From NCBI RefSeq assembly GCF_006716235.1, contig NZ_VFOR01000001.1:992001-1056000 (forward strand): a DNA stretch of 64,000 nt. The letters are read 5' to 3'. The notes under the pieces were generated by a model. The model had not been told where the DNA came from. It ran no database searches and saw only the letters and a list, made by a program, of their open reading frames with translations. Below, one piece after another: positions 1 to 64,000 of this stretch. The position numbers and the translations under genes are program-made. The stretch comes from Propioniferax innocua (GTDB lineage: Bacteria; Actinomycetota; Actinomycetes; Propionibacteriales; Propionibacteriaceae). Position 1 is the stretch's first letter. Each line of letters opens with the position of its first letter.

Positions 1-831
1 TGCCCGACGCGGCAGCTGTGCCACCGAGGGCGGCATGGCGTCGAGAACACCGATGAGGTCCTCGGCCGTGCATGGATCCCGCGGGTCGAAGATCGCCCGG
101 CTCAACGGTGTGCCGGGTAGTTCGTCGAGCACGAGGAGGCAGTCGGGCGTCGCCGCGGCAACACGTGGGGCGGGGATCCCCGCACTCAGCAACATCTCGT
201 GACGGTGCCGCACATCATGGAACGACTTGTCCCGCAACACCTTGGTGTAGAAGACGATGCGTTGGGTTCCGCGTGGCCCCGGCACCGTCACACGCGCCCG
301 GACCACCGCACGTCGACGCGGACGGTAGCCGATCATGCGCAGCTCCACCTGACCGGGATGAAGGTGGCTGCCCACGATCGGGCCGAGGAGCGCCGCCGCC
401 GACTCCGGGAAGGCTGCCCGCGGGAGACCCGGAAGATCGGGGTCATGCGGGTAGATCCACACCGCCGCCTCCCGCTCGCCGTCGACGAAGATACGGGCGT
501 GCTCGTCGGTGGCGGAGCGTCCGCCCGCACGGGTGCTGACGCCCAGAAGCTCCTCTCGACGCCCCTGCGGCCCATCGACGATGGCGGTGTACGTCGCCGT
601 CGTGGAACGGTTGGGCTGCGAGTCGACGTGCGACATCTGCCACCGCACGAGCGTCCCCCCGGCATGCTGCACGGCGGCCCGCAGCAACGGCTCCACTTCA
701 TCGGTCGTCAACAACCGCGACCCGTCCGGATCGGGCGGACGGCTGGCGGTGTGCGGAAATCCCGATTGCGGCCCGGGCCCCTGTGGCGGCGGCATTCCCG
801 GGTGCTGCGGGCGGAACGGCGGCTGTGTCAT
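1..831 (-). CDS. Phosphotransferase-like (APH-fold) protein, partial at window start
   Basis: The frame read by eye on the minus strand stays open from the ATG at 829-831 to the window edge (277 codons, C-terminus missing). It starts with a Pro/Gln/Gly-rich tail (MTQPPFRPQHPG). The middle carries VFYTKVLRDK, and a later LLVLDELPGTPL stretch resembles the lysine-bearing strand and hinge of aminoglycoside/choline-kinase-type phosphotransferases. The catalytic HxD loop would lie beyond the edge, so activity cannot be judged. Its start overlaps the trpS stop (ATGA), so the two are probably co-translated. The substrate is unknown; maltokinase-like or other small-molecule kinases are possible. Family call moderate, reading frame good. 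Confidence 0.6.
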   Translation of the reverse strand, partial: MTQPPFRPQHPGMPPPQGPGPQSGFPHTASRPPDPDGSRLLTTDEVEPLLRAAVQHAGGTLVRWQMSHVDSQPNRSTTATYTAIVDGPQGRREELLGVSTRAGGRSATDEHARIFVDGEREAAVWIYPHDPDLPGLPRAAFPESAAALLGPIVGSHLHPGQVELRMIGYRPRRRAVVRARVTVPGPRGTQRIVFYTKVLRDKSFHDVRHRHEMLLSAGIPAPRVAAATPDCLLVLDELPGTPLSRAIFDPRDPCTAEDLIGVLDAMPPSVAQLPRRA

Positions 832-1844
832 GAGCGGAGGGCAGCGTCCAACCCCACGCGAGCGTAGACCTCCGAGAGGGTTGCGGAGGCCTGCTCGCGT
901 GCGCACTCGGCTCCACGGGCGAGGATGTTCATCAGTTCGGCGCGGTCCTCGAGCAGTTCTTCCACGCGTTCACGCACCGGCGTCAGCTCGGCCACCACGG
1001 CGTCGGCCACCGCGATCTTGAGATGGCCGTACATCTTTCCCTCGAACTCGCTCACGAGTTCCTCGATCGGGCGCCCGGTGACGGCCGACATGATCGACAA
1101 CAGGTTGGCGACACCGGGCTTGCCCTCGGGGTCATAAGTGACCTCGGAGCCCGAGTCGGTGACGGCAGATTTGAATTTCTTGACGATCTTCTTGGGCTCG
1201 TCGCAGATCTCGATGCGCCCCGCGGGCGACGGCGCGGACTTGCTCATCTTCGAAGAGGGGTCCTGCAGGTCTTGGATCTTGCCCACCGATTCGAGGATGT
1301 GCGGTTCGGGCACTGGGAAGAACTCACCGAAGTGGCCGTTGAAACGCGTCGCCAGATCGCGTGCGAGCTCCAGGTGCTGACGCTGATCCTCCCCCACCGG
1401 CACACGATGGCTGCGGTAGATGAGGATGTCGGCGGCCATCAGCACCGGGTAGTCGAACAGCCCCAGGTTGGTGGATTCGGGGCCACGCTTGGACGACTTG
1501 TCCTTGAACTGTGTCATGCGCGACGCCTGCCCGAACCCGGTGAGGCAGTTCAACACCCAGGTGAGCTCGGAATGCTGCGGCACATGGGACTGCACGAACA
1601 CGGTGGCCCGTTCGGGATCGACGCCGACGGCGATGATCTGGGCGGCAGTGCGAAGGGTGCGTTCCCGCAGCACCTCCGGATCGGGCCATTCATTCAGCGA
1701 ATGCAGGTTAGCGACCCCGAAGAAGGCCTCTGCTCCCTCCTGCAGGCCGGGCCACTGACGCAGGGCACCCAAGTAGTTCCCGAGGTGCATGGAGTCAGCG
1801 GTGGGCTGGGCAAGCGAGAGAACACGATCGGTCATACGCGCCAT
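828..1844 (-). CDS. trpS: Tryptophanyl-tRNA synthetase
   Basis: Charges tRNA-Trp in the cytoplasm. This class I synthetase shows the HIGH-like motif MHLGNYLGA near residues 19-27 and KMSKS at about 199-203; 338 aa is normal for the family. The frame is open further upstream to 1928, but those codons look non-coding. MARMTDRV at 1844 is chosen because it starts just before the conserved RVLSLAQPTADS strand; MTDRV at 1835 is an equally plausible start, and the ribosome-binding site is weak for both. The stop codon overlaps the start of the next gene by four bases (ATGA). Confidence 0.95.
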   Translation of the reverse strand: MARMTDRVLSLAQPTADSMHLGNYLGALRQWPGLQEGAEAFFGVANLHSLNEWPDPEVLRERTLRTAAQIIAVGVDPERATVFVQSHVPQHSELTWVLNCLTGFGQASRMTQFKDKSSKRGPESTNLGLFDYPVLMAADILIYRSHRVPVGEDQRQHLELARDLATRFNGHFGEFFPVPEPHILESVGKIQDLQDPSSKMSKSAPSPAGRIEICDEPKKIVKKFKSAVTDSGSEVTYDPEGKPGVANLLSIMSAVTGRPIEELVSEFEGKMYGHLKIAVADAVVAELTPVRERVEELLEDRAELMNILARGAECAREQASATLSEVYARVGLDAALRS

Positions 1845-1918
1845 TGTTCCACTACCGACGTCTCTTGTGTACGAATACACCCGGATCGAGCCCTGTCCAC
1901 ATCGCTCGGACCCTCTTC

Positions 1919-1964
1919 GTTCTCTCAATCCCTTTTGTTCTCTCAGCCCCTCTTTGTTCTCTCA
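1919..1964. repeat. Three short direct repeats at a stop codon
   Basis: GTTCTCTCA occurs at 1919-1927, 1937-1945 and 1956-1964 (period 18 then 19), with T/C-rich sequence between. The last copy contains the stop codon (1962-1964) of the lipoprotein gene read on the minus strand; the other two lie just downstream of it, towards trpS. Similar arrays sit at the stops of purH, nrfA, guaB3 and the YwiC-like gene. Confidence 0.8.
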
Positions 1965-2528
1965 ACGGGGTGCTGGGATCGTCACCGCCCCGACTGCTTC
2001 GCCCAGCTCGTTCTCGACGACCAGAACAGTGTTCTCGGGTGGGATGTCGAACGTGACGACGCCGTCGATCTTCTCCCCCATGGCGAGTTCGGCCGAACCC
2101 AGCAGCGGCTCGTTGCCGTCGGCCCCCATGGTGGGCTCGGCCATCGTCCCGTCTGGAAGACGAACCTTGAAGTAGAGGGGGTTCACCGGAACGGTCCCCT
2201 GCGTCGCCGAGATCGTCAGCCGAAGCACGAGATAGCGCTCCTCGGGTGGCTTGGACCGGTCTCCGGTGCCCGTGGTGCGCCACGAGTAGCTGTCGATCAC
2301 GATATGGGAGGCCCCCGTCGTCATGGGCGCGTCCAACTGTGGCCCGGGCAGCTCCACGACCTGTTCGGGGGGCGTGGGAGTCGGCGTCGGTGTAGGGCTG
2401 GGGTCGATCCGGCTGCGTTGGGCGGGTTCGGGCGCCACGACCGGCTCACCGGATCCGGCCACCGTCGTCCCACAGGCCGTGACCGTCGTCAACACGGCCA
2501 CGACGATCGCGGCCCTCGTGCCGCGCAT
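1962..2528 (-). CDS. Putative lipoprotein with DUF4352-like domain
   Basis: 188 aa exported protein. The N-terminus has Arg, a hydrophobic stretch and the lipobox TVTAC, so it should be lipid-anchored on the outer face of the membrane. A Pro/Thr-rich linker (SPTPTPTPTPP) follows, then a beta-rich domain (IDSYSWRTT, later LVLRLTISAT) that resembles the DUF4352 / immunoglobulin-like telokin fold. The start at 2528 is supported by AAGGGAA upstream; the open frame extends to 2846 but would place the signal peptide internally. Divergent from purU. Function unknown. Confidence 0.75.
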   Translation of the reverse strand: MRGTRAAIVVAVLTTVTACGTTVAGSGEPVVAPEPAQRSRIDPSPTPTPTPTPPEQVVELPGPQLDAPMTTGASHIVIDSYSWRTTGTGDRSKPPEERYLVLRLTISATQGTVPVNPLYFKVRLPDGTMAEPTMGADGNEPLLGSAELAMGEKIDGVVTFDIPPENTVLVVENELGEAVGAVTIPAPR

Positions 2529-2679
2529 CGGGTTCCCTTGCCGTTCATCCACGACCGCGAACGTACCAGCGCCGCGCCATCCCACCGGCCAGCCATCCAC
2601 GCGGCGGAACGAACGAGCGCCTATGGTATTCGGCGCCGCTCCCACGAACCGGCCATCCAGAACACGTGCGAAGGACCTC

Positions 2680-3561
2680 ATGACCAGCCAGCAGAACTCC
2701 CCCGATGCCCCCGCCCTCACAGACACCCACGACTGGGTCGTGACCCTCGTGTGTCCGGACGGGCCCGGCATCGTGCATGCCGTCTCAGGAGCGATCGTGG
2801 GGCTGGGCGGCAACATCACCGAGTCGCAGCAGTTCTCCAGCGACACCGGCCGCTACTTCCAGCGCATCGCCGTGACCACGCCAGCCGACGCCGACCTCGA
2901 GGCGGCACTTCGACCGGTCGCCGAGCAGTTCGGCGGCGAATTCACCGTCGACACCGCCTCCCGCCCCGTCCGCACCCTCGTGCTGGCTTCGAAGGTGCCC
3001 CACTGCGTCCAAGATCTGCTGTACCGCCAACAGTCCGGATGGCTCCCCATCCGCGTGACGCGCGTCATGGCCAACCATCCGACGCTCGAACCCCTGGCCT
3101 CTTTCCACGGCATCGACTTCGAGCACCACCCGGTGACCCCTGACACGAAGGCAGCCTTCGAAGAGCGCGTCCGGGAGGTCATCGAGACCGACGAGATCGA
3201 GCTGGTGGTACTCGCGCGCTACATGCAGATCATCACCCCCGAGCTGTGCGAGGAGCTTGCCGGTCGAGCCATCAACATCCACCATTCGTTCCTCCCCGGC
3301 TTCAAGGGGGCCAACCCCTACCGGCAGGCACATGCACGTGGCGTCAAGCTCATCGGGGCCACCGCTCACTTCGTGACCTCGGACCTCGACGAGGGCCCGA
3401 TCATCGAGCAGAACGTCGTCCGCGTCGATCATTCCCACACGCCCGCCGGGCTTGTCGCCATCGGACAGCGCGAGGAGTCCCGGACGCTCACCGAGGCCGT
3501 CAAGCTCTTCGCCGAACACCGTGTGCTCCTCGACGGACAACGGACCGTCATCTTCCGCTGA
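2680..3561 (+). CDS. purU: Formyltetrahydrofolate deformylase
   Basis: Hydrolyses 10-formyl-THF to formate and THF, balancing the one-carbon pool and supplying formate for purine synthesis. 293 aa. An N-terminal ACT-type regulatory domain (about residues 15-95, VVTLVCPDGPGIVHAV) is followed by a formyltransferase-fold catalytic domain with INIHHSFLPGFKGA and SDLDEGPI carrying the His and Asp of the active site. The ACT domain separates it from PurN, also present in this window at 13.4 kb. The ATG at 2680 is preceded by GAAGGA; the frame is open upstream to 2323 only as a GC-rich artefact. Confidence 0.95.
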   Translation: MTSQQNSPDAPALTDTHDWVVTLVCPDGPGIVHAVSGAIVGLGGNITESQQFSSDTGRYFQRIAVTTPADADLEAALRPVAEQFGGEFTVDTASRPVRTLVLASKVPHCVQDLLYRQQSGWLPIRVTRVMANHPTLEPLASFHGIDFEHHPVTPDTKAAFEERVREVIETDEIELVVLARYMQIITPELCEELAGRAINIHHSFLPGFKGANPYRQAHARGVKLIGATAHFVTSDLDEGPIIEQNVVRVDHSHTPAGLVAIGQREESRTLTEAVKLFAEHRVLLDGQRTVIFR

Positions 3562-3922
3562 CAACCGCTTCCTCCCGGTCCGGCCGCCACCCGCCCGGAC
3601 CTGCCAGCCTGCGTGGGACCGCGCGTCTCAGATCGACGCTCCACCTCTACATGAAGCCGCGTCTGCCCGGCATGACGTAGAGGTGGAGCGTCCGTTCATC
3701 ACGATTCGCCGAATGTCCTTCCCTCGACGCCGCGTAACGGGCATGGTGGTGTGCACGAGCTTGCCGGGCCGGCTGCAACGACGCATCCACCGGCGACGCC
3801 GACACATCCACAGTGAACAACACGCCCACAGCAGGGGTGACGGGAACCGTTGGCACGATGAGGTGCTCTGGTTCTCGGCACCCGGAGCACGGTCCGCAGG
3901 ACCGCCGACGTAAAGGAGCGCC
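3562..3922. other. Intergenic region between purU and the symporter operon
   Basis: 361 bp with no convincing gene. It holds one copy of the dispersed hairpin repeat (3636-3691) and presumably the promoter of the DUF485/symporter pair. A clear ribosome-binding site (AAAGGAG) lies just before 3923. No operator could be recognised. Confidence 0.6.
3636..3691. repeat. Dispersed hairpin repeat, copy A
   Basis: A 15-bp perfect inverted repeat (3636-3650 with 3677-3691, arm ACGCTCCACCTCTAC) encloses the family core GCCGCGTCTGCCCGGCA (3656-3672). The same core is found at about 6.0, 35.8 and 45.6-45.9 kb. There is no T-run after it, so it is not an obvious terminator, although it follows purU. Confidence 0.85.
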
Positions 3923-4348
3923 ATGTCCACGCCTTCCCGGGACCCTGAAATCCCTGCACAGGCTGGCGAAGACGGCCATCAGAACCGAACCGCACGCCTC
4001 GACGCAGAACAACACACGACCTCACAGCACCATCCGACGGCCGAGGACTTCTCGGCAGTGGCCCAGACCGAGGAGTTCCAGCAACTCCGACGCCGGTTCC
4101 GTGGCTTCGCCTTTCCGATGGCGGCGTTCTTCATCGTCTGGTACTTCACCTACGTCCTGCTCTCGACGTATGCGGAAGACTTCATGGCCACCCGTTTGGG
4201 GAGTTCGGCCATCACCATCGGACTCGTGCTCGGCGTCCTGCAGTTCGCCACGACCTTTCTCATCACCTGGCTCTACGTGCGCCACGCCAACAAGAGCCTC
4301 GATCCGATCGCCTCGCAGCTGAAGGCCGACCTCGAGGAGGCACGATGA
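3923..4348 (+). CDS. DUF485 family small membrane protein
   Basis: 141 aa. A hydrophilic N-terminal tail of about 55 residues is followed by the DUF485 region with two predicted membrane helices (FAFPMAAFFIVWYFTYVLL and AITIGLVLGVLQFATTFLI). DUF485 proteins (E. coli YjcH type) are almost always encoded directly before acetate-type sodium/solute symporters, as here: the stop overlaps the start of the next gene (ATGA). Likely a partner or accessory subunit of that symporter. RBS AAAGGAG. Confidence 0.9.
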   Translation: MSTPSRDPEIPAQAGEDGHQNRTARLDAEQHTTSQHHPTAEDFSAVAQTEEFQQLRRRFRGFAFPMAAFFIVWYFTYVLLSTYAEDFMATRLGSSAITIGLVLGVLQFATTFLITWLYVRHANKSLDPIASQLKADLEEAR

Positions 4349-5982
4349 CCACCTCCACACTGACCCCGCTCGCGGGCTCACAGCTCGGGAACCCCGTCAT
4401 CAACATCGCAATCTTCGCCGCCTTCGTGGTGGCGACCATGTTCATCGTCGTTCGCGTCTCGAGCGGGAGGACCAAGAAGAAGGAGACCTCGGACTTCTAC
4501 ACCGGCGGCGCCAGGTTCGATGGCCGACAGAACGGACTGGCCATCGCGGGTGATTACCTCTCGGCGGCGTCCTTCCTGGGCATCGTCGGCGCGGTGGCCT
4601 ATTACGGCTACGACGGTCTCTTGTATTCCATCGGCTTCCTCGTCGCCTGGCTCGTCGCACTACTTCTGGTGGCCGAGCCGCTGCGCAACACCGGCCGGTA
4701 CACCATGGCCGATGTGCTGTCGTTCCGCATGAAGCAGAAGCCTGTGCGGATGGCTGCAGCGATCTCGACGCTGCTCGTGTCGTTCTTCTACCTGCTCGCT
4801 CAGATGGCCGGCGCCGGTGGTCTGGTCGCCCTGCTGCTGGGCGTCTCGGACGACTTCATGCAGAACGTCGTCATCACACTGGTGGGTGTACTGATGATCG
4901 CCTACGTGCTCATCGGCGGCATGAAGGGCACCACCTGGGTACAGATGATCAAGGCGATCCTGCTGGTGACCGGTGTGATTGTCATGTCGATCTGGGTCAT
5001 GGCTCTACATGGCTTCAACCTGTCTTCGCTCGTCCAGGGCGCGATCGATCACGTGAATTCGGTGCAGGAGACCGCCGGGCAAGGCGAGAGCCTGTTGGAG
5101 CCGATGGGCAAGTACGGATCCAACAAGGTCGGGTTCATCTCGTTGTCTCTCGCTCTGGTCTTGGGCGCGGCAGGCCTGCCACACGTCCTGATGCGTTTCT
5201 ACACGGTTCCGACAGCGCGGGAGGCACGTCGCTCGGTGAGCTGGGCCATCGGCCTGATCGGCACCTTCTATCTGATGACGATGATCCTCGGCTTCGGAGC
5301 CGCCGCCCTCGTGGGCAAGGAGAACATCGATCAGATGCCGGGCAAGGCCAATGCCGCAGCCGCAGCCTTGGCCTTCGAACTCGGCGGCACCTTGCTGCTG
5401 GCCATCATCGCCGGTGTCGCATTCGCCACGATCCTCGCGGTCGTCGCCGGACTGGCGATCACCGCATCGGCGTCCTTCGCCCATGACATCTACAACAACG
5501 TCATGAAGGACGGGAAGGCAGATCCCAGGGTCGAGGTGAAGGTGGCTCGCTACACCGTGCTCGTCATCGGCGCCCTGTCGATCATCGGTGGAGTGGCCGC
5601 CAAGTCACAGAACGTGGCTTTCCTTGTCTCTCTGGCCTTCGCTGTGGCCGCGTCGGCGAACCTCCCATCGATCCTGTATTCCCTCTACTGGAAGGGCTTC
5701 AAGACGCAGGGGTCGCTGTGGTCGATCTATGGCGGGCTGACCTCCGCCATCGTGCTGATCATCTTCTCCCCCGCAGTCTCCGGCGCAGAATCATCGATGA
5801 TCCCGACGGCTGATTTCGCCTGGTTCCCACTGGACAATCCCGCACTGGTCTCGGTACCTGTCGGTTTCTTCCTTGGATGGTTGGGGTCGGTGCTCAGCGA
5901 CGAGGACAACACGGCGGTCTCGACCGAGATGGAAGTGCGCTCGCTGACCGGCGCGGATGCCGGTGGTGCGATCTCACACTGA
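4345..5982 (+). CDS. Sodium/solute symporter, cation-acetate (ActP-like) type
   Basis: 545 aa polytopic SSF-family transporter. Substrate is most likely acetate or another short monocarboxylate, inferred from family resemblance and the DUF485 gene that overlaps its start. Visible SSF features include the SDFYTGGARFDGRQNGLAIAG segment near the N-terminus, the GAAGLPHVLMRFYTV stretch in the middle and about 13 hydrophobic helices. The C-terminus is short and cytosolic. Exact substrate (acetate, pyruvate, propionate) cannot be read from the sequence. Downstream lies a hairpin-repeat copy and then mdh. Confidence 0.88.
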   Translation: MTTSTLTPLAGSQLGNPVINIAIFAAFVVATMFIVVRVSSGRTKKKETSDFYTGGARFDGRQNGLAIAGDYLSAASFLGIVGAVAYYGYDGLLYSIGFLVAWLVALLLVAEPLRNTGRYTMADVLSFRMKQKPVRMAAAISTLLVSFFYLLAQMAGAGGLVALLLGVSDDFMQNVVITLVGVLMIAYVLIGGMKGTTWVQMIKAILLVTGVIVMSIWVMALHGFNLSSLVQGAIDHVNSVQETAGQGESLLEPMGKYGSNKVGFISLSLALVLGAAGLPHVLMRFYTVPTAREARRSVSWAIGLIGTFYLMTMILGFGAAALVGKENIDQMPGKANAAAAALAFELGGTLLLAIIAGVAFATILAVVAGLAITASASFAHDIYNNVMKDGKADPRVEVKVARYTVLVIGALSIIGGVAAKSQNVAFLVSLAFAVAASANLPSILYSLYWKGFKTQGSLWSIYGGLTSAIVLIIFSPAVSGAESSMIPTADFAWFPLDNPALVSVPVGFFLGWLGSVLSDEDNTAVSTEMEVRSLTGADAGGAISH

Positions 5983-6011
5983 CCCAGCACATTCCGCCCC
6001 TGCAATCGACG

Positions 6012-6064
6012 CCCCACCTCTACGTGAAGCCGCGTCTGCCCGGCACAACGTAGAGGTGGAGGGG
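6012..6064. repeat. Dispersed hairpin repeat, copy B
   Basis: A 12-bp perfect stem (CCACCTCTACGT, 6014-6025, pairing with 6048-6059) flanks the core GCCGCGTCTGCCCGGCA. It lies between the symporter gene and mdh, both read on the plus strand. Just after it the motif TATGGGTGG is repeated (about 6065-6090). Very close to copy A in sequence. Confidence 0.85.
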
Positions 6065-6175
6065 TATGGGTGGAGTGGTATGGGTGGCTGAGGGGGCTCG
6101 CACCGCGGGGCGTACGCTCCTTGGTGTATGCCCATGAGAACCGCATCACCCATGTGGCAGTAACGCACGTCGTGA

Positions 6176-7219
<1,044 letters not shown>

Positions 7220-7238
7220 TCTCTTCGCATACCATCGC

Positions 7239-7279
7239 GCATGCACCCGTGGGGGCTCGCGGCCCTCACGGGTGCATGC
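7239..7279 (+). terminator. Hairpin terminator after mdh
   Basis: A 13-bp perfect stem (GCATGCACCCGTG with its complement) with GGGGC/GGCCC inside forms a very stable hairpin 20 nt after the mdh stop. There is no T-run, as is common for actinobacterial terminators. Confidence 0.75.
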
Positions 7280-7313
7280 TGGTAGTGAACAACCATCACA
7301 CATCGGAGGTACC

Positions 7314-8030
7314 GTGACTCAGAACCCTGGATATCCCCAGGAGCCGGATCCCAATCAGCAGCCGCAGATCCAGTGGGATTCCGATGCTGGGTCCGCCTCA
7401 GGTGGCCAGCGTCCCTCGGCCTATGAGTCAGGTGCCTACGGCTCTGCGGGTTCGTATGGTTCGGCGGGATCCTACGGCTCTGCCGCACAGCCGGATTTCG
7501 GTGACCCCCATGGTTCGTCCGATCCGTACTCCTCCAACAACCCCTATGGCGCTCCCGGTTCCTATGGTTCAGCCGGTTCCTACGGTTCGGCGGGATCCTA
7601 CGGCTCGGCGGGATCCTACGGTTCAGCCGGTTCCTACGGCTCCGCCGGTTCCTATGGTTCGGCCGGTTCCTACGGCTCTGCTGCCGAGCCGGTCCAGGAG
7701 TTCCCGAGCTATGAGTCCTACGGCGGCACCGGATCGAGTAACCCCTACGCGATACCCGGGCAGGCTCCCCTGACGCCGTACACATCCCGTCCGTACGGTT
7801 TTCTCGAGAACGCTCCGAACGCTGTGGCGTCGATGGTCCTCGGCATCATCTCGCTGGCCTGCGGTCTCACCGGCCCAATCGCCCTCGGTCTGGGCATCAG
7901 TGCGCTGGGCAAGGTCAACGCCGAGCCGAGCCGTTACACCGGCAAGGGCATGGCCATCACCGGCATCGTCCTCGGCGGCCTCACCACCGGACTCACGCTG
8001 CTGTTCCTGTTGATCGCCGTCTTCGGCTGA
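7314..8030 (+). CDS. DUF4190 membrane protein with Gly-Ser-Tyr-Ala repeats
   Basis: 238 aa. The N-terminal two thirds is low-complexity and probably disordered: nine GSYGSA hexapeptides in two blocks plus Gln/Pro-rich flanks. The C-terminal part (about residues 160-238) is a DUF4190 domain with two membrane helices (ASMVLGIISLACGLTGPIAL and ITGIVLGGLTTGLTLLFLL). The GTG at 7314 is chosen because CGGAGG lies at proper distance; an upstream ATG inside the mdh terminator hairpin is unlikely. DUF4190 proteins are of unknown function. Expected topology: a soluble repeat tail tethered to the membrane. Confidence 0.8.
   Translation: MTQNPGYPQEPDPNQQPQIQWDSDAGSASGGQRPSAYESGAYGSAGSYGSAGSYGSAAQPDFGDPHGSSDPYSSNNPYGAPGSYGSAGSYGSAGSYGSAGSYGSAGSYGSAGSYGSAGSYGSAAEPVQEFPSYESYGGTGSSNPYAIPGQAPLTPYTSRPYGFLENAPNAVASMVLGIISLACGLTGPIALGLGISALGKVNAEPSRYTGKGMAITGIVLGGLTTGLTLLFLLIAVFG
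7557..7682. repeat. In-frame 18-bp tandem repeats encoding GSYGSA
   Basis: Seven consecutive 18-bp units inside the DUF4190 gene, differing mainly at third codon positions; two more units plus a partial one lie at about 7434-7485. Synonymous differences between units suggest selection on the peptide repeat rather than a very recent expansion. Confidence 0.85.
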
Positions 8031-8049
8031 AGCACTGGTCGGGGCAGTC

Positions 8050-8340
8050 TCACTCCCAGGAGGGGACAGCGAGCGCGAAGCCCACGACTGCAAGCCCGGC
8101 AAGTGCCATCAGCGCCACGTCGAACGCCTTGTGGCGAACCTTCAACAACCCGACGATGTCTTTGGGCAGCCATGCACGTTCAGCGGCTCCCACCAGCATC
8201 GACGCACCGATCGTGACCGACCCGACGCGCCAATGCCCCACCCACGCCAGGATGAGGCCCGCCACCAGGCCGGCCACCACGATCAGCAGCGGCCACTGGT
8301 TGAGTCCGCGCGTGGCCGCTTCAGGAATGCCGCGCGCCAT
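8050..8340 (-). CDS. DUF3017 small membrane protein
   Basis: 96 aa with three hydrophobic segments (LLIVVAGLVAGLILAWVGHW, VTIGASMLVGAAE, AFDVALMALAGLAVVGFALAV). It matches the DUF3017 family, which in actinobacteria is usually encoded next to folD, as here. Its ATG shares one base with the folD stop (TGATG), so it is translationally coupled. Function unknown. Confidence 0.8.
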   Translation of the reverse strand: MARGIPEAATRGLNQWPLLIVVAGLVAGLILAWVGHWRVGSVTIGASMLVGAAERAWLPKDIVGLLKVRHKAFDVALMALAGLAVVGFALAVPSWE

Positions 8341-9203
8341 CAGTCCTCGGGGTGGTCCGCCAGGTACTCGGCACGATCCACCACATTGCTGAGGAGCATC
8401 GCCCGCGTCATCGGGCCCACGCCACCGGGCACGGGGGCGATCTTCGACGCGACCTCCCACGCGGACTCATCCACGTCCCCCTTGAGGCCAGCATCGGTGC
8501 GAGTGATACCAACATCGAGCACCACCGCACCCGGCTTGAGCATGTCACCGGTGAGCAGCCCCGGGCGTCCCGCAGCCGCCACCACGATGTCGGCCCGCTT
8601 GGTGTGAGCAGCCAGATCTCTGGTGCCGGTATGGCAGAGCGTCACCGTTGCGTTCTCGGAGCGACGCGTCAGCAGGAGGCCGAGGGGACGCCCCACCGTC
8701 GTGCCGCGTCCCACGACGCACACCTCCGCGCCGTGGAGATCCACGTCATTGCGGCGCAGCAGCTCGACGATGCCGCGCGGCGTGCACGGCAACGGACCGT
8801 CCTGCCCCAGCACCAATCGCCCCAGATTCACCGGATGCAGCCCATCGGCATCCTTGCTCGGATCGATGAGTGAGAGCGCCTCGTTGTCGTCCAGGTGTTC
8901 AGGAAGAGGCAGCTGCACGATGTAGCCGGTGCATTCGGGGTTGGAATTGAGGTCGCCGATGGCCGCCCGCAGTTCCTCCCACGATGTGTCGGCGGGCAGG
9001 TCGACGCGGATCGAACCGATCCCCACCTGCTCGCAGTCACGGTGCTTGCCGCGCACGTACGAATGGCTTCCCGGGTCATCACCGACCAGCACGGTGGCCA
9101 GCCCCGGTGCACGCCCTCGTGCATTGAGCGCGGCCACGCGTTCTGCGAGTTCGGCCTTGATCGCGGACGCTGCCGCCTTGCCGTCGAGTTTCTCCGCCGT
9201 CAT
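8340..9203 (-). CDS. folD: Bifunctional methylene-THF dehydrogenase/cyclohydrolase
   Basis: 287 aa. Converts 5,10-methylene-THF to 10-formyl-THF, the formyl donor used by PurN and PurH. Visible FolD motifs: [15 protein letters not shown] with the catalytic Lys, [35 protein letters not shown] and the NADP-site [16 protein letters not shown]; the C-terminal [15 protein letters not shown] is also present. The start at 9203 (MTAEKLDGK) has GAGGGA upstream. Transcribed in the same direction as icd but separated from it by two strong hairpins. Confidence 0.96.
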
Positions 9204-9298
9204 CGTTCCCTCTTCCCCAATACTCCGGTCCATGCCTTCACCGACTTCACCGATTCCCCAGGGAGCCCGAGGGGCGAGTCGGTACTGCTTCGACAGTG

Positions 9299-9360
9299 CC
9301 GAGGTCCGGCGCCGGTTCCGGCACCGGACCTCGGCGTCGTGGGGCGTCCGCCCCACGACG
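9299..9360 (-). terminator. Double hairpin terminator after icd
   Basis: Two consecutive inverted repeats follow the icd stop on the minus strand: 9335-9360 (10-bp stem CGTCGTGGGG, loop CGTCCG) and 9299-9334 (11-bp stem CCGAGGTCCGG with further internal pairing). They lie between icd and the folD start, so folD probably has its own promoter or depends on readthrough. Confidence 0.75.
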
Positions 9361-9362
9361 GA

Positions 9363-11672
<2,310 letters not shown>

Positions 11673-11738
11673 TCAGCCGCTTGGCCGCTGAACATGACGC
11701 TCCGCTCAACGTTCAGGGTCAGGCTACCGCCCGCTCGA

Positions 11739-11779
11739 TGGAAGAAGTGTCGGGTCGTTCAGTGGAAGAAGTGTCGGGT
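11739..11779. repeat. 17-bp direct repeat flanking the purH stop
   Basis: TGGAAGAAGTGTCGGGT occurs at 11739-11755 and again at 11763-11779 (period 24). The second copy encodes the last residues of PurH and the stop codon (11759-11761) lies between the copies. The downstream copy therefore duplicates the gene's 3' end. Confidence 0.85.
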
Positions 11780-13315
11780 TCTGGTCCGGTACATGGTGAC
11801 GCCGGCTTTCCTGCAGGCCTCGATCGTCTCCTCATCACGGATCGAGCCACCCGGCTGCACAATGGCACGCACCCCGGCGTCGATGAGGATCTGGGGGCCA
11901 TCGGCGAAGGGGAAGAAGGCGTCGGAAGCCGCCACCGCGCCCTGGGCACGGCCATCGGAACGCTCCACCGCGAGACGGCAGGAGTCGACGCGGTTCACCT
12001 GGCCCATGCCGATGCCCACCGCGGCACCGCCGTTGGCCAACAGGATCGCGTTGGACTTCACCGCGCGGCAGGCACGCCATGCGAAGGCGAGATCGGCGAG
12101 GGTCTCGGCATCGGCCGCCTCACCGGCCAGGAGTTCCCATGTGGCCGGGTCGTCCCCGTCGGCCTGGAAGTGGTCGGCCTCCTGCACCAGGACGCCACCG
12201 GAAATCGGCTTGAGCTCGGTGGCCGGCCCCTCGGCGCGGTTCATGTCGGCCACCAGGATGCGGATGTTCTTCTTGCGCTGGAGGATCTCCAGTGCCTCGG
12301 CTTGATAGGAGGGCGCGACGATCACTTCGGTGAACACCTCGGCCACCTGCTCGGCCATGGCTGCGGTGACCTCACGGTTGGCGGCGATGACGCCACCGAA
12401 CGCCGAGGTCGAGTCGCAGGCGTGGGCCTTCGCGTGAGCGTCGGCGATGTCGGTGCCCACGGCGATACCGCAGGGGTTGGCGTGCTTGATGATCGCGACC
12501 GCGGGCTCATCGAAGTCGAGTGCTGCGCGGCGGGCGGCGTCGGTGTCGGTGTAGTTGTTGTACGACATCTCCTTGCCGTGCAACTGCTGTGCGCCGGCGA
12601 GCCCGATGGAACCGTCGACGTAGAGCGCCGCAGCCTGATGTGAGTTCTCGCCGTACCGCAGATCGGCAGCCTTGGTCCAGGTCGCTCCGGTGAACTCGCC
12701 GAAGAGCGATGCGGCGTCGTCCTCGAGCTGGCCCTGGAACCAGTCAGCCACCGCAACGTCGTAGGCCGCGGTGTGCGCGAAGGCCTGTGCGGCCAGGCGT
12801 CGACGCTGGGCGGTGGTGGTGCCACCGGCCTGCAGCGCCTCGATGGCCTCGCCGTACTGGGCGGGATCGGTCAGCACGGTGACGCTCGCATGGTTCTTCG
12901 CGGCGGCACGCACCATGGAGGGGCCTCCGATATCGATCTTCTCGATGCAGTCGTCGAAGCCCGCGCCGGATGCGACGGTCTCGGAGAACGGGTAGAGGTT
13001 GGTCACCACCATCTCGAAGGGCTTGACGCCGAGCTCGGCCAACTGCTGATCGTGGGCATCGAGAGAGCGGTTCGCCAAGATCCCGGCGTGGATGTGCGGG
13101 TGCAGCGTCTTGACGCGGCCGTCGAGACACTCAGGGAACCCGGTGACGTCCTCCACCGGGGTGACCGGCAGTCCGGCGTCGGCGAGAGTCGCCGCCGTGG
13201 AGCCGGTCGAGACGATCTCGACACCTGCCGCCACGAGAGCCTGGCCGAGTTCAACCAACCCGGTCTTGTCGTAGGTGGAGACGAGGGCGCGGGTGATGGG
13301 CGTGCGGTCCGACAT
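11759..13315 (-). CDS. purH: Bifunctional AICAR transformylase/IMP cyclohydrolase
   Basis: 518 aa; catalyses the last two steps of IMP synthesis. The N-terminal MGS-like IMP cyclohydrolase domain ([31 protein letters not shown]) is followed by the AICAR transformylase domain with [14 protein letters not shown] and the KHANPCG segment carrying catalytic Lys and His. The start at 13315 has AAGGA upstream. purN lies 71 nt upstream in the same direction. The C-terminus RTRHFFH is the family's usual Arg/His-rich end, but its coding DNA is duplicated beyond the stop. Confidence 0.97.
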
Positions 13316-13386
13316 GTTCCTTCTTTCACTTGGCCTGCTGGGCCGATCCGTGCGGGTGTTCGGTTGTGCGTTCCAGAGGCGGGCGT

Positions 13387-13956
13387 TCACGATCCCGCAA
13401 GAGTTGTGACGGTGCGCACGAGCAGTTCGCGTTCGGCCACCTTGATGCGTTCGTGCAGGGTCTCGACCGTGTCGTCGTCGGCGACGGGCACCGCGACCTG
13501 GCCGAGGATCTCTCCGGTGTCCACCCCAGCATCGATCGTGAAGACCGTGGCGCCGGTCACCTTGACGCCATGCGCAAGGGCGTCCCGCACAGCGTGCATA
13601 CCGGGGAAGCTCGGCAGCAGGGCGGGGTGGGAGTTGATGGCCCGCCCTCCGAAGCGGGCCAGGAAGGTCTCCCCCAGCAGCTTCATGAATCCGGCGCTCA
13701 CCACGAGGTCGGGCTCATGGGCCGCCACCAGTGCGGTGAGTCCGGCGTCCCACGTGGCGCGGTCGGCGCCCCGCGTCAAGGGCAGTGCGAACGTCGTGAT
13801 GCCGGCGTCACGGGCGCGGGCCAGGGCGTGGGCGTCCACGCGGTCCGAGCCGACGGCCACGATCGACGCCGGGAGTCGACCGGCCCGTTCGGCGTCCAGC
13901 AGCGCCTGGAGCAGGGAGCCGGAACCGGATGCGAGTACGACGATGCGGAAAGCCAC
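13387..13956 (-). CDS. purN: Phosphoribosylglycinamide formyltransferase
   Basis: 189 aa. Transfers the formyl group of 10-formyl-THF to GAR in purine synthesis. Motifs: [17 protein letters not shown] for phosphoribosyl binding, [29 protein letters not shown] with the catalytic Asn/His, and VDTGEILGQ with the catalytic Asp. No ACT domain, unlike PurU at 2.7 kb. Forms an operon with purH and probably with the DUF6350 gene upstream (9-nt gap). Confidence 0.96.
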
Positions 13957-13965
13957 CCCTGCAGC

Positions 13966-15477
13966 CTACTGCTCCGGGCGCTGCACCGGGCCCAGCCGTG
14001 GATTCGTGGGTTCCTCCCCCTCTTCCACGGCCCCCTCTTCCACGGCCCCCGTAGGTTCTTCGTTGATCTGGGGATCTTCGGCATCAAGTCGATCCCAGAC
14101 TCCGGAGTCCTCGGTCTCCGAAGTGGGCGCATCGTCCTCAGCGCTCGAGTCGCCGTCACCGTCGTTCGAATCGATGTCGCCGCTCCCGGCACTCGGCCTG
14201 GTGGGGTCGCTTCCTTCCCCGGATTCGGCCTTCTGCTCGGCACGACGCATCCGCGACATGCGGACCAGCCCCCACACCAACCCGACGGTGAGACCGGAGA
14301 GGCCCATGATCGCGGGGGCGAGCACGAGCAGTTCGATGCCACGCGGGCCGAGGCCGGTGAGGTTCCCGGTGCCGAGATCACCACCGGACAACATGGCCGT
14401 GGCGACGACGAGGAGGCCCCCCAGGACGCCGGACAGACCGCCCACCACCGCCGTCTCGTCGCATCGTGCGTGCGGCAGTGAGCGCAACACCGAGATCGCT
14501 GCGACGGCACCGGCGAGGACACCCACGACCAGCCACAGCATCAAGCCCTCATGATGTGGCCCCTCCGGTGGAACGGCACCGAAGACTGGAATCGCGGGCA
14601 GGAATCCGATGTCGGTTCCCACCGGGGTCAGGACACTCTGAGCACCCAAGCGGATCCCGGCCCCCAGCACCCAGGAGACGCCCCACAGCACCAGATTGAC
14701 CCAGAAGGCCGCCTGCGTGACCCATGCGGCAGCCACTCCTGCCCCGGTGAACCCGAGCTCATCCTGGAGCGCGATGACACGCGGCCACTGCTGCACGAAT
14801 GTGGTCGCCACGGCTGCGACGCCGCCCACGAACGTGACTCCCCAGGAGCGCGCCATCGCCATGGGGACCGGCTGCGCCCACCACGGCAGCCTGTCGAGGA
14901 CGAAGACCCTGAACGGACGCATGACGCCCGGCCACGCTCCGAGCACCGAGACGCCCAACCCGTGGGCGAGCACGATGCCCAACCGCTCGGTGACGCCGGT
15001 GGCTGCCGAGATCGCCACCACGCCCATGGTGTAGGCCACGATGACCAACCCGGCGCACTTCAGGGCAAAGCGCAGCCGCTCGGGCTCGGCGGCTTCCTCT
15101 GTCTGTTCGGCCACCACCAGCGCAGCACGTCGTGTGAGAAACCACACAATCGGGATGAATGTGATCGTCACGCCCAGCGGAACGACCGTCCACAGGCTTC
15201 TGCCCACCTGAAGGCCACCACCGTGTGCCGCGATCCAGACGCGTGTCGCCATCTGCACGGCTTCGGCGAACGGCGCGGTGCGGTCGATCACCCACAGCCC
15301 CAGAGCGGGAATGGTGACCACCAGCCACGTCGTCACGACAGCCAGAACCCCCGCGGCGAAAACAGTCATCGGCCACGGGAACCGTGTCAGCACGTCGTCA
15401 TTTTCGGGCTCGTCACCGTCGCCGTGCACCTGTACCTGCAGGTGCACGCGCTCGGAACGGGTTCTTCTGGTGGTCAT
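13966..15477 (-). CDS. DUF6350 family polytopic membrane protein
   Basis: 503 aa with roughly ten hydrophobic helices and a cytosolic acidic tail (about residues 400-503) rich in Ser, Asp and Glu, including a tandem VEEGAVEEGEEP. It fits the DUF6350 family, regularly encoded directly before purN in actinobacteria and sometimes called PerM-like or cell-division-associated; no biochemical role is established. The start MTTRRTRSERVHLQV at 15477 is chosen because residues upstream look non-coding; RBS weak. Confidence 0.75.
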   Translation of the reverse strand: MTTRRTRSERVHLQVQVHGDGDEPENDDVLTRFPWPMTVFAAGVLAVVTTWLVVTIPALGLWVIDRTAPFAEAVQMATRVWIAAHGGGLQVGRSLWTVVPLGVTITFIPIVWFLTRRAALVVAEQTEEAAEPERLRFALKCAGLVIVAYTMGVVAISAATGVTERLGIVLAHGLGVSVLGAWPGVMRPFRVFVLDRLPWWAQPVPMAMARSWGVTFVGGVAAVATTFVQQWPRVIALQDELGFTGAGVAAAWVTQAAFWVNLVLWGVSWVLGAGIRLGAQSVLTPVGTDIGFLPAIPVFGAVPPEGPHHEGLMLWLVVGVLAGAVAAISVLRSLPHARCDETAVVGGLSGVLGGLLVVATAMLSGGDLGTGNLTGLGPRGIELLVLAPAIMGLSGLTVGLVWGLVRMSRMRRAEQKAESGEGSDPTRPSAGSGDIDSNDGDGDSSAEDDAPTSETEDSGVWDRLDAEDPQINEEPTGAVEEGAVEEGEEPTNPRLGPVQRPEQ

Positions 15478-15602
15478 ATCGCGCCCATCGTGGCAGAGTG
15501 AGTCAGTCGTGATCGCTTCGGACACACCGGAGCCACAGGGTTGGGCCACCACGTAAACTTGCTCAACCGATGGACGAGCGCCACGCTGGGAGGAGCAAAC
15601 GC

Positions 15603-17699
15603 GTGTCTGACGAACAGCAACCGCACCCGCGGCCACGCCGGGCTGCGGGACCATCCCCCCAGTCGCCGGATGACGAGAACTTTAACCCCGGAGGCCCCGG
15701 CTTCGGCTCGGACACGCCGGAGAGCATGCGGCCTCGTCGCGGCGTGGAGCAACCTCGTCGCGGCGTGGAGCAACCTCGTCGCGGCGTGGAGCAACCGAGC
15801 GGAGGCTCTCCCGCCCCGGGACCACACCGGCCCACCGGCCCGGGGTTCGGCTCCTCGACTCCGGGGGGAGTCGGTCATGACGCTCCACCGCCGGCGGATC
15901 AGACCGTGCTTCGAGGTGACCTGCCCAAAACAGATCGTCCCGGGGCACGGGACGACCAGACGGTCCTGCGCAGTGAACTAGGCACCAGCGGCGATCTGGG
16001 CACCAGCGGCGATTCCCCCTCCACGCCGCACCGTGGCCCCGATTTCGCGACGGGCGCAGGAGCCTCTGCAGCCGGCAGCTCGACGGCTTGGTCCAAGCCC
16101 ACCGGTGGCGGCCATTCCGGCACCCCCTCCCCCGACCTGACCGCTCCCGCCCCCAACCGTGGCGACGTCGACGCCGAAGACAAGACGATCGACGCCGCGA
16201 GCCTGGGCAAGGCCCGCGTCGACTCGGATGACCCTGAGAAGAATCCCTTCGCGCCACGCCCGGAACAGAAGGAGAAGAAGTCCTGGAAGGACCGCCTTCC
16301 CCTGGTCGGGAAATCCGAGCCCGAGGCCCCGGTCGGACGCCGCGTCGCCGAGCGCAAGCCCTGGTTCCGCGTCCCGACCCGTGCCGGGCAGAAGACCGAC
16401 AAGCGAAACATCACCGCCGCGCTGGTCACCGGAGCCGCAGTGGTCCTGACCATCGTCGTGCTCGCCAGCTTCTTCATGTGGAATGGAAAGCGGGAGACCG
16501 CCGCGTTGATGCAGTCCCCCACGCCCACTGCAAAGACGACCAATGATCCTGCGCCGCTGGTGACCGAGGGCAGTCTGATGACCGCGGACATCTCCAAGTC
16601 CCTCGACTCCGGGCAGGACTGGAACGCGACACAGACCAGCGATCAGGTGGGCGAGCAGTCCGTGGGCGTCGCCTGCGTGACCACGACCCCCAACGGGCAG
16701 CCTCTGCCCAAGGGCACCTTCCTGCGGACGCTGACCGGATCGGGCGACAAGGGCACCGCCGCACTCCACCGCGTCGACGGCTTCGGTTCGACCGATGAGG
16801 CCAAGAGCTACTTCCAGTTCCGCTCCACCGAGATCGGCGGCTGCCAGGGATCGCCGTTGCACGTGCAGGAGGGCTACGAGATCACCGGGCTCGGTGACGA
16901 GGCCGTGGCGGTGAAGCTGGTCCTGCAGGACCAGACGCCCGAGTACCACACCGTCGTCCTGGCCCGCACCGGCCAGAACGTCAACATCATCGATGTCGCG
17001 CAGAAGGACTCCTCGGTCTCCGCCGACGATGTGGCCGACGCCGCACGTCAGGTGATAAATCGCCAGTGTGGTTCAGCCGCCGGACTGTGCTCGGCTAGCG
17101 ACATGCAGGTCAAGGACTCCATGCCTCCCGCCGGTGGCGACGAGCCTGGCTTCCTCGCGGCCGGCGATATCCCGCGCATCACGCCAGGCACCGGCAACTG
17201 GGCCGGCACGGCCCTCACCAAGGAGGTCGACGTCGGTGACGGCAGCAACTGCGAGGCCGTCGACTTCGCCACCGTCTCGGGCCCCCAGAAACGCCAGCAG
17301 CGCACCTACCTGCTGCGCAACGACCCCGGCGCTCCGGCGGAGTTCGGCATCGACGAGGTCGTGCTGACCATGCCGAACACGGGCGATGCCGAAGATCTCG
17401 TCTCCGAGATCGGCGACAGCATCGACGGCTGCGAGAGTCGCCTGCTGACTGCGAAGGTGCCCCAGAAGGGCGAGGTGAAGGCCAAGGGAGCCGGCGGCAT
17501 GGAGGTCGAAGGACGCTGGTTCACCGTCACCCAGGAACTCGGCGGCAACCAGAAGTCGACCTACCGTGTCGCCGTCGTCCAGTCGGGCACCAAGGTCATC
17601 TACACCCGCATGAATCCCGAGGGCGACTTCGACCTCGAGGATGACGAGTGGGCGCGGGTCAACAAGAGGGCCGGCCAACGAGCGACGCAGAGCGGCTGA
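15603..17699 (+). CDS. Membrane-anchored protein with two similar extracellular domains, function unknown
   Basis: 698 aa. The first ~235 residues are Pro/Gly/Ser-rich and probably disordered and cytosolic; they include three RRGVEQP copies. One membrane helix follows (ITAALVTGAAVVLTIVVLAS), then two extracellular domains. The first begins at LVTEGSLMTADISKS, the second at PGFLAAGDIPRITPG; both place Cys residues and Trp in comparable positions and recall the sensor-like domains of PknH/LppH-type proteins, without a kinase. The GTG at 15603 is chosen for AGGAGC at -9. Divergent from the DUF6350 gene. Not recognised beyond this. Confidence 0.7.
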   Translation: MSDEQQPHPRPRRAAGPSPQSPDDENFNPGGPGFGSDTPESMRPRRGVEQPRRGVEQPRRGVEQPSGGSPAPGPHRPTGPGFGSSTPGGVGHDAPPPADQTVLRGDLPKTDRPGARDDQTVLRSELGTSGDLGTSGDSPSTPHRGPDFATGAGASAAGSSTAWSKPTGGGHSGTPSPDLTAPAPNRGDVDAEDKTIDAASLGKARVDSDDPEKNPFAPRPEQKEKKSWKDRLPLVGKSEPEAPVGRRVAERKPWFRVPTRAGQKTDKRNITAALVTGAAVVLTIVVLASFFMWNGKRETAALMQSPTPTAKTTNDPAPLVTEGSLMTADISKSLDSGQDWNATQTSDQVGEQSVGVACVTTTPNGQPLPKGTFLRTLTGSGDKGTAALHRVDGFGSTDEAKSYFQFRSTEIGGCQGSPLHVQEGYEITGLGDEAVAVKLVLQDQTPEYHTVVLARTGQNVNIIDVAQKDSSVSADDVADAARQVINRQCGSAAGLCSASDMQVKDSMPPAGGDEPGFLAAGDIPRITPGTGNWAGTALTKEVDVGDGSNCEAVDFATVSGPQKRQQRTYLLRNDPGAPAEFGIDEVVLTMPNTGDAEDLVSEIGDSIDGCESRLLTAKVPQKGEVKAKGAGGMEVEGRWFTVTQELGGNQKSTYRVAVVQSGTKVIYTRMNPEGDFDLEDDEWARVNKRAGQRATQSG
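15732..15794. repeat. Three perfect 21-bp tandem repeats, in frame
   Basis: The unit CCTCGTCGCGGCGTGGAGCA(A) is repeated three times without change (15732-15752, 15753-15773, 15774-15794), giving three RRGVEQP peptides in the disordered N-terminal tail. Perfect identity, including wobble bases, points to recent slippage; copy number may vary between strains. Confidence 0.9.
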
Positions 17700-17754
17700 C
17701 CCAGACCCGTTGAGAGCAACGACCGGCTGAAGACGGCAAGCGATCGATGACAGC

Positions 17755-17791
17755 AAGGACCCCGGCGCACATCATGTACGCCGGGGTCCTT
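17755..17791. terminator. Bidirectional terminator
   Basis: AAGGACCCCGGCG pairs perfectly with CGCCGGGGTCCTT across an 11-nt loop. It sits between the convergent membrane-protein gene (+) and the antitoxin-like gene (-). Confidence 0.8.
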
Positions 17792-17812
17792 CGTCATGCT
17801 GAGAGGCTCAGC

Positions 17813-17995
17813 TCACTTCTTGTCGTCTCCGATGCCGAGGCCCTTCTTGATGGCGTCGCCGCCCTTCTCCACGTGCTCGGAGTGCTTGTTGCCGGTCTTC
17901 TCGTTGACCATGTCCTGGCCCTTGTCGACGCCCTGCTGGACCTTGTCGGGGTTCTCGCCGGCGAAGTCCTTGGCCTTGTTCAGAAAGTCGTTCAT
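17813..17995 (-). CDS. Small MT0933-type antitoxin-like protein
   Basis: 60 aa, highly charged: MNDFLNKAKDFAGENPDKVQ at the start, a glycine-containing middle and KKGLGIGDDKK at the end. It resembles the short actinobacterial family named after MT0933/Rv0909, annotated as antitoxins; the similar CsbD-type stress proteins are an alternative. No adjacent toxin gene is seen: neighbours are sucD and a convergent membrane protein. RBS AAGGAG at good distance. The antitoxin label is by family name only. Confidence 0.75.
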   Translation of the reverse strand: MNDFLNKAKDFAGENPDKVQQGVDKGQDMVNEKTGNKHSEHVEKGGDAIKKGLGIGDDKK

Positions 17996-18113
17996 GGTCT
18001 CTCCTTCGTTTGACGGTCAGACGTTGGGGGTGACCAACGACACCCACGCTAGCGACCACCATCTTCCCGCTCCGACCCCCTCCCCCTTTCGCGGCTCTCA
18101 CCCACGAACCGAC

Positions 18114-18154
18114 GAGCCCCGGACCTCCTGCAGAACACAGGTGGTCCGGGGCTC
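18114..18154 (-). terminator. Terminator after sucCD
   Basis: GAGCCCCGGACC pairs with GGTCCGGGGCTC, 12 bp perfect, about 50 nt past the sucD stop on the minus strand. Confidence 0.75.
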
Positions 18155-18206
18155 GTGACGGGTCAGGAAACGCCGTTCCCGAGCGTCAGATCCGGGAGAG
18201 CAAGGC

Positions 18207-19100
18207 TCACTTGCCGAGGTTCTCCATGACCGCACGCATCAGTTCAGCGGTCTCGGTGGGCGTCTTGCCCACCTTGACGCCGGCGGCCTCGAGGGCCTCC
18301 TTCTTGGCTGCCGCGGTGCCGGAAGATCCCGAGACGATGGCGCCGGCGTGGCCCATGGTCTTGCCCTCGGGAGCGGTGAAGCCGGCCACGTAGCCCACGA
18401 CGGGCTTGGTGACGTTCTTCTCGATATAGGCGGCGGCGCGCTCCTCGGCGTCGCCGCCGATCTCGCCGATCATGACGATGGCATCGGTGTCGGGATCGTC
18501 CTGGAACGCCTCGAGGCAGTCGATGTGCGTGGTGCCGATGACCGGGTCGCCACCAATACCGATGGCGGTGGAGAAGCCGAGGTCACGGAGCTCGTACATC
18601 ATCTGGTAAGTGAGCGTGCCCGATTTCGAGACCAGACCGATACGACCGGCCTTCGGCGCGATGTCGGACGGGATGATGCCCGCGTTCGACTTCTCCGGGG
18701 AGATGATGCCGGGGCAGTTCGGGCCGATGAGACGGGTCTTGGTGCCCTTGGTGAGGGTGTAGAACTCGGCGGTGTCCTTGACCGCGATGCCCTCGGTGAT
18801 GCAGACCACCAGCGGCATCTCGGCCTCGATGGACTCCACCACGGCCGACTTGGTGAACTTTGCAGGGACGAAGATGACCGAGACGTTGGCGCCGGTCTCG
18901 GCCATGGCCTCGGCCACGGTTCCGAACACGGGGATCGAGACACCGCCGTCGAACTCGACGCTCTGGCCGGCCTTCTTCGGGTTGGTGCCACCGACCACCT
19001 GGGTGCCGGAGTTGAGCATGCGCTGGGTGTGCTTCATGCCCTCGGACCCGGTCATGCCCTGGACGATGACCTTGGAATCAGAGTTGAGGAAAATTGCCAT
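18207..19100 (-). CDS. sucD: Succinyl-CoA synthetase, alpha subunit
   Basis: 297 aa. Binds CoA and carries the phosphorylated active-site His in GHAGAIVSG near residue 250. The N-terminal [20 protein letters not shown] and the [11 protein letters not shown] segment are typical of the family. Interconverts succinyl-CoA and succinate with substrate-level ATP/GTP synthesis. Follows sucC by 14 nt in one operon; AGGAC upstream of the ATG. Confidence 0.97.
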
Positions 19101-19114
19101 GGTTCAACGTCCTT

Positions 19115-20293
19115 TCAGGCCTGATCAGCCAGTTCGGCAGCCCGGCGGGCCGCACCGTCCATCGTGTCGACGCGCTCGAGCCCGGGGAGGTTGGCCTCAT
19201 CGAGGATCTTACGGCCGAGATCTGCGTTGTTGCCGTCCAGACGCACGACGAGCGGCTTGGGCTCGGTGCCGTTGGCCTTGAGGATCTCGAAGGCCTTCAC
19301 GATGCCGTTGGCGACCGCGTCACAGGCGGTGATGCCACCGAACACGTTCACGAACACCGACTTCACCTGCTCGTCGCCGATGATGACATCGAGACCGTTG
19401 GCCATGACCTCGGCATTGGCGCCGCCGCCGATGTCGAGGAAGTTAGCGGGCGAGGGCTTGCCGGGGAACTCCTCACCGGCGTAGGCGACGACATCGAGCG
19501 TCGACATGACCAAGCCTGCGCCGTTGCCGATGACGCCAACGTTGCCGTCGAGCTTCACGTAGTTGAGGTCGAGCTTCTTGGCCTTGAGTTCGAGCGGATC
19601 GGTGGCGTCGATATCGACGAGCGCCTCGTGGTCGGGGTGGCGGAAACGCGCGTTGTCATCGAGGGTGACCTTGCCATCCAGCGCGATGATGTCACCCGCA
19701 CCGGTCTTGACCAGGGGGTTGACCTCGACGAGCGAGGCATCCTCGGCCGTGTACACCTCGTACAGCTTCACGAAGACGGGGGCGAGCTTGTCAGCGTCGG
19801 CGTCGTCGAAACCGGCCTTGGTGGCGATCTCGCGGGCCTTGGCCTCGTCCAGGCCGGCCACCGGGTCGATCGGCTCACGCACAAGCGCCTCGGGACGCTC
19901 GACGGCGAGCTGCTCGATCTCCACGCCGCCCTCCTTGGAGCACATGACGAGGTAGCGACGCTCGGCGCGGTCGAGCAGGATCGAGAAGTAGTACTCCTCG
20001 GCGATGTCAGCGCCTTCGGCGATCATGACCTTCTTGACAACGTGGCCCTTGATGTCCAGGCCCAAGATCTGCTCGGCCTTCTCTGCGGCCTCATCAGCGC
20101 TCTTGGCGACCTTGACCCCGCCGGCCTTGCCACGGCCGCCGGTCTTGACCTGCGCCTTGACGACGACGACCGGAGTGCCGAGATCGGCAGCGGCCTGCTT
20201 GGCTTCATCGGGGGTGGTGGCGGTGATGCCCCGGAGAACCGGCACACCGTGCGACTCGAATACGTCGCGCGCCTGGTATTCGTAGAGATCCAC
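19115..20293 (-). CDS. sucC: Succinyl-CoA synthetase, beta subunit
   Basis: 392 aa ATP-grasp subunit; partner of SucD. Motifs: [19 protein letters not shown] at the N-terminus, [18 protein letters not shown] for nucleotide binding, [20 protein letters not shown] and [12 protein letters not shown]. The start is the GTG at 20293 (VDLYEYQ), preceded by GGAG; the frame upstream to 20761 is open but lacks family similarity. First gene of the sucCD operon. Confidence 0.96.
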
Positions 20294-20443
20294 GACGGCT
20301 CCATCCTTGTGGTGACGACATTTGTCTTTCCGCAGCCTAGCGAGCCAGGAACTTCGGCGACACACCCGGTTCGCACGTACGGAACGCTCAAACCGGAAAT
20401 CACCGCCACAGAGGCATGGCGCGTCCACATGCCCCCTTCCTAA

Positions 20444-20461
20444 TGTGGTGCGCAGACCACA
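20444..20461. promoter_or_regulatory. Possible operator: TGTGGT-N6-ACCACA palindrome
   Basis: A perfect 6+6 inverted repeat in the region shared by divergent sucC (-) and the first M23 peptidase gene (+). Size and symmetry fit a dimeric regulator, but no family could be named. The rest of the 250-bp gap shows nothing recognisable. Confidence 0.3.
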
Positions 20462-20544
20462 ACGTTCGCCCACTTCCCCACCCCTCCAAGCGCTGCGCCC
20501 CGAGCAGCACTTCACGTGAGCGAGTTCTTCTGGACGAGGACATG

Positions 20545-21852
20545 ATGCGCACTTCTGGTTCGTTCCGGCAGCCGATCGCCCTGGACGCCGACCGGACCCT
20601 GCGCCGGGACGAGATCGCCCGGCTCCGTGCGGCCCATACCTCTGCGGCCCCTGCCCAGCGCTTCCCCGCGCCCACGGCACCCGGCCGCCCCGCCACGGCG
20701 GCTGCGCCCGGACGTGGCCCTGCAGCCCCTCGCGGAGAGAACCGCGCGACTCCCCACCCACACACCGCTCCCGTCGAGGCCGATGCCGTCATCGCCGACG
20801 ATGACCCCGATGGCGTCACACCCCTGCTGCAGGTCGCGAGTCACGGCATCACTGCGCTGGGTCTGTCTCTGGTGGCGCTGTTCGCGACCGGGATGATCTT
20901 CTGGGCGAACACGGCGGCGACCACCGAAGCGATGGATCATCGCGCTTCGGGTGCCGGGCTCCCCGACACCTCGCAGGCCATCCCGGTCGAGGCCGTCAGG
21001 CCTCCTGTCGGTGCTCTGGGCAACGAGCCCGACCCCAACCCCGAGGATGAGACCACGAACGGCGAGCTCGAGGTGTTCGACAGGTCGGCCGAGGCCTCGG
21101 TCTCCGACCCGGTTCGCCAAGAACTCGACCGCGCCATCGCCGGTCGCCGCGCCCACCATCGTGACGCTCAGCTCTCCCACACCAACGACCGCGCGGTCGC
21201 GACCTCCGATGAGCGTGTGGTGGACGCCCGGGGCCGCAGGCTCGTGGACACCCAGGAAGCCACCAAACGGGAGAACGCTCGACTCGAGGAGGAGAAGCGG
21301 AAAGCCGAACAGGCCTTGGCCGAACAGCGGCGGGCAGAAGAGCAGTCTCGTCACGATGCCGCCCAGCAACGACGCGGCCCACTCCTGCCGCCACGCCCCG
21401 AAGAGCTGGCCGGGGGTCGGGCCGACGTCGATGGGAACGCCGCCACCCCAGTGGCAGCGGGCGGCTACAGCGTCAGTGCCCGTTGGGGCGCGGTCGGCTC
21501 ATGGTCGCGCTACCACACCGGCGTCGACCTCGCCGCCCCCGTCGGCACACCCCTGCGCGCAGCAGCCGACGGCGTCGTCATCCCCGCCAACGGCGGCGGC
21601 TGGGCCGGAACCCACGTCGTCATCCGCCACAGCGACGGATCCGCCACCCTCTACGCCCACATGAGCGGAGCCTCGGTCTCCCCCGGCCAAACCGTCAAAG
21701 CCGGCCAACCCATCGGCGCCGTCGGCATGACCGGCCGCACCTTCGGCCCCCACCTCCACTTCGAGCACTACCCCAACGCCAGCACCGTCGGAGACCCCTA
21801 CACCACCGACGACCCCGCCCGCTGGCTCATGGGCCTCGGCGTCAACCTCTGA
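20545..21852 (+). CDS. M23 family metallopeptidase (LytM type), copy 1
   Basis: 435 aa probable cell-wall endopeptidase. An N-terminal Pro/Ala-rich region of about 90 residues precedes a membrane helix ([20 protein letters not shown]). A coiled-coil-like stretch follows ([19 protein letters not shown]), then the M23 domain: YHTGVD holds the first zinc His and Asp, and YAHMSG and HLHFEH supply the other His residues, so the active site is complete. Start is MRTSG at 20545 (GAGGA upstream); ATG 20542 is also possible. A second copy follows at 22146 and the C-terminal DNA of the two is identical. Confidence 0.85.
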
Positions 21853-21864
21853 CCCGAACCACGA
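21577..21864. repeat. 288-bp identical block, copy 1
   Basis: By direct comparison this stretch is base-for-base identical to 22965-23252 (offset 1388). It covers the end of the M23 domain, the stop codon and 12 bases beyond. Upstream the two genes diverge quickly, so the identity is local and suggests gene conversion. Confidence 0.9.
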
Positions 21865-21909
21865 GCCCCGTGACCTTCGAGGGCCGAATGTCACACGAAA
21901 AGCACAAAA

Positions 21910-21925
21910 AGTGACGAAGGTCACA
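21910..21925. promoter_or_regulatory. CRP/GlxR-like site
   Basis: AGTGACGAAGGTCACA differs from the CRP/GlxR consensus TGTGA-N6-TCACA at the first base only. It lies 221 bp before the second M23 peptidase gene. The right half also pairs with GTGACCTTCG at 21870-21879, an alternative hairpin reading. Confidence 0.45.
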
Positions 21926-21963
21926 TCGCGAGAGGGGGTGGCCGAGCCATCCCGCCCCCTGCA

Positions 21964-21987
21964 GGCATCAGGGAGAACCCTGATGCC
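21964..21987. terminator. Hairpin, possible terminator of M23 copy 1
   Basis: GGCATCAGGG-AGAA-CCCTGATGCC: a 10-bp perfect stem with a four-base loop, 112 bp after the stop of copy 1 and 159 bp before copy 2. No T-run follows. It could equally be part of the leader of copy 2. Confidence 0.45.
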
Positions 21988-22059
21988 CGTGGGGTTTCCC
22001 CCGCTCCACACGCACGTGACTCCACAACCCTGCCGAGCGTCACGGAGATTTGAGGTCGG

Positions 22060-22076
22060 GTTACCAATCCGTTACC
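22060..22076. promoter_or_regulatory. MtrA-box-like direct repeat
   Basis: GTTACC-N5-GTTACC, two perfect hexamers at an 11-bp period (GGTAAC repeats on the other strand), 70 bp before the second M23 peptidase start. The response regulator MtrA of actinobacteria binds GTAAC-type direct repeats in front of peptidoglycan hydrolase genes; the match is by eye. Confidence 0.5.
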
Positions 22077-22145
22077 TTTGTTGAGGTCGCTGCGAGGCCA
22101 GATTCCCGCAAGCGGCTGAGAGTGACCGAACACCTAGGAGACTCC

Positions 22146-23240
22146 ATGGGGATCAACCCGCTGCGCCGCACCAAGGCACGTCGCGCGATGAACGCGACCC
22201 CCGAGGCGAAGCTGGAAGAAGTCGATCCCGCCCTGGGCACCCGCTCGCTCATCGCGCACGGATTGGCCGCACTGGCCATCTCGACGCTGGGCCTGGGCAC
22301 GATCGGCGCGGTGAACCTCGCCTCGACCGCACAGGCCAATCACGTGGACGAGACCCGCGTCGAAGGCACCGGAAACCCCGACACCTCTCGCGCCGAGCCC
22401 GAAGTGGCCGCGCAGGAGCAGCGCCTCGAGCGTGCCGCCGCGCAGCAGGAGGAGCAGGAGGCCGGCGAGTCGGAGAACGGCAGCCTCGAGGTCTTCGACC
22501 GTTCCGCCACCGAAGCCAGCCGCAATGCCGTGCGCAATGAACTCGACCGCGCCATGGCCGACAAGCGCGCCGCAGAGCGCAGCTCGTCACTCGTGCAGAC
22601 CAACGAGGATGCTTTCGATGAGTCCGGCAAAGCCGTTCAGGACGCCCGCTCGAACAAGCTGATCGACAACGACGAGGCCATCAAGCGCGAGCAGGCCCGC
22701 CTCGAAGAAGAGAAGAAGAAGGCCGAGAAGGCTCTCAAGGACCAGCGCGCCGAAGGGGAAGCCCAGGAAGAACCCGGCGCACTCCCGCCGATGCCGAAGT
22801 CCAGCAGCGGCGGCATCAAGGGCAAGGGCGCGACGCCCATATCTCCCGGCTCCTACACCGTGGGCGCACGCTGGGGCGCTGTCGGTGCGTGGTCGCGCTA
22901 CCACACCGGCCAAGATCTTCCCGCCCCCGTGGGCACACCCCTGCGCGCAGCAGCCGACGGCGTGGTCATCCCCGCCAACGGCGGCGGCTGGGCCGGAACC
23001 CACGTCGTCATCCGCCACAGCGACGGATCCGCCACCCTCTACGCCCACATGAGCGGAGCCTCGGTCTCCCCCGGCCAAACCGTCAAAGCCGGCCAACCCA
23101 TCGGCGCCGTCGGCATGACCGGCCGCACCTTCGGCCCCCACCTCCACTTCGAGCACTACCCCAACGCCAGCACCGTCGGAGACCCCTACACCACCGACGA
23201 CCCCGCCCGCTGGCTCATGGGCCTCGGCGTCAACCTCTGA
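22146..23240 (+). CDS. M23 family metallopeptidase (LytM type), copy 2
   Basis: 364 aa paralogue of the preceding gene. It has a shorter N-terminus with a membrane or signal helix (LIAHGLAALAISTLGLGTIG), a charged coiled-coil stretch (ARLEEEKKKAEKALKDQRAE) and a complete M23 domain (YHTGQD, YAHMSG, HLHFEH). Predicted to cut peptidoglycan cross-bridges or to activate another hydrolase outside the membrane. The start at 22146 has AGGAG. The 293-bp leader carries a CRP-like site and an MtrA-like repeat, absent in front of copy 1. A strong terminator follows. Confidence 0.87.
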   Translation: MGINPLRRTKARRAMNATPEAKLEEVDPALGTRSLIAHGLAALAISTLGLGTIGAVNLASTAQANHVDETRVEGTGNPDTSRAEPEVAAQEQRLERAAAQQEEQEAGESENGSLEVFDRSATEASRNAVRNELDRAMADKRAAERSSSLVQTNEDAFDESGKAVQDARSNKLIDNDEAIKREQARLEEEKKKAEKALKDQRAEGEAQEEPGALPPMPKSSSGGIKGKGATPISPGSYTVGARWGAVGAWSRYHTGQDLPAPVGTPLRAAADGVVIPANGGGWAGTHVVIRHSDGSATLYAHMSGASVSPGQTVKAGQPIGAVGMTGRTFGPHLHFEHYPNASTVGDPYTTDDPARWLMGLGVNL

Positions 23241-23252
23241 CCCGAACCACGA
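22965..23252. repeat. 288-bp identical block, copy 2
   Basis: Identical to 21577-21864, including the stop codon and the first 12 bases of the 3' untranslated region. Confidence 0.9.
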
Positions 23253-23258
23253 ACCACG

Positions 23259-23298
23259 AGAGTGACCCCACCGGCTTCCGCCGGTGGGGTCACTCTTT
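23259..23298. terminator. Strong bidirectional terminator
   Basis: AGAGTGACCCCACCGG pairs perfectly (16 bp) with CCGGTGGGGTCACTCT across CTTCCG and is followed by TT. It separates convergent M23 copy 2 (+) and pcrA (-). Confidence 0.9.
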
Positions 23299-23339
23299 GC
23301 TCCATGTCGGTGACAGGCCGAGGCGGCGTCACTGCATGG

Positions 23340-25823
23340 TCAGAGTTTCTCCAGCGGCGCGAATTTCAGCGCCAGACGCTTGACCCCCGCTGAGCCGAAG
23401 TCCACGTCGGCCTTCGCCGCGTCCCCACTGCCGGACGTCGCCAACACCGTGCCCAGCCCGAAGCTGCTGTGGACGACCTTCTCACCCACTTCCAGCACCG
23501 GCACCTGCTTGTTGGCGCGGGCCTGCGTCACGCGGCTCGGGAACGATGCCTCCGAGCCGCTGCGTGTGGCGCGTCCACCACCGCTTCCCCAGGGGCCGAC
23601 CGAACCCGTGTCGCTCCACGACGTGCTGGAGGATCCGAGCCGCTTCCAGTCGATGAGCCGTTCGGGGATCTCCTCCAGGAACCGGCTCGGCGGATTGTGC
23701 TGCGGTGCGCCCCAGGCTGCACGCGTCTGTGCGCGCGACAGGTGCAGCAGGTTCCGTGCGCGCGTGATGCCCACATAGGCCAGCCGTCGCTCCTCCTCCA
23801 GCTCGGTGGGGTCGGCGAGGGATCTCATGTGCGGGAACGTGCCGTCTTCCATGCCGGTCAGAAACACGGTGTCGAACTCCAGACCCTTGGCGGTGTGGAG
23901 CGTCATGAGCGTGACCATGCCGTTCTCATCAGAATCAGGAATCTGGTCGGCGTCGGCCACCAGTGCGATCCGCACGAGGAAGGCGGCCAGGGACGGATCG
24001 GTGTCGGCCAGATCGGGGGCCTCGGCCTCTTCTCCGGCTTCTTCTCCGGCCTCTTCGCCGGTCTCGTCGTCGACCTCGTCGGGAACATCCGTGGCGGTGG
24101 CGCTCCCGACGAACTCCTCGGCGACCGCCACGAATTCGGCGAGGTTCTCCAACCGCGTCTGATCCTGCGGATCCTCAGAATCCTGCAACGTGGCCAGATA
24201 CCCGGAGACCTCGAGGATGTGCCCCAGAACCTGGTCGGCCGGTGCAGTCTCGGCCAGTTTCGCGGCTTCGTCGAGGAGGTCGTTGAAGGCACCCAGCAGT
24301 TTCGTGGCACGCGAAGCGAGTCCCAGGTCCTTGTACTGACGCAGCGCAGCGCCGAAGGAGATGCGGTCCCGCGCGGCACGTTCGGCGACCGCATCCACCG
24401 AACGGTCCCCGATCCCCCGCTTGGGCACATTGATGATGCGCCGGACCGACACGTCATCGTCACGGTTCGCGATCGCACGCAGATACGCGATGGCGTCCCG
24501 AATCTCCTTGCGCTCGTAGAATCGAACGCCACCCACCACCCGATACGGCAGGCCGGTGCGAATGAAGGCCTCCTCGAAGGCACGGGACTGCGCGTTCGTC
24601 CGATAGAAGATCGCGGTCTGTCCGTAGGCCGCTTCACCCTCGTCCACCAGACGATCGATCTCCGACGCGATCCAACGCGCCTCATCGTGCTCGGTGTCGG
24701 CGACGTAACCCACGATCTGCGGGCCGTCACCGGCGTCGGACCACAGGTTCTTGGCCGGACGCCCCTCGTTGCGGGTGATGACGGCATTGGCCGCGGTGAG
24801 GATCGTCTGCGTCGAGCGGTAGTTCTGCTCCAGCAGGATCGTCCGGGCGCCGGGAAAATCGGCCTCGAAATCGAGGATGTTGCGGATCGTGGCGCCACGG
24901 AACGCGTAGATCGACTGGTCCGAATCACCGACGACCATGAGCTCGGGTGAATCGAGTGCACGCAGGTGCTCGGCGTTCTCGAGCTGTTCGGGGTCGGCGC
25001 ACAGTTCATGGATGAGCTGGTACTGAGCGTGGTTGGTGTCTTGGTACTCGTCGACGAGCACGTGCCGGAAGCGCCGCCGATAGACCTCACGGACCTCCGG
25101 GAACGCCTGCAGCAGGTGCACGGTGGTCATGATGAGATCGTCGAAGTCGAGTGCGTTCGCGGCGCGGAGCCGACGCTGGTACTCCCGGTAGGCCTCCTGA
25201 TAGCCCTCGGCGAGCTCGGTACCGCCCCATCCACCCGGCACCGGTCGCCCGGCGCAGGATTCGTGGTCGACCAGTTCGTTCTTGGCGTCCGAGACCCAGT
25301 TGAGGACGTCACGGGTCGGGAACTTCTTCGGATCCAGATGCAGATCGGCGAGCACCATCTGCATGAGCCGCTTGGAGTCGGCCCCGTCGTAGATGGAGAA
25401 CGTGCGCGCGATGTCGAACCGCCCGATCTCCGCACGAAGGATCCGCACACAGGCCGAGTGGAACGTCGAGACCCACATGAGTCGGGCCCGGTTCCCGACG
25501 GTGTCGGCCACACGTTCACGCATCTCGGCCGCAGCCTTGTTGGTGAACGTGATCGCGAGGATCGACCCCGGATGCACCTGCCGCTGCGAGACCAACCATG
25601 CGATGCGACGCGTCAGAACCCGCGTCTTGCCCGAGCCTGCCCCGGCCACCACCAACAACGGACTGCCGGCATGGGTCACGGCCTCACGCTGCGGGCCGTT
25701 GAGGCCGGCAAGCAGCGTCTCGGCGTCGACGGTCGGCGGACGCGTCGACGAAGATCCAGAAGACGCGGCATCGCGCTGCGTCGAAGCAGGGGTCGGCTCG
25801 GGGAACAGGGCTGCGGAGTTCAT
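23340..25823 (-). CDS. pcrA: UvrD/PcrA-type ATP-dependent DNA helicase
   Basis: About 827 aa superfamily 1A helicase that unwinds DNA 3' to 5' in repair and clears recombination intermediates. Motifs: NGPQREAVTH (Q motif), VVAGAGSGKTRVLTRRIAWL (Walker A), LVDEYQDTNHAQYQ (Walker B), GDSDQSIYAFRGA (motif III) and VTLMTLHTAKGLEFDTVFL (motif V). The C-terminus ends in a Tudor-like part (GEKVVHSSFGLGTVLA) typical of PcrA. The acidic insert rich in GEEAGEEA at about 590-620 is lineage-specific. MNSAALF at 25823 is preferred; a start at 25853 is possible, and neither has a clear RBS. Confidence 0.93.
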   Translation of the reverse strand: MNSAALFPEPTPASTQRDAASSGSSSTRPPTVDAETLLAGLNGPQREAVTHAGSPLLVVAGAGSGKTRVLTRRIAWLVSQRQVHPGSILAITFTNKAAAEMRERVADTVGNRARLMWVSTFHSACVRILRAEIGRFDIARTFSIYDGADSKRLMQMVLADLHLDPKKFPTRDVLNWVSDAKNELVDHESCAGRPVPGGWGGTELAEGYQEAYREYQRRLRAANALDFDDLIMTTVHLLQAFPEVREVYRRRFRHVLVDEYQDTNHAQYQLIHELCADPEQLENAEHLRALDSPELMVVGDSDQSIYAFRGATIRNILDFEADFPGARTILLEQNYRSTQTILTAANAVITRNEGRPAKNLWSDAGDGPQIVGYVADTEHDEARWIASEIDRLVDEGEAAYGQTAIFYRTNAQSRAFEEAFIRTGLPYRVVGGVRFYERKEIRDAIAYLRAIANRDDDVSVRRIINVPKRGIGDRSVDAVAERAARDRISFGAALRQYKDLGLASRATKLLGAFNDLLDEAAKLAETAPADQVLGHILEVSGYLATLQDSEDPQDQTRLENLAEFVAVAEEFVGSATATDVPDEVDDETGEEAGEEAGEEAEAPDLADTDPSLAAFLVRIALVADADQIPDSDENGMVTLMTLHTAKGLEFDTVFLTGMEDGTFPHMRSLADPTELEEERRLAYVGITRARNLLHLSRAQTRAAWGAPQHNPPSRFLEEIPERLIDWKRLGSSSTSWSDTGSVGPWGSGGGRATRSGSEASFPSRVTQARANKQVPVLEVGEKVVHSSFGLGTVLATSGSGDAAKADVDFGSAGVKRLALKFAPLEKL

Positions 25824-25878
25824 CAGGGCCACACTACGGCGCGACACCGACACATGGGGACCACGTTTCGCTTCGACC

Positions 25879-25884
25879 TATAAC
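25879..25884 (+). promoter_or_regulatory. Candidate -10 box (TATAAC) of the cardiolipin-synthase-like gene
   Basis: TATAAC ends 9 bp before the ATG at 25894, in a GC-rich setting. With usual spacing, transcription would begin only a few bases before the start codon, giving a nearly leaderless mRNA; no Shine-Dalgarno sequence is present. Confidence 0.45.
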
Positions 25885-25893
25885 CTTTCACCC

Positions 25894-27141
25894 ATGTGGA
25901 CAACGACGAGGCGCATCCTGAGCCGCATCGTGCTGGCCGTCTTCGGCATCCAGGTGGCGACGCTCCTCGGACTCATGGTGGTCGACGCCCGCCGCAAGAA
26001 GAACAAGGCACCCACGTCGTTCCCGCGGCAGGCCCCCACCGCCGTGCAGTCCCGCAGCAACAACGCCACGGTCTACACCTATGGCCATGACCTGTTCGAC
26101 GACATGATCGAGGCCATCGACGCCGCCACCGAGCACATCCGCTTCGAGACGTTCATCTGGAAGACCGACGCCACCGGCCGCCGCTTCCGTGACGCCTTTG
26201 TGCGCGCGGCCGATCGGGGCGTCCAGGTGGATCTGGTCTGGGACGAACTCGGCAAGGTGTTCTTCACCGACGGTGTTCTGCACCCGGAATTCTTCGACTT
26301 CTCCGACCACCCGAACATCCGAGCGCGCAGTCACCCCCTGGTGATGGGCGGCGTCCTGTTCTGGCATCCGCGGCACTACGGCTCCAACCATCGCAAGATC
26401 CTCACCGTCGACCACCGTCTGGGATTCATCGGTGGCTACAACGTCGGCGACGAATACGCCGCCGACTGGCGCGACACCCACCTGCGGGTGGAGGGCCCGG
26501 CCGTTCTCGAACTCGAGAACGCCTTCGTCGACTACTGGAACCTCTTCGCACCCGAGAATGAACACCTCCCCGCGATCAGCGGACGGTCGTGGGATCCCTC
26601 GGTCCAGGTGGTGCGCAACGTCCCGCTGCAGCGGCTGTATCCGATCCGGAGCATGTACCTGGAGAACATCGACAGAGCCGGTGAACGGATCTGGATGACG
26701 CACGCCTACCTCATCCCCGATGACGACATCATCACCGCCCTCACCGACGCGGTGGAGCGCGGTGTCGACGTGCGGATCATCGTGCCGTACCACTCGAACC
26801 ACATCGTCGCCGACTGGGTCGCCCGGGGCTCGTTCCGCCCCCTGTTGCGCGGAGGCGTCCGCCTGTTCTGCTATCAGCACGCCATGGTGCACTCCAAGAC
26901 CGCACTGATCGACGATGCCTGGACCACCATCGGCACCGCCAACCTCGACCCCCTGTCGCTGAAAGGCAACTACGAGATCAACCTGTCCCTGGTTGACGAC
27001 GCCCTCAACAGCACCATGGCCGACATCTTCGAGATGGATCTGACCAACTGCAGCGAACTCACCCTCGAGCAGTGGGAGAAGCGCCCCATGATGGTGAAGC
27101 TCTCCGAATCGGTCCTCAAACCACTCAGCCCCCTCCTGTGA
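25894..27141 (+). CDS. Phospholipase D family protein, cardiolipin-synthase-like
   Basis: 415 aa. One N-terminal membrane helix (IVLAVFGIQVATLLGLMVV) precedes two PLD domains, each with an HKD motif: HRKILTVDHRLGFIGGYN in the first and HSKTALIDDAWTTIGTANLD in the second. Enzymes of this form join two phosphatidylglycerols into cardiolipin. Only one helix is present instead of the usual two, as in the ClsB-like branch, so another phosphatidyltransfer is possible. The ATG at 25894 is chosen because the helix begins there; the promoter suggests near-leaderless expression. Divergent from pcrA. Confidence 0.87.
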   Translation: MWTTTRRILSRIVLAVFGIQVATLLGLMVVDARRKKNKAPTSFPRQAPTAVQSRSNNATVYTYGHDLFDDMIEAIDAATEHIRFETFIWKTDATGRRFRDAFVRAADRGVQVDLVWDELGKVFFTDGVLHPEFFDFSDHPNIRARSHPLVMGGVLFWHPRHYGSNHRKILTVDHRLGFIGGYNVGDEYAADWRDTHLRVEGPAVLELENAFVDYWNLFAPENEHLPAISGRSWDPSVQVVRNVPLQRLYPIRSMYLENIDRAGERIWMTHAYLIPDDDIITALTDAVERGVDVRIIVPYHSNHIVADWVARGSFRPLLRGGVRLFCYQHAMVHSKTALIDDAWTTIGTANLDPLSLKGNYEINLSLVDDALNSTMADIFEMDLTNCSELTLEQWEKRPMMVKLSESVLKPLSPLL

Positions 27142-27169
27142 GGTCGTTGCCCCACCCCGGGTGATGACA

Positions 27170-27202
27170 ATGCCCCGCCGCGAACGGTTCGCGGCGGGGC
27201 AT
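27170..27202. terminator. Bidirectional terminator
   Basis: ATGCCCCGCCGCGAA pairs with its exact complement around a three-base loop, between convergent cardiolipin-synthase-like and GlsB-like genes. Confidence 0.85.
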
Positions 27203-27253
27203 CGTGGTTGAAGTCTGGACTGTACGGACCTTGCGGTTATCGAAGACCTGAGA

Positions 27254-27535
27254 TCAGGCCTTCTTCTTGGTGATGAAACCGAAGATGAAAATGAGGATGA
27301 GAGCACCGACCACCGCGAGGGCGATGGTGCCGAAGCTCCACGGGTTCTGCATGATGCCCTTGATGCCGCCGTCGCCGCCGAGGAGGCCGACGATGAAACC
27401 ACCGACGATGGCGCCGACAACGCCGAGGAGAATGGTGGCGACCAAGCCCATGTCCTGCTTGCCCGGCATGATCAGACGGGCCAGGCCGCCGATGATCGCG
27501 CCGATGATGATCCAAGAAATGACGGCCCAAATCAT
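27254..27535 (-). CDS. GlsB/YeaQ/YmgE family stress-response membrane protein
   Basis: 93 aa with three hydrophobic helices. Glycine-rich family motifs are IIIGAIIGGLARLIMPG and TILLGVVGAIVGGFIVG. These proteins were once called transglycosylase-associated; they are induced by general, acid or antibiotic stress in other bacteria but lack a known activity. RBS GGAG before the ATG. Stands alone between a terminator and the response-regulator gene. Confidence 0.88.
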   Translation of the reverse strand: MIWAVISWIIIGAIIGGLARLIMPGKQDMGLVATILLGVVGAIVGGFIVGLLGGDGGIKGIMQNPWSFGTIALAVVGALILIFIFGFITKKKA

Positions 27536-27643
27536 GTCTACTCCTGACTGTTCGAGGGAATTCGGAGTTGGGGACCGGACATCTTCATCATGCCGACATT
27601 TCCCCGATCATGCAAACATCAACCAGTTTCGGCGTGGCTCGTG

Positions 27644-28363
27644 TCACACCAGCCGCCGATCGGTGGCCCAGCGAGTCAACTGGTGGCGATTCGACAACTG
27701 CAGTTTACGCAGCACATTCGATACGTGGGTCTCAACGGTCTTGACCGAGATGAACAGTTCGCGCGCCACTTCCTTGTAGGCATACCCGCGGGCGATGAGG
27801 CGCATGACCTCACGTTCCCGTTGCGAGAGACGGTCCAGTTCCTCATCCACCTCGGCGATGTCGATGGAGCCGGAGAACGCATCGAGCACGAACCCGGCCA
27901 GACGTGGGGAGAACACAGCGTCCCCGTCGGCGACGCGTCGAATGGCGTCGATGAGTTCAACGGCATTGATCGATTTGGTCACATAGCCGCGGGCACCGGC
28001 ACGGATGACGCCGATGACGTCCTCGGCGGCGTCGGAGACCGACAGGGCGAGGAAACGCTGATCGGCGTCGACCACATGCACCTGCTTGATCACCTCGGCG
28101 CCACCGCCACCGGGGAGGTGGACGTCAAGGAGCACGACGTCGGGCTTGGTCCGGGTGATGACTTCGACCGACGAGGCCACGTCCTCGCCCTCGCCGACCA
28201 CCTTCACACTGGAGCCGATCTCATGCTTGACACCGGCCCGGAACATCGCGTGGTCGTCGACGACCACGACGCGCAGCAGCCGATTGGGCTCCGGCTTCTC
28301 GGGAGCGGGGAGGCCCGATCCCAGTCGAGCGGGTTGGTTGGCGGGGTCGGTCAGGTCACTCAC
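27644..28363 (-). CDS. NarL/LuxR-family response regulator
   Basis: 239 aa. Receiver domain (about 29-150): VVVVDDHAMFRAGVKHEI holds the acidic pocket, the phospho-acceptor Asp is in DVVLLDVHLPGGGGAEV, and the conserved Lys is in GYVTKSI. The C-terminal LuxR helix-turn-helix reads LSQREREVMRLIARGYAYKE and ISVKTVETHVSNVLRKLQ. The start overlaps the stop of the sensor kinase (ATGA), so the two form one two-component system. Targets are unknown, but the divergent PspC genes are natural candidates. Confidence 0.93.
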   Translation of the reverse strand: MSDLTDPANQPARLGSGLPAPEKPEPNRLLRVVVVDDHAMFRAGVKHEIGSSVKVVGEGEDVASSVEVITRTKPDVVLLDVHLPGGGGAEVIKQVHVVDADQRFLALSVSDAAEDVIGVIRAGARGYVTKSINAVELIDAIRRVADGDAVFSPRLAGFVLDAFSGSIDIAEVDEELDRLSQREREVMRLIARGYAYKEVARELFISVKTVETHVSNVLRKLQLSNRHQLTRWATDRRLV

Positions 28364-29778
28364 ACATGCTCCTTGGGGGCATCGGCGTCTGGTCTCTGAT
28401 TGGGATCTCGTTGACTGGATTCGGGATCGGGGACGGGAAGGAACAGCCGCACCTCGGTCCCCTCCCCCGGGGCCGAACGGATCTCGGCCCGGCCACCGTG
28501 GCGCTCTATGCGATCGATGATGCTACCGCGAACGCCTTGGCGATCCTCGGCCACATCGTCCATGACGAAGCCACTTCCGCGGTCGCGGACGAACAGCTCG
28601 ATCTGCTCATCGACCACCTCGGCGAACACATCGATGCGTCCGGCACCGGAGTGTTTCGCCGCGTTGACCATGGCCTCACGCCCGGCACGGATCAACGCCT
28701 CCACATCGCCGGTGAGTGGCACATCACCGACACAGACGAGCTCGATCGGAACGCCCCATTCGTCATCGACCTCCGCCGCTGCGGCTTCGAGAGCGGCTTT
28801 GAGGGACTCCTCGCGAATCACATCGCCATACAGCCATGTCCGCAGCTCACGTTCCTGCCGCCGAGCCAATGTGGCCACGGCCCTGGGGTCATCGGCCTGA
28901 CGCTGGATGAGGGCGAGGGTCTGCAGCACCGAGTCGTGCAGATGGGCAGCCATGTCAGCGCGTTCGTCCGCGCGGACCCTCTCCTCCCGAGCCTCCCGCA
29001 ACACAACACTGGACCGATGGATCCACGGGGCCGCCACCAGTCCAAGGCCCACCACCAGAAGACCGGCGATGGCCAAGGCTCCGGGAAGAGCATCCAGCTG
29101 CCCTCGCTGGGCCAGCACAGTACCGACGGAGGCCCCGACGAGCGTCATACCGAAAATTACGCGCGCCACCGTGGCCAGTCGGCTCCCACTGATCAGAGGG
29201 CCGTACCAATGACGGGGCCCGGTTGCTTCGGCATTGGCGTCGGCGGTGTGCCACACCAGGGCGACGCCGGCCCCGGCGAACACCATCGGCCAGAAGAGCT
29301 GGGGCTCCAGACCGATCCCGCCGATCTGAATCAGGATGATGAGGCCAAAGGCCAACAGCGCCACCGGAGCAGCCCGGTGCAGGTCACGGCGTGAACGCTT
29401 CTTCGGTTCCTGCCGCATGCCACGACGTGACGCCGATTCCAGCCCGGGCGCCTCGGCGCGCACCTGCACCGGCAGCAAAAGCCACAACACGGCGTAGATG
29501 ACGATGCCACTCCCACTGACGAGCATGAGCAGCACGAACATGATGCGCAGCGCCAGCACCGACCAACCCAGGTGCTCCGACAGGCCACTGCAGACGCCGC
29601 CGATCCACGCGCGGTCCACGGTGCGGTAGGCATGCGGCGATCCTGCACCCTCGCCGGTGGCGCCCGGGTTCGGGCCGCGTCCGCCCGGAGGGCTCTGCGT
29701 CCCCGATTGGGACTGTGTGGAGGGCATGGGTGCAGGAACGGGCGACGTGTGCTGCCACGTCCGTTCGGGTTGTTGCAT
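28360..29778 (-). CDS. PspC-domain sensor histidine kinase
   Basis: 472 aa. An N-terminal Gln/Pro-rich tail is followed by a PspC domain (about 50-105, RAWIGGVCSGLSEHLGWSVL with membrane helix IVIYAVLWLLLPV). Several more membrane helices (about 135-250) lead to a HisKA_3 region with the phospho-acceptor at about His281 (MAAHLHDSVLQTL). The ATPase domain shows REAMVNAAKHSGAGR and VRDRGSGF. The start at 29778 has GAGGAGGG. Kinases of this layout watch the membrane state in actinobacteria; the stimulus is not known. Confidence 0.9.
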   Translation of the reverse strand: MQQPERTWQHTSPVPAPMPSTQSQSGTQSPPGGRGPNPGATGEGAGSPHAYRTVDRAWIGGVCSGLSEHLGWSVLALRIMFVLLMLVSGSGIVIYAVLWLLLPVQVRAEAPGLESASRRGMRQEPKKRSRRDLHRAAPVALLAFGLIILIQIGGIGLEPQLFWPMVFAGAGVALVWHTADANAEATGPRHWYGPLISGSRLATVARVIFGMTLVGASVGTVLAQRGQLDALPGALAIAGLLVVGLGLVAAPWIHRSSVVLREAREERVRADERADMAAHLHDSVLQTLALIQRQADDPRAVATLARRQERELRTWLYGDVIREESLKAALEAAAAEVDDEWGVPIELVCVGDVPLTGDVEALIRAGREAMVNAAKHSGAGRIDVFAEVVDEQIELFVRDRGSGFVMDDVAEDRQGVRGSIIDRIERHGGRAEIRSAPGEGTEVRLFLPVPDPESSQRDPNQRPDADAPKEHV

Positions 29779-29993
29779 GGGCCCTCCTCGACCATCAAGT
29801 CTGGTCGTTGGCCGGGCTCCCGTCACCCGGGATACCCCCGAGCCGCACCCGGACGAGTCCCGGCCACTCAGGGTCGATTCTATGGGCCCGGCCCCGTGGT
29901 TCCGGGCCGGATCACGGTCTCCTGCGGGGTATCGGGAAGGTTTCGGGGTCATGCCCCATGGCTTCCATCACGCTCCCGGGAGAGAATGGACAC

Positions 29994-30965
29994 ATGTTGG
30001 AGAGCCTGCCTGCCGAGCGCAGCACCACCAACCGGCGCATCGCCGGTGTCTGTGGTGCGCTCGCGCAACGCTGGTCGGTCGACCCGGTGTTGCTCCGAGT
30101 CATGGCGGTGACGCTGGCGCTCAGCGGCGGCGTCGGCATCGCTCTCTACGGGGTCGCCTGGGTGTGGCTGCCGTCTGCACAGGCATCAGCGCCGGTGGAC
30201 CGCATGATCCCGGGGCTGCGCAAGGCGAATCCGGCACTGCTCGCTCTCCTGGCGGCGGTCATCATCATCCCGGTCATGGCCGTGCTGAGCGTGCTGCTGC
30301 CGTTCGGTATCGCGCCGGCCATCATCATCGGTGTCACCTGGTGGATCTGTGGACGTCAGCAGCGTCGCACCAAGATGACACATCGCCTGCTCGCCGAGGA
30401 ACGGGCCCGCGCCCAGCAGGCTCTGCTGCAGCAACCGCACGGCCACCGCTTCGCCGGAGCCCCACCGTTCACCGGGTTCCAGACCCCACACACGGCCAGA
30501 CTCCACCCATCGGCTGGACCGGGGCCACATCCACAATCACCCCACGCGCCTCGCCCCCCAGCCATGGGAGCTCCGGGCCCCATCCACGGACATCACCGCC
30601 CCATCGCCGATGCCTTCCCCGAGCCCGAGGGTCTGGCTTCGGAGTTCGTGACACCGCCCGGTTCGCCCCCCGGAGAACCCGCAGCAGAGGAACCGACACC
30701 GTCGCGTCGACGCTCGCGCCGCGTCCTGATCACTCTGCTCATCGTGCTGGCCCTGGGCGGCACGATCATCGGTGGCCTCAGCGCCGCACCAGGCGTCGAC
30801 GACCAGGGCATCTCGGTCGGCGTGGCCATCACCTGCGTCATCGCAGGAATCGCCGGCCTGATCGCCAGCCGCACCAAACGCGACCAGACATCTGCGCGGA
30901 ATCGCACATCTGGGCATTCCGCCCCATCCGAACCCCGTTCAACAGCCAGAAAGGGAACAACATGA
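29994..30965 (+). CDS. PspC domain membrane protein
   Basis: 323 aa. A PspC domain at the N-terminus (TTNRRIAGVCGALAQRWSVD, then a hydrophobic helix) is followed by two helices, a Pro/His-rich stretch of about 90 residues and two further C-terminal helices (VLITLLIVLALGGTIIGGLS, GVAITCVIAGIAGLIAS). Lies head to head with the PspC-type histidine kinase and overlaps the next PspC gene by four bases. Probably part of the same membrane-stress unit. ATG 29994 is preceded by GGGAGAG. Confidence 0.83.
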   Translation: MLESLPAERSTTNRRIAGVCGALAQRWSVDPVLLRVMAVTLALSGGVGIALYGVAWVWLPSAQASAPVDRMIPGLRKANPALLALLAAVIIIPVMAVLSVLLPFGIAPAIIIGVTWWICGRQQRRTKMTHRLLAEERARAQQALLQQPHGHRFAGAPPFTGFQTPHTARLHPSAGPGPHPQSPHAPRPPAMGAPGPIHGHHRPIADAFPEPEGLASEFVTPPGSPPGEPAAEEPTPSRRRSRRVLITLLIVLALGGTIIGGLSAAPGVDDQGISVGVAITCVIAGIAGLIASRTKRDQTSARNRTSGHSAPSEPRSTARKGTT

Positions 30966-31276
30966 CCCTCCAGCGTTCCACCTCCGACCGCATGATCGCC
31001 GGCGTCTGCGGCGGCATCGCCGAGGAATACAACATCGACGCCACCCTCGTCCGCCTCATCACCGCAGCGATCGTGCTGTTCACCGGCGTCGGCCCCGCGC
31101 TGTACATCCTCGGCTGGATCCTCATGCCACAGGCCAACGGGCACATCATCGCCCAGGACGCGGTGAACCGGGCCTCGGACTGGACGAAGTCACGTAAGGA
31201 CAAGCACGGCGGCCAGCCCTACCCCGACCCCCATGCCGGACGTCAGTACATCCACAACGCCGACGACCTGCGCTGA
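30962..31276 (+). CDS. Small PspC domain protein
   Basis: 104 aa. A PspC domain fills residues 5-60 (STSDRMIAGVCGGIAEEYNI and the helix ALYILGWILMPQ), followed by a hydrophilic tail. The start overlaps the stop of the preceding PspC gene (ATGA), so it is translated with it. Stand-alone PspC proteins bind PspA or sense membrane damage in enterobacteria; no pspA is present in this window. A terminator follows. Confidence 0.88.
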   Translation: MTLQRSTSDRMIAGVCGGIAEEYNIDATLVRLITAAIVLFTGVGPALYILGWILMPQANGHIIAQDAVNRASDWTKSRKDKHGGQPYPDPHAGRQYIHNADDLR

Positions 31277-31332
31277 CCCCTCCGCGAGCCCGGTCAGCCA
31301 CGCATCCCGGTCAACGGGTGCTGAGACGGAAC

Positions 31333-31352
31333 GAGGGCGCCGCAGCGCCCTC
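31333..31352. terminator. Bidirectional terminator
   Basis: GAGGGCGC-CGCA-GCGCCCTC, between the convergent PspC gene and guaA. Confidence 0.75.
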
Positions 31353-31375
31353 ATCCCCTCACGGCTCTTCGCCGC

Positions 31376-32965
31376 TCACTCCCATTCGATGGTGCCCGGC
31401 GGCTTGCTGGTGACATCCAGCACGACGCGATTCACCTCGGGCACCTCGTTGGTGATGCGGGTGGAGATCCGCTCGAGCAGATCGAATGGCAGGCGGCTCC
31501 AGTCAGCGGTCATGGCGTCCTCACTCGTCACCGGACGCAGCACGATCGGATGCCCGTAGGTCCGCCCATCGCCCTGGACACCCACCGACCGCACGTCCGC
31601 CAGCAGCACCACCGGGAATTGCCAGACCTCGCCATCGAGCCCCGAAGCGGCGAGCTCGTGGCGGGCGATGGCATCGGCACGACGCAGGATCGCGAGGCGT
31701 TCGGCGTCGACCGCGCCCACGATGCGGATCGCCAGCCCGGGACCCGGGAAGGGGTGGCGGTTCACCATCTCCTCCGGCAGCCCCAGTTCACGCCCCACCG
31801 CACGGACCTCGTCCTTGAACAGGGTGCGCAGCGGCTCGATGAGCTTGAACTGCAGATCATCGGGCAGCCCGCCCACGTTGTGGTGGGACTTGATGTTGGC
31901 CGCACCCTCGCCGACGCCGGATTCGACGACATCGGGGTAGAGCGTCCCCTGAGCCAGGAAGTCGATGCCCCGATCATCGGCGATCTGACGCGTCGTGGCC
32001 TCGAAGGTGCGGATGAACTCACGTCCGATGATCTTGCGCTTCTGCTCGGGGTCGGTGACGCCGGCCAGATGGCCGAGGAACTGATCGGCGACGGAGGCCA
32101 CCACCAGATCGACGCCGGTCGCAGCCACGTAGTCACGTTCGACCTGTTCGGCCTCGCCCTCACGCAGCAGGCCGTGGTCGACGAAGACGCAGGTGAGCTG
32201 GTCACCGATCGCGCGCTGCACAAGGGCCGCCGCCACGGCCGAGTCGACGCCACCGGAGAGCGCGCAGAGGACGCGGCTGTCCCCCACCTCCTTGCGGATG
32301 GAGGCCACCGAGTCGGCGACGATGTTCGCCGGCGTCCAGTCGGCACGACAGCCCGCGATGTCGTGGAGGAACGCCTCGAGGATGCGCTGCCCATGCTCGG
32401 TGTGCAGAACCTCGGGGTGGAACTGCACACCGGCCAGGCGTCGTTCCGGATGCTCGAAGGCGGCGACGGGCGCGCCATCGGTGGACGCGAGCGTCGTGAA
32501 CCCCTCTGGTGCCGCGTGCACGGCGTCACCGTGACTCATCCAGGTGCGGAACTCGGCGTGCGCGCCGGGGAGGTCGAGGCCCGAGAACAGGGTTCCCGGC
32601 TCGGTGGCGCGCGTCGCGGTACGTCCGTATTCGCGTTGACCGGTCGCTGCCACGTGGCCGCCGAGGGCCTGGGCCATGGCCTGGAAGCCGTAACAGATGC
32701 CGAAGACCGCGACATCGGCGTCAAAGAGTGCGGCATCGATCTGCGGCGCACCCTCCACATGGACCGAGCTGGGGCCACCGGAGAGGATCACCGCCCGTGG
32801 CTTGTGTTCGAGGATCTGCTCGACCGACGCGGTGTGCGGCACGATGACCGAGAAGACATTGGCCTCCCGCACGCGACGGGCGATGAGCTGGGCGTACTGG
32901 GCTCCGAAATCGACCACCACGACGGTGTCATGGGCCTCGGCGTTCTGCTGCACGGTCTGGGACAT
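31376..32965 (-). CDS. guaA: GMP synthase (glutamine-hydrolysing)
   Basis: 529 aa. Converts XMP to GMP. N-terminal class I glutamine amidotransferase: [19 protein letters not shown], nucleophile Cys in [12 protein letters not shown], and [14 protein letters not shown]. The PP-loop ATP pyrophosphatase motif is [14 protein letters not shown], and the C-terminal dimerisation domain ends in KPPGTIEWE, the standard end of the family. The start MSQTVQQN at 32965 is preferred. guaB and guaB3 are 25 kb away, so the guanine branch is split into two loci. Confidence 0.97.
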
Positions 32966-33071
32966 GGGAACGATTCTAGGGCCTTCGCGGCACTGCTCGA
33001 CACCTCGAGGGCCCAAGGCCCGACCGCGATCACTTCTTCACCCGGGCCGCCGCACATGGCAGTGTTGAGGC

Positions 33072-34724
33072 ATGGACACCGACGTCATCATCATCGGGGC
33101 CGGGCTCTCCGGTCTCGTCACCGCCGTGACCGCCGCGAGTGCTGGACGGCGGGTGACAATCCTCGACAGGGAAGGGCCACAGTCGATCGGCGGCCAGGCC
33201 TTCTGGTCGTTCGGCGGGCTCTTCCTGGTCGATTCCCCCGAGCAGCGTCGACTGGGCGTGCGGGACAACGCCGAGCTGGCACTCGCGGACTGGCTCGGCT
33301 CAGCCGGATTCGACGGCCCACAGGATCACTGGCCGCGCAAGTGGGCCGAGGCATACGTGGATTTCGCCGCAGGCGAGAAACGTCGCTGGCTGCGTGATCA
33401 GGGAATCGGCCTGTTCCCGCTGGTGCAGTGGGCCGAACGCGGCGGGCAGACCTTCGGTGCACACGGCAACTCGGTTCCGCGTTTCCACATCACATGGGGT
33501 ACTGGGCCGGGGCTGGTGGAACCGTTCGCGCGCCAGGTGGCCGCGTCACCGCACATCGAGTTCCGTGGACGCCGGTACGTCACCGAGATGTCGCACGACG
33601 CGAGCGGATGGCACGTGGGAGGGGACATACTGGCTGACGACGACGCAGAACGCGGGCGCCCCACCAGCACCGAAGTGGTGGGCCGGTTCGATCTGCGTGC
33701 CCAAGCTGTGGTGGTGGCCTCCGGCGGCATCGGCGGAAACATCGATCTGGTGCGCGAACTGTGGCCGTGGGGCTCTCCCCCATCGGCCGAATCCATGGTG
33801 CAGGGCGTCCCCGACTACGTGGACGGATCGATGCTGCCCATCACCGAAGCCGCCGGCGGACGCCTGATAAACCGCGACCGCATGTGGCACTACCCCGAGG
33901 GACTGCGTAACCACGACCCGCTGTGGACCAAGCACGGCATCCGCATCCTCCCGGGGCCCTCGTCGCTGTGGCTGGACGCCGACGGGGCACGGCTCCCGGC
34001 GCCGAACTATCCCGGTTTCGACGCCCTGGGAACGCTTCAGGAGGCGACCGCACGCGGAGACCATTCCTGGTTCGTGCTGGACGAGGCCACGATCGCGAAG
34101 GAGTTCGCCCTGTCGGGTTCGGAGCAGAATGCCGACCTGACGGGCAAGGACGTCGCGGCACTGTCGAAACGCCTGCGGCCGGGGCCGACACCGGAGGTTC
34201 AGGCGTTCATCGACGCCGGACTCGACATCGTGGTGGCCGACACCGTCGCCGATCTCGCTCGACGGATGAACGAGCTGGTCGGAGCAGACCGTATCGATGC
34301 CTCCGAGCTGATGCAGGTGATCACCGCCCGCGACGAGCAGGTGGCGTCGAAACTGGGCAAGGACCCCCAAGTGGTGGCCACGCGAGCCGCACGATCGTTC
34401 TTCAGCGACCGAGTGATGCGGGTCGTCCCACCGCACCGCCTGCTGGATCCGGGGAGGCCGGGACATCACGGCTCGGGCGGACGCCTGATCGCTGCACGTT
34501 TGCACACCCTGACCCGCAAGACGCTGGGCGGCATCGAGACCGATCTCGATGCGCGGGCGCTGGGCGTCGACGGTCAACCTGTGCCCGGACTGTATGCGGT
34601 GGGCGAAGCCGCAGGTTTCGGGGGCGGCGGGGTGCATGGGCACAAGGCGCTGGAGGGCACCTTCCTCGGGGGCTGCCTGTTCAGCGGGCGTCGAGCCGGA
34701 TCTGCGTTGGCGCGGGATCTTTGA
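33072..34724 (+). CDS. FAD-binding dehydrogenase (fumarate reductase/KstD-like fold)
   Basis: 550 aa flavoprotein. The N-terminal FAD-binding motif is DVIIIGAGLSGLVTAVTAAS; a second glycine-rich motif (VVVASGGIGGNIDLVRELW) and the C-terminal VGEAAGFGGGGVHGHKALEG complete the flavin site. It resembles the conserved actinobacterial group typified by Rv0785, annotated simply as FAD-binding dehydrogenase and related to 3-ketosteroid dehydrogenases. The substrate is unknown; no steroid or fumarate genes are nearby. Divergent from guaA with a 106-bp gap; start at the first ATG before the Rossmann motif. Confidence 0.85.
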   Translation: MDTDVIIIGAGLSGLVTAVTAASAGRRVTILDREGPQSIGGQAFWSFGGLFLVDSPEQRRLGVRDNAELALADWLGSAGFDGPQDHWPRKWAEAYVDFAAGEKRRWLRDQGIGLFPLVQWAERGGQTFGAHGNSVPRFHITWGTGPGLVEPFARQVAASPHIEFRGRRYVTEMSHDASGWHVGGDILADDDAERGRPTSTEVVGRFDLRAQAVVVASGGIGGNIDLVRELWPWGSPPSAESMVQGVPDYVDGSMLPITEAAGGRLINRDRMWHYPEGLRNHDPLWTKHGIRILPGPSSLWLDADGARLPAPNYPGFDALGTLQEATARGDHSWFVLDEATIAKEFALSGSEQNADLTGKDVAALSKRLRPGPTPEVQAFIDAGLDIVVADTVADLARRMNELVGADRIDASELMQVITARDEQVASKLGKDPQVVATRAARSFFSDRVMRVVPPHRLLDPGRPGHHGSGGRLIAARLHTLTRKTLGGIETDLDARALGVDGQPVPGLYAVGEAAGFGGGGVHGHKALEGTFLGGCLFSGRRAGSALARDL

Positions 34725-34871
34725 GCCGGCCTGCCGAGCCCCGCACTGCCGTCTCCATCAGCAATGCAGATCCCGCGCCCGGCCCTCTGACCCCTCCCAC
34801 CGCAACGATGTGATGCGTCTCACACGGAGCCGAATTGGAATTATCGGCCCATTAGGATCTTTAATAGGTCT

Positions 34872-35798
34872 ATGAAGATCTTCGACAACGTCACTCAGGT
34901 GGTCGGCAACACGCCACTCGTACGCATCAACAGCCTCAACAAGGGCGACGCGAACGTCTACGCAAAACTCGAATTCACCAACCCCGCCAGCAGCGTCAAG
35001 GATCGCATCGGCGTCGCCATGGTGGACGCCGCCGAACGTTCGGGACAGCTCAAGCCCGGCGGAACCATCGTCGAGGGGACCTCGGGCAACACCGGCATCG
35101 CTCTGGCGATGGTGGGCGCGGCACGTGGCTACAAGGTCGTGCTGGCGATGCCCGAAACCATGTCGAAGGAACGTCGCGCCCTGCTGCGCGCCTTCGGGGC
35201 CGAGCTGGTGCTGACCCCGGCCTCCGAAGGCATCAAGGGCGCGGTCGATGCCGCCCAGCGCATCGCCGAAGAACGCGGCGGCGTTCGGGTCGACCAGTTC
35301 TCCAACGAGGCGAACTCGCAGGTGCATCGCGAGACGACCGCCGAGGAGATCTGGACGGACACCGACGGCACCATCGACTATTTCGTGGCCGGTGTCGGCA
35401 CCGGCGGGACCATCACCGGCGTCGGCGAGGTGCTGAAGGAGCGTAAGCCTGAGGTGAAGGTCATCGCGGTGGAGCCCTTCGAATCGCAGCTGCTCGGCAG
35501 GGGCACCCCCGGGCCGCACAAGATCCAGGGCATCGGCACCAACTTCGTGCCCCCGATCCTGCATCGCGACGTGATCGACGAAATTCTCGCCGTGGACATC
35601 GACACGTCCCTCGACACGGCCAAGGCCGCAGCCCAGAACGAAGGCCTGCTCGTCGGCATCTCCTCGGGCGCAGCACTGCACGCGGCCCTGGAGGTGGCAA
35701 AACGCCCCGAGGCCGCGGGCAAGAACATCGTGGTCATCATCCCGTCGTTCGGCGAGCGGTATCTCTCCACACCGCTGTACGCCGACCTCATGGACTGA
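34872..35798 (+). CDS. cysK: Cysteine synthase A (O-acetylserine sulfhydrylase)
   Basis: 308 aa PLP enzyme making cysteine from O-acetylserine and sulfide. The PLP Lys is in [14 protein letters not shown]; the substrate-binding loop is [16 protein letters not shown], the phosphate-binding Gly-rich loop is [15 protein letters not shown], and [13 protein letters not shown] is at the C-terminus. No cysE is adjacent. The 147 bp upstream is more AT-rich than its surroundings (ATTGGAATTATCGG, TTTAATAG), as expected of a promoter, but no clear -35/-10 pair could be chosen and no strong RBS is seen. Confidence 0.96.
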
Positions 35799-35814
35799 TC
35801 CCCCAAGCCCCTTC

Positions 35815-35858
35815 CGCCTCGATGTTGTGCCGCGTCTATTCGGCACAACGTCGAGGCG
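35815..35858. repeat. Dispersed hairpin repeat, copy C
   Basis: An 18-bp stem with a single G-U pair (35815-35832 with 35841-35858) and the loop CGTCTATT. It keeps the family core but has different outer arms (CGCCTCGA/TCGAGGCG instead of CCACCTCTAC/GTAGAGGTGG), so the pairing is preserved by matching changes. Located between convergent cysK and the thioesterase gene, where it may also end transcription. Confidence 0.85.
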
Positions 35859-35864
35859 GGCTGC

Positions 35865-36311
35865 TCAGGGCTGCTTCAGCTTGATCGAACGGCCCGTCCA
35901 ATCGGGCGCCACCGTGCCGAGGTCGGCGATGCGTGCAGCGATGGCCTCGGGGAACGGAGCGGTCGAGGCCGGTTCGCCGGCGACGTGAAGAGCCATGATC
36001 TCCTCGGTCGCCACGACGTTTCCGTCCACCACCATCTCGTGGGCCAGATGCAATTTCTTGGCCCCGGCAGTGACCACCCCACTGCGCACCGTCACCTGCG
36101 CATCACCCGACACCTCTCTCAGGTACCGCACGTGGGCCTCCACCGTGTACAGCGAAGCGTTCTGCTCGGAACGGTACTGCTCATCAATGCCGGTGAGGTC
36201 CATCACCGCATCGGTGGCGAACCCGAACAGCAGCACGTAGTAGGCCTCGGAGAGGTGTCCGTTGTAGTCGATCCACTCCGGCTCGATGCCACGATGCAGC
36301 ACCTCACGCAT
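35865..36311 (-). CDS. Acyl-CoA thioesterase (4HBT hotdog fold), probable betainyl-CoA thioesterase
   Basis: 148 aa. The N-terminal EPEWIDYNGHLSEAYYVLLF carries the Asp/Asn-Gly-His signature of 4-hydroxybenzoyl-CoA-type thioesterases. In known carnitine degraders (Pseudomonas CdhB; also as a C-terminal fusion to carnitine dehydrogenase) such an enzyme releases glycine betaine from betainyl-CoA. Here it directly follows the dehydrogenase gene, overlapping it by eight bases, which supports that role. Start 36311 has AGGAGGG. Last gene of the operon, ending at a hairpin repeat. Confidence 0.82.
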   Translation of the reverse strand: MREVLHRGIEPEWIDYNGHLSEAYYVLLFGFATDAVMDLTGIDEQYRSEQNASLYTVEAHVRYLREVSGDAQVTVRSGVVTAGAKKLHLAHEMVVDGNVVATEEIMALHVAGEPASTAPFPEAIAARIADLGTVAPDWTGRSIKLKQP

Positions 36312-37311
36312 GCGGGGGCCCTCCTGGTCCTTCACCCTCGTCACCGGCTCCACCGTTGCCCTCATCAGCCCGGATCTGGTCGATGATGCGGCGGATCGCG
36401 ATGATGGACCGATCACGCTGCGCAATGAGATCGGCGACGCTGCGGCCCTGCGCTTCCTCGTCGATGCCGGCGACGACGCGATCGCGTAGTTCACCTGTCA
36501 GCTCGGGGGCGCCCAACCGCGTCCACGGGGACTTCAGCGACGGGCCGAAGTGGTCGAGCATGTGCGCCATCCCGCCGGGACCACCAGCCAGATGGAAGGT
36601 CAGCATCGGCCCCTGCAACGGCCAACGCAACCCCGGCCCCTCGGTGATGGAGAGGTCGATCTGTTCGACGGTGGCCTCACCGTTCTCGATCATGTGCAGC
36701 GCCTCACGCCACATGGCTTCCTGGAGTCGGTTGGCGATGAACCCCGGAACCTCACGTTCCATGGTGATCACCGACTTGCCGATGTGCTCGTACCAACCCG
36801 AGGCCCATGTCACAGCGTCGGCGTCCGATCCCTCGCCCCCGACGACCTCGACCAATGGGATCAGGTACGGCGGGTTGAACGGGTGCCCCACCACGAACCG
36901 GCCCGGATCGTTCAGCTCGGTGGCCATCTCCGTCATGGAGTAACCGGAGGTCGAGGACCCCACCACCACACCGGGGGCCAGCGCCGCCTCGATCCTGGCG
37001 AACAGTTCACGCTTCAGGGTGAGGTCCTCCGGCGCGCTCTCCTGCACGAAGCCGACGCCGTCCAGGGCCTCGGCCAGATCCGAGTGCACCGTGACCGCAT
37101 GCGGGTCGGCGCCCTCGGCGAGCCCAAGCTCGGTGAGGGCGGGCCAGGCCATGTCGATGAGCGTGCGGAGCTTCTCCTCGGCGTCCGGCGAGGGATCCCA
37201 GGCCTTCACCCGGTAACCGCGCGCCAGGAAGTGGGCCACCCAGCCCCCGCCGATGGTGCCGACGCCGACGCAGCCGATCGTGGTGACGTCATCGAATGCG
37301 GGAAGGTTCAT
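36304..37311 (-). CDS. cdhA: L-carnitine 3-dehydrogenase (3-hydroxyacyl-CoA dehydrogenase fold)
   Basis: 335 aa. Rossmann motif IGCVGVGTIGGGWVAHFLAR at the N-terminus; the family-specific SSTSGYSMTEMA and VVGHPFNPPYLIPLVEVVGG segments contain the catalytic His. It resembles L-carnitine dehydrogenase (NAD+, carnitine to 3-dehydrocarnitine) more than fatty-acid enzymes, since the canonical 3HCDH C-terminal domain is adapted and no enoyl-CoA hydratase is fused. Neighbours agree: a BKACE gene upstream (ATGA overlap) and a hotdog thioesterase downstream. Function inferred from motif plus context. Confidence 0.85.
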   Translation of the reverse strand: MNLPAFDDVTTIGCVGVGTIGGGWVAHFLARGYRVKAWDPSPDAEEKLRTLIDMAWPALTELGLAEGADPHAVTVHSDLAEALDGVGFVQESAPEDLTLKRELFARIEAALAPGVVVGSSTSGYSMTEMATELNDPGRFVVGHPFNPPYLIPLVEVVGGEGSDADAVTWASGWYEHIGKSVITMEREVPGFIANRLQEAMWREALHMIENGEATVEQIDLSITEGPGLRWPLQGPMLTFHLAGGPGGMAHMLDHFGPSLKSPWTRLGAPELTGELRDRVVAGIDEEAQGRSVADLIAQRDRSIIAIRRIIDQIRADEGNGGAGDEGEGPGGPPHA

Positions 37312-38195
37312 CGAGCACCTCCGAGATTGAGCAGCTCACGGGCTTCGTCAGGGGTGGCGACCTGTTCACCGAGCGAATCGATGATGCCCACGGCCTTCTC
37401 CACCAACTGTGCGTTGGTGGCCTTGACGCCTTTGCGCAGGTACAGGTTGTCCTCGAGCCCGACGCGCACGTGCCCGCCGAGCAACACCGACTGGGCCACC
37501 CACGGGAACTGGTTGCGCCCGATGGCGAAGGACGCCCACTGCGCGCCCTCCGGCAGGAGCTTGACCATGGACTCCAGCAGGCCCGGGTCGGCAGGCGCAC
37601 CGTAGGGGATGCCCATGCACAGCTGGTAGAGCGGCGGCGGATCGAGCAGGCCCTCGGCGACCATGACGTTGGCGAACCAGAGGTTTCCGGTGTCGAAGAT
37701 CTCCATCTCGGGCTTCACGCCCAGATCACGGATGGCCGCGGCCCCCTGTCGAAGCATGTCGGGCGTGGAGACGTAGACCATGCTGCCCTCACCGAAGTTG
37801 AGCGATCCGCAGTCGATGGTGCACATCTCGGGACGCAGTTCGGTCACGTGGGCCAGACGCTCGGTCTGGTTGACCAGGTCGGTGCCCTCGAGCGGCTGCA
37901 GGGGGTTCTCGGGATCGAGCATGAGATCACCACCCATGCCGGCGGTGGTGTTGATCACCGGGTTGACGTCGCTGGCGGCGATGCGCTCCAGCACCTCTCG
38001 GTAATACTCCACCTTCCGCGAGCCCTGCCCGGTCTCGGGCTCGCGCACGTGGATGTGCACCACCGACGCGCCCGCACGGGCGGCGGCGATGGCGTCGTCG
38101 GCGATCTGTTCCGGGGTCACCGGGACGTTCTCGCTCTTGGTCGTGGTCTCACCGGCACCGGTCAGGGCACAGGTCAAGATCACCTTGCGGCTCAT
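37308..38195 (-). CDS. cdhC: BKACE family beta-keto acid cleavage enzyme, probably acting on dehydrocarnitine
   Basis: 295 aa (DUF849). Zn2+-dependent Claisen-type enzyme: beta-keto acid + acetyl-CoA gives a new acyl-CoA + acetoacetate. The metal ligands lie in ASVVHIHVREPETGQGS (two His); VINTTAGMGGDLML, PEMCTIDCGSLNFG and GGHVRVGLEDNLYL are also diagnostic. Members next to carnitine dehydrogenase convert 3-dehydrocarnitine to betainyl-CoA and acetoacetate, the most likely reaction here. The start MSRKVILTCALTGAGE at 38195 has AAGGAAGGA. Precedes cdhA with ATGA overlap. Confidence 0.85.
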   Translation of the reverse strand: MSRKVILTCALTGAGETTTKSENVPVTPEQIADDAIAAARAGASVVHIHVREPETGQGSRKVEYYREVLERIAASDVNPVINTTAGMGGDLMLDPENPLQPLEGTDLVNQTERLAHVTELRPEMCTIDCGSLNFGEGSMVYVSTPDMLRQGAAAIRDLGVKPEMEIFDTGNLWFANVMVAEGLLDPPPLYQLCMGIPYGAPADPGLLESMVKLLPEGAQWASFAIGRNQFPWVAQSVLLGGHVRVGLEDNLYLRKGVKATNAQLVEKAVGIIDSLGEQVATPDEARELLNLGGAR

Positions 38196-38217
38196 GGCAG
38201 AGGTCCTTCCTTCGGGG

Positions 38218-39132
38218 TCATCGGTCGGAGGGGGTGGTGGATTCGGCGCCGGGAACGAGCACGGCGTGCTCGAGATAGGCGCGGACCCGGCGGTGGAGGG
38301 TGGCGGCATCGATCGTGCCCATCAGCATCTGGAGACCCAGGCCGTCGAACAGAGCGGTGAGTTCACCCACCAGATCATCCAGCGGGCGATCCTGCACCAC
38401 GCCTGCGTTCTGACATTCACGCAGCACATTGGCAACGGTGGCAGTCCAGCGTCGGTAGGCATCGGCGTGGCTCTCCCGCGAGCGCGGATCGGTGATCGAG
38501 ACCGCCCACACCTGCAACCAGATCGACCACTCCAACCGCATCTGTTCATCGGCATCGGGGGCCTGGATCGTCAAAAGGTGCAGCAGTCGGTCGCGGGCAT
38601 GTCCCAGGGTCCCGAAGTCTGCTGTCTGACGGTCATAGGCATCCTTGACGCTGACCCGCAGGCATTCATCGAGCAATTCTCGTTTGCTGCCGAAGTAGTA
38701 GGCGATCATCGACGGGCTGACGCCGGCGGCGTCGGCGATCTCCGAAAGACCGACCCCCGGGTAGCCGCCCTCGGCGAACAACCGCCACGCCACGGCGAGC
38801 ACCTCTCTACGGCGGCGCTGTTTCTGTGGGGTCTCCCGGATACGTCTCGGCATCGCCGCTGGCGGAGCGACGGCCGATCCGCTCTCGCTGCCTTCCACAC
38901 CGGTGAGCAGCCAGTGGACCGTGACATCGGCGGTGGCGGCGATCGCCTTCAACTCGTCGGCGGTGAAGCGTCGACGCCCGCTGAGCGACTTGGAGAGCTT
39001 GGTGGCATCGAGGTCGATGGCCTCGGCGAAAGCCCGTTGGGTATAGCCACTCGCAGCGATACAGCCACGAGCACGGGCGCCGATCTCGGCGTCGGAGGCG
39101 ACCGGCAAGGGTCCTTCGGATGCCACAGCCAT
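38218..39132 (-). CDS. XRE-TetR fusion transcription regulator
   Basis: 304 aa with two different DNA-binding domains. Residues 15-77 form a Cro/CI-type helix-turn-helix (YTQRAFAEAIDLDATKLSKS, then ELKAIAATADVTVHWLLTG). Residues 108-152 are a TetR N-terminal domain (GVGLSEIADAAGVSPSMIAY and YFGSKRELLDECL), followed by an all-helical ligand-binding domain resembling BetI-type regulators. The gene lies inside the putative carnitine operon, 4 nt after the serine hydrolase and 22 nt before the BKACE gene, so it most likely controls this unit. RBS weak. Confidence 0.82.
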   Translation of the reverse strand: MAVASEGPLPVASDAEIGARARGCIAASGYTQRAFAEAIDLDATKLSKSLSGRRRFTADELKAIAATADVTVHWLLTGVEGSESGSAVAPPAAMPRRIRETPQKQRRRREVLAVAWRLFAEGGYPGVGLSEIADAAGVSPSMIAYYFGSKRELLDECLRVSVKDAYDRQTADFGTLGHARDRLLHLLTIQAPDADEQMRLEWSIWLQVWAVSITDPRSRESHADAYRRWTATVANVLRECQNAGVVQDRPLDDLVGELTALFDGLGLQMLMGTIDAATLHRRVRAYLEHAVLVPGAESTTPSDR

Positions 39133-39136
39133 GACG

Positions 39137-40297
39137 CTAACGGGCCTCGATCGCCGATGCGAGCGCTTCGAGCAAATCCTTGGCCCGTCGGTCGACATCC
39201 TCGCTCTGCATCTCGTTGAGCAGGAACGAAAAACCGATCCCGTGGTCGGGCCAGGCCCCGTGCAGCCCGCCACCAGCGCCGGTGTGGCCGAACGCGGGAC
39301 GCACCGCGCCGTAGGTCCCGATGGGGTCGTCGAGCTCATAGCCCAGACCGAATCGGACCGGGCGGTCGTTGATGGCGTCGGTCCCCTCCGACCAGGTACG
39401 GGTGGCGAGCTCGCGCGTCGCGGCGCTGATGACGCTCTCCCCGCCGGCGATCAGGGAATACAGACGCGACATGGCGTCGGCGCTGCCGATGCCGCCCCCT
39501 GCGGAGAGTTCGGCGGCGTGGTGTTCGCGTTCGTTGACCGAGAGCCTCTCGCCGAGCAGGGAGCTGCCGTACATGCGGTCGACGATGCGGCGACGCTCGG
39601 GATCATCCTTCAGGAACGTCGAGACGCGGTAGCCGTCGGCGCGGTGGATCGTGGCCACACGCGGCTCCTCCGATTCGGGAAGACCCAGATGGATGTCGAG
39701 GCCATGGGGTGTGGCCAGTCGTTCCCGGACAAGGTCCCCCACGCTCCGCCCGGTGACACGACGCAGGATCTCGGTCATCAGATACCCGTACGTGATCGCG
39801 TGATAGGCGACCCTGTCCCCCGGCTCCCACAACGGCTCCTGCGCAGCGAGGCGTTCGGCCATCAAAGCGTTGTCGAGTTGTTCATCCCCCACCGGGGCGG
39901 GGTCGACGTACACCAACCCGACAGTGTGCGAGAGCACATGATGGACGCGGACCTCGGCCTTGCCGGCCTGTGCGAACTCGGGCCACAGGTCGGCGACGCG
40001 CGCCTGCGGATCGAGCTCTCCGCGGTCGATCGAGATCGCCGCGAGCGTGGCCACCAGTCCCTTGGTGCCCGAGAAGAGCACGGCCAGCGTCGATTCCGTC
40101 CACGGTCGGGCGCCACCGCGTTCGGTGGTCCCGCCATACATCTGCACCAACGGTTCACCGTCACGGTGGACGCTGAACGCCATGCCACCCGACCCGGCCT
40201 GCACGTGTCGGGAGAAGACCTCGGCGAGTTCCTCGGTGGGGATCTGCTCGTGGTCGACGATCGTCACCGGCGTCTGGGCGTCAGAGATCTGGGGCAT
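39137..40297 (-). CDS. Serine hydrolase of the beta-lactamase/esterase (class C-like) family
   Basis: 386 aa. The nucleophile motif SGTKGLVATL is an SxxK site; a Tyr motif is found in AYHAITYGYLMTEIL and the third box is HTGAGG. No signal peptide, so it is cytoplasmic, which argues against a role in antibiotic resistance; EstB-like esterases share this profile. It overlaps the ABC ATPase by 17 bases and precedes the XRE-TetR gene. Possible role, by context only: release of free carnitine or another substrate from an imported ester. Confidence 0.82.
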   Translation of the reverse strand: MPQISDAQTPVTIVDHEQIPTEELAEVFSRHVQAGSGGMAFSVHRDGEPLVQMYGGTTERGGARPWTESTLAVLFSGTKGLVATLAAISIDRGELDPQARVADLWPEFAQAGKAEVRVHHVLSHTVGLVYVDPAPVGDEQLDNALMAERLAAQEPLWEPGDRVAYHAITYGYLMTEILRRVTGRSVGDLVRERLATPHGLDIHLGLPESEEPRVATIHRADGYRVSTFLKDDPERRRIVDRMYGSSLLGERLSVNEREHHAAELSAGGGIGSADAMSRLYSLIAGGESVISAATRELATRTWSEGTDAINDRPVRFGLGYELDDPIGTYGAVRPAFGHTGAGGGLHGAWPDHGIGFSFLLNEMQSEDVDRRAKDLLEALASAIEAR

Positions 40298-42110
40298 TCT
40301 CCAGCAGCTCCTTGGTGTAGTCGGCCGTGGGATTGGTCAGGATCTCCTCGGTGGTGCCCTCGTCGACGATGACGCCCTGCTGCAGCACCGCCACCCGAGA
40401 GGCGATGTGCCGGGCCAGGGCGATGTTGTGCGTCACGAACAGCATCGTCATCCCCCGTTCCTCACGCAGACGAACCAAGAGGTCGATGATGCTGGCCTGC
40501 ACCGACACGTCCAGCGCCGAGGTGATCTCATCACACACCAGCACCTCGGGCATGTTCACCAGGGCTCGCGCAATCGCAGCCCGCTGCCGCTCACCGCCGG
40601 AGAGATCACCTGGGCGACGCCGGGCGAACTCACGCCCCAGCCGAACAGCATCCAGAGCATCCCCGACACGTTCACGACGCTGCCTGGCCGTCATCTCCCC
40701 GGTCATCTCCAGCGGAACCGACAGGGACTGCTCCAGCGTCCGGCGTGGATTCAGTGAGGAGTACGGGGACTGGAACACGTACTGGATGGCCTTGCGCTGC
40801 TGCGCGGCGCGACGCCGCGTCGAGCGCTCCAACGCTTCACCCCGGTGCCGGATCGTTCCTGTCCAGTTCGCGTTCAGGCCGGCGATCGAACGGGCCATGG
40901 TGGTCTTGCCCGAACCGGATTCGCCGAGCAGCAGCGTGGTCTGAGCCGGCTGCAGCTCAAGGTCGATGCCCTTGAGGACCTTGTTCGAACCGTAGGCCAC
41001 CCGGAGGTCCTCGATGGACAGGGTCACCCCGTCATCGTGAGCGGCCTCGGTGGTCCGTGCCGGTTCGTTGACCTCAACTCGCGCTTCCTTCCCGCCGGTG
41101 CCGGGCTCGTTGGCCGTGGACTCGGCGGGTTCGTCATCCGCTTCGGCCGGATCGAACTCCCCGGCACGTCGTCGCTGTTCGAACTCCCAGATCTTGTTCC
41201 GGCCGGCGAGGTCGGGGACGGCGGCGATCAGCGTCCGTGAATAGGGGTGCTGAGGATCATGCAACACCTGTTCCACGGGGCCGACCTCGACGACCTCACC
41301 GCGCTGCATCACCATCACCCGGTCGGCGATCTCATTGACCACCGCGAGGTCGTGGGTGATGTAGAGGGCGGCGACGCGGTGCTTGATGGTCAGATCGCGC
41401 ACCGTGTCAAGGACGAGCGCCTGAGTGGTGACGTCCAGGCCGGTGGTCGGCTCGTCGAGGACGAGCACGTCCGGGTGCATGGCGAAGGCCATCGCGATAC
41501 CGATGCGCTGCTGCTGACCTCCCGAGAGCTGGTGTGGCCAGCGACGCTGATAGGCGTCGTCATCGGGCAGACCGACCTCACGCAGCACATCCCGGACCCG
41601 TTCGGCACGGGCCGCGTCGTCGTCACCGTAGGCGTGGATGTCGAGCACTTCCCGGATCTGCTCACCGACACGCATGCTCGGGTTCAACGAGCTGGCGGGG
41701 TCCTGCGGGATGTAGGCGACGCGGGAACCGCGCAGGCCACGTCGCACCTCGCGGTCCAGGGCCGTCATCTCCACCGGATCCACCAGCGTGGACGCGTGCA
41801 ACGTCACGCTCCCCGCGGTTCGGTGAAGCCCTTCACGGAAATGGCCGAGCACGGCGAGCGCCACGGTGGTCTTGCCCGAACCGGACTCCCCCACCAGGGC
41901 GAGGATCTCCGAGGGGCGCAGCGACAGATCCACACCGCTGACGATGACCTGCGTCGGTGCGGCAGTGGTGCTGATCTCGAGGTCCTCGACCTCGAGCACG
42001 GGGGCGTCGGCGGCAACGCGTGTGTGCCACGCCGACCCCTCGACCATGGGCGCACCAGAACCGGTACGTGTCTTGGCTCCCCTACGTGGGGTGGTTTTCT
42101 GCGGTGTCAT
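40281..42110 (-). CDS. Fused dipeptide-type ABC transporter ATPase (DppD-DppF)
   Basis: 609 aa with two complete ABC domains in one chain. Domain 1: Walker A GESGSGKTTVALAVLGH, signature LSGGQQQRIGIAMAF and Walker B VLVLDEPTTGLD. Domain 2: Walker A GESGSGKTTMARSIAGL, signature LSGGERQRAAIARAL and Walker B VLVCDEITSALD. Both end with oligopeptide-type C-terminal parts (HDPQHPYSRTLIAAVPDL; NPTADYTKELL). The linker at about 325-355 is acidic. It shares one base with the permease stop (TGATG). Energises import by the adjacent permeases and binding protein. Confidence 0.94.
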   Translation of the reverse strand: MTPQKTTPRRGAKTRTGSGAPMVEGSAWHTRVAADAPVLEVEDLEISTTAAPTQVIVSGVDLSLRPSEILALVGESGSGKTTVALAVLGHFREGLHRTAGSVTLHASTLVDPVEMTALDREVRRGLRGSRVAYIPQDPASSLNPSMRVGEQIREVLDIHAYGDDDAARAERVRDVLREVGLPDDDAYQRRWPHQLSGGQQQRIGIAMAFAMHPDVLVLDEPTTGLDVTTQALVLDTVRDLTIKHRVAALYITHDLAVVNEIADRVMVMQRGEVVEVGPVEQVLHDPQHPYSRTLIAAVPDLAGRNKIWEFEQRRRAGEFDPAEADDEPAESTANEPGTGGKEARVEVNEPARTTEAAHDDGVTLSIEDLRVAYGSNKVLKGIDLELQPAQTTLLLGESGSGKTTMARSIAGLNANWTGTIRHRGEALERSTRRRAAQQRKAIQYVFQSPYSSLNPRRTLEQSLSVPLEMTGEMTARQRRERVGDALDAVRLGREFARRRPGDLSGGERQRAAIARALVNMPEVLVCDEITSALDVSVQASIIDLLVRLREERGMTMLFVTHNIALARHIASRVAVLQQGVIVDEGTTEEILTNPTADYTKELLENAPDL

Positions 42111-42964
42111 CAGGCTTCACTCACCTTGGTGGACGCAAAGGTGCGGGCGATCGAATCTGCGATGAGGTTGGTGCCGATCGTCAGCAGGGCGATCACGAGC
42201 ACTGGAAGCATGACGCCCCAGGGCTGGACGGCCAGCGCGATGCGGTTCTCGTTGATCATCAGACCCCAGTCGGGTGCAGGCGGCTGCAGGCCCAGTCCGA
42301 GGAACGAAAGCGAGGCGATACCGCCGATGGAATAGGTCAGACGCAGACCCGCCTCGACCGTCAGCGGCCCGGTGATGTTGGGCAGGATCTCGCGGACGAT
42401 GATGCGCCAGCGCGGCACCGCATACATCTCGGCTGCAGCGATGTAGTCCTCGTTGATCACGTTGAGAGCGGCCGAACGGGTGACGCGGGCCACGCGGGGA
42501 GCGTGCGTCAGGCCCAGGACCATGACGAGCACCCAGCCCTGGGGGCCCAGGACGGTGACCGCCAACAGCGCGAACACCAGCTGCGGGATGGCGAGCAGCA
42601 CATCGTTGGCGCGCATGAGGATCGAATCCACGGTTCCGCCGGTGTAGGCGGCGACGGTGCCGAAGATCATCCCCACGATGATGCCGACGGCGGTGGCCAG
42701 CAGTGCGAGGGTGATCAGCGTCAGACCGCCGGACAGGAACCGGGAGAGCACGTCACGGCCCAGGTTGTCGGTGCCGAAGGGTCCGGTGAGGCGGAACGGC
42801 TGGTCGGCGAATTCGGTGGCCGTGTATCCGGTGGCCCACGGCAGAAGCAGCGGTCCGATGAGCGCCAGGGCCACGATCGTGGCGGTCAACGCCACACCGA
42901 CCTTGGCCTGTCGTTGTGCGAAGAAGCGCTGGAGGGGGGTCAGGACGACGCCACTGGCAGCCAT
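42110..42964 (-). CDS. Dipeptide-type ABC transporter permease (DppC-like)
   Basis: 284 aa with six predicted helices. The permease signature near the EAA loop reads SAALNVINEDYIAAAEMYAV; the N-terminal segment GPFGTDNLGRDVLSRFLSGG is characteristic of DppC/OppC. Start overlaps the stop of the DppB-like gene by one base (TGATG). Confidence 0.93.
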   Translation of the reverse strand: MAASGVVLTPLQRFFAQRQAKVGVALTATIVALALIGPLLLPWATGYTATEFADQPFRLTGPFGTDNLGRDVLSRFLSGGLTLITLALLATAVGIIVGMIFGTVAAYTGGTVDSILMRANDVLLAIPQLVFALLAVTVLGPQGWVLVMVLGLTHAPRVARVTRSAALNVINEDYIAAAEMYAVPRWRIIVREILPNITGPLTVEAGLRLTYSIGGIASLSFLGLGLQPPAPDWGLMINENRIALAVQPWGVMLPVLVIALLTIGTNLIADSIARTFASTKVSEA

Positions 42965-43923
42965 CAGCGAGCACCTCCCGTGCGGAGTTTGGGGTTGGAG
43001 AGAATGCCGACGACGTCGGCGAGCAGGTTGACCACGATGTAGACGACCGCGATGAGCATCACCACGGCCTGGACCACCTGAACGTCGCGATAGGTCACCG
43101 CGTCGATGAGGGCCTGGCCCAGCCCCGGGTACCGGAACAGGTACTCGACCACCGCGACGCCACCGGCCAACCAGGCGAGCTGGATGGCGATGACCTGCGC
43201 GACGGGGCCGATCGCATGCGGCAGCGCGTGGCGGAAGATGACGCGTCGTTCGGGGACACCCTTGAGCCGGGCCATCTCAACGAAGCCGGAGTCCAGAACC
43301 TCGATCATGGTGGCGCGAGTCATGCGCACGATGTAGGGGGCGACTGCGAGAACCAACACGATGGTCGGCAGCACGAGCTGCGCCGGGAAATCCCACACCT
43401 GGGTTCCGGGTGGACGCATGGTGACCGCGGGCAGGATCGTGAACACGCTGGTGGCGAACAGGGCGACGAGCGCGATACCGATGACGAACTCGGGCAGGGC
43501 CGCCAGGACGAGGGAGCCGATGGTGATGGCCGAGTCGGTGGTCCTGCCGCGGCGCAGCGCCGAGTAGATGCCCACGAGCAGACCGATCGGGATCGCGATG
43601 ACCGCAGCGATCACCATGAGCAGCAACGACGCCCCGAGTCGGTCCCCGAGAAGCGCCCCGACCGACTCACCGGAGGCCACCGAGGTTCCCAGGTCACCGG
43701 TGACCAGTCCACCGAGCCACAGGAGGTAGCGCTTCCACGGTGGGGCGTCGAGATTCATCTCGGCGTTGATGGCAGCGATGCGTTCGGGCGTGGCCTGCTG
43801 GCCGAGGATGGCGCGGGCCGGATCACCCGGGAGCAGCGCTGTGGCGAAGAAGATGATGAGCGAGACGGCGAACAGAATCAGGATGCTGATGCCGAGTCGC
43901 TTGGCGATGAGTCGGGCGATCAC
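42964..43923 (-). CDS. Dipeptide-type ABC transporter permease (DppB-like)
   Basis: 319 aa. The N-terminal MIARLIAKRLGISILILFAVS is typical of DppB/OppB, as are LPGDPARAILG and the C-terminal VEYLFRYPGLGQALIDAVTYRDV. The EAA-type loop is ATMIEVLDSGFVEMARLKGV. Start overlaps the substrate-binding protein stop (ATGA). Works with the DppC-like subunit. Confidence 0.93.
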   Translation of the reverse strand: MIARLIAKRLGISILILFAVSLIIFFATALLPGDPARAILGQQATPERIAAINAEMNLDAPPWKRYLLWLGGLVTGDLGTSVASGESVGALLGDRLGASLLLMVIAAVIAIPIGLLVGIYSALRRGRTTDSAITIGSLVLAALPEFVIGIALVALFATSVFTILPAVTMRPPGTQVWDFPAQLVLPTIVLVLAVAPYIVRMTRATMIEVLDSGFVEMARLKGVPERRVIFRHALPHAIGPVAQVIAIQLAWLAGGVAVVEYLFRYPGLGQALIDAVTYRDVQVVQAVVMLIAVVYIVVNLLADVVGILSNPKLRTGGAR

Positions 43924-45500
43924 AGGGCCTCCCCGATGAAGACGCGATGGAATTGGAAACCTGAAAGTGGGATCCCGGTGCGGTTCTCCACAAGGCCTCC
44001 GACGTAGTTCTGGTGGGCGTCGAGCTGGTTCGCAAAACCCCAGATGATGAAGCCGCCCCGTTCGAACAGGATCGTCTGGGCCTCGGCGATGATCTCGGCG
44101 CGACGCTCGGGGTCACGCTCGGCACGGGCCGCAGCAACGAGTTCGTTGAACTCCGGGTCGTCGAAATGACATTCGTTGAACGGCGAATCCGGCAGACTGC
44201 TGGCGGAGGCCTGCTCGAGGAAGTTGCGGGTGTACCAGAAGCTCTGGGAGAAGCCGTAGTTGAGATAGTCACCCCAGAAGGCGGTGAGGTCCATCTGGTT
44301 GATCTTCACCCGGATGTCGGCTTCCTTCGCCTGCTGGGCGAATACCTGGGCGGCTTCGACGGCACCGGCCTGGATGGGCGCGGTGACCAGTTCGATGTCG
44401 ATCCCATCGGGATGGCCGGCTTCGGCGAGCAGGCGCTTGGCCTCGGCGATGTTCTGCTCCCGTTGTGGGACGTCGGGGTAGCTGGGGTCGAACACCGCGT
44501 ACATGTCATTGCCCACGATTCCCTGGCCGGAGAGCGTCTGGTTGATCATGCCGGGTCGATCCACGGCCAACCGCATGGCCTGACGCACGCGGACATCGTC
44601 GAAAGGCTCCTGATCGACCCGCATGGTGAACGGCAGGTACATGCCGGTCACCGAATTGAGGATGCTCAACCGGGGGTCGCTCTCCAGCACGTGGGTGAGT
44701 GCTGCGGGGATGGAGGCGATGGCGTCGACCTGGTTGGAGAGCAACGCATTGATGAGCGCATCGTTGTCGTTGAAGTTCAGCAGGACGACGCGTTCGAGGT
44801 GGGGGCCCTCATCGCCCCAGTAGTGGGGGTTCGGCACCATCACGGTGGACTGTGCGGGCACGAAGTCCTCAAGCATGAACGGCCCGGTGCCGACGGGGTT
44901 CTCGACGTCGAAGTCCTCCGGCACGATCACGTTGGAGTACGAGCCGGTGAGGTTGTCGAACTCGGCGTCGGCGCTGGACAGGTGGAACTCGACGGTGCGC
45001 TCATCCACCTTGACCATGCGGTCGAGGTGCCCCAGTGATGCAGCACCGTTCTTGGGGTCGTCGGGGTCGATGATGCGCGTGTAGCTGGCGATGACGTCCT
45101 CGGGACGCAGCGGACGCCCGTCAGAGAATTTGACGCCGGAACGAAGTTTCACGGTCCAGACCGTGGCGTCCTCGTTGGGGGTGATCTCCTCTGCCAGCAT
45201 GGGACGCAACTCGTAGTCATCGTCGAAGTACATCAACGAGTTGTAGAGATTGATCGCGCGACCGATGTCACCGAGGTTGGTGGCCACCTGGGCATCGAGG
45301 GTGTCCGACGCCCCACCGCCGACGAAGCCCACGGTGAGGCTGCCCCCCTTGACCGGCTTGGAGAGGTCGAACTTCGGCGCCGCCTCGGCCTGACCGCGAC
45401 CGCAGCCGCTGAGAACCGACAGCGCGCCGAGGCCCAGCACTCCCCCGAGCACGGCACGGCGAGTGGTCCTCATATCGAGCGGGACGAATGGCGCGGGCAC
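43920..45500 (-). CDS. Peptide-type (SBP family 5) substrate-binding lipoprotein
   Basis: 526 aa extracellular binding protein. The N-terminus has a twin-Arg run (TTRRAVLGGVLG) and lipobox LSGC, so it may be Tat-exported and lipid-anchored. Family 5 motifs: WTVKLRSGVKFSDGRPLRPEDV and QAMRLAVDRPGMINQTLSG. A GTG at 45500 is chosen because AGGAGG stands at the right distance; the ATG nine codons later (45473) lacks one. First gene of the long operon. Ligand unknown: members of this family bind peptides but also glycosides, nickel, or compatible-solute precursors. Confidence 0.88.
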   Translation of the reverse strand: MPAPFVPLDMRTTRRAVLGGVLGLGALSVLSGCGRGQAEAAPKFDLSKPVKGGSLTVGFVGGGASDTLDAQVATNLGDIGRAINLYNSLMYFDDDYELRPMLAEEITPNEDATVWTVKLRSGVKFSDGRPLRPEDVIASYTRIIDPDDPKNGAASLGHLDRMVKVDERTVEFHLSSADAEFDNLTGSYSNVIVPEDFDVENPVGTGPFMLEDFVPAQSTVMVPNPHYWGDEGPHLERVVLLNFNDNDALINALLSNQVDAIASIPAALTHVLESDPRLSILNSVTGMYLPFTMRVDQEPFDDVRVRQAMRLAVDRPGMINQTLSGQGIVGNDMYAVFDPSYPDVPQREQNIAEAKRLLAEAGHPDGIDIELVTAPIQAGAVEAAQVFAQQAKEADIRVKINQMDLTAFWGDYLNYGFSQSFWYTRNFLEQASASSLPDSPFNECHFDDPEFNELVAAARAERDPERRAEIIAEAQTILFERGGFIIWGFANQLDAHQNYVGGLVENRTGIPLSGFQFHRVFIGEAL

Positions 45501-45562
45501 GTGAAGCCTCCTGAAAGTGTGATGGCCCTCATGTGGGGAACGCCAGCACCTTAGTGACCCGA

Positions 45563-45590
45563 ACCATACGATCGCAACTTCTTTGAACAA
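45563..45590 (-). promoter_or_regulatory. Candidate promoter of the carnitine/ABC operon
   Basis: On the minus strand TTGTTC (45585-45590) and TATGGT (45563-45568) are spaced by 16 bp, a plausible -35/-10 pair about 60 bp before the GTG start. TTGCGAT occurs twice in the same region (inside the spacer and about 25 bp upstream) and could be an operator. Confidence 0.4.
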
Positions 45591-45625
45591 GAACCGGCTA
45601 ATCGCAACACGCGTCGGACCCCGCT

Positions 45626-45884
45626 CCACCTCTGCGTCGTGCCGCGTCTGCCCGGCAAAACGCAGAGATGGAAAGCAACGCCTCGGACGCACGGCCCCAC
45701 CTCTGCGTCGTGCCACGTCTATCCGGCAAAACGCAGAGATGGAAAGCAATGCCTCGGACGCACGACCCCACCTCTGCGTCGTGCCACGTCTATCCGGCAG
45801 AACGCAGAGATGGAAAGCAATGCCCCGGACGCACGACCCCACCTCAACGCAAAGCCGCGTCTACCCGGCAGAACGCAGAGATGG
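45626..45884. repeat. Tandem array of four hairpin repeats (copies D1-D4)
   Basis: Hairpin units at 45626-45671, 45697-45742, 45768-45813 and 45839-45884, exactly 71 bp apart. Each 46-nt unit has the core GCC(G/A)CGTCT..CCGGCA, arms CCACCTCTGCGT and ACGCAGAGATGG, and is followed by a 25-nt spacer that is also conserved between units. D2 and D3 are nearly identical; D4 has lost pairing in the left arm. With the spacers conserved it is a minisatellite, not a CRISPR. It fills the 443-bp gap between the binding-protein gene and the mhuD-like gene. Confidence 0.92.
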
Positions 45885-45943
45885 AGCCATCTGACCGGCG
45901 TCTGCACCCTCAATGACACCGGTCCGTCTGACGGAACGAGGCG

Positions 45944-46249
45944 TCAGGACTTCTTGACGTCCATCACCACGTCGAATTCCAGCAGCGATGCACCGGTCGC
46001 CACCGGCTTCTTCGCCTCCCCGGCATGGGCGGCACGAGCGTCACCATCACGCCACGCAGCGAAGGATTCCTCGTCCTCCCACTGCGTCACCACGAAGTAT
46101 CGGTTCTCCCCCGCCGTGGGACGGAGCAGCTGGAACCCCAAGAACCCCGGAGCGGAGTCAACGGTGTGCGCACGGTTCGCAAAGCGCTTTTCGAGCTCGG
46201 GACCCGCTCCCTCGGGGACTTCGATGGCATTGATCTTCACCACTGTCAT
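45944..46249 (-). CDS. mhuD: MhuD-like haem-degrading monooxygenase
   Basis: 101 aa dimeric alpha/beta-barrel (ABM) enzyme. It is close to mycobacterial MhuD, recognisable from MTVVKINAIEVPEGAGPELE and GASLLEFDVVMDV. The residues known to matter in MhuD are at the same positions: Asn7, Trp66 and the haem-ligand His75. MhuD opens haem to mycobilin and frees iron without releasing CO. No haem importer is next to it. RBS not obvious (the -10 region reads CGGCATGAC on the minus strand). Confidence 0.88.
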   Translation of the reverse strand: MTVVKINAIEVPEGAGPELEKRFANRAHTVDSAPGFLGFQLLRPTAGENRYFVVTQWEDEESFAAWRDGDARAAHAGEAKKPVATGASLLEFDVVMDVKKS

Positions 46250-46365
46250 GCCGCGATCCTAGACTCCGCTCGGAGGCCCCCGTCAGGCCCCGCATCGCTT
46301 GCACTCGACCGACCGAATCGGGCCGCGCTCCCTCAGTCTCGCGATGGCTCTCCTCGCCCAACGAA

Positions 46366-46400
46366 AACGAAGTGGCACCCCTTCGGGATGCCACTTCGTT
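46366..46400 (-). terminator. Terminator of the sugar ABC operon
   Basis: AACGAAGTGGCACCC-CTTCG-GGATGCCACTTCGTT, 12 nt after the ATPase stop on the minus strand; one mismatch in a 15-bp stem. Confidence 0.85.
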
Positions 46401-46412
46401 GGCCTCGATCAC

Positions 46413-47657
46413 TCAGTCCTTCTCGCGTGCCCGCTGGATCTCCCGCGCGCGTTCCTCGTTGGCCTCTTCGGTCAACCTGGCGCCGGCCTCGGCATCCCGT
46501 GTGAGGTTCTCCCCCGTCTCAACGTCGAACACGTGCATACGCCGCCCATCAACCCACAGTTCGGCATCATCACCGCCACGGATACGGCTGGCCGCATCGA
46601 ACGAAGCGACGATCTGGGGCTCCATCTCGTCACCGTCGAGATCGCGAGCCAGCTCATCGAGGAGGTCCTTGACCTTGGCATCCGACTCGTACTCGATGTA
46701 TCCGTACTGTTCGTTGCCCAACCACTCCGAGTGGCTCACGCGGGCAGAGAAGGTCGTGCCGTGCGGCTTGATGGCCTCATCGACGAGCTTGGCGTCCTCG
46801 AAGTGCTCCGGGCGCATGCCCAGCAGCACCACATCCTTGCCCTCGGCGGCATCCAACAGACGCTGCGGCACCTCCAACGCACCCAGGGGCGTCTGCATGC
46901 GCCCGCCCTCCACGCGAGCAGGCAGGAAGTTCATCGACGGTGCGCCGATGAACCCGGCAACGAACAGGTTGGTCGGCTGCTCGTACAGTTCGCGCGGCGA
47001 GGCGATCTGCTGCAGCTCACCCTTCTTGAGTACCGCAACACGGTCGCCGAGCGTCATGGCCTCGGTCTGGTCATGGGTCACATAGATCGAGGTGATGCCG
47101 AGGCGACGCTGCAACTGCGCGATCTGCGTACGCATCTGGCCACGCAGCTTGGCGTCGAGGTTCGACAACGGCTCATCGAACAGGAAGGCATCGGCGTCAC
47201 GCACGATCGCACGCCCCATGGCCACACGCTGACGCTGACCACCCGAGAGGTTTCCGGGCTTGCGCTCGAGGTGTTCATCGAGATCGAGCATCGCCGATGC
47301 CAGACGCACCTTGTCGTCGATCTCATCCTCACTCAGCTTGTTCTTGCCGAGCCGCATCGGGAACGCGATGTTCTCGTAGACGGTGAGGTGCGGATACAGC
47401 GCGTAGTTCTGGAACACCATGGCGAGATTCCGGTCACGCGGAGCAACCTCGTTGACGCGCTCACCATCGATGAGCAGGTCGCCGGAGGTGATGTCCTCCA
47501 ACCCCACGACCATGCGCAGCAGCGTCGACTTACCGCAGCCCGAAGGCCCCACGAGGATGATGAACTCACCGTCGGCGATGTCGATGCTGACGCCGTTCAC
47601 CGCCGGGAATCCGTCACCGTACTTCTTGACGATGTTCTTCAAAGTGATGGTTGACAT
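46413..47657 (-). CDS. sugC: ABC transporter ATPase, SugC/MsmX type (trehalose or related sugar import)
   Basis: 414 aa. Walker A GPSGCGKSTLLRMVVGLE, Q-loop MVFQNYALYPHLTVYENI, signature NLSGGQRQRVAMGRAIVRD, Walker B AFLFDEPLSNLDAKLR and switch VTHDQTEAMTLGDRV. A C-terminal MalK-type regulatory OB-fold fills about 240-400. Last gene of an operon whose order (binding protein, permease, permease, ATPase) equals mycobacterial lpqY-sugA-sugB-sugC. Such ATPases can serve several sugar importers. Confidence 0.92.
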   Translation of the reverse strand: MSTITLKNIVKKYGDGFPAVNGVSIDIADGEFIILVGPSGCGKSTLLRMVVGLEDITSGDLLIDGERVNEVAPRDRNLAMVFQNYALYPHLTVYENIAFPMRLGKNKLSEDEIDDKVRLASAMLDLDEHLERKPGNLSGGQRQRVAMGRAIVRDADAFLFDEPLSNLDAKLRGQMRTQIAQLQRRLGITSIYVTHDQTEAMTLGDRVAVLKKGELQQIASPRELYEQPTNLFVAGFIGAPSMNFLPARVEGGRMQTPLGALEVPQRLLDAAEGKDVVLLGMRPEHFEDAKLVDEAIKPHGTTFSARVSHSEWLGNEQYGYIEYESDAKVKDLLDELARDLDGDEMEPQIVASFDAASRIRGGDDAELWVDGRRMHVFDVETGENLTRDAEAGARLTEEANEERAREIQRAREKD

Positions 47658-47676
47658 GTCTTCTTCTCTCCTCCGG

Positions 47677-48531
47677 TCAGCCCTTGACGGCGCCCTGCGT
47701 CAGGCCGGACACGATCTGACGCTGGAACAGCATCACGATGATGATGACGGGAATGGTCACGATGATGGCCGCCGCCGAGATGGCGCCGGTGGGCTCCTCG
47801 AACTGCGAAGCACCGGTGAAGAACGCCAGCGCCGCCGGGACGGGACGGGCTGCTCCGGTCGAAGTCAGCGAGATGCCGTACACAAAGTCGTTCCACGCGA
47901 TGAAGAACGCGATGATCGCGGTGGTGAACACCCCCGGTGCAGCGAGCGGCACGATCACCTTTCGGAACGCCTGGAACGTGGTGGCGCCATCCACCTGCGC
48001 GGCCTGCTCCAGATCCCACGGGATCTGCTGGAAGAACGCCGAGAGGGTGTAGATGGAGATCGGCAGCGTCAATGACAGGTAGGGGATTATCAGGCCCGGC
48101 CACGTGTCATAGAGCCCGATCTGACGCCACAGGTTGAACAGCGGGGTCACGATCGAGATCACCGGGAAGATCGAGACGCCGAGCGCCGCCGCCAGAATCA
48201 ACCGCTTGCCGGGGAAGTCGAGTCGTGCGATCGCGTAGGCGCACAGCGTCGACAGGACCACGGCGATCAATGTGGAGATCAACGTGATGCCCAACGAGTT
48301 GATCAGTGCCGGGATGAACAGATCCGACGCCGCCCCGGCGAAGATCGACTGATAGTTCTCAAGCGTCGGTGCCGACGGCAGCAGTTTGCCGCTACTGAGC
48401 TCCGCGGTCGGTTTCAACGAGGTCGCCAGGATCGAGAACACCGGGAACAGCGTGTACAACCCGACGACGATCGTGATGACCGCCCACAACAGGCCCCTGC
48501 GGCCCTTGCCCTTTCCTTCGTTCGCCGCCAT
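47677..48531 (-). CDS. sugB: Sugar ABC transporter permease (SugB/MalG type)
   Basis: 284 aa with six helices. The EAA loop reads [20 protein letters not shown], and the C-terminal [15 protein letters not shown] is the standard end of MalG-like permeases. The start MAANEGKG at 48531 has GGAGG upstream, one base after the sugA stop. Partner of the next permease. Confidence 0.92.
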
Positions 48532-48532
48532 G

Positions 48533-49471
48533 TCAGCGTCCTCCCTTCGGGCCGGCGAGATCCACCTTGAAGCCCTTGATCGCAACAACGCTGATCGCGA
48601 TCACGCAACAGAACAGAACCACCGAGATGGCCGACCCCATACCGATCTCGAGTCGACCGATCGACGTGCGGTAGGCCAACAGCGAAAGCACCTCGGTGCC
48701 GTAGGCGCCGTTGGTCATGATGAAGATGTTGTCGAAGATGCGGAAGGCGTCGAGCGCACGGAACAGCACCGCGACCATGATCGCCGCCTTCATGTTCGGC
48801 AGGATGACGCGGCTCATGCGCTCCCACCACGTGGCGCCATCGACCTTGGCGGCCTCGGTGAGCTCACCGGGCACCTGAGCCAGCCCCGAGAGCAGAAGCA
48901 ACGAGATGAACGGCGTGGTCTTCCAGATCTCCGAGGCCATGATCACAAACAGCGCGCTGGGTGCGGCACTGAACCAGTCGAAGCCGGCGTCGATCCCGGG
49001 AACCCAACTCAGCCAGTGGTTGACGAAGCCGGAGTTGAGGTCGAAGGCGTAGAACCACGCGAACGCCGAGACCACGGTGATCGTGCCATAGGGCACCAGG
49101 ATCGCGGTGCGCAACGGACCACGGATGCCCCGGATCGCGCTGTTCATCACCAGTGCCAGCGCGAAGCCCAGCACCAGCTCCACCGCCACGGTCACCACCG
49201 TGATCAACGCGGTGACGCCGAGAGCCTGCCAGAACACAGGGTCGGAGAAGATGACCGCGTAGTTGCCGAGGAACACGAACTCGCGCTCCTCCGGTGCGGT
49301 CAGCCGGTAGCTGAACATCGAGTCGAAGACGGCCTGCAGGATGGGATAGACCGTCACCAGCAACATGATGATGAAGGCCGGACCAGCCAGCAGCCACCCG
49401 AGCCTGCGCTCGGCGCGCGCCCGCTCCGAGAGCGGCGCCTTCCCCTTCACGGGAGTTGCCTCGGCGCTCAC
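48533..49471 (-). CDS. sugA: Sugar ABC transporter permease (SugA/MalF type)
   Basis: 312 aa, six helices. N-terminal helix [23 protein letters not shown] loop [21 protein letters not shown]-terminal [12 protein letters not shown]. Start overlaps the binding-protein stop (ATGA). Confidence 0.92.
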
Positions 49472-50739
49472 AACAGACGCTCCCCTCTCAGCACCTCACC
49501 GAGGAACTCCTGGGTCTCGGCCGGTGTGTTCTCGTTGACATCCGGGATTGGCGTCCACTGCTGCTGCACCGCGGTGGAGACCTCGTTGTAGAACGGAGTC
49601 TGTGGACGCGCGGCCCCGGCGTTCAGCGAATCGCGGATCAACGGAGCCATCGGATAGGCCTCCTTCACCGCCGGATCGTCATAGGCGGACTCGGCGGCCG
49701 GCGGGTTGCCATTGGTGGCGAAGTACATCGCCTGATTCTCCGGTGACGTGATGCAGGTGACCGCCTCATAGGCCAACTCGGGGTGCTTGCTCGGCGCACC
49801 GACTCCGATGTTGATGCCGCCCACCGGAGGCGCCGATGGGGTGTCGGCGTCGACGCGCGGGTACTGGGCCCAACCCATGTCCTGGGCGACCTCGGGGGCT
49901 TCCTCGTTGAGCGCCGTCCACACGAACGGCCAGTTCACCATGAACGATCCCTCGTCGGTGGCGAAGAAGTCCTTGTTGGCCGACTCATCGGCGTTGACGC
50001 CACCGCCGTACAGACCCTCCCGGCCAATCGTTCCGACGATCTCGGCCGACTTGCGGCCCGCCGGGGAATCGATACCGAAGTCGGTCTCATCGGCTTTGGC
50101 TCCGGGGTTGCGGATGAGGCTCTCGTTCTGCGATTCGACCAGCGCGTTGAGCCATACCGTCATCGACTCGCCGCGGGTCACCTGCACGCCGAGCTTCTTG
50201 TCGGTCTTCTTCGACGCCTCCATGAGCTGGTCCCACGTGACCGGCTTGGTCATGTCGAGCCCGGCCTCCTCGGCCACCGACTTGCGGTACCAGAGCAGCT
50301 GGGTGTTGGCCCAGAACGGCACCGTGACGAATTCGTCCTTCCACTTCGAGGACTCGATCGCTCCCTCGACGACGCCCTCGGTGCGCTGGTCGATGACCTC
50401 CTGCGGCACCGGCGCCAAGAACCCGGGCTCGGCGAGTTCCGGGATGAACGGCGGGTCCAGGCTCATGATGTCCATGGATGAATCCCCCGCCGCGAGTCGC
50501 CGCGCGAGCTGTTCACGCTGCGATGATGCATCACGCGGCAGGAGCGATGTGGTGATCGTGTACCTGCCCCCGGACTCCTCAGAACACTTCGCCGCGATCT
50601 CGGCCTGGCCACCATCATCGGGGTTGATGTACCACATCAACTCCGTCTCCCCGGTCTCGGCCGAGCACCCTGCCAGCGCCGTGACAGCCAGCATGCTGGC
50701 GGCCACCACCGTGGCCCCGGCTCGTCTGCCCCTGTGCAT
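49468..50739 (-). CDS. lpqY: LpqY-like sugar-binding lipoprotein
   Basis: 423 aa. Signal peptide with lipobox ALAGC; a family 1 solute-binding protein on the outer face of the membrane. The segment RYTITTSLLPRDASSQREQL, continuing into ARRLAAGDSSMDIMSLD, closely matches the LpqY pattern, whose ligand in mycobacteria is trehalose. The start MHRGRRAG at 50739 has GGAAGGA. First gene of the operon and preceded by a palindrome that may be the operator. Trehalose is the best guess; other disaccharides are possible. Confidence 0.87.
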   Translation of the reverse strand: MHRGRRAGATVVAASMLAVTALAGCSAETGETELMWYINPDDGGQAEIAAKCSEESGGRYTITTSLLPRDASSQREQLARRLAAGDSSMDIMSLDPPFIPELAEPGFLAPVPQEVIDQRTEGVVEGAIESSKWKDEFVTVPFWANTQLLWYRKSVAEEAGLDMTKPVTWDQLMEASKKTDKKLGVQVTRGESMTVWLNALVESQNESLIRNPGAKADETDFGIDSPAGRKSAEIVGTIGREGLYGGGVNADESANKDFFATDEGSFMVNWPFVWTALNEEAPEVAQDMGWAQYPRVDADTPSAPPVGGINIGVGAPSKHPELAYEAVTCITSPENQAMYFATNGNPPAAESAYDDPAVKEAYPMAPLIRDSLNAGAARPQTPFYNEVSTAVQQQWTPIPDVNENTPAETQEFLGEVLRGERLL

Positions 50740-50827
50740 ACGATTCCTTCCGACGAGATGCCCACATCCACGTGGTGCGGCACTCACAGTATCCATCTTC
50801 CTTCTTCGGGAATACCGGAGGCCCGGA

Positions 50828-50862
50828 TCGAGACACAACATTTACCGATCGGAATGTCTCGA
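50828..50862. promoter_or_regulatory. Candidate operator of the lpqY-sugABC operon
   Basis: TCGAGACA (50828-50835) and TGTCTCGA (50855-50862) form a perfect 8-bp inverted repeat, and the centre holds CCGATCGG flanked by CATT/AATG, so the whole 35 bp is nearly symmetric. It lies 89 bp before the lpqY start. LacI- or GntR-type repressors often use such sites; no regulator gene is adjacent. Confidence 0.5.
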
Positions 50863-50881
50863 GGTTCCTGCCCCAGCCCAT

Positions 50882-51175
50882 TCAGAAGCGTTCGCGCGCG
50901 ATCTGCTCGTGGTGACGCACGACCTCGGAGACGATGAAGTTGAGGAACTTCTCAGCGAATTCAGGGTCGAGGTGCGCCTCCTGCGCCAACGCACGCAGAC
51001 GCGCGATCTGCTCGCGTTCGCGCGCCGGATCGGCCGGCGGCAGACCATGCTCGGCCTTGAGATGCCCCACACGCTGGGTGATCTTGAAACGCTCGGCCAG
51101 CAGATGCACCAGCGCGGCGTCCATATTGTCGATGCTGCCGCGCAACGAGGCGAGCTCGGCTTTGGGATCATCCAT
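50882..51175 (-). CDS. Chorismate mutase (AroQ type)
   Basis: 97 aa all-helical protein. Motifs of AroQ-class mutases: SIDNMDAALVHLLAERFKIT with the active-site Arg in the following QRVGHLKAEHGLPPADPARE, and EFAEKFLNFIVSEVVRHHE. Converts chorismate to prephenate for Phe/Tyr synthesis; stand-alone form of the kind that pairs with DAHP synthase in actinobacteria. Start MDDPKAEL at 51175. Last gene downstream of the cytochrome assembly cluster, 62 nt after tlpA; likely unrelated in function. Confidence 0.88.
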   Translation of the reverse strand: MDDPKAELASLRGSIDNMDAALVHLLAERFKITQRVGHLKAEHGLPPADPAREREQIARLRALAQEAHLDPEFAEKFLNFIVSEVVRHHEQIARERF

Positions 51176-51237
51176 GGGATCAGCCTGCCATGAGCCACAT
51201 CGCACATCGGACATGGTCACCATGCGGCGGCAGACGC

Positions 51238-51882
51238 TCACCGCGTGGTGGCCAGGGCCTCATCGATCTGACGCGGCCCCAACGCGCCGAAGCGCACATC
51301 ACGCACGATCCCGTCGGCGTCCAGGAAGAAATGGTGCGGAATGGCTCCTGCACCATAGGCCCGCGCGATGTCGTTGTCGGCATCGGGGATCTGGTGAAAC
51401 GTCAACCCCAGGCGTTCGGCATAGGCGTCGACGGTATCGGCGTCCTCCCCCACGTACACCGCGATGACGGTCACGCCATCCCCCTCGGCGTGCGCGGCCT
51501 CCACATCGGGGGCCTCGACGCGACACTGCGCGCACCACGTGGCCATGAAAACGATCCAGGTCTCACCTTCGATCTCCGAGAGTCGGACCTCCTCTCCGTC
51601 AATACCCACGGCGGTGAAGTCCGGAGCGGCCTCGCCGATCTGCGGGGCGGGCGCGGCACCGGCCACCTCCACCTGCGATATCTCCCCGGCCTCGGCCTCC
51701 TCGGTCTGACGCTGGTTCATCAACCAGCTGCCCGCCAGCACCGCCAGCACGGTCACCGTCACCAGGACGACGCGCATCGTGGCTCCACGTCTTGCGCCAT
51801 CCCCTCTCCCGGCACCGGGCGTCGCGGCGTCATCATGCTCGCCCACCTGTGTGGTTCCTTGATCTGATACATGGCTGGGCAT
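51238..51882 (-). CDS. TlpA/ResA-like membrane-anchored thioredoxin
   Basis: 214 aa. A membrane helix (VVLVTVTVLAVLAGSWLMN) follows a short cytosolic tail, then an extracellular thioredoxin fold with the redox site FMATWCAQCRVEAP (CxxC) and a cis-Pro in GAGAIPHHFFLD. ResA/CcmG-type proteins reduce apocytochrome c cysteines before haem attachment. It follows ccsA and resB in the same direction, completing the system II set. The start at 51882 has GGGAGG. Confidence 0.9.
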   Translation of the reverse strand: MPSHVSDQGTTQVGEHDDAATPGAGRGDGARRGATMRVVLVTVTVLAVLAGSWLMNQRQTEEAEAGEISQVEVAGAAPAPQIGEAAPDFTAVGIDGEEVRLSEIEGETWIVFMATWCAQCRVEAPDVEAAHAEGDGVTVIAVYVGEDADTVDAYAERLGLTFHQIPDADNDIARAYGAGAIPHHFFLDADGIVRDVRFGALGPRQIDEALATTR

Positions 51883-51909
51883 GTTCGACCTCCCTGCTTC
51901 CACTCGCAC

Positions 51910-52839
51910 TCAGTAGGAGTGCAGGCCCCCGAAGAAGAGGTTGCCGAAGTAGGTGAAGATCACTGCGGCGAACCCCAACACCAACAACCAGGCCGAACGC
52001 GAGCCACGCCAGTCACGGGTCACGCGAGCATGCAGGTATCCGCCGTAGATCAGCCATGTGACCAGGGCCGCTGTCTCCTTCGGGTCCCAGCTCCAGTAGC
52101 GCCCCCAGGCGACATTGGCCCAGATCGAGCCGAGGATGAGCATGAACGTCAGCATCGGGAACGTGACCACCACCGAGCCATAGCCGATCTCATCGAGCAG
52201 GTCGCTCTTCGGCCAGCCCCTCCACCGGATCTTCGGGGCGATCAGGTACATCACAGCGGCACCGAAACCGACCGCGGCCGCACCGTAGCCGATACAGGCG
52301 GTGAACACGTGCAGCGTCAGCAACGGGCTGTTCTGCAGTGCGGGGACAAGCGGGCTCGGTTCATACGACATCGTGGACGCATACAGCAGCATCGCCAACG
52401 CCAACGGAAGCGTCATCATCGCAAGGACCCGAACCTGGTACCGACGCTCGACCACCACGTGAGCCACAAGGATTCCCCAGGCGAAAGCCACCGAGAACTC
52501 GTAATGACTCGCGAACGGCGCATGCCCGGTCACCATGGCCCGAGTGACCAATGATGCGGTCAACAACACCAGGGACAAGATCGCGGCGATCGACGCATAC
52601 CACGCCACTCCGCTCGGCTTCGAAGCCCGCACACCTCCCGGTTCGGCGGCGCCATGCGTCTCCGACACCGCCGCATCCATCGGCGGCCCACCGGCTCCCA
52701 CCAATTCCTTGGATTCGGCATGGGCGCGAGTGCGCATCTGCCGGGCACTCAGCACCACGGCCAAGTATCCGACCGTCGCGAACGCCACCAGCAACGTGGC
52801 GCTCATCAGCAACAACTGTGAGAGATCCAGTAGTTCCAT
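51910..52839 (-). CDS. ccsA: Cytochrome c biogenesis protein CcsA/ResC (CcsB-type)
   Basis: 309 aa integral membrane protein, about eight helices. The haem-handling tryptophan motif is WGRYWSWDPKETAALVTW; conserved His residues occur in GHAPFASHYEFSVAFAWG and in LTLHVFTACIGYGA. With ResB it delivers haem and ligates it to CxxCH apocytochromes. Gap to resB 2 nt. Confidence 0.94.
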   Translation of the reverse strand: MELLDLSQLLLMSATLLVAFATVGYLAVVLSARQMRTRAHAESKELVGAGGPPMDAAVSETHGAAEPGGVRASKPSGVAWYASIAAILSLVLLTASLVTRAMVTGHAPFASHYEFSVAFAWGILVAHVVVERRYQVRVLAMMTLPLALAMLLYASTMSYEPSPLVPALQNSPLLTLHVFTACIGYGAAAVGFGAAVMYLIAPKIRWRGWPKSDLLDEIGYGSVVVTFPMLTFMLILGSIWANVAWGRYWSWDPKETAALVTWLIYGGYLHARVTRDWRGSRSAWLLVLGFAAVIFTYFGNLFFGGLHSY

Positions 52840-52841
52840 GG

Positions 52842-54377
52842 TCAGCCAACCTTCTTCCCATTCCCGCCGACGGCGGCGGTCTCCGCGGTTTCGGATGTGA
52901 CGTCATCGGCTGTGTGTTCACAACCGGCGGCTCGTTCATGACCGATGACTCGGGCGAGTTCGTCGGCCAGCTCCCCGAAGCGTCGACGGAACGCCGCATC
53001 GGTCTGGTCGGGCGAGGCGATCTTGATGCGCGAGCCACCCTCGGATTCGCTGACCCGCACCCAGATCCGGTGATGCCGGAAGAACATGGTCAGGCAGGTG
53101 CCGATGGCAAGCAGCGCGCAGCCGATCCACATGATCGGCGCTCCGGGATCCTTCTTCACGATCATCGTGGTGAACTTCTGCTCCCGATCGAAGCCGATCT
53201 CGATTCCGCTGAGTTCCGCCCTCTCCCCAGGATCAAGCACGGCGCGATCCTGCATCGTCTCCGAACCCAACGGGTAGACCTCCACCCGTACCTGGCCCGA
53301 CTGCAGACCGGGAACACGTTGCCCCGACGCAGCACTGATGACGAAGATCTCCAGCTGCTGTTCTTCGAGGATGTGGACTCCGTACTGCTGTGCCCCGTCA
53401 TCGGTGGCCCACTGCAGCGGCACTCCTCCCTCGAACAGCGTCTTCCCCGCCTCATCTGTGATGTCCACCACCGCAGCGATACCGAAGGACGCCTGGTGGA
53501 AATACACGCCGTCGATGATCAGCGGTTCGTTGACCCGGACATCCTGGCGGGCCACCTCCTCACCGTCCCGCATGAGAGTGAGGTCGCTGACATAGTCGAT
53601 CGGCGAACCGGTCTCCTGGTCGTAGGCATCGGTGAACGAATCGGCGCGCGCAGTGAGTCCGGTGCCATGCCCCACCTCCTCGGGCACTCCAACGGTCAGG
53701 TTGAAGGCCTCCTCACGAAAGCCGGCCACCGAACTGACCGCGAACGCCACCATGATGAGGATGAACGCGGCGTGGGCGGCGACTGTCCCGAAAGGGGCCA
53801 AGTGGTTCTGGTCGACGTAGAGCCCGCGGCCCCCACTGCGCTCATCGACGATGACGCGCGTGCGTCGACGCTCCAACAGCCCGCGAGCGGCCTCCATCGC
53901 CTCGTCCGGCGGCAGCGGACTCTCCACCGAGGCTCGCATCCGCGCGTGGTCGAAGAACCGTGGCCGCACGTGCGTCTGGGGACGGAAGGCCGCCTTCCAC
54001 AGCAGCGGGAGACGATGCGTGGTGCAGGCCGCGATACTCAAGGCAAGCAGGGCCATCGTTGCCAGCCATACCGGGGAGCTGAAGATGTGGAATGCGCCCA
54101 CGAAGTCCAGCACGCCGGTCCATCCGCCGTAGACTCCGCGGGCCTGGTCCAGCCAACCCGCGCGCGCCTCGGCGTCATCGCGCACCCCGGCAGGCATCTG
54201 CTGGATCATCACACCCACGAACGACAGCGCGCACATCGCAAGGATCAGGGTCAGCCCGACCCGTTTGTTGTACAGGAATCGATAGAGGCCGCCGAACACC
54301 TGGCCGACCGACACATCGAGATCATCTGAGCTCTGTCCCGCCGGACGCACGGCCCTTCTGGAGACACCCTTGTGCAT
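52842..54377 (-). CDS. resB: Cytochrome c biogenesis protein ResB/Ccs1
   Basis: 511 aa. Three N-terminal membrane helices (LTLILAMCALSFVGVMIQQM, LATMALLALSIAACTTHRL, AFILIMVAFAVSSVAGFRE), a large extracellular domain and one C-terminal helix (IMWIGCALLAIGTCLTMFF). FFRHHRIWVRV and the preceding helix are standard in the family. Forms the haem-lyase complex with CcsA. RBS GGAGCG; 1-nt gap to the TPR gene. Confidence 0.93.
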   Translation of the reverse strand: MHKGVSRRAVRPAGQSSDDLDVSVGQVFGGLYRFLYNKRVGLTLILAMCALSFVGVMIQQMPAGVRDDAEARAGWLDQARGVYGGWTGVLDFVGAFHIFSSPVWLATMALLALSIAACTTHRLPLLWKAAFRPQTHVRPRFFDHARMRASVESPLPPDEAMEAARGLLERRRTRVIVDERSGGRGLYVDQNHLAPFGTVAAHAAFILIMVAFAVSSVAGFREEAFNLTVGVPEEVGHGTGLTARADSFTDAYDQETGSPIDYVSDLTLMRDGEEVARQDVRVNEPLIIDGVYFHQASFGIAAVVDITDEAGKTLFEGGVPLQWATDDGAQQYGVHILEEQQLEIFVISAASGQRVPGLQSGQVRVEVYPLGSETMQDRAVLDPGERAELSGIEIGFDREQKFTTMIVKKDPGAPIMWIGCALLAIGTCLTMFFRHHRIWVRVSESEGGSRIKIASPDQTDAAFRRRFGELADELARVIGHERAAGCEHTADDVTSETAETAAVGGNGKKVG

Positions 54378-54378
54378 G

Positions 54379-55230
54379 TCAGCGCTCCTGCTCCTCGAGC
54401 CGACCCAGATGATCGGACGCGGTCTTGGCCATGTCGGAGTCGGGATCGAGCTCGATCACCTTCTCCCACGCGGCGCGCAGGGCATCGTGGTCGACAGGCT
54501 CACGGGCCAGGTACACGAACCCGAGGTTGTAGTACGAGTGCGGCTGATCGGGGGCAAGCTTCGCCACCTGCTTCCACGTTTTCTCGGCCTCATCCATCTG
54601 ATCGGTGTTGAACTGGATGACGCCCAAGGCGAGCAGAGCATCGACATTGTCGGGGTCGATCTTGAGGATGCGTTCCTGCCATTTGCGGGATTCCTCCCAC
54701 TGCCCGGCCGAATGCTGCAGGGAACCAAGTTCGCCCATGGCAGCGATGTCCTTCGGGTTCTCCTCGATCCTCTTCTCGAGCTCGGCGACCTTCTCGGGAT
54801 CGGCCTCGGTGAATTCACTCATCCCACCGGCAGGGGCCTGACCGGCCGCGCCACCTTCCATCTCCGAGACATCGGGGTGCCCGTCGGGCATCTCCGCAGC
54901 GTTGGGGACGCCGGCCTGCGACGGGCCGCCCCACTGCTGAACGATGATGACGATCGCAGCGGCCAAAGCGGCGACGAGCACCTTGTTGATCTGCTTGGCG
55001 GTACGGGAGACCGACTCCCCCACCGGTTCGCGCTCTCCCTCGGCCCGGTCAACGGACGCTCGTGTGGCCGACCGCGCCGCCCTGCCGTGCTTCCTGCGTC
55101 CACCCCGCCGTGGCCGGCGTCGCGGCATGGGGGCTTCGTCTTCGCTCAGGCTCGTCGGGTCCTCGATGGCTTCGATGCCATCATCTGCGATCTCGGGGGT
55201 GGGCTCGGCGTCTCGGGGTTCATCCGCCAT
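54379..55230 (-). CDS. Membrane-anchored TPR protein (NrfG/CcmH-like)
   Basis: 283 aa. A long basic/acidic cytosolic tail (RRRPRRGGRRKHGRAARSA), one membrane helix (VLVAALAAAIVIIVQQW), then an extracellular domain with three to four tetratricopeptide repeats (from about 145; e.g. IEENPKDIAAMGELGSLQHS, ILKIDPDNVDALLALGVIQF). TPR proteins such as NrfG or the CcmH C-terminal domain hold apocytochromes for haem insertion. Position between nrfA and resB supports that role. Confidence 0.85.
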   Translation of the reverse strand: MADEPRDAEPTPEIADDGIEAIEDPTSLSEDEAPMPRRRPRRGGRRKHGRAARSATRASVDRAEGEREPVGESVSRTAKQINKVLVAALAAAIVIIVQQWGGPSQAGVPNAAEMPDGHPDVSEMEGGAAGQAPAGGMSEFTEADPEKVAELEKRIEENPKDIAAMGELGSLQHSAGQWEESRKWQERILKIDPDNVDALLALGVIQFNTDQMDEAEKTWKQVAKLAPDQPHSYYNLGFVYLAREPVDHDALRAAWEKVIELDPDSDMAKTASDHLGRLEEQER

Positions 55231-55345
55231 GATGCCTCTCCTGGTTTCGGGGGCCTACGGCCCCGGGTCGTCCATGGGTCGATTCCTCAGGCCCCGAGCA
55301 CCGGGCCGGGGCTCATCGCTGAGCCGCCGACCCGTGCGGGGCCAA

Positions 55346-55397
55346 CATCCCGTGTACTCAGGCATCCCGTGTACTCAGGCATCCCGGTGCACTCAGG
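55346..55397. repeat. Three 17-bp tandem repeats at the nrfA stop
   Basis: CATCCCGTGTACTCAGG at 55346-55362 and 55363-55379, followed by a third, slightly altered copy (CATCCCGGTGCACTCAGG) whose TCA is the nrfA stop codon (55393-55395, minus strand). Confidence 0.88.
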
Positions 55398-56853
55398 GCT
55401 GGTTCACCTTGGCCGTGGTGGACACCGGCCCGGCGTCCACATCGACACCGTGCAGGGCAAGTTGTCCCTTCCGTGCGTAATCGGTGGCCTGGTTGAGGAT
55501 GGTGATCGAGTACTGCGGGGCATGGAAGCCGTGCGAGTTCTCCGAGACCGAGTAGTCGATGATGAACTGCGCCCGACGCTGGTACTCACGCGCCAGCTTC
55601 AACTCTTCGTCAGAGCGTCCCTCCTTGACCGCCTCGTCCAGATCTGCGATGAGTGCGTCCAAGGCGTCGAAGCTCATGTCCTTCGACTCCTGCCAGCGGC
55701 CGGTGATGGTTCCGACGCGTTCGCGCATCTCGTCCTCGGTGGCGTTGTGGCAGGTCAGGCACGAGCTGTTGATGCCCTCATCGGTCCGCATCGGGTTGGT
55801 GACCTGATGCTCGGAGATCTTCGCTGCACCATCCCGCTTGTAGGGCATATGGCAGTCGGCACAGGTGACGCCGTTCTGGGCGTGCGTGCCGTTGCTCCAC
55901 GTTTCGAACTCGGGGTGCTGGGCCTTAATCACATTGGCGCCGGTCTTCTCGTGTTCGAAGTCACTGAACTCGTGCTCGTCGTAGTAGTCGATGGCGTCAT
56001 CGACGGTGAGCCCGTTGTCCCAGGGGAAGGTCAACGTCTTGTCCTCGGGGGTCATGTAGTACTCGACGTGGCACTGTGCACACACGAAGGTGCGCATCTC
56101 CTGATGGGTCGCATCGGTGTTCACGTCGAAGTCCTTGATGCCCTGGCTCTCCTTGTACTTGGCGATGCCTTCTTCGAAGGCAGGACGCGTGATGCGAAGC
56201 TCCATGGTCTCGGGATCGTGGCAGTCGATGCAGCCGATCGGCCCGCCGGCATGCTCGACCGCCTCGCCGTACGGCAGTTTGTTCATCTCGGCCCATCCCT
56301 TGGCGTGGTCACCGTCTCCCAGCGAGTCGGTCACCTCCGGCAGGGAGACATGACAGTTCAGGCAGGCTCCGGGCTGCTCGAACTCGGTCATCCGCCTGGT
56401 GAGCTGTTGATCCTCGAGCATGTATTCGTGACCGCGGGGACGCCGGTAATCCACCGAGAACGCGTACCCCTTCCACATCGTGACAAGACGCGGGTCCTCC
56501 TCGAGCTTGCTCACTGCGATCTCGGTCCGCGGATCGTCCTTGGTGGGCTCGCGGGGCTCGGTCTTGTCCGGGTTCATCTCACTGGTCTTCTTGAAGCCCT
56601 CGTACTGCTTCGGGAAGTTCTTGCCCCACACCTCGGAGTCGTACGTCTTCTCATCGAGCGCCACGACCTGGTTGTAGGGCGACTTGGCCTCCTGCTGACG
56701 ATCGAAGATGTTCGTCAACAGCCACGTCAGCCCGGCCGCACCCACGGCAACGACCACGAGCACCATGACCGGAACCCACCGTGACTTGGGCCCGACCCAC
56801 AATTTCTGCCCCTTCTCGCCTCGGGGCCTGCTCTCACCGGACTTGTCACTCAT
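55393..56853 (-). CDS. nrfA: Ammonia-forming cytochrome c nitrite reductase, catalytic subunit
   Basis: 486 aa pentahaem enzyme reducing nitrite to ammonium with six electrons. Five CxxCH motifs at about 164, 208, 258, 331 and 365: CLNCH, CIDCH, CAQCH, CADCH, CLTCH. The first is normally CxxCK in proteobacterial NrfA; here it is CxxCH, as in a minority of NrfA clades. The catalytic Tyr (CAQCHVEYYM) and His (TWSNGTHAQNGV) are present, and an Arg in YMLEDQQLTRRM fits the third residue. An N-terminal helix (VPVMVLVVVAVGAAGLTWLL) anchors it outside the membrane. ATG 56853 has GAGGTG upstream. Confidence 0.95.
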   Translation of the reverse strand: MSDKSGESRPRGEKGQKLWVGPKSRWVPVMVLVVVAVGAAGLTWLLTNIFDRQQEAKSPYNQVVALDEKTYDSEVWGKNFPKQYEGFKKTSEMNPDKTEPREPTKDDPRTEIAVSKLEEDPRLVTMWKGYAFSVDYRRPRGHEYMLEDQQLTRRMTEFEQPGACLNCHVSLPEVTDSLGDGDHAKGWAEMNKLPYGEAVEHAGGPIGCIDCHDPETMELRITRPAFEEGIAKYKESQGIKDFDVNTDATHQEMRTFVCAQCHVEYYMTPEDKTLTFPWDNGLTVDDAIDYYDEHEFSDFEHEKTGANVIKAQHPEFETWSNGTHAQNGVTCADCHMPYKRDGAAKISEHQVTNPMRTDEGINSSCLTCHNATEDEMRERVGTITGRWQESKDMSFDALDALIADLDEAVKEGRSDEELKLAREYQRRAQFIIDYSVSENSHGFHAPQYSITILNQATDYARKGQLALHGVDVDAGPVSTTAKVNQP

Positions 56854-56858
56854 CTTCG

Positions 56859-57356
56859 TCACCTCTTGTGTCCCACGCCGTCGTGGCAGCGGATGCAGGA
56901 AACGGCCTCGCCACCCTGAACGGGGCCATGTGTGATGTCGTCGACCATGTTTCCGTGGCAGTGAAGGCAGGAGGCTTCAGTGACGCGGCGGTTGTGGTCG
57001 CGGATCTTGATGTTCTCCGGGTAGTCCTGAATCGTGAACTTCAACGAGTGCCAAGCACCGTTCTCGGCCTTGTTGATGTACTTGTGGACCACGTTGTCGT
57101 GCGGCGCATGGCAGTCATTGCACGTGGCCACCGCATGGTGCGGACCCTGGGCCCAGCCGTCGTACTGTTCCTGCATCGCATGGCAACTGGCACACGTGGC
57201 GGGATCATTGCCGAAGTAGTTGGTGATGCCGGCGTAGTGAAACGTGTAAGCGCCCACTCCGATGATCACCCCCAGCAACGCGGCCAGCGTGATGCCGGTC
57301 CAGCCGGTGAACGCATGGGTGAAGTCGTGCCAGACCCTTGCCACCAACCGTTTCAT
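56859..57356 (-). CDS. nrfH: NapC/NirT-family tetrahaem quinol dehydrogenase
   Basis: 165 aa. One N-terminal membrane helix (ITLAALLGVIIGVGAYTFHY) and four CxxCH motifs (CASCH, CNDCH, CLHCH, CIRCH). NrfH takes electrons from menaquinol and passes them to NrfA. It precedes nrfA by 5 nt and is first in the apparent operon nrfH-nrfA-TPR-resB-ccsA-tlpA. The window shows no other quinol donor for NrfA. Confidence 0.95.
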   Translation of the reverse strand: MKRLVARVWHDFTHAFTGWTGITLAALLGVIIGVGAYTFHYAGITNYFGNDPATCASCHAMQEQYDGWAQGPHHAVATCNDCHAPHDNVVHKYINKAENGAWHSLKFTIQDYPENIKIRDHNRRVTEASCLHCHGNMVDDITHGPVQGGEAVSCIRCHDGVGHKR

Positions 57357-57413
57357 CGCCCACCGCCTCGTGTCCGATCCGGGAGCGGATGTCAGACCTA
57401 TCCGCTGCCACGT

Positions 57414-57454
57414 ATTTTACAAAGAAAACCTAGGAACTACTACGTCCTACTACG
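57414..57454 (-). promoter_or_regulatory. Candidate nrf promoter and operator
   Basis: An AT-rich island before nrfH contains a good -10 box on the minus strand (TAAAAT, 57414-57419), about 58 bp before the start codon. Upstream of it CTACTACG occurs twice at a 10-bp period (57437-57444, 57447-57454), a possible activator or repressor site. No FNR-type TTGAT-N4-ATCAA box was found. Confidence 0.45.
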
Positions 57455-57562
57455 CGACTTTGCTCACGTGACCGCTGACACACAAGGCTTCAACCACATC
57501 TGGCGCATCGGCAATCGATCAGCATCCGGCCCCGAGCGCCACCCAAGAAGGGCTGAACGACA

Positions 57563-57592
57563 ACGGCGCCCCGGCAGGTGCCGGGGCGCCGT
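57563..57592 (-). terminator. Terminator after guaB3
   Basis: ACGGCGCCCCGGC-AGGT-GCCGGGGCGCCGT, 13-bp perfect stem, 58 nt past the guaB3 stop. Confidence 0.85.
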
Positions 57593-57606
57593 CATCGCAG
57601 ACTTGT

Positions 57607-57657
57607 TTCTGGCCGTCACTCGCTTCTGGCCGCCACTCGCTTCTGGCCGTCAGTTCA
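57607..57657. repeat. Three 17-bp tandem repeats at the guaB3 stop
   Basis: TTCTGGCCGTCACTCGC, TTCTGGCCGCCACTCGC and TTCTGGCCGTCAGTTCA follow each other directly. The third holds the guaB3 stop codon (57650-57652, minus strand). Confidence 0.9.
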
Positions 57658-58756
57658 CCATCACATCGACGCGCTGGAATTCCTTGACCTCGGTGTAACC
57701 GGTATTGGCCAGCGTCCGCTTGAGGGCCCCCACCAGATTCATGGTGCCGTCGGCGACGGTCGAAGGCCCCATCATGATCTCCTCGAACGAACCGAGCTGA
57801 CGGAACTTCACACGTTCACCACGGGGAAGGTCGGCATGCCAGGCCTCCGGGCCCCAGTGCCAGCCATGCCCCGGCGCATCGGTGGCACGCGCCAGAGGCG
57901 TCCCCACCATGACCGCGTCGGCACCACACGCAATGGCCTTGGCGATCTGGCCGGATGTACCCAACGAGCCGTCGGCGATCACGTGCACATAACGCCCACC
58001 GGACTCATCCATGTAATCCCGACGCGCCTCGGCCAGATCAGTCACCGCCGAGGCCATCGGGACGGCGATCCCGAGCACGTCGCGGGTCGCATGCGTCGCT
58101 CCCCCACCGAATCCGACCAGAACCCCGGCCGCACCGGTTCGCATCAAGTGCAGACCCATCTGGTACGTGGCGCAACCGCCGACGATCACCGGGACATCGA
58201 GATCATAGATGAACTGCTTCAGATTCAATGGCTCGGCATGACTCGACACGTGCTCAGCCGACACCGTGGTGCCCCGGATCACGAAGAAGTCGACGCCCGC
58301 CTTCTCCACGGTCCCAGCGAACTCCTTGGTGTTCTGCGGCGACAGCGAGCCCGCCGCCGGAACCCCGGCCTCACGAATCTGTTTCATCCGCTCGGTTATC
58401 AACTCACCCTTGATGGGCTCGGAGTAGATCTGCTGCATCCGACGCGTGGCCTCCACCGGATCATCGATGCCGGCGAGCTCCTCCAGCAGCGGCAACGGAT
58501 CGGCATACCGCGTCCACAGACCCTCCAGATTGAGCACACCAAGGCCGCCCATCCGGCCCATGGCGATGACCGTGTCGGGGCACATGACCGAATCCATGGG
58601 TGCGCCCATGATTGGGAAATCGAACTCCACCGCGTCGATCTTCCAGCGCAGATTGACCTCTTCGAGACCACGGGTGCGCCGCTGCGGCACGATCGTGATG
58701 TCGTCGAAGCCGAATCCCCGGTTGGCTCGCTTGCTGCGGCCGATGTCGTACGTCAT
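57650..58756 (-). CDS. guaB3: GuaB3-type IMP dehydrogenase-related protein
   Basis: 368 aa TIM-barrel of the IMPDH/GMPR family without CBS domains. N-terminal GRSKRANRGFGFDDITIVPQ is typical of the GuaB3 group found in actinobacteria and cyanobacteria. The phosphate-binding region reads GFGGGATHATRDVLGIAVP; the usual GSxCTTR active-site loop of IMPDH is changed to THATRDV, with no Cys at that place. Recent work on cyanobacterial GuaB3 points to GMP reductase activity, but this copy is not proven. Follows guaB by 5 nt. Confidence 0.9.
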   Translation of the reverse strand: MTYDIGRSKRANRGFGFDDITIVPQRRTRGLEEVNLRWKIDAVEFDFPIMGAPMDSVMCPDTVIAMGRMGGLGVLNLEGLWTRYADPLPLLEELAGIDDPVEATRRMQQIYSEPIKGELITERMKQIREAGVPAAGSLSPQNTKEFAGTVEKAGVDFFVIRGTTVSAEHVSSHAEPLNLKQFIYDLDVPVIVGGCATYQMGLHLMRTGAAGVLVGFGGGATHATRDVLGIAVPMASAVTDLAEARRDYMDESGGRYVHVIADGSLGTSGQIAKAIACGADAVMVGTPLARATDAPGHGWHWGPEAWHADLPRGERVKFRQLGSFEEIMMGPSTVADGTMNLVGALKRTLANTGYTEVKEFQRVDVMVN

Positions 58757-58761
58757 GTGAT

Positions 58762-61238
<2,477 letters not shown>

Positions 61239-61254
61239 CAGGACTCCTCCTTCA

Positions 61255-62796
61255 TCAGGATCCCTCGGACGCAGCGTCGGCACACGGATTGATCCGCATG
61301 TGCCGGGTTCGCGCCAAGAATATCCATCCAAGCCCAGCGCCAAGGAGCCAACCGGGAATGGGCCGCAGCGCGTAGTACTCCAAGCCGCCCTGCACAACCA
61401 CGAACATGATGCAGGCCGCAATGGCCCACCGCAGGATGCGGTCGGAATAACGCAGGACGCCGAACATGGACCCGCCCCAGATCATGTACCAGGTGTGGAA
61501 GCCCGCGCCGGAGAACGCGATGGCGTTGAACGCCCAGACAAGCCAACGGATCGGATGACTGGTGAAATCCTTGTCATTGGCCGCTGCATGCTCGGCGCGC
61601 TCGGGGACACGCCGGGGTGCGATGTGATCGGAGAAGAAGAAGTACCAGGCGAACACCGCTGCGGTCAGCAGGGCCACCACGGTGAAGATCTTGGCGATCA
61701 CCGGAAGCAGGGGGTAGTCGCTGAAAAGCCGGACGAACGGCCCGATGATCTGCTCCACGACGCTTGCCGGTGACATGCCCCAGGTGAGCTCGCCGATGTT
61801 CGTGGCATGCCGCCACCCGAACCCGAAGGTGAGCTCCGACATCGCGATGAACGTGGCGGCGGTGATGACCCCCGCTGCGCCGACATACGCGAACATGCGC
61901 CAGAAACGTCGAACGAGCGTCAACCGCCCCAGCGTCGGGGCCACTGAGACCAGACCCACCGCGATGAACGCGATCAGGCCCGGCTGCTTGAAGCCGGCCC
62001 CGAGTGCGACGAGGACGGACCCCAGCACGAGCCCGGCCTTCCCCCAGCGCGTTGCCGCCAGCATGGCCAGGGTGACAAGAGCGACCATGCCCGCATCGTT
62101 GTGGGCACCTCCGATGAAATGGATGACGACCAGCGGGTTGAGGACCCCCACCCACAGGGCCGTACGTGGATCGGCCCCATGGGCACGAGCCAGACGCGGC
62201 ACCGCCCAGGCCATGACCGCCACGGCCAGCAGCACGGGGATGCGCATCGCGATCACCGACCAGTAGGCATGGAACCCGGTGGCCCATGCGACCACATACT
62301 GACTCAGCAGCGCCAACGGCGGATAGACCGCAGTGGTCCCCTTCCAGACCGGATGCACGTTCTCGGCGAACGGTCCGCCCATCTCCGCCAAAGGCGAGTA
62401 GTAAGGATGCTCGCCGAGATGGATGATCCATCCCTGATCGGCGTACAGGAAGGCATCGGAGCTGAAGACGGGCGGCACGACGAGCATCGGCAGCGCCCAC
62501 AGCGTCAGAACTCGCCCAAGACGCAGCGTCGGATCAGCGGCCGGGCGGACCAGCACCCATCCGCGGAACAACAACACCAGGCCGACAGCCATGACAACGC
62601 GGCCGACCTGCAGATCGAGGACGACACGCAGCCACCGCAGGGGTGTGCTGCGGTCAAGGATGTCATTCGGAACGAACCCTGGCGTCAATACCGCGATGGA
62701 GATCAGGACCGTGCCCAGAAATCCAGAGAGCACACCACGCCGACGCCACCACGGCATGGCCGCAGCGGACGCCGCTGACGCATCGTTGTGTGCCAC
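61255..62796 (-). CDS. Polyprenol-phosphate-mannose-type alpha-1,6-mannosyltransferase (MptB-like)
   Basis: 513 aa GT-C membrane glycosyltransferase with about 12 helices. FSSDAFLYADQGWIIHLGEH contains the acidic loop 1 residues typical of MptA/MptB enzymes; NPLVVIHFIGGAHNDAGMVA is another hallmark. MptB starts the alpha-1,6-mannan core of lipomannan-type glycolipids in actinobacteria, and the same product class is the best guess here. The GTG start at 62796 has GAGG upstream. Precedes the epimerase by 16 nt. Confidence 0.82.
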   Translation of the reverse strand: MAHNDASAASAAAMPWWRRRGVLSGFLGTVLISIAVLTPGFVPNDILDRSTPLRWLRVVLDLQVGRVVMAVGLVLLFRGWVLVRPAADPTLRLGRVLTLWALPMLVVPPVFSSDAFLYADQGWIIHLGEHPYYSPLAEMGGPFAENVHPVWKGTTAVYPPLALLSQYVVAWATGFHAYWSVIAMRIPVLLAVAVMAWAVPRLARAHGADPRTALWVGVLNPLVVIHFIGGAHNDAGMVALVTLAMLAATRWGKAGLVLGSVLVALGAGFKQPGLIAFIAVGLVSVAPTLGRLTLVRRFWRMFAYVGAAGVITAATFIAMSELTFGFGWRHATNIGELTWGMSPASVVEQIIGPFVRLFSDYPLLPVIAKIFTVVALLTAAVFAWYFFFSDHIAPRRVPERAEHAAANDKDFTSHPIRWLVWAFNAIAFSGAGFHTWYMIWGGSMFGVLRYSDRILRWAIAACIMFVVVQGGLEYYALRPIPGWLLGAGLGWIFLARTRHMRINPCADAASEGS

Positions 62797-63000
62797 GCGG
62801 CCTCATTTCTGCATCGGACGGTCGGGGTCTGGCGGTCCAAGGGCGATCCATCGCCCCGGACATCGTAGTGCTTTCGCACATGAACCATGCGCCGAGGCAG
62901 TAACGACATCACTACGAAGAGACCGCACGAGGCTCGACCTGCGGAGATTGCCGACACACGGCCACCGCGACGCGCGATCCACCTGCCCCTCACGGCATGT

Positions 63001-63115
63001 CAGGAGCACCACAACCGTGGCGACATGTCAGGAACACCACAACCGTGGCGACAAGGTCAGGAACACCACAACCGTGGCGACAAGGTCAGGAACACCGCGA
63101 TCGTGGCGACGATCT
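63001..63115. repeat. Four 28-29-bp tandem repeats at the YwiC-like gene's 3' end
   Basis: Units starting CAGGA(A/G)CACC at 63001, 63029, 63058 and 63087. Units 2 and 3 are identical; unit 4, inside the gene, is diverged. The stop codon (63057-63059) lies at the junction of units 2 and 3, so the last 11 codons are made of repeat. The 200 bp between here and 62796 show nothing recognisable. Confidence 0.92.
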
Positions 63116-63854
63116 CCCCCACTCCGATGATCATGGCCCACCGCTTGGCGCGAACTCCCGCCACGGCCGACGCCCGCGCCCGGAGCACGGGAACCATTCC
63201 GGCACGGATGGCGAGGAGCACCCAGACCACGATGTGAGCCGCCCCGGTGAACCCCGCCGCGGCAGCGAACGCCGCAGCCATGATGCCGCCGACGTGGTAG
63301 AGCACCGACCCGATGAGCCAGGCCCTCGAACCCCGTTCACGAATGTTCGTCTTCACGTAGGGAACGGTGCCGAGGAAGTACGCGGCGAGCAATCCGCTGA
63401 GCACCCAGACCCCACCGGAGATCTGCCAAGGAGCATCACCGGTCCCCGCGGTGAAGACAACCGGGGCCATGAGTCCGGCCGCAAGAACGGTGACGGTGTC
63501 GTTCACCACGCCGCGGTCACGACGGCATCGGGACTCGTTGATCGCAATGGACACCAAGGGCAGATAGGCGATGGCCCACCAGCACAATTCGGGCGCGGCG
63601 ACCACGCTCACCAAGACCAGCAGGGCCGTCGCCACACCGAGATTCCGAAGGGGCACGCCATTGCGCCGCCCCTTGGAGGCAAGCCACTGCGTCAAGGAGA
63701 AATAGGCGAAATAGCCGACCCACCAGGCAGCCAACAGCGGCAGATGGATCCACGACGCCCCACCGAGAACAATCCCCAACAACGGCGGAGCAGCCACCAT
63801 CGCCCACGCACCATGCTGGTTCGGAACCCATGACCGACGTTTACCCTTCGCCAT
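63057..63854 (-). CDS. YwiC-like membrane protein
   Basis: 265 aa with about nine helices. N-terminal RSWVPNQHGAWAMVAAPPLL has the QHGAWA signature of the YwiC-like family, whose namesake lies next to nitrate-respiration genes in Bacillus; function unknown. The last residues (LTLSPRLWCS) come from the 29-bp repeats and have no family counterpart, so the original stop was probably lost. Located 6 kb from nrfHA; no operon link. Confidence 0.85.
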   Translation of the reverse strand: MAKGKRRSWVPNQHGAWAMVAAPPLLGIVLGGASWIHLPLLAAWWVGYFAYFSLTQWLASKGRRNGVPLRNLGVATALLVLVSVVAAPELCWWAIAYLPLVSIAINESRCRRDRGVVNDTVTVLAAGLMAPVVFTAGTGDAPWQISGGVWVLSGLLAAYFLGTVPYVKTNIRERGSRAWLIGSVLYHVGGIMAAAFAAAAGFTGAAHIVVWVLLAIRAGMVPVLRARASAVAGVRAKRWAMIIGVGEIVATIAVFLTLSPRLWCS

Positions 63855-63937
63855 GGAAGAATTTTCTCATATTTCAGCAAGAGTTTTTCTGGTCACCACC
63901 GAAGGGCCGTTCAACGCAAAAACCAGGGCGAACGGCA

Positions 63938-63975
63938 AAGGCCCCGGCCGACGCGAACGCGCCGACCGGGGCCTT
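63938..63975. terminator. Terminator of a gene beyond the window
   Basis: AAGGCCCCGG pairs with CCGGGGCCTT, with an inner CGCG-AA-CGCG stem. It lies upstream of the YwiC-like gene on the minus strand and so most likely ends a transcript from outside the window. The rest of 63855-64000 holds no gene. Confidence 0.75.
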
Positions 63976-64000
63976 CACTGATTCCAGTCAGAATCAGACG

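Follow-up and report, generated by a model that had tools for sequence, protein, structure and literature searches.

Acylcarnitines make up a notable share of the carnitine pool of animals, and their uptake by bacteria is a little-known subject. In Pseudomonas aeruginosa, the operon caiX-cdhCAB-hocS includes an acylcarnitine hydrolase gene (PMC5806209, available part of the text), and in Acinetobacter baumannii a carnitine BCCT gene is followed, after 12 bp, by an acylcarnitine hydrolase gene (PMC6562126, available part of the text). Within the available parts of both papers, BCCT transporters and CaiX-CbcWV are the carnitine uptake systems named, and the P. aeruginosa hydrolases for medium- and long-chain acylcarnitines are given as unidentified (PMC5806209, PMC6562126). 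Because such hydrolase and carnitine gene pairs are known in Pseudomonas and Acinetobacter, the operon from Propioniferax innocua analysed here is less novel than the initial annotation claimed; the unusual part is the importer, whose family is chiefly associated with peptides and metals. Searches of open-licence papers found none that describes this module in its title or abstract, and we know of no Dpp-type importer that carries an ester of a quaternary amine, as this one would if the reading proposed below is true.

Gene content of the operon

The window, a 64,000-nucleotide stretch of contig NZ_VFOR01000001.1, contains nine genes that all lie on the minus strand, span 45500 to 35865 and have open reading frames throughout:

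43920..45500, minus strand: family-5 solute-binding lipoprotein (SBP); Pfam SBP_bac_5 1.2e-80, model pLDDT 94.4
42964..43923, minus strand: AbcB, DppB/Opp2B-like permease; BPD_transp_1 and BPD_transp_1_N, Opp2B 244.5 bits (cut-off 350)
42110..42964, minus strand: AbcC, DppC/Opp2C-like permease; BPD_transp_1, OppC_N below cut-off, Opp2C 202.3 bits (cut-off 300)
40281..42110, minus strand: AbcDF, fused DppD-DppF-type ATPase; two ABC_tran stretches and oligo_HPY
39137..40297, minus strand: Est, PF00144 serine hydrolase; PF00144 3.3e-65
38218..39132, minus strand: XRE-TetR regulator with BetI-type C-terminus; HTH_3, TetR_N, TetR_C_6
37308..38195, minus strand: CdhC, beta-keto acid cleavage enzyme; BKACE 1.2e-100
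36304..37311, minus strand: CdhA, predicted L-carnitine 3-dehydrogenase; 3HCDH_N and 3HCDH, best NCBIfam model PRK07066, alignment
35865..36311, minus strand: CdhB, hotdog thioesterase, predicted betainyl-CoA hydrolase; 4HBT_2 2.2e-26

The initial annotation had described nine same-strand genes, nearly all of which overlap or lie within 22 nt of each other, and the ORF coordinates place every junction in this range: SBP/AbcB, AbcB/AbcC and AbcC/AbcDF overlap by 4, 1 and 1 nt, AbcDF/Est by 17 nt, CdhC/CdhA by 4 nt and CdhA/CdhB by 8 nt, and gaps of 4 and 22 nt separate Est/XRE-TetR and XRE-TetR/CdhC. Its assignment of gene families (importer, hydrolase, XRE-TetR, cdhC-cdhA-thioesterase) and of a peptide-type importer was likewise upheld by Pfam, which indicates the peptide/nickel type. 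As it had also stated, no betaine-using enzyme lies 3′ of the operon, whose end is abutted by a convergent cysK (ORF 34872-35798, named by eye). A scan of 45400-45960 detected neither a sigma-70-type promoter nor a terminator, which is weak evidence in an actinobacterium.

SBP_bac_5, two BPD permeases, two ABC domains and oligo_HPY together define a family-5 (Dpp/Opp/Nik) ABC importer, and the best NCBIfam models of the permeases are Opp2B and Opp2C, each scoring under its cut-off. SBP translation probably starts at GTG 45500, judging from an AGGAGG just upstream (an alternative ATG lies at 45473), and its N-terminus, read by eye, resembles the signal of a lipoprotein, including a twin arginine and a Cys lipobox. 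The predicted structure and nearest solved structures place the fold among family-5 proteins, while the DppA equivalog score was 107.6 of 1005 bits. We take DppA Arg383 and Asp436 to be ligand residues. Both appear in the title of PDB 8z1z. No Arg corresponds to Arg383 in two alignments; Asp436 faces a gap by hhalign and Ser388 by L-INS-i, where many relatives have Asp. Loss of both peptide-anchoring residues from the SBP had been considered, but for Asp436 this view was given up, as the two alignments conflict.

Est scored 220.9 bits against PF00144 (gathering cut-off 27) and carries an SxxK motif within FSGTKG and an HTG box; across 26 Est-type matches, FSGTKG, VAYH and FGH.GAGG show conservation of 95% or more. 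Proteins of PF00144 act on many esters and amides. No signal peptide is evident, in line with the cytoplasmic location originally proposed.

Residues 173-358 of the regulator's 373-aa ORF matched the BetI repressor model TIGR03384 at 61.1 bits, below the cut-off of 201.3. A regular expression for the XRE recognition helix recovered 31 of 67 regulators near cdhA and was judged over-strict, so model coverage of both domains was used instead; by this measure, 66 loci among the best 80 of 587 have a regulator match spanning both domains close to cdhA, the regulator of L136 being truncated by its contig end.

The probable carnitine core and the possible fate of betaine

BKACE, 3HCDH and 4HBT_2 genes stand in the C-A-B order of the cdhCAB pathway, and the operon likely contains a carnitine core, to judge from the protein models. 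The two top NCBIfam models of CdhA are both carnitine dehydrogenases and both fell below cut-off: PRK07066, the L-carnitine dehydrogenase equivalog, at 326.5 bits (cut-off 414, exceeded in 0 of 14 control genomes), and the fused carnitine 3-dehydrogenase PRK07531 at 276.5 bits (cut-off 592). The sole NCBIfam match of CdhB (E 0.001) covers positions 338-490 of the 495 in PRK07531, and the nearest solved chain to CdhC is 3c6c (8.5e-86).

Neighbouring genes in other genomes point toward substrates with a trimethylammonium group. BCCT-type genes occur in 9 of 42 loci without this importer vs 1 of 38 with it (best 80 of 587 cdh loci), Pfam BCCT being confirmed for both proteins checked and those of L125, L129 and L135 reaching only about 325 bits in the custom model. 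CaiD-like genes lie in the stretch of 2 of the best 80 of 587 cdh loci and of 11 of 30 other cdh loci; the two proteins tested matched crotonobetainyl-CoA hydratase best, at 406 and 294 bits (cut-off 500). The carnitine-to-betaine route proposed initially is thus favoured by models, gene order and these neighbours, with the reservation that CdhA scores below the curated cut-off.

Among the families searched in the genome (GCV_T and Ring_hydroxyl_A), no betaine demethylation route was recognised: the GCV_T proteins are only GcvT-like and YgfZ-like, and for all three Ring_hydroxyl_A proteins, aromatic dioxygenase models are a better fit than GbcA. Betaine may therefore be retained in the cell, plausibly as an osmolyte, and the earlier suggestion to this effect gains support at the genome level.

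Importer and hydrolase across cdh loci

The neighbourhood search proposed at the outset recovered the same gene set in other genera. The operon also occurs in other actinobacteria, a recurrence that makes the arrangement more than chance, and its probable source is a Micrococcales-like lineage. Out of 587 confirmed matches, the best 80 by likeness to nine CdhA rows make up the loci named here; L113, L114 and L121, from the same genomes as L051, L052 and L054, were kept in the 80 and excluded from trees, and L008 (G060), where CdhA matches at 39%, no other module genes occur and the importer-like matches are weak ABC ATPases, was omitted from later maps.

This importer was present in 38 of the best 80 of 587 actinobacterial cdh loci. 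Within these 80, a PF00144 hydrolase accompanied it in 28 of 38 loci vs 1 of 42 others, and adding two alpha/beta hydrolase types raised the counts to 33 of 38 vs 2 of 42, where L137 is positive without importer only through a weak 110-bit match. With the 11 short or cut loci set aside, PF00144 was found in 26 of 35 vs 1 of 34 (69 loci). In all 28 of the best 80 loci having both, the PF00144 gene adjoins AbcDF and shares its strand. The hydrolase slot is occupied by two branches of PF00144 so distant that their best BLAST match covers 67 residues at 38 bits, and elsewhere by Abhydrolase_3 or Abhydrolase_1 proteins; the use of such unlike hydrolases argues that the hydrolytic reaction matters.

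The link is weaker once kinship is corrected for. Fisher values from locus counts take no account of kinship, and the CdhA tree (a quick tree) contains only 7 independent pairs on well-supported branches; across these the median p was 0.125 for PF00144 alone (range 0.0625-1) and 0.031 for any hydrolase (range 0.031-0.25). The hydrolase, sulfatase and BCCT models were built from members seen in these same loci, so the hydrolase models, derived from importer loci, are biased toward the link, and categories beyond PF00144 were defined after inspection, with Pfam identity then checked on 9 proteins.

The SBP family is wider than the carnitine pathway. A restriction of the SBP to cdh loci was rejected: at E 1e-110 the SBP has matches in 34 genomes, and cdh genes lie nearby in 8 of them but were not seen in the other 26, the stretches examined being 5 to 19.8 kb long. 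Among these loci, L210 and L211 lie on contigs of 11 and 5 kb. L196 (genome G963) has the order regulator-SBP-B-C-DF-Est and no cdh genes within its 19.8 kb. In G285 the SBP match reaches 673 bits, and no CdhA was detected at 1e-60. The SBP tree, also a quick tree, holds 70 of 81 rows after 11 near-duplicates were dropped. The ester or conjugate substrate suggested initially is accordingly favoured by the importer-hydrolase link across genera and disfavoured by its weakening under kinship correction and by SBP relatives away from cdh genes. The wide substrate range of PF00144 proteins and the three BCCTs of the genome, through which free carnitine may enter, also count against it.

Proposed function and comparison with known systems

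We consider, with a probability of about 0.52, that the operon serves to scavenge 3-O-substituted carnitine and convert it to glycine betaine, the likeliest substrates being short- or medium-chain acylcarnitines. From the gene families and their order we infer the following substrates, events and regulation. Carnitine esters from eukaryotic material would be captured by the family-5 lipoprotein and taken in with ATP by AbcB/AbcC/AbcDF, and the PF00144 hydrolase would cut them in the cytoplasm, freeing the 3-hydroxyl. CdhA would then oxidise L-carnitine with NAD to 3-dehydrocarnitine, CdhC would convert this with acetyl-CoA to betainyl-CoA and acetoacetate, and CdhB would hydrolyse betainyl-CoA to glycine betaine, probably stored as an osmolyte. 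The acetoacetate could be used through a CoA-transferase pair that the genome encodes, and the XRE-TetR protein may sense a pathway compound and control the operon. A broader proposal, that an actinobacterial group of family-5 importers is dedicated to 3-O-substituted carnitines, with an exchangeable unmasking enzyme matched to the ester that each species encounters, is tentative. The unmasking enzymes in that proposal are two PF00144 branches, Abhydrolase_3, Abhydrolase_1 and, in Nocardioidaceae, also sulfatase.

By analogy with P. aeruginosa, which takes up carnitine with CaiX though hocS shares the operon (PMC5806209, available part), the importer might carry free L-carnitine, or carnitine and other betaines, leaving the hydrolase a side role. 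The 4 of 38 importer loci without any hydrolase looked for (L115, L122, L143 and L126, the last on a short contig; best 80 of 587) would suit this reading, which we nevertheless regard as unlikely: the PF00144 gene adjoins the ATPase gene in all 28 of these 80 loci that have both, and some loci without importer and hydrolase carry a BCCT gene instead. The P. innocua genome itself encodes three BCCTs, so free carnitine may enter by another way and an extra ATP-driven importer for it would be less needed.

Opines, glutathione, dipeptides and Ni-histidine are the ligands of the nearest solved SBPs, which shows that the fold suits larger compounds, and the ligand might be another carnitine conjugate (an amide, sulfate ester or peptide-like compound) from which PF00144, an alpha/beta hydrolase or a sulfatase frees carnitine. 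In f2, another family of the same order (Nocardioidaceae), the module is flanked by sulfatase genes in 12 of the 15 loci that have the importer and in 0 of 3 that lack it; in L053, L065 and L131 a sulfatase was found but no esterase. However, 5 of these 12 loci encode the sulfatase on the strand opposite the module, the P. innocua operon has none, and we know of no natural carnitine sulfate, which makes such a ligand rather improbable. Least probable of all is that the substrate of the CdhA, CdhC and CdhB enzymes is a different beta-hydroxy acid, which would make the operon unrelated to carnitine. Proteins of the 3HCDH and BKACE families have many different substrates, the NCBIfam models matched here include ones with other substrates, and CdhA misses its equivalog cut-off; yet its top models are carnitine dehydrogenases, the thioesterase matches the fused carnitine enzyme only, BCCT and CaiD-like neighbours occur in some loci, and the gene order is that of P. 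aeruginosa (PMC5806209, available part).

If the acylcarnitine reading is true, the recurrent importer and hydrolase module would add a new ligand class for family-5 binding proteins and a marker of acylcarnitine use, and it suggests that a single pathway can be fed by different uptake systems (BCCT, Pot-type ABC and family-5 ABC). DppABCDF, NikABCDE and opine (AgaA) importers have the same fold and subunits, whereas the ATPases are fused here and DppA Arg383 has no Arg equivalent. PRK07531 resembles CdhA in its first part and CdhB in its last, but is one fused protein where P. innocua has two separate, overlapping genes. HocS of P. aeruginosa is an alpha/beta hydrolase, in contrast to the PF00144 enzyme here. 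As far as the available part of PMC5806209 describes it, caiX-cdhCAB-hocS shares with the present operon a binding protein, the cdhC-cdhA-cdhB order, an acylcarnitine hydrolase gene and glycine betaine as product, but CaiX uses the separate CbcWV ABC transporter, whereas a complete family-5 importer lies within the operon here, and the regulators are CdhR and GbdR instead of an XRE-TetR protein. The A. baumannii cluster likewise sets a transporter gene beside an acylcarnitine hydrolase gene, but combines a BCCT transporter with the CntAB oxygenase route (PMC6562126, available part).

Architecture and surroundings of the operon

The nine-gene minus-strand run described in the initial annotation proved to be real and tightly packed, spanning 45500 to 35865 with all eight junctions overlapping or at most 22 nt apart. 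The gene families proposed for all nine products were likewise confirmed by Pfam and NCBIfam: the import genes encode a family-5 binding protein (SBP), a pair of permeases and a double ATPase, a PF00144 hydrolase and an XRE-TetR regulator come next, and the cdh genes encode BKACE (CdhC), a 3HCDH dehydrogenase (CdhA) and a hotdog thioesterase (CdhB). The SBP start is best placed at GTG 45500, since AGGAGG precedes it. Downstream lies a convergent cysK-like gene, itself preceded by the following feature:

33072-34724, plus strand, FAD-binding dehydrogenase, PRK12834 family at 810.7 bits against a cut-off of 476

Upstream, about 440 bases holding a 71-base tandem repeat are followed by a small ABM-domain gene. 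The repeat comprises 3.7 units of an inverted-repeat element with the core GTGCCRCGTCTAYYCGGCA (45626-45885), and one further copy stands at the operon end (35815-35862). Across the genome, this core gave 24 matches at up to two mismatches, compared with 2 for a control pattern, and some copies were arrayed at 71-83-base intervals; the element looks like a dispersed REP-like family.

The probable carnitine core and the fate of its products

Carnitine is a likely substrate of the core, judging by model ranking, gene order and neighbours elsewhere, although CdhA missed the curated cut-offs. Its two best NCBIfam models were both carnitine dehydrogenases, PRK07066 (326.5 bits, cut-off 414) and PRK07531 (276.5 bits, cut-off 592), and the single NCBIfam match of CdhB was the last part of PRK07531. 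The cdhC-cdhA-cdhB order is identical to that in caiX-cdhCAB-hocS of P. aeruginosa, whose products reportedly hydrolyse short-chain acylcarnitines and convert carnitine to glycine betaine (PMC5806209).

We surveyed the best 80 of 587 CdhA-match loci, all from named organisms. BCCT-type genes were found in 10 of these 80 stretches, nine of them without a family-5 importer; the two tested (in loci L091 and L109) were Pfam BCCT, on the same strand as cdhB and after it. CaiD-like genes occurred in 2 of the 80 loci and in 11 of 30 others (L021-L032 and L051-L068); for the two proteins tested the top-ranked model was crotonobetainyl-CoA hydratase, at 406 and 294 bits against a cut-off of 500. These neighbours, too, point to carnitine. 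Overall, we regard carnitine as the likely core substrate, with a probability of roughly 80%. In two loci (L055, L062), cdhCAB adjoins genes for a CaiD-like hydratase and an acyl-CoA dehydrogenase, together with a spermidine/putrescine-type ABC importer (families tested in L055), possibly a gamma-butyrobetaine route with a different kind of importer. A regulator in which an XRE helix-turn-helix and a BetI-like TetR protein are fused (38218-39132 in the window) lay near cdhCAB in most loci of this clade, 66 of the best 80 of 587.

The suggestion that betaine is kept as an osmolyte appears plausible from the gene content. Among three BCCTs in the genome, one exceeded the BetT cut-off and adjoins a choline dehydrogenase gene, and the other two were closer to the betaine model yet under its cut-off; there is also one OpuAC protein. 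Genome-wide searches of the GCV_T and Rieske families gave no fitting demethylation protein: the only GCV_T proteins were GcvT-like and YgfZ-like, and benzoate, anthranilate or phenylpropionate models fitted the three Rieske oxygenases better than GbcA. A neighbouring pair of CoA_trans proteins would, by inference, suit acetoacetate.

The importer, its ligand and the linked hydrolase

The confident SBP model (pLDDT 94.4) matched AgaA with agropinic acid best among solved structures in VIA-align (Z 40.7, rmsd 2.9, 469 aligned), followed by CcNikZ-II (40.6), NikA, Helicobacter DppA (40.1), E. coli DppA (39.8) and MoaA with mannopinic acid (39.7). Because these matches are nearly tied, the fold gives no choice of ligand. 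Unlike E. coli DppA, which has Arg383, module SBPs have no Arg counterpart there. For Asp436 of DppA two alignments disagree: hhalign puts it in a gap, and L-INS-i sets it opposite Ser388 of the window SBP and an Asp in many relatives. The module SBPs conserve a stretch near GxWLPFTMRVD (Tyr in place of Trp in the window) and an FWxTRN-like stretch, in which Arg393 occurs in 35/35 rows of our SBP alignment (A2); both marks were also found in several SBPs without nearby cdh genes.

A profile search of the class matched SBPs in 34 of 394 genomes at 1e-110. Nearby cdh genes accompanied the match in eight (the window's genome, five Nocardioidaceae, G1092 and G940) and were not seen near it in the other 26, of which two loci (L210, L211) lie on 11- and 5-kb contigs. 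In one such genome (G963), a regulator-SBP-B-C-DF-Est run (B and C, permeases; DF, ATPase; Est, PF00144) stands in a 19.8-kb stretch where no cdh genes were found, so importer and esterase occur there as a unit. In the SBP tree, cdh-linked proteins fell mostly into two supported clades of 31 rows (one exception) and 20 rows (two exceptions), and rows outside were mostly cdh-free. Together, these results indicate that this group of importers extends beyond the carnitine pathway; the ligand in cdh-free loci may be common to both settings or different.

Among the best 80 of 587 loci, 38 had a family-5 importer. PF00144 was present in 28 of these 38 versus 1 of 42 importer-free loci, rising to 33 versus 2 with two alpha/beta-hydrolase types and to 34 versus 2 with sulfatase; BCCT showed the opposite trend (1/38 versus 9/42). 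The PF00144 gene adjoined the ATPase gene on the same strand in 28/28 loci having both. Abhydrolase_3 proteins occurred in loci of Brachybacterium, Frigoribacterium and Microbacterium, and a divergently transcribed Abhydrolase_1 protein in two Arthrobacter strains. Exceptions were four importer loci in which none of these hydrolases or sulfatase was found (L115, L122, L126, L143) and two importer-free loci, one with Est and BCCT (L084) and one with a weak alpha/beta-hydrolase match (L137). The Fisher value for importer and PF00144 (3.8e-12) takes no account of kinship. A quick tree built from 109 CdhA rows shows 11 changes of the importer and 13 of PF00144, with seven independent pairs on well-supported branches. 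For any hydrolase, an average of 5.4 of these pairs were concordant and 0.0 opposed, with a median p of 0.031 (range 0.031-0.25); for PF00144 alone, the averages were 4.2 concordant and 0.0 opposed, with a median p of 0.125 (range 0.0625-1). As a pattern the link is therefore clear; its formal statistical support is modest.

In order-mates of the Nocardioidaceae (Nocardioides and Marmoricola among them), 12 of 15 importer loci carry a gene beside the module for a PF00884 sulfatase, which has CSPTR and lacks an evident signal peptide. It is present in L053, L065 and L131, where no esterase was found; locations include L131 and others, and:

L053, 923-3223, PF00884 sulfatase
L065, 7013-9520, PF00884 sulfatase
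L066, 10807-13326, PF00884 sulfatase

Distribution, origin and comparison with known systems

CdhA matches, own genome included, are patchy: 3 of 147 genomes in the family (E 1e-40), 20 of 391 in the order (1e-90) and 13 of 396 in the phylum (1e-60). The neighbourhood search proposed in the initial annotation showed that the nine-gene set recurs, with SBP-B-C-DF-Est-regulator-cdhC-A-B in identical order in Leucobacter tardus (65% SBP identity) and the same order through cdhA in Brevibacterium album (69%), where cdhB was not found in the locus. Arthrobacter, Paeniglutamicibacter, Glutamicibacter uratoxydans, Cryobacterium and most Amycolatopsis and Prauserella loci carry regulator-cdhC-A-B-SBP-B-C-DF, mostly followed by Est. 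The same-family relative G027 has SBP-B-C-DF-hydrolase-cdhC-A-B, with an IclR regulator and a hydrolase from a different PF00144 branch; the best BLAST match of the latter to the window Est covers 67 residues (38 bits), and both adjoin the ATPase gene. Among the best 80 of 587 loci, the importer was rare in Streptomyces (1/15), Saccharopolyspora (0/9) and Brevibacterium (1/12).

The window CdhA lies inside a 34-row set (support 98) of mostly Micrococcales genera and Brevibacterium. The window SBP shares a set of six rows (support 99) with those of Leucobacter, Brevibacterium album, G963, Microbacterium and Frigoribacterium; neither protein groups with order-mates or G027. Horizontal acquisition is the simplest reading.

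Overall, the operon likely scavenges acylcarnitine, and the module recurs across many genera and is open to testing. The hydrolase gene has precedents in two proteobacteria, P. aeruginosa (PMC5806209) and A. baumannii (PMC6562126). The type of catabolic core and the type of importer are each known; their combination is new.
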